Shown: positions 1-32,322 of the stretch, in pieces
Numbering within the stretch: position 1 is the stretch's first letter
Layout: each line of letters begins with the position of its first letter
From: Gemmatimonadaceae bacterium
GTDB taxonomy: Bacteria > Gemmatimonadota > Gemmatimonadetes > Gemmatimonadales > Gemmatimonadaceae
NCBI GenBank assembly: GCA_014377535.1
Contig: JACMPK010000197.1
Location: 1-32,322 of the forward strand
Reading direction: 5' to 3'
Length of the DNA stretch: 32,322 nt
The notes under the pieces: generated by a model
The model's database searches: none
What the model saw: the letters and a program-made list of their open reading frames with translations, nothing else
What the model was told of the DNA's origin: nothing
Position numbers and translations under genes: made by a program

Positions 1-1122
1 GCCGAGGCAACGGTCACCGGCTGGTACGATCCGGCGCGCGGCGTTGGCGGGGTCATCCGCAGGGGATCGGCGAGGTACCTGCCGCGGCCGGGCGACGTGT
101 TCATTCCCGGTTGGCTTGCCCGGCAATTCCAGCTTCGACGAGCGGACCTGATCACGGCCGCCTGGGGCCACGACCAGCGCAAGCGTCCGACGGTCTGCGA
201 GATCACGTCCATCAACGAGATGGCGCCGGATCCGAACGTCCGCCGGAACGAGTTCAAGAGCCTCACGGCGTCCTATCCCAACAAGCGCCTGACGCTCGAG
301 ACCGGTCGGCCGGCGAAGGCGGGACCGGAGATCACGCGCCGCGCGATCGACCTGATTGCCCCGATCGGGTACGGACAGCGTGCGCTGATCGTGGCACCGG
401 CCCGTGCCGGCACGACCACGCTGCTGCAGGCGATCACGGAGGGTGTCCACCTGAACCACCCGGACGCGATTCTCATGCTGCTGCTGGTCGACGAGCGGCC
501 CGAGGAAGTGAGCGAGGCGATTTCATGGGAAGTGGGTGAGGTGATTGCATCGAGCTTCGACCAGCCGGCACAGCGTCATGTGGACGTGACGGAGATCGTC
601 ACGGAGCGTGCGCACCGTCTGGTGGAGCTTGGCAAGGACGTCGTCATCGTGCTGGATTCGATCACGCGCATGGGACGTGCATTCAACACGGCGAACCGGG
701 GCACGGGCCGCACGATGTCGGGCGGCCTGGATGCGAATGCGATGGCGAAGCCGAAGGCGTTCTTCGGTTCGGCTCGCAACGTGGCGCCGGAAGACGGCGG
801 CGGCAGCCTGACGATCATCGCGACCGCACTCGTGGAGACCGGTTCGCGCATGGACGACGTGATCTTCGAAGAGTTCAAGGGCACCGGCAACTGTGAGATC
901 AAGCTCGATCGCGGTCTCGCGGAACGTCGCATCTTTCCTGCAATCGACATCCCCGCGAGCGGAACACGACGTGAGGAAAAGCTCTACAAGCCGGATCAGG
1001 TGCAGTCCATCTACATGCTGCGCCGCGGTCTTCAGCAGATGCCTCCCATGGGCGCAATGGAATGGTTGATCAAGAGAATCGCGGCCACGACCAACAACGA
1101 CGCGTTGCTCGCTGGCCTGTGA
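1..1122 (+). CDS. rho: Transcription termination factor Rho (5'-truncated by window edge), with altered Walker A
   Basis: The frame is open from base 1, so the N-terminus lies outside the window. Rho is a hexameric RNA-dependent ATPase and helicase that terminates transcription in the cytoplasm. Visible: the end of the RNA-binding domain (GDVFIPGWLARQFQLR), then the RecA-like core with the DERPEE catalytic-glutamate motif, Walker B VLDSITR, a Q-loop region ending SGGLDANAM, the R-loop EEFKGTGN and the arginine-finger region, ending close to the usual Rho C-terminus. Family assignment is secure. The odd point is the P-loop: bases 397-420 encode PARAGTTT, where Rho normally has P-P-K/R-A/T-G-K-T. 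The Walker A lysine (E. coli K184) is therefore threonine, codon ACG at 412-414. Either this is a divergent paralogue, a variant still active by other means, or a base error. tamA follows directly. Confidence 0.95.
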   Translation, partial: AEATVTGWYDPARGVGGVIRRGSARYLPRPGDVFIPGWLARQFQLRRADLITAAWGHDQRKRPTVCEITSINEMAPDPNVRRNEFKSLTASYPNKRLTLETGRPAKAGPEITRRAIDLIAPIGYGQRALIVAPARAGTTTLLQAITEGVHLNHPDAILMLLLVDERPEEVSEAISWEVGEVIASSFDQPAQRHVDVTEIVTERAHRLVELGKDVVIVLDSITRMGRAFNTANRGTGRTMSGGLDANAMAKPKAFFGSARNVAPEDGGGSLTIIATALVETGSRMDDVIFEEFKGTGNCEIKLDRGLAERRIFPAIDIPASGTRREEKLYKPDQVQSIYMLRRGLQQMPPMGAMEWLIKRIAATTNNDALLAGL

Positions 1123-1139
1123 ACCTTCGGTTCGCCATC

Positions 1140-3449
1140 ATGTGCAACGCCCGTCGCGCATTCGTCGCGGCGGGCGTTGTACTGCTCGGTTGCGTCGCTG
1201 CCATATCAGCGGACGCGCAGCAGAAGCCATCGCTGACGCGCGTGGTGACGCAGCCGGTGATCAAGGCGCTGAAGGTGAGCGGCAACGCGAAGATCAGCGA
1301 CGACGAACTGAAGGCGGCCATGGAGACGGTGTCGTCGGCGTGCAAGTTCGTGCCGAGGTACTGCACCGTCATTCCACTGGGATTTCTTCGCAACAAGAAG
1401 CGGCTGGATCGTGCCGAGCTCGATCGCGACATGCTCCGGCTGCGCGTGCTGTACTGGAAGCGGGGCTGGCGTGCATCGCAGGTCACGCCAGTGATCGCGA
1501 AGGACGACAACGGGGAAGTGACCATCGAGGTGCGCGTGCAGGAGGGGCCGCCGACCGTCGTCGGCACCCTGGACATCGGCGCCCTCGATTCACTGTTCAG
1601 CAGTCGCGAGAAGCGCGCACTGGTGAGCCTCTCGCCTGGCGATCCGCTCGACCTGATCGAGCTGGACACCATCGCCGTTCGCATCGCCGCCCGGCTCGAT
1701 TCGCGTGGATACGGTGACGTCACGCTGAATCCTGTCGCCGTCGTGGATACGGGCAGTCCGAAGGCCGCGGTGACGCTGGAAGTGAACAAGCTGTACCGCA
1801 CGGTGATCGACTCGGTGCGCGTGGAAGGCACCGAGCGCTACGACCCGCGGCTCGTCGCCAACACGATGGGCGTGAAGAAGGGCACACGATATTCGCGCGA
1901 ACGACTGATCGAGAGCCAGCGTGCGCTGTATGCGGCGGGGTTCTTCCGTCGCGCGGTGGTACGCGTGGAATCCGGCGCGACCGATTCGTTGAAGCGGCTG
2001 ATCGCATCCGTGGAAGAACTGCCGCCGCGCTCGTTCCGCGTGACGGGTGGTGTGAGCACGGTGGACTTCCTGCAGTTCGACGCGCGGTATCTGAATGCGA
2101 ACTTCCGCAACAACGCCGGCCGACTGTCGCTGCAGGCAACCGTGGGCAACCTGCTCGCGCCGCAGTTGGTGGGTGTCGGGCCGTTTCAGAACGTGCTGAA
2201 GAACACGCAGGTGGCGGGCTCACCTCAGTACCTCGAGCCGACATTTCAGCTGAACGCCGATCTGCGTCGCCGCTGGCTCAGCGATTACCGCAACCAGACC
2301 GGTGTCAGTGTGTTCGGTTTCCGGCGGTCATCGCCCGGCGTGTTCATCGAGACGGGTGGCGGTGCGGCAGCGAGCTTCACGCGCAACGTGTCGCCGTACG
2401 TGCCGGTCACGCTGCAGTACCGCATGGAGCTGACGAACACGAGCGCCGCCGACGCGTACTTCTGTGTGAACTTCGGCGTCTGCGACCAGAGTTCGCTGCG
2501 GGTGCTGCAGAGCACGCAGCGCCTCGCACCGCTCGCACTCACGGCCTCGAGCGACCGGCGCGACGATCCGATCGGGCCGACGCGAGGTTATTCCTGGCGT
2601 TCGGAACTGGAGTACGCCAATGCCTGGACCGGCTCGCAGTTCGGCTACGCACGACTCGAGGTGGAAGGGGCCAAGTACTTTCGCATGACGGAGAAGCTCA
2701 CGGTCGCGGTGCACGGACGTGCCGGTGCGGTGACAGGGTTCGGTGGCACCGCGAGCGCGCGACAAGTCGGAGGCAGACCCGTCATCCTGCCGCGCAAGCG
2801 CTTCTATGCCGGCGGCTCGCGCTCCGTGCGCGGCTACGGTGAGAACCAACTCGGGCCGCGCTTTCTCGTGGTTCCGCGGTCGGTGTTCCAGCCGACGCAG
2901 GCCGGCTTCGATTCGCTGCTTGCCGATCCGACGCTGCGCGGCGGGCGACTCCCGTGCGCACCCACGGTCGCGTTACCGGCCTGCCAGACGGATACACTCA
3001 CGGCACCGATCGTGAACGGCCGCCGCACGTCGAACTTCGAGGACAACGACTTCCTGCCCAAGCCACTCGGCGGCGAGGCGATGATCGAAACCTCGATCGA
3101 GGCGCGCAACCATTTCTGGGGGCCGCTCACCGCTGCCGTGTTCATCGATGCCGGATCGGTCGGGGCCCAACTGCGTGGTACCGCCACGGTCTTCACGCCA
3201 GGCATCGGCATACGCTATCTCAGCCCGGTGGGTCCGATTCGCGTGGATCTGGGCTACAACCCACGATCGCGCGAGCAACTCAGCGTGATCACCGAACTCG
3301 ATCCACGTGATGCGTCGTGGGGCGCCACGCGTACCGACGGGTTGTTCGAGATCCGGAACAGGCGTGGCTCCAATCCCGCCACCGGCACCGGTTTCGGCGG
3401 CATCTTCAACCAGCTGACGCTGCACCTCTCCATCGGGGAGGCGTTCTGA
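1140..3449 (+). CDS. tamA: TamA/BamA-family outer-membrane assembly protein
   Basis: Predicted Omp85-family protein of about 769 aa. A signal sequence (residues 1-26) is followed by roughly three POTRA-like modules (about 40-285) and a C-terminal 16-strand-type beta-barrel. The barrel carries the lid-loop motif VRGY (563-566) and ends in phenylalanine, as outer-membrane barrels usually do. With TamB it should form the translocation and assembly module, which inserts outer-membrane proteins or moves lipid between membranes. The immediate tamB neighbour supports TamA over BamA. ATG at 1140 gives a compact signal peptide; an in-frame GTG at 1119 overlaps the rho stop (GTGA) and is a real alternative. 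Neither start has a clear Shine-Dalgarno. The signal region contains both an ADA|QQ signal-peptidase-I site and an LLGC lipobox-like site. The region after VRGY carries a long extracellular-type insertion with two cysteines. Confidence 0.88.
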   Translation: MCNARRAFVAAGVVLLGCVAAISADAQQKPSLTRVVTQPVIKALKVSGNAKISDDELKAAMETVSSACKFVPRYCTVIPLGFLRNKKRLDRAELDRDMLRLRVLYWKRGWRASQVTPVIAKDDNGEVTIEVRVQEGPPTVVGTLDIGALDSLFSSREKRALVSLSPGDPLDLIELDTIAVRIAARLDSRGYGDVTLNPVAVVDTGSPKAAVTLEVNKLYRTVIDSVRVEGTERYDPRLVANTMGVKKGTRYSRERLIESQRALYAAGFFRRAVVRVESGATDSLKRLIASVEELPPRSFRVTGGVSTVDFLQFDARYLNANFRNNAGRLSLQATVGNLLAPQLVGVGPFQNVLKNTQVAGSPQYLEPTFQLNADLRRRWLSDYRNQTGVSVFGFRRSSPGVFIETGGGAAASFTRNVSPYVPVTLQYRMELTNTSAADAYFCVNFGVCDQSSLRVLQSTQRLAPLALTASSDRRDDPIGPTRGYSWRSELEYANAWTGSQFGYARLEVEGAKYFRMTEKLTVAVHGRAGAVTGFGGTASARQVGGRPVILPRKRFYAGGSRSVRGYGENQLGPRFLVVPRSVFQPTQAGFDSLLADPTLRGGRLPCAPTVALPACQTDTLTAPIVNGRRTSNFEDNDFLPKPLGGEAMIETSIEARNHFWGPLTAAVFIDAGSVGAQLRGTATVFTPGIGIRYLSPVGPIRVDLGYNPRSREQLSVITELDPRDASWGATRTDGLFEIRNRRGSNPATGTGFGGIFNQLTLHLSIGEAF
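3435..3441 (+). promoter_or_regulatory. Ribosome binding site for tamB (supports CTG start)
   Basis: GGGGAGG lies inside the last codons of tamA, four bases before a CTG at 3446. It is one of the few strong Shine-Dalgarno sequences in the window, and no ATG, GTG or TTG in the tamB frame is placed to use it. Confidence 0.6.
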
Positions 3450-6400
3450 AGAAGGCGAAGATCGCGAAGCTGACCGCGGCGTTCGCCGGCAGCGCGCTGC
3501 TGCTCGCCGTCGCGGCGGTGGTGTACCTGCCGACGACGGCGTGGGGCAACGAGAAGGTCCGCGGGATGATCGAGCGGGCGCTGAACAAGCAGTTCGCCGG
3601 CAAGGTCAGCATCGGCAAGCTCGAGCTGCCGGCGTTCTCGCGCGCGACGATTCACGATGTCGTGATCACCGATTCTGCGGGTTCGCCGTTCCTGAAAGTG
3701 CCGTTGCTGAAGGCGCGCTGGTCGGTCGGCGACCTGTGGAGCCGGCGCGTGATCCTCGACGATGTGCGCGCCGAGCGCGCCGAGATCGTGTTGAATCGTC
3801 TGCCGGGCAGGCGGTGGAACTGGGATGCGATCCTCTTCCCCGACACCACGAAGCGGGCGCGTGCCGCCGGCCCGCAGTTCGGCGACTGGGTGGAGCTGAA
3901 GCACGTGACGTTGATCGACGCGCGCATCGAGGCGCGGAGTCCGTACACGGTGGAAGCGTGGCGTCCCGAGCGGCAGCGCGATTCACTGCTGGCGCTGGCA
4001 CTGGCCGGCAAGCTGCGCCCTGTCGTGATCACGGTGCCGGGTGGGCAGCAGCGTGTCACGATTCTCGAACACGTGACGCTCAGCGCGCCGTATGCCCGCA
4101 TCAAATATCCGGGCGAAACGGCGCAGAAGTTCGAGATCGCGCGTGGCCACGCCATCGTGAAGCCGTTTCATCCACCGGCACTCGACTTGCGCGATGTGAA
4201 GGGCACGGTGTTCGTGGACAAGGACAGTATCTGGTTCCGCGACATCGCCGCACGACTGCCGAGGTCACGCGCCACGATGGAGGGGCAGTACAACATCAAC
4301 AGCGGCAACACGCGCCTTGTGGCGAAGGCGCCAGAGTTGATCACCGACGACTGGCTCTGGCTGGTGCCGACGCTGCCGAAGGGTGCGACCGGCCGCATCA
4401 CCGATGTGCGCTACGTGCTGAACGGGACGTCAAGCGACATCCGCCTTGCCGGCATGGCGCTGGCCCTCGAGACGGCGCGTCTGGACGGCACCGCCGACTT
4501 CGGATTCGACAAGGACGACACGCGCTTCAACGACGTGAACATCCGGTTGACGAATCTCGACACGCGGACGCTCGGGCGTGCGATGCCCGACGTCGAGATT
4601 CCGCGCTCCGGTGTGCTGAACGGCACGCTGCTCGCGAAGGGCGCGCTGGAACGCTCGAGCATCGATGGCAGCTTCCGTTTTGCCGATCGTGAGGCGGGAC
4701 CGCTGGCCGTGCGCATGCGCGGGCAGGCAGGCTTCAGCCGCGGCGCGCTGGAGACGCGCAACCTGCGCCTCGACATTGCACCCGCACCCGTCACGCTCGC
4801 CAGCGAAGCATTGCAGCCGCTTGGCGGGCGTATCGGCGGCGTGGTGACGGTGAGTGGCCGCACCGATGGCTGGCTCGACACTCGCATGGCGCTCGCGCAT
4901 TCGGTTGCCGGCCTCCAGTCGCGGATCAACGGGACGGCGCGCGTGAACATCGCCGGCGCCGAACCGCGCTTCGACGCACGCCTGGCCTTCGCACCGCTCA
5001 ACCTGCGTGCAATGGGCCGCTTCGCGCCGGCGCTCGACCTGCGGGGCAACGCGACTGGTACGCTGACGCTGCGTGGCGTGGCATCGGACATGGCGGTGAA
5101 CAGCGTCATCCGGGTCGATACGGCCGGCGCGGTGCAGGTGACGGGGCGCTTCGGCGTGCCGGCCCGCGGGCCCTCGTTTGCCAACGTGCAGCTCACCGTC
5201 GACTCGCTCGACCTGCAGCGCCTTGTACCGACAGCGCTCAAGACGACCCTCGTCGGCATCGCGCAGGTGAACCTGCGCGGCACATCGGTCGCGGATCTCG
5301 ACGGCACGATGGTCGTGGACCTGCGTGCCTCCGACGTCGACCGCGTGCGTGTCGACACGGTTGCGCTGGTGGCCGAGGCGCACGACGGGCTGCTGCAACT
5401 CGACACGCTGCTGTTGCGCATCGGCGGAACACAGGGCGGCGGACATGGAACCTTCGGCCTCCGTGACGGCCAGCGGGGCACGCTGACTGTGGCCATCGAG
5501 ATCGACTCGTTGCAGCGGCTTCGTCCCTACCTGCCCGGTGATACCGCGCAGGTCGCACTGACACAGGCGGCGATTGCGCGGTCGTTGCGCCGTCAGCGCG
5601 CTGATTCCGTCGCACTGGCTCGCCGCACGGAGGTGGAACGTGCCGCACGCGGACTCGCACCGCTCGCACTGCGCGTCACGGCACCTGGACCGGTGCGCGG
5701 CGACTCGCTGGCGGGCCGCGTCACGTTGCGCCTCACGCTCGATGGCTGGCTGCGTGACATCAGCGGCCGCGGCGCGGTGGACGGCACTGACCTGTTCTTC
5801 AATGGCAGCAGCGTGCTGCGCCTGTCACTGATGCCGGTGTGGAACCACCTGCTCACCGACAGCTCGAGCGCGCGCGTGACCGGCGATGCCGATGCGATCA
5901 GCGTTGGCGGCTACAACGTGGATTCCCTGCGCATCGCCGCAGGGTACAACTGGCGCCGCAACACCCTGGCCACCGGCACCGGCGACCTGAACATCGACGT
6001 GCACCTGATCGACAGCACGGGCATCGCCCTGCGCGGCGCGCTGGTCCTCGATGCCGCGCGATACCAGGCTCGCGTCGACAGCACGTCGCTGGTGCTGCGA
6101 TCGTCGCAGTGGAACAGTCCGTATGCGTGGCGCGCGTCGTGGGCGCAGGGCAAGCTGGTGGTGGACTCGCTCGCACTCGAGGCGCAGGGCAGCGATGCCC
6201 GCCTGCAGGTGGATGCCGCGGTGGATACGGCCGGCTCCACCAACGTCACGCTCGCCATCCGGAATACCCGGCTCGCCGACCTCGCCGATCTGGCGCAGTC
6301 GGTGTCACCGGTGGACGGCCGCGTGTCAGCCGACTTGTACGTGGACGGACCGGCTGCGAATCCGAAGATCACCTTCCTCGGCGCAGTCCGTGACGTGGTA

Positions 6401-8077
6401 TACGACAGCCTGCCGCTGCCGGAGTTCCGCGCGCGCATGAACTACGCTGACCGCAAGGCCGTGGCGTACGCCGAAGTGCGTCGTGCGGGGCAGCAGCCGA
6501 ACGCACGGGCCGATGCGACCATTCCGGTTGATCTTGCACTCAGCGGCAGTCCGAAGCGCCTGCTCGATCTGCCCATGGTGGCCGACATCCGGCTCGACTC
6601 GCTGCCGCTCGACATCATCCCGCAACTGAGCCCGTCGATCACCAACGTGAAGGGCCAGACGGTGGGCCGCGTGCAGGTGCGCGGTACGCTGCCCGACAAG
6701 CTGCGGTTCGACGGCACCATGCGCCTGCGCAACGGTGAAGCCTACGTCGTCGACGCTGATCTGCCGCTGCGTGACATGTCCGCCGACATGCAGTTCAAGG
6801 GTGATTCGCTGGTGGTGGATTCGGTGCACGTGCGCAGCGGCGACGGCACCATCCGCACCAGCGGTGGCGTATCGCTCGCCACGCTGAGCGACCCGGTGTT
6901 CGATCTCGCACTCGTCGCGCGGAATGCACGCGTGCTCGACGGCAAGAAGGGGCGCATCCGCATCCTCGCAGACATGACGATGAAGGGACCGTATACCGCC
7001 ACTACGGTGGAAGGCAGCGTGCGTGTGCGCGACGGTGTGTACCGCCTGGAGAACGAGCGTCGGGCCACGCAGGTCTTGAGCGCGAACGATCCGGCGGTCC
7101 TTGGTGCGGTGGACAGCACGCAGGCGTTCGAACGGGGACTCATCGCCCCGCCGTCGCCGTTCGTGCGCGGCCTCAAGACACAGATCGCCGCCCGCATCGA
7201 CCGTGACATGTGGGTGCGGAGCGCCGAGGCGAACGTCGAGGTGTTCACCGACGGTGAACTCGCGGTGGCACTCAGTCCGGAGACCGGCGCCGTCACGCTG
7301 GACGGCATCGTCGCCACCGAACGCGGTCAGTACGAGTTCCTCGGCAAACGATTCAACATCGTGCGCGGCTCGGCGACGTTCATCGGCACCTCGGACCTGA
7401 ACCCGCTGCTGCAGGCCATCGCCGAAGTGCAGGTGCGGCAGGCCTCGCAGGGGGCACTGGCCATCCGCCTGAACATCGGTGGCACGCTGCTGCGCCCACG
7501 CCTCTCGCTGGAGAGCGATGCGCAGCCACCGATCCCGCAGACGGACCTCATCAGTTATCTCGCCTTCGGCAATACCAGTGGATCGCTGCTGTCGCAGTCC
7601 GGCTCAGGCAACTCGGGAGCGACCAGCGGCGGTTCCCTGGTGGGCAGCACCGCGGCAGCCGTGAACCGGTTCTTTTCCGCCACCGCGCTCGGCGCGTTGC
7701 TGAATGGTGCGGAGGGCAACCTGGCACGGGTGCTGGGCGCCGATGTGCTGAACATCACCGCCAACGGCACCGCCCCTGAAGTGCAGAACCTCTTCACCGG
7801 GTTCAGCGGCTTCCTGCTCGCGACGGAGCTGGAGTACGGCCGCTACTTCGGCACGCGGAACTACACGGCCATCACGCTGACACCGGCCAACTTCGCGCCG
7901 ACGCAGGGCAACATCTCGCCGATCGGCGTGCGCTGGGAGTATCGCCTGCCTCGCAATTACCGGCTCGAGACGACGTTTGGTCCGCGCTTCCTGCTCACCA
8001 GCCAGACGCTCGACACGAATGCGCCGAACGCCTTCCAGAACCTCGGCCTGTTCCTCTCGCGCGAGTGGAAGTGGTGA
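3446..8077 (+). CDS. tamB: TamB-family inner-membrane-anchored translocation protein (DUF490)
   Basis: Very large protein, about 1543 aa, in the normal TamB size range. An N-terminal basic stretch and one membrane helix (about residues 9-28) anchor it in the inner membrane. A long AsmA-like, repeat-rich beta region spans the periplasm. The C-terminal DUF490/TamB domain includes the characteristic stretch RPRLSLESDAQPPIPQ followed by TDLISYLAFG near residues 1355-1380. The protein ends EWKW. It should pair with TamA to bridge the two membranes. The start is inferred as CTG at 3446: it overlaps the tamA stop as CTGA, has a strong GGGGAGG upstream, and the protein then begins MKKAKIAKL, a sensible signal anchor. 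The frame is open further upstream (ATG at 3317), but that would add arginine- and histidine-rich residues encoded inside tamA. Function certain at family level; start likely. Confidence 0.9.
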   Translation: MKKAKIAKLTAAFAGSALLLAVAAVVYLPTTAWGNEKVRGMIERALNKQFAGKVSIGKLELPAFSRATIHDVVITDSAGSPFLKVPLLKARWSVGDLWSRRVILDDVRAERAEIVLNRLPGRRWNWDAILFPDTTKRARAAGPQFGDWVELKHVTLIDARIEARSPYTVEAWRPERQRDSLLALALAGKLRPVVITVPGGQQRVTILEHVTLSAPYARIKYPGETAQKFEIARGHAIVKPFHPPALDLRDVKGTVFVDKDSIWFRDIAARLPRSRATMEGQYNINSGNTRLVAKAPELITDDWLWLVPTLPKGATGRITDVRYVLNGTSSDIRLAGMALALETARLDGTADFGFDKDDTRFNDVNIRLTNLDTRTLGRAMPDVEIPRSGVLNGTLLAKGALERSSIDGSFRFADREAGPLAVRMRGQAGFSRGALETRNLRLDIAPAPVTLASEALQPLGGRIGGVVTVSGRTDGWLDTRMALAHSVAGLQSRINGTARVNIAGAEPRFDARLAFAPLNLRAMGRFAPALDLRGNATGTLTLRGVASDMAVNSVIRVDTAGAVQVTGRFGVPARGPSFANVQLTVDSLDLQRLVPTALKTTLVGIAQVNLRGTSVADLDGTMVVDLRASDVDRVRVDTVALVAEAHDGLLQLDTLLLRIGGTQGGGHGTFGLRDGQRGTLTVAIEIDSLQRLRPYLPGDTAQVALTQAAIARSLRRQRADSVALARRTEVERAARGLAPLALRVTAPGPVRGDSLAGRVTLRLTLDGWLRDISGRGAVDGTDLFFNGSSVLRLSLMPVWNHLLTDSSSARVTGDADAISVGGYNVDSLRIAAGYNWRRNTLATGTGDLNIDVHLIDSTGIALRGALVLDAARYQARVDSTSLVLRSSQWNSPYAWRASWAQGKLVVDSLALEAQGSDARLQVDAAVDTAGSTNVTLAIRNTRLADLADLAQSVSPVDGRVSADLYVDGPAANPKITFLGAVRDVVYDSLPLPEFRARMNYADRKAVAYAEVRRAGQQPNARADATIPVDLALSGSPKRLLDLPMVADIRLDSLPLDIIPQLSPSITNVKGQTVGRVQVRGTLPDKLRFDGTMRLRNGEAYVVDADLPLRDMSADMQFKGDSLVVDSVHVRSGDGTIRTSGGVSLATLSDPVFDLALVARNARVLDGKKGRIRILADMTMKGPYTATTVEGSVRVRDGVYRLENERRATQVLSANDPAVLGAVDSTQAFERGLIAPPSPFVRGLKTQIAARIDRDMWVRSAEANVEVFTDGELAVALSPETGAVTLDGIVATERGQYEFLGKRFNIVRGSATFIGTSDLNPLLQAIAEVQVRQASQGALAIRLNIGGTLLRPRLSLESDAQPPIPQTDLISYLAFGNTSGSLLSQSGSGNSGATSGGSLVGSTAAAVNRFFSATALGALLNGAEGNLARVLGADVLNITANGTAPEVQNLFTGFSGFLLATELEYGRYFGTRNYTAITLTPANFAPTQGNISPIGVRWEYRLPRNYRLETTFGPRFLLTSQTLDTNAPNAFQNLGLFLSREWKW

Positions 8078-8108
8078 TGTTGGAGATGACCTCGCGGTGA
8101 TCGCAAGT

Positions 8109-8145
8109 GCAGACGAGCAATGGAGTCCATCTGCTGCCCGTCTGC
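8109..8145. terminator. Hairpin between convergent tamB and the M20 dipeptidase gene
   Basis: GCAGACG (8109-8115) pairs perfectly with CGTCTGC (8139-8145). Inside it GCA-ATGGA pairs with TCCAT-C-TGC around a one-base loop, with one bulge and an internal mismatch. It sits between two convergent stop codons, where a bidirectional terminator is expected. Neither side has a T-run, so the terminator role is inferred from position and structure only. Confidence 0.5.
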
Positions 8146-8176
8146 GTTCAGTCTCACGCATCAGAACAGCATGGCG

Positions 8177-9586
8177 TCACGACGCAGCCATTTCGTCCCA
8201 GAGTGCCGCCATCGCGCGCATGCCGAGCTCGAAGTTCTCGATGCTGATCCACTCGTCCGGCGCGTGCGCATTCTCCCCCGGCAACCCGAACCCGACCAGC
8301 AGCACCGGCACGTTCAGCAATCGCTGAAAGTCGCCGACCACGGGAATCGAGCCGCCTTCACCGGTGATCACCGGCTCCCTGCCGAACGCCGCCGTGAGTG
8401 CCCGGCGCGCGGCCTCGAAGATCGGGCCGCTCAGCTCGGCTCGCCACGGCTTGCCGCCATGCAGGTGCTGCACCTCGACCGTCACGCCCGCGGCGGCAAC
8501 CGACTGCACATGCTCGTGCATCAGCTGCTCGATGAGTGCCGGATCCTGATCCGGCACCAGCCGGCAGCTGACCTTCGCCATCGCGTGGGCCGGCAGCACC
8601 GTCTTGGCCCCCTCGCCGGTATATCCGCTGAGCAGCCCGTTCACTTCACAGGTCGGACGCGTCCAGAGCCGCTCGAGCACCGTGTAGCCGCTCTCGCCGC
8701 CAAGCGCCGGCGCGCCGACCTCCTCGCGGAACTGCTCCTCGTCGAATGGCAGGCTGCGCATCTGCTCGCGCACCGCGGCGGGAAATGGCTTCACGTCGTC
8801 GTAGAAGCCGGGGATGGCGATCCGACCGTCCATGTGGTGCAGCGTGGACAGGATGCGCGCCAGTTCCATCGCGGGGTTCACCACGGCGCCGCCATACATG
8901 CCACTGTGCAGGTCCGATTGCGGCCCGCGCACACGGATCTCGAAGTAGGCCAGCCCGCGCAGCGAACTCAGGATCGACGGCTGGCCGGGTGCGAACATCG
9001 TGGAGTCGGAGATCACGACGGCGTCGCACCGAAGCCGCTCCAGATGCGCCTCGATGAACGACGACAGGTGCTCGCTCCCGACCTCCTCCTCCCCCTCGGC
9101 CAGCACGATCACGTTCACCGGCAGTGTGCCGCGTGCGGCGAGGTGCGCCTCGAGCGCCTTCAGGTGCAGGAAAAGCTGGCCCTTGTCGTCCACACTGCCG
9201 CGGGCGTACAGCTTGCCGTCACGCACGGTCGGCTCGAAGGCCGGCGAGGTCCAGAGCTCCAGCGGCTCCGGCGGCTGCACGTCGTAATGCCCATAGATCA
9301 GCACCGTGGGCTTGCCTGGCGCCTTCCGCCACTCGGCCAGCACGACGGGATGTCCGGGCGTGTCGATGACCTCGGACGTCGTCATTCCGATGGCCGTGCA
9401 CTGTGCTGCCACCCACTCGGCCGCGCGACGCACGTCGGGGGTGTGCTCGCTGCGCGCGCTCACGCTGGGAATACGGAGGAAGTCGTGCAGCTCGTCGTGG
9501 ATGCGTACGTGCGCCTCGACGAGAAAGCGGTCCAGATCAGCAGCGACGGCGTCGGCCATGTGACGGAATGTTTCGGTGAGAGACAC
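8177..9586 (-). CDS. M20-family metallodipeptidase (CNDP/PepV-like)
   Basis: Complete 469-aa cytosolic-type peptidase with no signal sequence. Residues fitting the dizinc M20 site are visible: GHYDVQPP (H100, D102), the bridging-aspartate motif DDKGQ (133-137), and EGEEEVGS with the catalytic glutamate pair at about 166-167. The lid-domain motif DLHSGMYGG is also present. Length and motifs match the dipeptidase branch (carnosinase/CNDP-like, 'dipeptidase' in many bacterial annotations) that hydrolyses dipeptides. Substrate cannot be told from sequence. The start is uncertain: GTG at 9586 gives the full frame, while ATG at 9559 removes nine residues; neither has a clear ribosome site. The gene shares direction with the PHP gene upstream. 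Confidence 0.9.
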   Translation of the reverse strand: MSLTETFRHMADAVAADLDRFLVEAHVRIHDELHDFLRIPSVSARSEHTPDVRRAAEWVAAQCTAIGMTTSEVIDTPGHPVVLAEWRKAPGKPTVLIYGHYDVQPPEPLELWTSPAFEPTVRDGKLYARGSVDDKGQLFLHLKALEAHLAARGTLPVNVIVLAEGEEEVGSEHLSSFIEAHLERLRCDAVVISDSTMFAPGQPSILSSLRGLAYFEIRVRGPQSDLHSGMYGGAVVNPAMELARILSTLHHMDGRIAIPGFYDDVKPFPAAVREQMRSLPFDEEQFREEVGAPALGGESGYTVLERLWTRPTCEVNGLLSGYTGEGAKTVLPAHAMAKVSCRLVPDQDPALIEQLMHEHVQSVAAAGVTVEVQHLHGGKPWRAELSGPIFEAARRALTAAFGREPVITGEGGSIPVVGDFQRLLNVPVLLVGFGLPGENAHAPDEWISIENFELGMRAMAALWDEMAAS

Positions 9587-9631
9587 CGCAGCCGGTCGCC
9601 GCAGCGCGCCCCCGAATATGGCCGCCGGCCA

Positions 9632-10915
9632 TCAGCGCTGCAGGCCCACCGAGCCGCCGATGGGCACGATCCGGATGCGCTGGCGACGACGCTGCCGCGC
9701 GAGGCGCGCACGCGCCAGCGCGAGATGCGCCGCGCGTCGAATGCCCAGCCGCACCAGCAACGTGCTCCAGCCCCAGACGATCCAGCTCACCCGCTCGGGC
9801 GGCGTGAGCCCGCGCGCCGTCGCAACGAGTGCGACAGGCACCGTCATGGCGACCTGCGGCACCGTGAGCAACAGCGGCGTGCGACGTTCGACCACCTGCG
9901 TCGAGTGGCGCCCGCCCGCCATGACCTGCTCGAGGCGCACGGCCAGCGCCTCCGGCGAGAGATCGCGCCAACCAGGCACGCGCACCAGCGTCCAGCCCGA
10001 AGCGGTGTTGCCCCAACCATGATTGTCCGATCCGGCAACGAGCGCGAGGTTCAGCGAATCAGCGAGTGCCAGGATCTCTGCATGCCGCTTGAGCCCCGTC
10101 GTGAGGCCCCGCGGGGCGCCGTCGTTGATCTCGATGGCCGTCGTTCGCGCCAGTGAATCCTGCTGCCGGCCGGCGAACCAGCGAACGTCGAACGGAATGG
10201 TCTGCACGATGATCGGCGTGCGTCCATCGGCAAGGCGGATGCCTTTCTTCAAGTGGTCGCCGTGCACGACATGCGTCGTCTCCGCCTGCGTCATCGAGAG
10301 CACGTTCACATGCTGGCCGGCGTTGCGCATCTCGAGGCCCGAGAGCAGCACGACGTCGTCGCCGGCGCGGCGCGGATTCAGCGCCACCGCATCGATGGCA
10401 CCCCCGAATCGCTTGTGGTCGGTGATGTACGCCACGTCGTACCCGCTGGCCCGATGCCACTCGCGGACACGCGTCGCCGTCCAGTCCGGGCGTGCATCAT
10501 GTGATGACGCCGTGTGCGCATGCACGTCGACGGCGAGCAGATCCGGATCGTCGATCACGAGACGTGCCATGGGTCGCGGAACCAGTACATTCACCAGTAG
10601 CATCAGCACCGGGGCCAGCAGCACGATGGCCAGCAGTCCGAACGCTTCGTGCCGCCAGACCGGGAATGTGGTGCCGCGTGCGAACCGCTGTGCGCGCCAG
10701 CAGGCAAAGCCGAGCAGCAGCGTGATCAGCACCGCGATGTGCTGCGGAATCGTCAGCAGCGCCTGCATGTCGAGCAGTGCGCAGAATGGTGCGAAAATCG
10801 CGAATTCGCGGCTGTACGCCAGCGACAGGCCCGACATGTCGCGGTGGGTGACTGCGTCGCGCAGCGGCAGCTGTGGGACGAGTGCCGTGGCAAGAACCAG
10901 CAGTGTGACGAGCAT
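9632..10915 (-). CDS. Membrane-anchored PHP-domain putative phosphoesterase
   Basis: About 427 aa from ATG 10915; the frame stays open to a GTG at 11059. Hydrophobic segments come first (three or so before the catalytic part). Then comes a PHP domain with metal ligands visible as VDVHAHT, ITDHKR, LSGLEM, QHVNVL and AGSDNHGWG. PHP proteins are metal-dependent phosphoesterases. The intact HxH and SDNH motifs argue for activity, but the substrate is unknown. Two more hydrophobic stretches (LLLTVPQVAMTVPVALVA and the WIVWGWSTLLVRL area) follow, then a basic tail. I prefer the 10915 start because a plausible promoter lies at 11062-11090, whose transcript would begin after the 11059 GTG. A GTG at 10936 is another option. 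The gene is 45 bp upstream of the dipeptidase gene, possibly in one operon. Confidence 0.75.
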   Translation of the reverse strand: MLVTLLVLATALVPQLPLRDAVTHRDMSGLSLAYSREFAIFAPFCALLDMQALLTIPQHIAVLITLLLGFACWRAQRFARGTTFPVWRHEAFGLLAIVLLAPVLMLLVNVLVPRPMARLVIDDPDLLAVDVHAHTASSHDARPDWTATRVREWHRASGYDVAYITDHKRFGGAIDAVALNPRRAGDDVVLLSGLEMRNAGQHVNVLSMTQAETTHVVHGDHLKKGIRLADGRTPIIVQTIPFDVRWFAGRQQDSLARTTAIEINDGAPRGLTTGLKRHAEILALADSLNLALVAGSDNHGWGNTASGWTLVRVPGWRDLSPEALAVRLEQVMAGGRHSTQVVERRTPLLLTVPQVAMTVPVALVATARGLTPPERVSWIVWGWSTLLVRLGIRRAAHLALARARLARQRRRQRIRIVPIGGSVGLQR

Positions 10916-11061
10916 CGGCAACGAGACATCACGCACACAGATGTCGCGCAGCCGGTTGCGGAGGACGAGGGCGCGGCGGGTGACGGGACAGAGCAAGCGA
11001 TGGCAGCGCGTGCTGGAAGCGGTCCGGGCCGGGGCGATCTTCGATGGTCCGTCGGTCACGC

Positions 11062-11090
11062 GATATAGGGTCGGATTGACGAGGCGTCCA
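11062..11090 (-). promoter_or_regulatory. Candidate sigma70-type promoter for the PHP gene
   Basis: On the minus strand TGGACG (11090-11085) and TATATC (11067-11062) are separated by 17 bases. Each hexamer matches four of six consensus positions. The expected transcript start, near 11055, lies just inside the longest open frame and argues for a downstream start codon. Confidence 0.4.
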
Positions 11091-11156
11091 GATCAGGCGG
11101 GCGCAACTGCTGCGACTGCTCGGCTCAAGCCAAGCCAAGCCGGGCGCTACCACTTT

Positions 11157-11172
11157 TGCAAGTATCGATTGC

Positions 11173-11173
<1 letters not shown>
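11157..11173. promoter_or_regulatory. Small palindrome abutting the DUF255 gene start
   Basis: TGCAA (11157-11161) and TTGCA (11169-11173) form a perfect inverted repeat around seven bases, running into the ATG. It could be an operator, but the arms are only five bases, so chance is possible. Confidence 0.2.
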
Positions 11174-13221
<2,048 letters not shown>

Positions 13222-13301
13222 GCGCGCGCCCCTCAAAGCATTCCCGCGCCACCTAGCCTTCAAGCCGTCATGATCCTGTGTCACCAGCCGCATCCGAAGC
13301 C

Positions 13302-15134
13302 ATGAGCAGCGCCACACGTTCGTTCACCCGCAGTCTGTTTGCCGGTGAGATCCACGATGACCTGATTTTTCCGTATCCCGACTCGCTGGAGCAACGGGAT
13401 CCTGAGGAAGCTACCGTCGTCGCGCGTCTCATACGCGACCTGAACGCGCTGGTGGGCGACCTGATCACGCCGGCGCAGTTCGATGAAGACGAGGCGATTC
13501 CCGACGAGGTGATCAAGGCATTCGGCCGGCTCGGCCTGCTGGGGATCAGCATCCCGAAGGAGTATGGTGGCCTGGGACTGTCCACGGCCGGCTACGCGCG
13601 TGTATTCGCGGCAGTGGCCACCGTCGATCCGTCCCTGGCAGTGCTCGTCGGCGTGCATTGCGGACTGGGTGGCAAGGCGATCGCGCTGTACGGCAATGAT
13701 GAGCAGAAGGCGCGCTACCTGCCGATGCTCGCCCGCGGCGAAACGCTGGCGGCCTATGCGCTCACGGAGCCGGAAACAGGTTCTGATGCGCAGCACATCG
13801 TGACGTCGGCGCGCCTCAACGAAGCCGGCACGCACTGGCTGCTCACGGGCCGCAAGTACTGGATCGGCAACGGGCATCGCGCCGGCGTGCTGGCCACGTT
13901 CGCGCAGACGCCCGTGCTGCGCGACGGCAAGACCGTGATGCGTCCAACGGCATTCATCATCCGGCCCGACATGCCGGGCTTCCACGTGGAGCGCACGTTC
14001 CGCAAGCTGGGCATCAAGGGCTCGACGCAGGCGGAGCTTCGCTTCGACAATCTCGAAGTGCCCATCGATCACGTGCTGGGCGAGGTGGGCAAGGGATTCA
14101 AGGTCGCCGTGCATGCGTTGAATGCCGGTCGATTGAGCCTCGCCGCGGGCTGCACGCTCGGTACGCGTGCGATCATCGGCCAGTTCGTGCAGTACGGCGA
14201 GGAACGTGTGCAGTTCGGCAAGCCGCTCGCCGACTTCGAGATCACGCAGCGCAAGATGGCCGACCTGGCCGCCGACCAGTACGCGGCCGACAGCATGATC
14301 GGCATGCTCACGTCGCTCATGTCACGCGATGGCGTGGACGCCTCGCTCGAGGCGGCGTGCGTGAAGGTGTTCGCGTCGGAGATGGTGTGGCGCGCATCGG
14401 ACGAGATGGTGCAGCTGGCTGGTGGTCGTGGCTTTTCCAAGCCCTGGCCATATGAACGCCAGCTGCGCGACGCCCGCATCAACCGCATCTTCGAGGGCGC
14501 GAACGAGATCCTGCGCCTCTTCATCGCCTTGAACGGCGTGCAGGGTCCGGCCGAGACGCTCAAGGAACTGGGCGACGCGATGAAAGCACCGATGAAGCAC
14601 ATGGGATTACTCAGCGAGTTCGTCGTCGGCAAGGTGCGCAGCGCGCTGCGCGTGGGCGACGAGCCATCGGTGGACACACCGATGCACTCGCGCCTGCAGC
14701 CGCACCGCAAGTATTTCGAAAAGCATGTGGCCGAGCTGCGTGACGCGACCGACGCCGCGATCATGGCGCACAAGAAGCAGCTGATTGACCGGCAGATGCT
14801 GGTCGAGCGTCTCTCGAACATGGCGATCGAACTCTTCGCCCGCGCCTGTGTCCTGAGTCGCACGCAGCGCCTGCTGCGCGAGCGCGGACAGGACGCGATG
14901 GAGCGCGAATTGAACCTCTGCGACCTGTTCTGCGTGCAAAGCGGACGCCGGTTCAAGGAAAATCGCGAAAACCTGCATTCCCCGCAGGACGCCACGCGGC
15001 GCGCGATCGCCGCCGACTTGCGTGCGGCCGGTGGTGGATTCGTGACGGACTCCGTGCTCGAAGTGCCGTTGACCATGTCGCGGGAGCCGGTGGTGCCGAT
15101 GAAGCTGGCTCCTGAGCCGGTGGAAGTCGGCTGA
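13302..15134 (+). CDS. Acyl-CoA dehydrogenase with C-terminal extension (VLCAD/FadE-like)
   Basis: Flavoprotein of about 610 aa that should oxidise acyl-CoA to trans-2-enoyl-CoA in fatty-acid beta-oxidation. The ACAD fold is clear. It has an N-terminal helical domain, YALTEPETGSDA in the FAD-binding middle domain, RKYWIGNG, the KLGIKGSTQAELRFDN segment, and the C-terminal helical domain with INRIFEGANEILRLF. Glutamate 398 in FEGANE matches the catalytic base of the VLCAD/MCAD class. The protein is about 200 residues longer than short ACADs; the C-terminal extension resembles that of VLCAD/ACAD9-type enzymes, which points to long-chain substrates. The ATG at 13302 is preferred; a GTG at 13278 would add eight residues. 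No electron-transfer flavoprotein or other beta-oxidation gene is adjacent. Confidence 0.9.
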   Translation: MSSATRSFTRSLFAGEIHDDLIFPYPDSLEQRDPEEATVVARLIRDLNALVGDLITPAQFDEDEAIPDEVIKAFGRLGLLGISIPKEYGGLGLSTAGYARVFAAVATVDPSLAVLVGVHCGLGGKAIALYGNDEQKARYLPMLARGETLAAYALTEPETGSDAQHIVTSARLNEAGTHWLLTGRKYWIGNGHRAGVLATFAQTPVLRDGKTVMRPTAFIIRPDMPGFHVERTFRKLGIKGSTQAELRFDNLEVPIDHVLGEVGKGFKVAVHALNAGRLSLAAGCTLGTRAIIGQFVQYGEERVQFGKPLADFEITQRKMADLAADQYAADSMIGMLTSLMSRDGVDASLEAACVKVFASEMVWRASDEMVQLAGGRGFSKPWPYERQLRDARINRIFEGANEILRLFIALNGVQGPAETLKELGDAMKAPMKHMGLLSEFVVGKVRSALRVGDEPSVDTPMHSRLQPHRKYFEKHVAELRDATDAAIMAHKKQLIDRQMLVERLSNMAIELFARACVLSRTQRLLRERGQDAMERELNLCDLFCVQSGRRFKENRENLHSPQDATRRAIAADLRAAGGGFVTDSVLEVPLTMSREPVVPMKLAPEPVEVG

Positions 15135-15173
15135 ACTGAACTGGCCTGCGCCTTCAACTGCAACGACAACCGC

Positions 15174-15337
15174 AACTCTTTTCACGCGGAGTCGCGGAGC
15201 AGCGGAGGGCACTACACCACGGCAACGAGTGGTGATGCGCAGAAGCCCGGCGAGCTGTGGGAACTGCGCTCGCGCAGCGCTGTTCCCAATGTTTTTACCG
15301 TTTCTCCGCTGCTTCGCGACTCTGCGTGAAAAGAGTT
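15174..15337. repeat. Long inverted repeat (REP/MITE-like palindromic element)
   Basis: The 34-base arm at 15174-15207 is the reverse complement of 15304-15337 except at two positions. The similarity continues more weakly outward into CAAC/GTTG-rich flanks. The arms are made of CGCGGAG-type blocks. A third, more diverged copy of the right arm lies at 15399-15433. Form and position (between convergent genes) fit a dispersed intergenic palindromic element that may fold as RNA and help end both transcripts. No transposase is present, so this is not an autonomous element. Confidence 0.7.
15258..15288. terminator. Hairpin inside the inverted repeat
   Basis: TGGGAAC (15258-15264) pairs with GTTCCCA (15282-15288), with a GC-rich, partly self-complementary interior. 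A GTTTTT run follows at 15291-15296. This could end transcription coming from the acyl-CoA dehydrogenase gene on the plus strand. Confidence 0.45.
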
Positions 15338-15490
15338 GCTGTTGCTGTCATGCGAAGTCGAGGCCGAGGTCCAGGGTCGGCGCAATGCTTTTACCGTTCC
15401 TCCGCGGCTCCGCGCCTCCGTGTGAGAGGAGTTGCTGTCGCTGTCGCTGTTGCTGTCAGGCGAAATCGAGGCCGAGGTCCAGGGCCGGGG
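15293..15490. repeat. Imperfect tandem duplication including the 3' end of nadC
   Basis: Copy A (15293-15382) and copy B (15389-15490) share, in order, TTTTACCG, a CTCCGC-rich palindrome arm, a GCTGTC/T hexamer run, TCA, and about 33 bases encoding the nadC C-terminus. In copy B the TCA is the real nadC stop (15456-15458). In copy A the same layout encodes, on the minus strand, [12 protein letters not shown] and then a stop (15348-15350), compared with the real tail [10 protein letters not shown]. Offset is 96 bases before the hexamer run and 108 after it, so the copies differ by exactly two hexamers. Confidence 0.8.
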
Positions 15491-16331
15491 CGGAGTGCGT
15501 GAGGGCGCCCACGCTGATCCAGTCCACGCCCGTCTCCGCGATCGAGCGCACGCGATCGAGGGTCACGCCGCCGCTCGCCTCGACGATCGCGCGGCCCGCG
15601 ACGAGCTGCACGCACGTGCGCATCATGTCGAGCGACATGTTGTCGAGCATGATCACGTTGGCGCCTGACTCGATTGCGCGTTCGACCTGCTCGATGCGGT
15701 CCGTCTCGACTTCGACCCACGTGTCGTCCGGCATCGTTGCGCGGACCGCAGCGACTGCGGCCACGATGTCACCGCCGACGGCTGCGAGATGATTGTCCTT
15801 GAGCATCGCCATGGCTGACAGATCCATGCGGTGATTGCGTCCGCGGCCGCATCGTACGGCGTACTTCTCGAGGTGGCGCAATCCCGGGGTCGTCTTGCGC
15901 GTGTCGAGGATTCTCGCGCTGGTGCCGGCAATCGCCTGCACGTACCGGTGCGTCAGCGACGCAACACCAGAGAGATGCATCATGTAGTTCAGTGCGACGC
16001 GCTCCGCCTGCAACAGCGCGCGTGACGGGCCGGTGATGCGCAACACGACATCGCCGGGTTCGACGATCGAGCCGTCGGCGCGAACCGTTTCGGTTCGCAC
16101 CGACGGCGAGACCTGACGGAATGCTTCCGCGGCAAGTGGGCCACCGCAGATCACGCCATGCGTGCGCGCCACCAGCACCGCCGACGACACCGCCGCTGCG
16201 GGAATCGTGGCGAGCGTCGTGATGTCCTCGAAAGCGCGGTCCTCGAACAGCGCGTCGCGCACGGCGGTACGGAGTGGGATCTCGCGGAACGGGAACGAGA
16301 ACGGATCGACGACAACCAACTCGGCGCTCAT
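15456..16331 (-). CDS. nadC: Nicotinate-nucleotide pyrophosphorylase (carboxylating), quinolinate phosphoribosyltransferase
   Basis: Enzyme of 291 aa that converts quinolinate and PRPP to nicotinate mononucleotide with loss of CO2, the last dedicated step of de novo NAD synthesis. Family residues are visible: EDITT near 35-39, [10 protein letters not shown], the ER-VALN segment (110-115), DTRKTTPG (143-150), the [11 protein letters not shown] segment (161-171), KDNH (178-181), ETD, MLDNM, EASGG and a final [13 protein letters not shown] barrel strand. Length is typical. ATG at 16331 overlaps the nadA stop by four bases (ATGA), which indicates translational coupling at the end of the nrtR-nadB-nadA-nadC operon. 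The frame is open further upstream, but those residues are a shadow of nadA. The last dozen codons are duplicated just downstream. Confidence 0.96.
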
Positions 16332-17344
16332 TCGCCGGGATCGTCGCTCTGGCCCGCGATCGGCGACGACGGCTGCGTGCCGCCGATGGCCACCATGCGG
16401 TCGATCGCCAGCTTTGCGCGCGCCGCGATGGCGGGGGGCACGGTGATGCGATGCTCCATGTGCTGCAACGCACGCAGCACCTTTGGCAGCGTCGTGACCT
16501 TCATGTATGCGCAGCTCGCCTTGTCGTTCGCGGCATGAAACACCTTGGTCGGGTTCTCGCCGCGCAGCCGGTGCAGGATGCCGATCTCCGTCGCGACGAT
16601 GAACTCGGTCGCGGAGCTCTCGGCTGGACGCCGGATCATGCCCTCGGTGCTGAGTATCTGCAGCTGCCGGCTGGAAACCGCACCGCTGGACACCGCATCC
16701 AGGACGCTCGTCGAGCAGCCGCATTCCGGATGCACGAGGAATTCCGCCTCGGGATGCGCCGCGCGCATGTGGTTGATGTGCTCCGGATCGATGCCGGCAT
16801 GCACATGACATTCCCCCATCCAGATCACGATGTTCTCGCGACCCGTGATGCGCTTCACGTGCGCACCAAGGAACATGTCCGGGCAGAAGAGAATCGTCCG
16901 GTCGGCGGGGATGGCCTGGATCACCTCGACCGCGTTGCCGGAGGTGCAGCAGTAGTCCGTCTCCGCCTTCACCTCGGCTGTGGTGTTCACGTAGCTGACC
17001 ACGACCGCGTCCGGATACTCCGCCTTCCATGCGCGCAGCTGGTCGGCGTTGATCGTCGATGCGAGCGAGCAGCCGGCGGCAAGGTCGGGCAGCAGCACCG
17101 TCTTCTGCGGGGACAGGATCGCGGCCGTCTCGGCCATGAAGTGCACGCCGCAGAACACGATCACGTCCGCATCGGTGCGCGCAGCCTCGCGCGACAAGCC
17201 CAGCGAGTCGCCGACATAGTCAGCGACATCCTGGATCTCGGGCCGCTCGTAGTTATGCGCCAGGATCACCGCGTTTCTCGCCTTCGCGAGCGCGCGGATC
17301 TCCACGTGCAGCGCCGTGTCGTAGTTCGTCTCCAGCACCGTCAT
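16328..17344 (-). CDS. nadA: Quinolinate synthase A
   Basis: [4Fe-4S] enzyme of 338 aa that condenses iminoaspartate (from NadB) with dihydroxyacetone phosphate to make quinolinate. The cluster cysteines fit C65 (FCGVHFMAE), C133 (YCCTSGNA) and C208 (HPECGC). The substrate-binding signatures [31 protein letters not shown] and [10 protein letters not shown] are present. The frame is open 37 codons further upstream, but ATG 17344 has a good ribosome site (17350-17356) and matches the family N-terminus. It sits seven bases after the nadB stop and overlaps nadC by four. Confidence 0.96.
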
Positions 17345-17349
17345 GCCGT

Positions 17350-17356
17350 CCTCACC
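17350..17356 (-). promoter_or_regulatory. Ribosome binding site for nadA
   Basis: On the minus strand GGTGAGG ends five bases before the nadA ATG and contains the nadB stop codon TGA. It decides the nadA start and suggests termination-reinitiation coupling with nadB. Confidence 0.6.
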
Positions 17357-18866
17357 ATTCGATGTGCGTTTCGCGCCACTTCCGCTTGGCGCGCGGGAAG
17401 TCGCTGCGGAAATGTCCGCCTCGACTCTCCTTCCGTAGCAGCGAGGCCTGCGCAATCATGCGCGCCGTCTGCACCATGTTCAGTTCTTCCGTCGCGCCCT
17501 CGGGCAACCTCCGCTCGATTGCGTCGATCTCGCGCACCGCGATACGCAGGCCGCGCGCCGTGCGATCGATGCCGGCGTACTGCCACATCACGCGGCGCAC
17601 GTCGTCGGCTGCAACCTGTGCGGCACCGCGGTCGGCGAGTTCCGGCACATCCCACGCCTCACGCGTCGGTGCCGCGATGCCGTGCTTCTTCAGGCTCGCG
17701 ACGTCACGCGAGACTCGCTCCGCAAACACCAGTCCTTCCAGCAGCGAGTTCGACGCAAGGCGGTTGGCACCATGCACGCCGGTGCATGCGACTTCACCAC
17801 AGGCATACATCCCCGGTACCGTCGTCCGGCCATCCAGATCCGTCACGATGCCGCCCATCATGTAATGCGCCGCGGGCGTGACGGGAATCAGGTCGCTGCG
17901 CGGGCCCACGCCGCGTGCCGTGCACAGGCGGAAGATGCCGGGGAAGCGTGTCTCGAAGCCCGGGAGCATGCGCGCGTCGAGATGCACGACGCCGGTGCGT
18001 TCCTGCGCGCGGAAGATCTCGCGCGCCACGATGTCACGCGGTGCGAGCTCGGCCTGCCGGTGCTTTTCGGGCATGAATCGCTTGCCGGTGCCATCGAGCA
18101 GCGTCGCACCCTCGCCGCGCACCGCCTCACTGACCAGCGCGAGCGGATTCTCGCTCGTGGCGAGCGCCGTCGGGTGAAATTGCACGAACTCCATGTCGGC
18201 CATGCGTGCGCCGGCACGGTGCGCAATCGCATACCCGTCACCCGTCGCCACGGTCGGGTTGGTGGTGTGCCGGAACACCTGCCCCAGTCCGCCCGTCGCC
18301 ATCACGACGGCCTCTCCATACACCTCGGCCGCACGCCCCTCGATGGAGACGCGCACACCGATGCAGCGGCCGTTGACGATGATGAGGTCGAGCACGCGCG
18401 CGGTCTCGAGCACCTGCACATTCGGCGACGACTGTACGCGCTCGATCAGCGTGCGTGACACCTCGGCGCCGGTCTGGTCGCCCTGCGCGTGCACGATGCG
18501 GCGACGCGAGTGCGCGGCTTCCTTGCCGAGCTTGAAGTCGCCGCGTGCGTTGAGGTCGAAGCGCGCACCGGCTTCCACGAGTTCGCGCACGCGGTCCGGG
18601 CCCTCGTTCACCAACACATCCACCGCGTTCACGTCGCAGAGTGCCGCGCCGGCGGCAAGCGTGTCACGCCGATGCAGCTCCGGACTGTCACCGGCGCCCA
18701 GTGCCGCGGCAATGCCGCCTTGCGCCCACATCGTGTTGGAATCGCGGAGCGTGCGCTTGGTCATCAGCAGCACCGGTCCCTGCGCTGCGCACCGCCATGC
18801 AGTGAAGAGTCCGGCGACGCCGCTGCCGATGACGATGATACGCGTGTGAAGCCGTTCGACGGTCAT
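17352..18866 (-). CDS. nadB: L-aspartate oxidase
   Basis: FAD enzyme of 504 aa that oxidises L-aspartate to iminoaspartate, first step of the bacterial de novo NAD pathway. An N-terminal Rossmann motif IGSGVAG (13-19) is followed by the flavin-contact segment [38 protein letters not shown], the catalytic-region [19 protein letters not shown] and the flavin/substrate segment [19 protein letters not shown]. The C-terminal helical domain typical of aspartate oxidase and fumarate reductase flavoproteins is complete. The aspartate oxidase assignment, rather than SdhA/FrdA, is supported by this motif set and the nadA-nadC neighbours. ATG at 18866 overlaps the nrtR stop by four bases (ATGA). Confidence 0.96.
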
Positions 18867-19636
18867 CGCGTGCCCTCGCCCGGCGTAATCTGAATGACAC
18901 GACCGCGGCGCCGGAGCACGGGGCTGATGCGGGCGAGCTGCACGGCTGGCTGTGTGGACATGAGCGGCTCCGGCGCGCCGATCGCCTCGGGGGCTTCGAT
19001 GGCCACGAAGCGATACAACTGCGCCGGTCGACCCGTGCCGCTGACCCGCTGCTCGCGCGTCGGCTTCACGATGCCCAGCAGCTCGACCTTTCGACGGAAA
19101 TTGCGCTTGTCCATATCGCGGCCGATGATCACTTCGTAGACGCGCTGCAGATCGCCCAGCGTAAAGCGGGCCGGGAGCAGCTGAAAGCCGACGGTGGTGT
19201 AGGCGAGCTTGTTACGCAGTCGGGTCAACGCGTAATCGATGATGCGGCGGTGATCCAGGACCAGCAGCGGCAGCGTCGCGACCGGCCACCAGCGGGCGGC
19301 ATCGCTGCCTGTTGCCGTGAGCACGTCGGCAGAGACGAGCGCGTAGTGCGCCACCGAGATGATGCGCGAGTCCGGCGCGCGGTGCACGTCGCCGAAGGTG
19401 TAGAGCTGCTCCAGCCAGACGTCACCGGAGCCTGCGACGTCGGCGAGTGCTCGACGGGCCGTGGTGTCAACCGTTTCGTCAGCCCGGACGGTGTCGTTGG
19501 GCAGGCCCCACGCGGCAGCGGCGGGGGCGAGGAGGACGTGGAGGGCGTCGTCCCGGATGGTGAACACGACAACTTCAACGCCAACCTGGATCGCGGTGGT
19601 CTCATGTTGCGGTCCGGGTCGGTTAGTGTCGGGCAT
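18863..19636 (-). CDS. nrtR: NrtR-type Nudix-related repressor of NAD biosynthesis
   Basis: Regulator of 257 aa. The N-terminal half is a Nudix fold that senses an NAD-related ligand (ADP-ribose in characterised NrtR proteins). The C-terminal half is a winged helix. NrtR hallmarks are clear: LEQLYTFGDVHR (75-86), RNKLAYTTVGFQLLP (141-155), FTLGDLQRVYEVIIGR, DMDKRNFRRK and GRPAQLYRF. The Nudix box is degenerate: the REUxEE core reads RALADV, so the catalytic glutamates are missing and a sensor role without hydrolysis is expected. A tail of about 45 residues after the winged helix is longer than I would expect. It heads the nadBAC operon and probably represses it and itself through the palindrome at 19637-19653. 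Start ATG 19636; a promoter directly upstream suggests a leaderless mRNA. Confidence 0.93.
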   Translation of the reverse strand: MPDTNRPGPQHETTAIQVGVEVVVFTIRDDALHVLLAPAAAAWGLPNDTVRADETVDTTARRALADVAGSGDVWLEQLYTFGDVHRAPDSRIISVAHYALVSADVLTATGSDAARWWPVATLPLLVLDHRRIIDYALTRLRNKLAYTTVGFQLLPARFTLGDLQRVYEVIIGRDMDKRNFRRKVELLGIVKPTREQRVSGTGRPAQLYRFVAIEAPEAIGAPEPLMSTQPAVQLARISPVLRRRGRVIQITPGEGTR

Positions 19637-19653
19637 ACACTAGAGGATAGTGT
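19624..19653. promoter_or_regulatory. Candidate NrtR operator
   Basis: ACACTA (19637-19642) and TAGTGT (19648-19653) form a perfect 6-base inverted repeat with a 5-base centre. A further TAGTGT at 19624-19629 makes a third half-site, alternating in direction. The main palindrome overlaps the proposed nrtR -10 box and abuts the start codon, the expected place for an autorepressor site. The link to NrtR is inferred from position. Confidence 0.65.
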
Positions 19654-19672
19654 AGGGCGCACACAAAGGCAA
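19644..19672 (-). promoter_or_regulatory. Promoter of the nrtR-nadBAC operon (probably leaderless)
   Basis: On the minus strand TTGCCT (19672-19667) and TATCCT (19649-19644) are spaced 17 bases. Seven bases separate the -10 box from the nrtR ATG, so transcription should begin at or next to the start codon. The -10 lies within the palindrome. Confidence 0.55.
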
Positions 19673-19810
19673 CGGAGTCAGACCATCGGTCCTGCGGCAC
19701 CTGCAGCGAATACACATGCAGTGGTGACCGCGGACCTGAGTGCGGCACGCCGCATCCATTCGTCGCTTTCGCTTGCCGCACCCATCCGCGCTGGCGACCT
19801 TTCGCGGTTC

Positions 19811-20856
19811 ATGCGCCCCCTCATCACCGCCTTGATCGTTCTCGCCCTCGTCCATGGCGGTCTGTTGTTCGTGCAGCCGACCAACGCGCCTGCGGCGGAG
19901 CTGGCCGGCGACGGCCCGCAGGTCGGCGTGGTGTTCGATCTGGGCGGGCGCGGCGACAAATCGTTCAACGACGGCGCCTATCTGGGTGCCGAGAGCGCCG
20001 CGAAGAAATTGCAGGCGCGGGTCCAGTTCATCGAGCCCGGTGACGGCTCCGACCGCGGGGCCGGCCTCCGCCTGCTGGCCGCTGAACGGCGTGCGCTGGT
20101 GGTCGGGGTGGGCTTCATCTTCACTGATGACCTGATCGAGCTCGCGAAGGAATATCCCGATGTGAACTTCGCGGGCGTGGACTTCGCCGTCGGTACCGAC
20201 AAATTCGGCGACCCGATTCCACCGCCGCCGAATGTTGCGGCGCTCAAGTTCCGCGAGGAAGAGGGGTCGTTCCTGGTCGGCGCGCTGGCGGCGCTGGTCG
20301 GCGGCTCGAAGAAGGTCGGCTTTTTGGGCGGCATGGACATGCCCCTGATCCACAAGGACGAGGCCGGCTACCGGGCGGGTGTGATGCATGTGTGCAAGGA
20401 TTGCACGGTGATCGCGCAGTACGCCGGCGTGACGCCCGAGGCGTTCCGCAACCCGAGCAAGGGCAAGGAGCTGGCGCTGAGCCAGTATCAGCAGGGCGTG
20501 AACGTGATCTTCCACGCCAGCGGCTCCACCGGGCTCGGGATGTTCGAGGCGGCGAGAGCGATGGGTCGTGGCCATTACGGCATCGGCGTGGACGCCGACC
20601 AGTACGGCGAGGCGCCGGGCTATGTGCTGACGTCCATGGTGAAGGGCGTCGACAACGTGGTGTACGACACGATTCGCCGCGTGAAGGATGGCACGTTTCA
20701 GGGTGGCATCTTTTCCTATGGTCTGAAGGAGAAGGGTGTCGGCTATGTCTACGACGCGCGCAACAGGGCGCTGATTCCCGACAGTGTGCGCGCCCGCCTA
20801 CTGGACATCGAGCGTGACATCGTGGCGGGCAGGATCAGAGTGCCGAGCACGCGCTC

Positions 20857-20860
<4 letters not shown>
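19811..20860 (+). CDS. BMP-family nucleoside-type ABC transporter substrate-binding protein
   Basis: Protein of 349 aa in the BMP/PnrA-like (Med) family, whose studied members bind purine or other nucleosides for ABC import. After an N-terminal hydrophobic segment (about 4-20), the mature region starts VGVVFDLGGRGDKSFND, the family's signature, followed by ANFAGVDF-like and GFLGGMDMPLIHKDEAGYRAG segments and IGVDADQYGEAPGYVLTS near the ligand cleft. The unusual point is the absence of a cysteine after the signal region. BMP proteins are usually lipoproteins, so this one may be freely periplasmic or membrane-anchored. ATG 19811 is the only start that gives a sensible signal sequence; the frame is open far upstream, but that part is a shadow of nrtR and its promoter. 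The end overlaps the ATPase start by four bases (GTGA). Confidence 0.9.
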
Positions 20861-22653
<1,793 letters not shown>

Positions 22654-22682
22654 TCACGACATGAACGCGCCATGATCACATT

Positions 22683-23768
22683 ATGAGGGCCGCTACGTCT
22701 GCCGCCATCGAAGATGGCGTACTGCCCACGCTGACCGCGCTGCTCGTCGCACTGGTCGCAGGTGACCTGCTGATCCTGTCCTACGGCCAAGCCCCCGGCG
22801 AGGTCTGGCGACTGATGATGAGCGGCACCTGGGGCAACGCCTACGGCATTGGCCAGGTGCTCTACAAGGCAACCACGCTGGTGTTTACGGGCCTGAGCGT
22901 CGCGATAGGACTCCGGGCCGGCCTCTTCAACATCGGCGCCGAAAGTCAGCTTGCGGCCGGTGGTTTCTGCGCCGCGGCGCTGGGACTGCTGCTCCCGACC
23001 GGCATGACACCATGGCTCGCGATCCCCATGTGCCTGCTGGCCGCCATGCTCGGCGGCGCCCTCGTCGGCTTCATCCCCGGCGTGCTGCGGGCACGCTTCG
23101 GCGCCCATGAAGTGATCGCCACGATCATGCTGAACTTCGTCGTGCTGGCGTTGCTCAACTGGGCGATTTCGGCCACCGGCCTGGCCGTGCCCGAGACGCT
23201 CCACACTCCGCCGGTGGCAAGCTCGTCCATACCGCGCCTCGCGGCATTCTTCCCGGTCTTCCACGGATCGGCGGCTAATGGAACGATCCTGCTGGCCCTG
23301 ATGGCCGTCACCGTCAGCGCCTGGCTGCTGTTCCGCTCGCGCTTTGGCTACGAACTGCGCGCGACAGGACTGCAACCGCTGGCGGCCGAATCCGCCGGCA
23401 TCCGTGTGCCTCGCATCTGGATGATGGCCATGGTGCTGGGCGGCGCAGTCGCCGGACTCGGCGGCTCGAACTTCGTGCTCGGCTACAAGAATTACTTCGA
23501 GGATGGCTTCAACGGCGGTGCCGGATTCCTGGGGATCGCCGTCGCACTGGTCGGCCGCAACAACCCGTTCGGCGTGCTGCTCGCCGCGCTCTTCTTCGCC
23601 ACGCTCTCGCAGGGCGGTCTTGCCATTCACGCCCTCGTGCCGAAGCAGATGGTCGAGGTGCTGGAAGGCATCGTGATCCTGGCGGTCGCAGTCAGCGTAC
23701 CCGAGGTGCGCCGCCTGCTGCGCGCGCGGCCCGCGCCAAGTGCCACGACCCTGCCGGTGACGGTCTGA
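22683..23768 (+). CDS. ABC transporter permease, nucleoside/simple-sugar type (first)
   Basis: Integral membrane protein of 361 aa with about eight to ten hydrophobic segments, of the BPD_transp_2 family (like NupP/YufP). The family region GLSVAIGLRAGLFNIGAESQ (about 63-82) is clear, as is FGAHEVIATIMLN and the late GGAGFLGIAVALVGRNNPFG. It should pair with the second permease to form the channel for the BMP-dependent importer. It starts ATG 22683, 29 bases after the ATPase stop, and ends four bases before the next gene. No unusual residues noted. Confidence 0.92.
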   Translation: MRAATSAAIEDGVLPTLTALLVALVAGDLLILSYGQAPGEVWRLMMSGTWGNAYGIGQVLYKATTLVFTGLSVAIGLRAGLFNIGAESQLAAGGFCAAALGLLLPTGMTPWLAIPMCLLAAMLGGALVGFIPGVLRARFGAHEVIATIMLNFVVLALLNWAISATGLAVPETLHTPPVASSSIPRLAAFFPVFHGSAANGTILLALMAVTVSAWLLFRSRFGYELRATGLQPLAAESAGIRVPRIWMMAMVLGGAVAGLGGSNFVLGYKNYFEDGFNGGAGFLGIAVALVGRNNPFGVLLAALFFATLSQGGLAIHALVPKQMVEVLEGIVILAVAVSVPEVRRLLRARPAPSATTLPVTV

Positions 23769-23772
23769 CGCG

Positions 23773-24654
23773 ATGAAGCTCACCCTGCTGCTCATGCTGC
23801 AGACGCTGCGCATTGCAATCCCCTACCTGTTCGCGGCATCTGGCGGCGTGCTGGCGGAACGTGCCGGCATCGTGAGTCTCACGCTCGAGGGCTTCATGCT
23901 CGCCGGGGCGTTCTGCGCCACGCTGGGCAGCTTCTACTTCGGGAACCCGTGGGCAGGCGTGTTGATGGGACTGCTGGGCGGATGCCTGTTCGGCGCGCTC
24001 CACGCCGTCGCGACGATCCGCTTCAAGGCCGACCAGATCGTGAGCGCCGTCGCGATCAACCTGATGGTGGTCGGGCTGACACGCTTCTTCCTGCGCCTCG
24101 CCTTTGACAGCTCGTCGAATTCACCGCGGGTGGCGGGCTTCGGCCGCGACGGCAATGCCGGCGCGCTGGCCACCTTCGAGAACCCGTTGATCTGGCTGGG
24201 CGTGATCGTGATGCCCGCGCTGGCGTGGGTGATCACGCGCACGCGATTCGGGCTCCGCGTCCGTGCCGTTGGCGAAAAGCCCGAAGCGGCAGCCACGCTG
24301 GGCGTCTCCGTGAGCCGCATCCGCTACCGGGCCGTGATCGCGTCGGGCGCCCTGGCGGCACTGGGCGGCTGCTACCTGGCACTGGACCAGCACCAATTCA
24401 CGGACCAGATGACGGCCGGTCGTGGCTTCATTGCACTGGCAGCCGTCATCGTCGGGCGATGGATGCCGATCCGGGCAGGCATCGCCTGCCTGCTGTTCGC
24501 CTTCGCGGAGGCGATGCAGATCCAGGTGCAGGGCGCGGGGGTATTGCCGTCGCAGTTCGTGTCCATGATTCCATACGTTCTCACACTCGTGGCACTTGCC
24601 GGCCTCGTGGGCCGAGCCGTGCCGCCGGCCGCGCTCGGGCGCGTCGAGGGATGA
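23773..24654 (+). CDS. ABC transporter permease, nucleoside/simple-sugar type (second)
   Basis: Integral membrane protein of 293 aa, BPD_transp_2 family (like NupQ/YufQ). The signature after the first helix reads LAERAGIVSLTLEGFMLAGA (about 27-46), typical of the shorter partner permease. FKADQIVSAVAINLMVVG and the late TAGRGFIALAAVIVGRWMP also match. Gene order, binding protein - ATPase - long permease - short permease, is the standard order for this transporter type, so the set looks complete. The start follows the first permease by four bases. Confidence 0.92.
   Translation: MKLTLLLMLQTLRIAIPYLFAASGGVLAERAGIVSLTLEGFMLAGAFCATLGSFYFGNPWAGVLMGLLGGCLFGALHAVATIRFKADQIVSAVAINLMVVGLTRFFLRLAFDSSSNSPRVAGFGRDGNAGALATFENPLIWLGVIVMPALAWVITRTRFGLRVRAVGEKPEAAATLGVSVSRIRYRAVIASGALAALGGCYLALDQHQFTDQMTAGRGFIALAAVIVGRWMPIRAGIACLLFAFAEAMQIQVQGAGVLPSQFVSMIPYVLTLVALAGLVGRAVPPAALGRVEG
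24646..24651 (+). promoter_or_regulatory. Ribosome binding site for the MFS gene
   Basis: GAGGGA at the end of the second permease gene lies seven bases before a TTG at 24659. It is the basis for choosing that start. Confidence 0.45.
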
Positions 24655-24658
24655 TGTC

Positions 24659-26023
24659 TTGGCGTTGATCGAAGTCGCAGCTCCCGCGTTTGCCGATGCC
24701 GGCGTGCCCATCTGGACCGTGTGGGCCGTGGGGCTCACACTCACCGGCGCGACCGTCTGGCAGCTGCGGAAGGTGCCGCGCGAGCTGGTGATCCTGATGA
24801 TCACGGCAATGATCGACATGATCGGCGTGCTCATGATCCTGCCGCTGTTGCCGTTTTTCGCGCAGCGTCTTGGCGCCGGCGGATTGATGGTCGGGCTGCT
24901 GGTGTCCAGCTTTTCGCTCGCCCAGCTGCTCAGCGCTCCCTATTGGGGACGGCTGAGCGACAAGTGGGGCCGACGGCCGGTGATCATGGTGTCACTGGCC
25001 GCGAGCGCCATCTCGTATGCGGTGTTCGGCTTCGCGCACAGCCTGCTGGTGCTCTTCCTCTCGCGCATCGTGCAGGGCGCAGGTGGCGGCACGGTGGGCG
25101 TGATTCAGGCATACGTGGCCGATGCGACCAGGCCCGAGGAGCGGACGAAGGCACTGGGCTGGCTGTCAGCCGCGACGAATTTCGGTGTAGCGATCGGGCC
25201 GGTGCTGGGCGGCTACTTCGCGACGCTCGGCAAGCAGCAGGTTGCGGCCTCGAATTGGCCCGGCTGGCTCGGCGATGCGGCACCGGGGCTCGCGGCCGCA
25301 ACGCTCTGCCTGCTGAACATCGGCTTCGCCTGGAAATACCTGCCCGAGACGCGTGTGCGCGCCGCGGCGGCGGTGGGTCCTGCAGGTGAGGCGCTGCCGG
25401 TGAAGAAGGTGAACAGCCTGCAGGCGGTGTCACGTGTCATGTCGCATCCCGGTGATGTCGCGTCGCGCCTGATCTGGATCTATGCAATCGCCATCGGCGC
25501 ATTCCAGGGACTCACCTCGATCCTCGCGCTCTTTCTGTTCAGGAAGTTCAACGCCAACGAAGCGACGATGGGACTGCTCTTCGCCTATGTCGGCGTGATG
25601 AGCGTGATCACGCGCGTCTTCATCCTGGGCCGCATGGTGGACTGGCTTGGCGAGGCGAAGCTGTCGCGACTGGGCACTGTGCTGCTGGCCTTCGGCACCG
25701 CGACGCTGCCGTTCGCACCAAGTGTCGGCTGGGTAGCGCTGAGCATCGCGTTCTGGCCGCTGGGTACCGCGTTCACTTTCCCTGCCGTCACGGCGATGCT
25801 GAGCAAGGTGATCAGCAACGAGGATCGCGGACTCTACATGGGTGTGCAGCAGACGTTCGGCGGCATGTCACGCGTGATCTTCCCCATCGCGCTTGGCTGG
25901 GCCTTCGATCACATGGTACCCGGCGCACCGTTCTGGATCTCGGCCACGCTGGTGATCATGACGCTGAGCTTCAGCATGTCGCTGCCGCCAGGCGTCACCG
26001 CGAGGAAGCCCTCGACGACCTGA
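24659..26023 (+). CDS. MFS transporter (DHA1/TetA-like)
   Basis: Membrane protein of about 454 aa with roughly 12 helices. Motif A between helices 2 and 3 is well kept (GRLSDKWGRRPV), and the helix-5 region shows AIGPVLGGYF, as in drug:H+ antiporters. A first hydrophobic stretch (WTVWAVGLTLTGATVWQL) precedes the usual first MFS helix, so there may be one extra N-terminal helix. The central loop is around PAGEALPVKKVN. Likely a proton-driven exporter; substrate unknown. It lies four bases after the transporter operon and may be co-transcribed; a nucleoside or drug efflux role would be speculation. The start is uncertain: TTG 24659 has a ribosome site, TTG 24665 is close by, and the frame is open to 24596. 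Confidence 0.85.
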   Translation: MALIEVAAPAFADAGVPIWTVWAVGLTLTGATVWQLRKVPRELVILMITAMIDMIGVLMILPLLPFFAQRLGAGGLMVGLLVSSFSLAQLLSAPYWGRLSDKWGRRPVIMVSLAASAISYAVFGFAHSLLVLFLSRIVQGAGGGTVGVIQAYVADATRPEERTKALGWLSAATNFGVAIGPVLGGYFATLGKQQVAASNWPGWLGDAAPGLAAATLCLLNIGFAWKYLPETRVRAAAAVGPAGEALPVKKVNSLQAVSRVMSHPGDVASRLIWIYAIAIGAFQGLTSILALFLFRKFNANEATMGLLFAYVGVMSVITRVFILGRMVDWLGEAKLSRLGTVLLAFGTATLPFAPSVGWVALSIAFWPLGTAFTFPAVTAMLSKVISNEDRGLYMGVQQTFGGMSRVIFPIALGWAFDHMVPGAPFWISATLVIMTLSFSMSLPPGVTARKPSTT

Positions 26024-26179
26024 CGGCGGTGCGGCAGCGCCTGCCTTCCACGGTTCACGACGCTTGCGCATTTGGGCAGCGGGACCCGGATATGTGGTTT
26101 GCGATTGTCGCTTCCGTCCGCCAATCTCGGCGCTACGAGGGGGTGCACTCGCTTCACACTCCCTGCCCGGAATGCGCCA

Positions 26180-27304
26180 ATGCACCCCTCAGTACGTAGT
26201 ACCATCACCATGTTCGCCGCGCTCCTGCTCGCATCGTGCGCAGACCACAGTACCGCGCCACTCGATGTGCTTGCGAAGCAGGACAAGGTGGCCCCGCAGG
26301 CGACTGGATCGCCGGTGGTGGTGATGTCCGGACTCGACTCGCCACGCGGGCTGGCCTTCGGACCGGAAGGTGCGCTGTATGTGGTTGAAGCAGGTTCGAC
26401 GCAGATCAATGGTCCCTGTGTGGTTGTTGCCCGCGGCTCCAACTGCTACAGCGGCACAGGCGCCATCACTCGACTCTGGAAAGGCCGCCAGGAGCGAATC
26501 GCCTCCGGCCTGCCCTCGTATTACAATCCCGGTGCCCTCGATATTGGTGGTCCGCAGGACATCGACTTTCAAGGTCGCGGCAATGGCTTCGTGACCACGG
26601 GATGGGCCGCCAACCCGGCGCTGCGCGCTGGACTGGGAGCCAATGGCTCGAGTTTCGCGGCGATGATCCGCGTGACGCCGAACGGTGACTGGAAAATCGT
26701 TGCCGATCCCGGCACACACGAGCTGCTCAGCAACCCTGCCGGCGGTCCGCTGGACTCCAATCCCTACGGCGTCCTGGCTGAAGCAGGAGTGCAGTATCTG
26801 GTCGACGCAGGCGGCAATTCGCTGCTGAAGGTGATTGATGGCGTGGTCAGTACGGTCGCGATCTTTCCCTCGACGCCGATCGCACCCGGCAGCTTCCCCG
26901 GACCGTTCGTGTCATCGGAGGCGGTACCGACCGAGGTCACGCGTGGGCCCGACGGAGCGCTGTACGTCAGCACCCTGAGCGGCGTGCCGTTCCTGCCAGG
27001 GGCGGCTCGCATCTACCGCGTGGTGGAGGGGCAGGCGCCGACCGTCCATGCGGCCGGCCTGACGCAGGTGACGGATCACGCCTGGGGTCCTGACGGGACG
27101 CTCTATGTGCTGCAGTATGCGAGCGCACCTTTCTTCGGTGGGCCCGGCCGAATCGTGCGCATCGCAACCAACGGTGCCCGCACCACGCTGCCCGTCGCGC
27201 TCACTAATCCAACCGCGATCATCGTCGGTCATGATGGTGCACTTTACGTCTCCAACCGCGGCAACGTGGCCAGTGTGGGTCAGGTGCTGCGCATCACGCC
27301 CTGA
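26180..27304 (+). CDS. ScyD/ScyE-family beta-propeller lipoprotein
   Basis: Predicted 374-aa exported protein. The N-terminus MHPSVRSTITMFAALLLASC has a lipobox (LLAS|C, cysteine 20), so it is probably lipidated. The rest consists of repeated beta-propeller blades, each with a phrase like SPRGLAFGPEGALYVVE, EVTRGPDGALYVST, DHAWGPDGTLYVLQ or IIVGHDGALYVSN. This pattern matches the ScyD/ScyE and NHL/SMP-30-like propeller families. The name comes from cyanobacterial scytonemin clusters, but no such cluster is here, so the function is unknown; ligand binding or a lactonase-like activity is possible. ATG 26180 is chosen for the signal peptide; ATG 26210 would leave a very short one. It is followed by a good terminator. 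Confidence 0.85.
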   Translation: MHPSVRSTITMFAALLLASCADHSTAPLDVLAKQDKVAPQATGSPVVVMSGLDSPRGLAFGPEGALYVVEAGSTQINGPCVVVARGSNCYSGTGAITRLWKGRQERIASGLPSYYNPGALDIGGPQDIDFQGRGNGFVTTGWAANPALRAGLGANGSSFAAMIRVTPNGDWKIVADPGTHELLSNPAGGPLDSNPYGVLAEAGVQYLVDAGGNSLLKVIDGVVSTVAIFPSTPIAPGSFPGPFVSSEAVPTEVTRGPDGALYVSTLSGVPFLPGAARIYRVVEGQAPTVHAAGLTQVTDHAWGPDGTLYVLQYASAPFFGGPGRIVRIATNGARTTLPVALTNPTAIIVGHDGALYVSNRGNVASVGQVLRITP

Positions 27305-27358
27305 TCCTCAAGTACGATGAGCAAGACCAGCGTATTGCGTTGAAAGCTTTGCAGCAGG

Positions 27359-27392
27359 ACAGCTGAACTGCGGATTGCAGTGCAGCTGTTTT
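27359..27392 (+). terminator. Intrinsic terminator after the ScyD/ScyE-type gene
   Basis: A 13-base stem (27359-27371 with 27377-27389, one mismatch) closes a 5-base loop GGATT and is followed by TTTT at 27389-27392. It sits 55 bases after the stop codon and is the clearest rho-independent terminator in the window. Confidence 0.8.
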
Positions 27393-27435
27393 GCTTCAAG
27401 GCTGTGGCAAAGCGCGCTCTATGGAAGCGCGGCTG

Positions 27436-30400
27436 TCAGCGCGGCAGGCGCTCGCGCAGCCTTGCGACGCGCGCGCGCAAGTCGCGTACGGTTGGCTGCA
27501 TGTCGGCATCAGCCCTTCCCCAGAGTCCGATCAGCAACTCGTAGCGATCGACCGCCTTGCGGATGTGACCAGCCGATGCATGCAGTTCGCCGCTGCGCTT
27601 CAATGCCCAGGGCAGGAAAAGAAAGTCCCCTTCGTTCGCCTCCACGCGCGACGGATCGCTGATATCGAGATAGCGGTCGAGGATCTGCAGCACCGAATCG
27701 GGTTGCTCCTGGGTGTCGTAGATCCTCGCCCGCAGCACCTCGGTGCAGGGCCAGCAGAAAGCCGCGGTCCCGTCGCCGCGCGTACGCGTTGAATCGGCCC
27801 ACCGCAGCGCAGTGACCGCATCCTTCCGCGCCAGCGCCACCTCAGCGCGCGAAAAGGAGAGATCTACCTTCGCCTGCCGCTGCCGCATGGTATCGGGCAC
27901 CATGCGTTCCATTCGCGCCAGTACCGCCGCCGCCTCGGTCGGCTTGCCGGCCAGCGCGTAGGCATAGAGCATCAGTGAATACTTCCGTCGCTCTTCAGGC
28001 ACCGTGTCCAGTGCCGCCACGCCGCCAATGCGTGCCAGCCGCGCCAGCCCCTCGGCCGTGCGACCCCGGAAGTTGACGTCGATCAATGCTTGCCCCATGC
28101 TATCCACCACCGCCGATTCGCTTTCCGCGCCGCGCGCCGCGTCCATGGCCCGCGCCTTCTCGCGCGCATCCAGCCCCTCGATGAAGCGGCCCCGCATCCA
28201 CCGCTCACCGGCCAGCAGCCCATAGGCAGCCGCGCGATCACTGGCACGTTTCGCGTTTGTCACCGCCCCCTCGATCTGCCGGGTCGAGGCATCCCAGTCA
28301 TTCAGCATCCAGGCCCGATCGGCGCGCAGACGATACACGACCAGATTGTCGGGAAAGCGACGCGCCATCTCGTTCGCCACACTGTCGGCTGGCAGAAACT
28401 TGCGCTGCGCCAGCAGAATGCCATGCAAGTTTTCGTAACGCTGCACCAGGTGCACCGGAATCAGCCGCGCGATTGACTCCGCCTCAGCGAACCGCCGCTG
28501 CCCCGCCAGCACGTTACCGTAGTTGGTGGTGCCGTAACGGATGAACTGCGCGGGAAAACGTTGCATCATCTCCCGGTACACCTGCTCGGCGCGCGGGCGA
28601 TCCTCGAGCACCGAGAAGTAGTAGCTCCCCTCGGCACGCAGGCGCTCGAGGCCGGGCAGCCGGTCGCGGAACTGGAAGGCCTTCGCGTACGCCGAGTCGC
28701 TCAAGCTTGAGCCGAAGCGCCCATTGGCATACGCCACGCCCAGTTTCCGCCACGCCATCGCAAACTGCGAATCGATCGCAACCGCCTTCTTCAGCTGCAG
28801 CACGGCACGATCAAAGTCGTGCTCGACGTCCACGGCGCGAGCCCCTTCGGCAAAAAGCCTGAAGGCGTCCAGTGATCCGGTAGTGACGCGCTCGAGGTCG
28901 GGGGTCTGGTTCACTCGCGCCAGCGATTCACCCATCCGCCCGCGCAACTTGCGCGACACGCGCTCCAGCGCCTCCAGCAACTCACCGGTGCCGTTGGCAG
29001 TGGCGCGGTAGGCTGCCAACTCCTCGCCCGACGTGGTGACGAGACGCAGGCCGACGATCCATCCATCACCCGCACGCGTGAGATCGCCTGCAACCACCGC
29101 CGCCACACCTTCCCGCTCGGCCAGCTCACGCGCCAGCGCCAGCGGCAGCGGTGCAGCCGGATCACGTTGCATGCGCTCCAGTGCCGCCGCCGCGTCGGAA
29201 GGGGACATCAGCGAGGTGACCGAACCTTCGGAGAGGGCAGTGCGCACCGCCTCACCCGCCACCCGCGCCAGCGACGAATCCGCCACGGAAGCGGCGAAGT
29301 CGGCCACTACCAGACGCGCTGATTGCTTCAGCTTTCCGTTCGCCAGCAGCGAGCCTTCGGGACCGATGCCTGCCGCGCGCAGCCCGAGAAAGGCGGCGGT
29401 GCCAATCCCGAACGCACCAGCCGCCAGAGCACCCATGCGCGCCGTGCGATGCCAGCTCACATACGGTGCCGCCTGCACCGCCAGCCCGGCCATCGTTCCC
29501 GTGGCCAATCCGGGGGAACGCACGGCCATCCGCGCCGACCGCCGGATGAAGCCCGTGCCGATCACCATCGGCAGGCCAGCCAGCGCGATCGCGATCGCAC
29601 CCGGAAGCCCCCATTCGGGCAGGCCGATGATGCGGTCGGCAGCCAACGCGATACCCACGATCGCCACGGCCGCCGCACCCCACCGCGCCAGCGCGCCGGC
29701 TGTCCGCATCTCAGGCGACGCGACCGAGCCACTGCGCGTCAGCGGCGCGCCGTCGAGTGCCGCCAGCACTGCGTCGGCCGATGCGGGACGCGCAACAGGC
29801 TCCTTGGCCAGCATGGTCATGATCAGGTCGGCCACGTGCGTCGGTAGGTCGGGCCGCAGTGTGCCGACATGCACCGGTGCCTGGCTGAGGTGCGCGGCCA
29901 ACTGCGACTGTGGCGTGACTGCCGCGAACAGCAGGCGCCCGGTGCACGCCTCGTGCAACACGCAGCCAAGCGCGTAGAGATCGGCGCGCCCGTCGATCGA
30001 CTCGTCGCCCATGGCCTGTTCCGGCGACATATACGCCGGCGTGCCGATGGCCAGGCCAGCGCTGGTGAGCGTCAGGCCGGCGGTGCCGCCGCGAGTACGC
30101 GCTGCATCCACGGCCTTGGCGATGCCGAAGTCGGTGACGACGGCGGTGCCGGCCGAGAGCAGGATGTTCTCCGGCTTGATGTCGCGATGTACGATGCCGC
30201 GCGCATGTGCGTAAGCGAGGGCGCGTGCGACGTCACGAGCGATGCCGACGATTTCGGTAGGAGGCACCGGACCCGCCGCTTCCGTGAGCCGATCGCGGAG
30301 CGAACGACCCTCGACGAACGGCATGGTGTACCATGGCACACCGTCGAGATCGCCAGCCGAGAGCACCGGGACGATGTTCGCCTGTTGCAGTCGGGCGGCA

Positions 30401-30597
30401 ATGAGCAGTTCGCGGCGAAACCGCTCCAGCGACAGTTCGCCAGCCAGCTCGGGCGGCAGCACCTTGAGCGCTACGCGGCGGCCCAGCGCCACCTCCTCGG
30501 CAGCGAATACACGACTCATGCCGCCCCCGCCCAGTTCTCGCTCGAGCCGGTACGTGGCCCGCAACTCGTGCTGCAGCTTCGCGAAGGAAAGGGTCAT
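27436..30597 (-). CDS. Membrane serine/threonine protein kinase with TPR-like C-terminus
   Basis: Protein of 1053 aa. The N-terminal Hanks-type kinase domain (about 16-285) is complete: glycine loop LGGGGMSRV (22-30), lysine 45 in VALKVL, catalytic loop HRDIKPEN (137-144), DFG (156-158) and [10 protein letters not shown] (185-194). About three hydrophobic segments follow (about 305-325, 330-350, 388-408), so the kinase is likely cytoplasmic and the rest periplasmic or re-entrant. Residues about 425-560 resemble a TolB-N/FlgO-like domain ([20 protein letters not shown]). The remainder, to the C-terminus, looks helical and TPR-like. It resembles the large kinases with TPR tails common in Gemmatimonadota and Acidobacteria; signal and targets are unknown. 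ATG 30597 places the kinase domain at the usual distance; a GTG at 30654 is the alternative. Confidence 0.92.
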
Positions 30598-30765
30598 CGC
30601 ATCCGGGCAGGGGTGAACGCACCTGAAAATCTCACCCGGCAGCGCGGGGCGCACCAGTCGATGCGTGCGAGCCAGGCGTCATCTCACCGGCCCACCTGCC
30701 GCCGCAGGCGTCGGGGCGCTCATTTGTGATAACTCTTCATACCGACCACTTCAGCACCAGCCGTC

Positions 30766-31968
30766 ATGTCGCGTCACCTCGCCGCCGTCTTCGTGCTCCT
30801 CATCGCTCCCGGAACCGCCCTGCTTGCCCAGCCGGGCAGCGGCAATCGGAGCACCAGCATTCGGGCAGGCGAGGCGTGCCCTGCCGGCATGACCGAGGTG
30901 CGTCCGCAAAACTGTCAGGCGCCAACGTTGCCTCCGCCCAGCATCGTGGACTATCGGCCGCGCTCCACGCTGGTGGCGCCGGCGCATCCGGTGTCGAAGG
31001 CGAAGTTCCCTGCCATCGACTTTCATGGGCATCCGTATTCGCAGCTCAATTCCGATGCTTCGCTGACCGAATTGGGAACGCAGCTGGACGCGCTCAACGT
31101 GCGGGTGATCGTGGCCGCCAACAACGTGTCCGGACCCGACTTGGTGCGGCAGATGACGCTGATCCGCGCCTCGGCCACCATGAAGGACCGGGTGCGGATC
31201 CTAGCCGGCGTGAACTTCAGCGGCGTGGGTCCCGGGTGGGCCGAAAAGGCCGTGGCGCAGCTCGAGGCGGATGTGGCAGCGGGTGCCGTGGGCATCGGCG
31301 AGATCGGCAAGGGGCTCGGGCTTTCCACGCGCAAGGCTGACGGCTCACGCCTGCAGATCGACGATCCGGCGCTGACGCCGATCTGGGACGCCGCCGCCCG
31401 ACTGAAGCTGCCGGTCTTCATCCACACGGCCGATCCGCAGGAGTTCTGGCAGCCCATCGACAACACGAACGAGCGGTGGCTTGAGCTCGCGCTCTTCCCG
31501 GGACGGCGGTATCCCGCGGACCAGTTCCCGTCATTCGAGACGCTGATGACGGAGCGCGACAATGTGCTGCGCCGCAATCCGAAGACGACGTTCGTGGTGG
31601 CCCACCTGGGCTGGCACGCCAATGATCTGGGCCGGCTGAGCAGGATGATGGATGCGATGCCGAACGTGCACGCCGAAGTCGGTGCGGTGCTGTACGACAT
31701 CGGTCGCCAGCCGCGCGCGGCGCATGATTTCTTCGTGCGCTACCAGGACCGCATCCTCTTCGGCAAGGACTCGTTCCAGCCGGAAGAGTATCCCTACTAC
31801 TGGCGCGTGTTCGAGACGCGCGACGACTATTTCGACTACTACCGCGACTATCACGCGTCGTGGAAGCTCTACGGCATCGACCTGCCGGATGCGGTGCTGA
31901 AAAAGGTGTATTTCGGCAATGCACTGCGGATCACGTCGCGACTGCTGCAGGGCGGATGGCCGCGATGA
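30766..31968 (+). CDS. Secreted amidohydrolase-family (TIM-barrel) metal-dependent hydrolase
   Basis: Exported 400-aa protein. A signal peptide (residues 1-21, ending LLAQ) is followed by a linker with two cysteines (C38, C50) that could form a disulfide. The catalytic domain has features of the amidohydrolase-2 (ACMSD-like) family: the metal-binding HxH in IDFHGHP (H87, H89), then GEIGKGLGL, FIHTADPQEF, VAHLGWHAND and a late FGKDSF aspartate. These fit a metal-dependent hydrolase or decarboxylase; substrate is unknown and the export makes a cytosolic ACMSD role unlikely. ATG 30766 has no clear ribosome site. It is divergent from the kinase gene, and the 168-base interval between them shows no convincing promoter or operator. 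Its stop directly abuts the stop of the GNAT gene. Confidence 0.88.
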   Translation: MSRHLAAVFVLLIAPGTALLAQPGSGNRSTSIRAGEACPAGMTEVRPQNCQAPTLPPPSIVDYRPRSTLVAPAHPVSKAKFPAIDFHGHPYSQLNSDASLTELGTQLDALNVRVIVAANNVSGPDLVRQMTLIRASATMKDRVRILAGVNFSGVGPGWAEKAVAQLEADVAAGAVGIGEIGKGLGLSTRKADGSRLQIDDPALTPIWDAAARLKLPVFIHTADPQEFWQPIDNTNERWLELALFPGRRYPADQFPSFETLMTERDNVLRRNPKTTFVVAHLGWHANDLGRLSRMMDAMPNVHAEVGAVLYDIGRQPRAAHDFFVRYQDRILFGKDSFQPEEYPYYWRVFETRDDYFDYYRDYHASWKLYGIDLPDAVLKKVYFGNALRITSRLLQGGWPR

Positions 31969-32322
31969 TCACCGTGCACCGAGCCGGCGATAGAAGACCG
32001 TTGTTGCCACGAGACCGCCATCAGGAAACAGCGCATAGTCCGGGATGACCCCGACGCGCTGCCAGCCCAGTCGCGCATAGAGCCGCTCCGCCGCGCCGCC
32101 GGTCACGGTGTCGAGCACCAGCAGCGTCCTGCCGCACTGCTGCGCGAGCAATTCGACCGCGAGCATGAGCGCCGCGCCGAGTCCGTGCCGACGCGCGCGT
32201 CGATGCACCAGCATCTTCGCCACGTCGGCGCGATGCGGCTGGTTGTCAGGCTGCGCGAGCACCAGCTGCACGGTTCCGCAGATACCGAGCGCATCCTCGG
32301 CCACCAGCAGCGCGCGTTCACC
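31969..32322 (-). CDS. GNAT-family N-acetyltransferase (5'-truncated by window edge)
   Basis: The frame is open to the right end of the window, so the N-terminus is missing; 117 residues are visible. The acetyl-CoA-binding motif A is seen in RRHGLGAALM (R/Q-x-x-G-x-G/A), followed by LLVLDT and AERLYARLGWQRVGVIPDYALFPDG (read as two adjoining parts), typical of the C-terminal half of GNAT enzymes. It should transfer an acetyl group from acetyl-CoA to an unknown amine. Convergent with the amidohydrolase, with no bases between the two stop codons. Confidence 0.85.
   Translation of the reverse strand, partial: GERALLVAEDALGICGTVQLVLAQPDNQPHRADVAKMLVHRRARRHGLGAALMLAVELLAQQCGRTLLVLDTVTGGAAERLYARLGWQRVGVIPDYALFPDGGLVATTVFYRRLGAR

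Follow-up and report, generated by a model that had tools for sequence, protein, structure and literature searches.

Comparative sequence analysis predicts that tamB in this member of the Gemmatimonadaceae is very likely translated from a CTG codon at position 3446, which overlaps the stop codon of tamA and lies four bases behind a strong Shine-Dalgarno (SD) sequence. The window, the whole stretch of 32,322 nucleotides that was analyzed, is part of genome G000, and its genus is represented in our collection by three genomes (G000, G001, and G002). A sequence-only reading of the window had proposed this start overlapping the tamA stop, and the proposal is supported by the presence of the same SD-CTGA arrangement in all three genomes and by the lack of a canonical start nearby. 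A CTG start of this sort is unusual but is a known kind of start and not a new mechanism. In E. coli, CUG is reported to initiate at 0.86% of the AUG level, and among bacterial starts it accounts for 0.024% (PMC11497404, which cites earlier work); the description of such starts as rare in that reading holds. No report of a CTG start for tamB was found among the titles and abstract openings returned by searches of the open-access literature. If the prediction is right, a gene caller limited to ATG, GTG, and TTG must mis-start TamB, making it either 43 codons too long or devoid of its membrane anchor.

Anatomy of the tamA-tamB junction

The features referred to below are the following, in window coordinates.

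1062..3449, plus strand: tamA, an Omp85/POTRA outer-membrane protein with the C-terminus SIGEAF followed by the stop (Pfam Omp85 1.3e-31, POTRA 4.9e-23)
3317..3319, plus strand: GTG, the nearest in-frame canonical codon upstream, 43 codons before the CTG; rejected as a start
3435..3441, plus strand: Shine-Dalgarno GGGGAGG, read from the sequence, within the tamA codons GGG GAG GCG
3442..3445, plus strand: spacer CGTT, read from the sequence, 4 nt to the CTG and 7 nt to the ATG/GTG position of most relatives
3446..3448, plus strand: proposed tamB start codon CTG, in phase with the tamB frame
3446..8077, plus strand: tamB, 1543 aa from the CTG (Pfam TamB 2.9e-42)
3447..3449, plus strand: tamA stop TGA, read from the sequence, sharing TG with the CTG to give CTGA at 3446-3449, a -4 nt overlap
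3449..3451, plus strand: AAG, at the ATG/GTG start position of most relatives; ACG in G001
3473..3529, plus strand: hydrophobic core of the TamB signal anchor, residues 10-28 from the CTG, with a 19-residue Kyte-Doolittle mean of 2.11

Read directly, positions 3435-3454 are GGGGAGG CGTT CTGA AGAAG, which confirms the placement of GGGGAGG four bases before a CTG that overlaps the tamA TGA. Stop and start overlap on one strand as CTGA, and NTGA is reported to be, by a wide margin, the most frequent spacing among genes that lie close together (PMC12548453). The SD stands at a working distance, with its 4-nt spacer, in all three genus genomes, which have the SD-CTGA block ATCGGGGAGGCGTTCTGA in common. 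A sequencing or assembly error was rejected on the agreement of three separate genomes. By Pfam and hydropathy, the two genes make up a TAM pair, in which an Omp85 and POTRA protein precedes a TamB-domain protein anchored at its N-terminus. The tamA start, ATG 1062, aligns with an ATG in G001, and the DUF748 and AsmA profiles of Pfam, each scoring under its curated cut-off, match CTG-started TamB from residues 4-5.

It had also been stated that no ATG, GTG, or TTG lies nearby, which is right: the nearest in frame are GTG 3317, 43 codons upstream, and GTG 3518 and 3521 (codons 25 and 26), 24 codons downstream and inside the membrane anchor. The upstream stop of the tamB frame in G001 is at -144, and the first in-frame ATG, GTG, or TTG after it comes only at codon 23, inside the hydrophobic segment, leaving this genome with no usable canonical codon in frame. 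From 20 codons upstream to 5 downstream, the CTG is the sole start-like codon at an equal offset in all three genomes, barring codons 2 (AAG, AAG, and ACG in G000, G002, and G001) and 5 (AAG/AGG). Downstream of the CTG, start-like codons at common ungapped offsets fall at codons 2, 5, and 6, which are AAG, ACG, AGG, or ATC, and at codons 19 and 26, which are inside the anchor.

Junctions across the family and the origin of the CTG

We searched 179 family genomes with the N-terminal part of TamB, and 176 gave some match. Orthologous loci of the tamB-1 type were chosen in 65 (the best match per genome, omitting genomes with only the second type and contigs missing the junction), and two of these, G202 and G209, have no readable tamA end, leaving 63 junctions that were counted and whose start classes were obtained by re-sorting the script output on reading the rows. 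At 58 of the 63, an ATG, GTG, or TTG is found at or soon after the tamA stop, divided into 49 ATG, 8 GTG, and 1 with TTG only (G104); counted among the 49 are G006, with its ATG at +15, and G042 and G105, where an ATG comes immediately after a TTG. The five junctions with none of these codons are those of the three genus genomes and of one clade of two, G005 and G203. An ATG or GTG stands three bases past the equivalent of the CTG in 42 of the 63 (34 TGATG, 2 TAATG, and 6 TAGTG), a tally made up of 34 ATG and 6 GTG from the script, with G042 and G105 added by reading the rows.

Conservation of the CTG might be offered as proof of its use, and we rejected it as such. CTGA is present in 40 of the 63 junctions as a consequence of TamA ending in TTC or TAC before a TGA stop, and a CTG that is supplied by the last codon of TamA and its stop is not independent of tamA; its conservation in three of three genus genomes, where the triplet is forced by tamA, therefore proves little, and most relatives beyond the genus have a canonical start next to the CTG. 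The comparison with relatives that the sequence-only reading had proposed shows CTG in all three members of the genus and, in the rest of the family, most often an ATG start three bases downstream.

In 32 of the 63 junctions, a CTG lies in frame directly before the ATG, and this together with CTGA in 40 makes it very likely that the CTG stood in frame before the genus lost its downstream ATG. The commonest start in the family is this ATG, one codon on (SD...TTC TGATG), with the CTG already in frame before it. In the genus, the ATG position would then have become AAG or ACG, a loss that we infer from the relatives, and initiation probably fell back onto the adjacent, pre-existing CTG. Since the commonest start of the relatives is an ATG three bases downstream, the start position seems to have shifted, rather than an ATG having turned into a CTG. 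The switches tallied by Belinky et al. resemble tamB in having a weak start with a strong SD, but their AUG to CUG switches, 2 of 61,358, occur in place (PMC5622118), whereas the tamB start has apparently moved one codon upstream to a CTG that already existed. The junction looks like a natural case of a start sliding one codon onto a CTG supplied by its neighbor, with relatives available for comparison. A synonymous TTC to TTT change would be enough to produce a far better TTG, yet it is in none of the three genus genomes, which counts against the CTG start.

In a tree of TamA C-termini covering 62 of the 63 junction genomes, the three genus genomes form a single clade (100/98) whose sister is G028 (100/100), and G028 has a plain ATG start (TAG GCGC ATG). 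TGATG is the majority form in the family and not a proven ancestor, and the state at the node shared with G028 is not certain. The six genomes without ATG or GTG need three changes on this tree, with G104 on a long branch of unsure placement. At the G104 junction (L086; TTTTGACG), a TTG overlaps the stop exactly at the position of the window's CTG and the usual ATG position is ACG, which is possibly a parallel start shift; a GTG lies further downstream. The G005 and G203 junctions (L014 and L076) belong to a second clade without ATG or GTG, whose relatives G205 and G218 have TAATG, and they carry an in-frame TTG at -14 inside the last tamA codons, with no obvious SD in the bases before it.

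If a ribosome terminating on tamA were simply handed over to tamB, and codon identity were of minor importance, then initiation could have stayed at the relatives' position, now AAG (ACG in G001). This position has an SD spacing of 7 nt and carries ATG or GTG in the 42 junctions above, and reinitiation at gene overlaps is documented (PMC6728339, PMC10666635). Against this, the CTG immediately upstream is the better codon and its spacer is workable. AAG also ranks with the weakest of the single-mismatch start codons, and we consider a start there unlikely.

Canonical starts, fusion, and decay as alternatives to the CTG

Begun at the CTG, TamB has the N-terminus (M)KKAKIAKLTAAFAGSALLLAVAAVVYLP, basic and then hydrophobic, and the hydrophobic segment near this end, with its mean of 2.11, bears out the clean signal anchor that had been claimed for a CTG start. 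A start at GTG 3518 or 3521 would instead give a protein without this N-terminal anchor. Both codons are canonical, and the GTG at codon 26 is shared by G000 and G001 and that at codon 25 by G000 and G002, but a start there would cut the hydrophobic segment, dropping the best 19-residue mean from 2.1 to 0.04-0.12 (0.04 for TamB windows from codon 25 onward), and would place the conserved motif about 8 residues from the start, where the family median is 32. Counted from the CTG, the distance to that motif is 33, 34, and 33 aa in G000, G001, and G002; at 51 of the 60 junctions outside the genus, the other 9 having no value, the median of 32 comes with a range of 31-67. Initiation at either of these GTG codons is very unlikely.

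GTG 3317 would begin tamB inside tamA and add 43 residues. It is in frame, and G002 has an ATG at the equal offset, but G001 has no such codon and no SD is found in the 16 bases before it. The changes between G000 and G002 in this region follow the phase of tamA and not that of tamB: over the 600 bases upstream of the CTG, they number 91, 24, and 14 at tamB positions 1, 2, and 3, which is the tamA codon phase, and over the 600 bases downstream they number 35, 20, and 72, which is the tamB phase. We regard this upstream GTG as a most improbable start. A TamA-TamB fusion made by -1 ribosomal frameshifting close to the tamA stop is scarcely credible: tamB does lie in the -1 frame across the junction, but no slippery heptamer is seen in GGGGAGGCGTTCTGA, relatives use all three frame relations between tamA and tamB at the junction, and a fusion would presumably bury the C-terminal residue of the barrel and join an outer- to an inner-membrane protein.

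The genus also has a second, divergent tamA-tamB pair (G000:C228:4314-8780; L002, L003, and L091), found in G001 and G002 as well, in which tamB starts at an ordinary ATG, four bases beyond the stop of tamA. That this copy has taken over, the start of the first tamB having been lost and the gene now decaying, has next to no likelihood, since the first tamB has a frame open over 1542-1543 codons in all three genomes and dN/dS of 0.106, 0.31, and 0.265 in the three genus pairs, values that indicate that it is under purifying selection and therefore maintained. A pseudogene was rejected on the intact frame together with a whole-gene dN/dS well below 1. Over the first 60 codons, dN/dS is 0.22, 1.13, and 0.44, and the value of 1.13, from G000-G001, implies that the TamB N-terminus is loosely conserved.

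Ribosome binding, coupling, and the expected yield of TamB

SD duplex energies were computed from the 19 bases before each junction against the E. coli-type 16S tail, which was taken as the anti-SD because the Rfam model gave no 16S 3' end in the three genus genomes. A CCUCC anti-SD core is reported for Gemmatimonadetes (PMC10783764). With the E. coli-type anti-SD, the energy is -11.0 kcal/mol in all three genus genomes, tied for strongest of the 63, while the other 60 junctions have a median of -6.4 kcal/mol, two of them (G010 and G017, both with ATG) equal -11.0, and TTG-only G104 comes next at -7.7 kcal/mol. GGAGG occurs in five of the 63 junctions, three of them in this genus, and is absent from the ATG-less junctions of G005 and G203; given this absence and the equal SDs of ATG-bearing G010 and G017, SD strength is not simply tied to the loss of ATG. 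GUG and UUG starts tend to accompany strong SDs (PMC5622118). The strong SD of the genus would fit compensation for the weak CTG, a correspondence that is suggestive only, since the genus amounts to one evolutionary event.

Predicted local RNA folding at the junction is stronger in the genus (-21.1 to -26.5) than the median of the 63 (-17.8), and folding of that predicted strength would hinder initiation. Over the 10 tamA codons nearest the stop that keep their amino acid, the three genus pairs have 0, 1, and 1 synonymous differences, where the background in tamA is 41, 36, and 40%; tamA windows equally low in synonymous change number 9/411, 34/326, and 2/332, and the apparent suppression of synonymous change at the tamA end is a modest signal. 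The CTG alone is not beyond chance; the strong SD together with the absence of another usable start is.

In the mechanism that we infer, GGGGAGG inside the last tamA codons would place the ribosome at CTG 3446, which initiator tRNA would read as fMet, with this SD-directed initiation possibly aided by reinitiation of the ribosome finishing tamA. The strong SD, perhaps together with termination-reinitiation across the CTGA overlap, would compensate for the weak codon, and translational coupling of TamA and TamB is plausible from this arrangement. The sequence-only reading had expected a fixed TamA:TamB ratio, which is unsupported: CUG at 0.86% of AUG in E. coli (PMC11497404) points to low TamB. 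Because CUG is reported at about 1% of AUG there, a low yield is the default expectation, with TamB probably made at less than 1:1 with TamA, and the second tamA-tamB pair with its ATG may make such a yield tolerable. A broader proposal, which we put forward tentatively and with some doubt, is that start codon identity is relaxed at a stop-start overlap. If a strong SD retains the terminating ribosome, it could restart on a near-cognate codon; loss of the ATG would then lead to the CTG supplied by the upstream aromatic residue, and TamB would be set low relative to TamA. The tamB junction offers a test of whether a strong SD and a stop-start overlap make weak start codons tolerable.

The low efficiency and rarity of CUG count against the proposed start, and so do two published cases: a mycobacterial reporter selection showed no enrichment of CTG at the leadered position (PMC4633059), and a Caulobacter dnaA leader CUG with an SD gave a toeprint in vitro and is unused in vivo (PMC8443254). 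Other systems offer partial likenesses. Streptomyces sigR resembles tamB in pairing a strong SD with a conserved rare start, which is GTC in 32 of 34 species, but it is the upstream gene of its coupled pair, and its start is experimentally shown and IF3-repressed (PMC5472188), whereas tamB is a downstream gene whose predicted CTG start overlaps a stop. The AUU and AUC starts of infC are likewise non-canonical, but infC is autoregulated by IF3 (PMC5472188), and no such logic is known for tamB. NTGA-coupled pairs (PMC12548453, PMC10666635) are of the same spacing class as tamA-tamB, with stop and start sharing TG; the former source treats NTGA in general and the latter ATGA and GTGA, and the CTGA of tamA-tamB is named in the available text of neither.

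IF3 is encoded in all three genus genomes. Their infC genes (L095:1240, L097:1240, and L098:788 in G000, G001, and G002) have a candidate ATC or ATT start behind GGAG and eight bases in all three copies, arranged as in classic infC autoregulation, and a rival start, a GTG seven codons further on, is common to all three; G002 has a second infC match (L096). If the ATC/ATT start is right, ordinary IF3 discrimination would act in the genus.

A comparison of the open reading frames of the window with those of G001 gave 18 alignment rows, two of them pieces of one ORF, and two genes, in which the first aligned pair of canonical codons fell within the alignment, were examined closely, the others being judged from the table of rows. 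In G000 and in G001 alike, these two, at 17352-19211 on the minus strand and 18839-20860 on the plus strand, carry an ATG close to where conservation begins. For the frame at 30733-31968, the first aligned pair of canonical starts in G000 and G001 is at codon 53. A single minus-strand open frame at 15456-17219 in G000 corresponds to two distinct frames in G001; the two genomes may differ in frame here, or the frame may be an antisense one that is open by chance.
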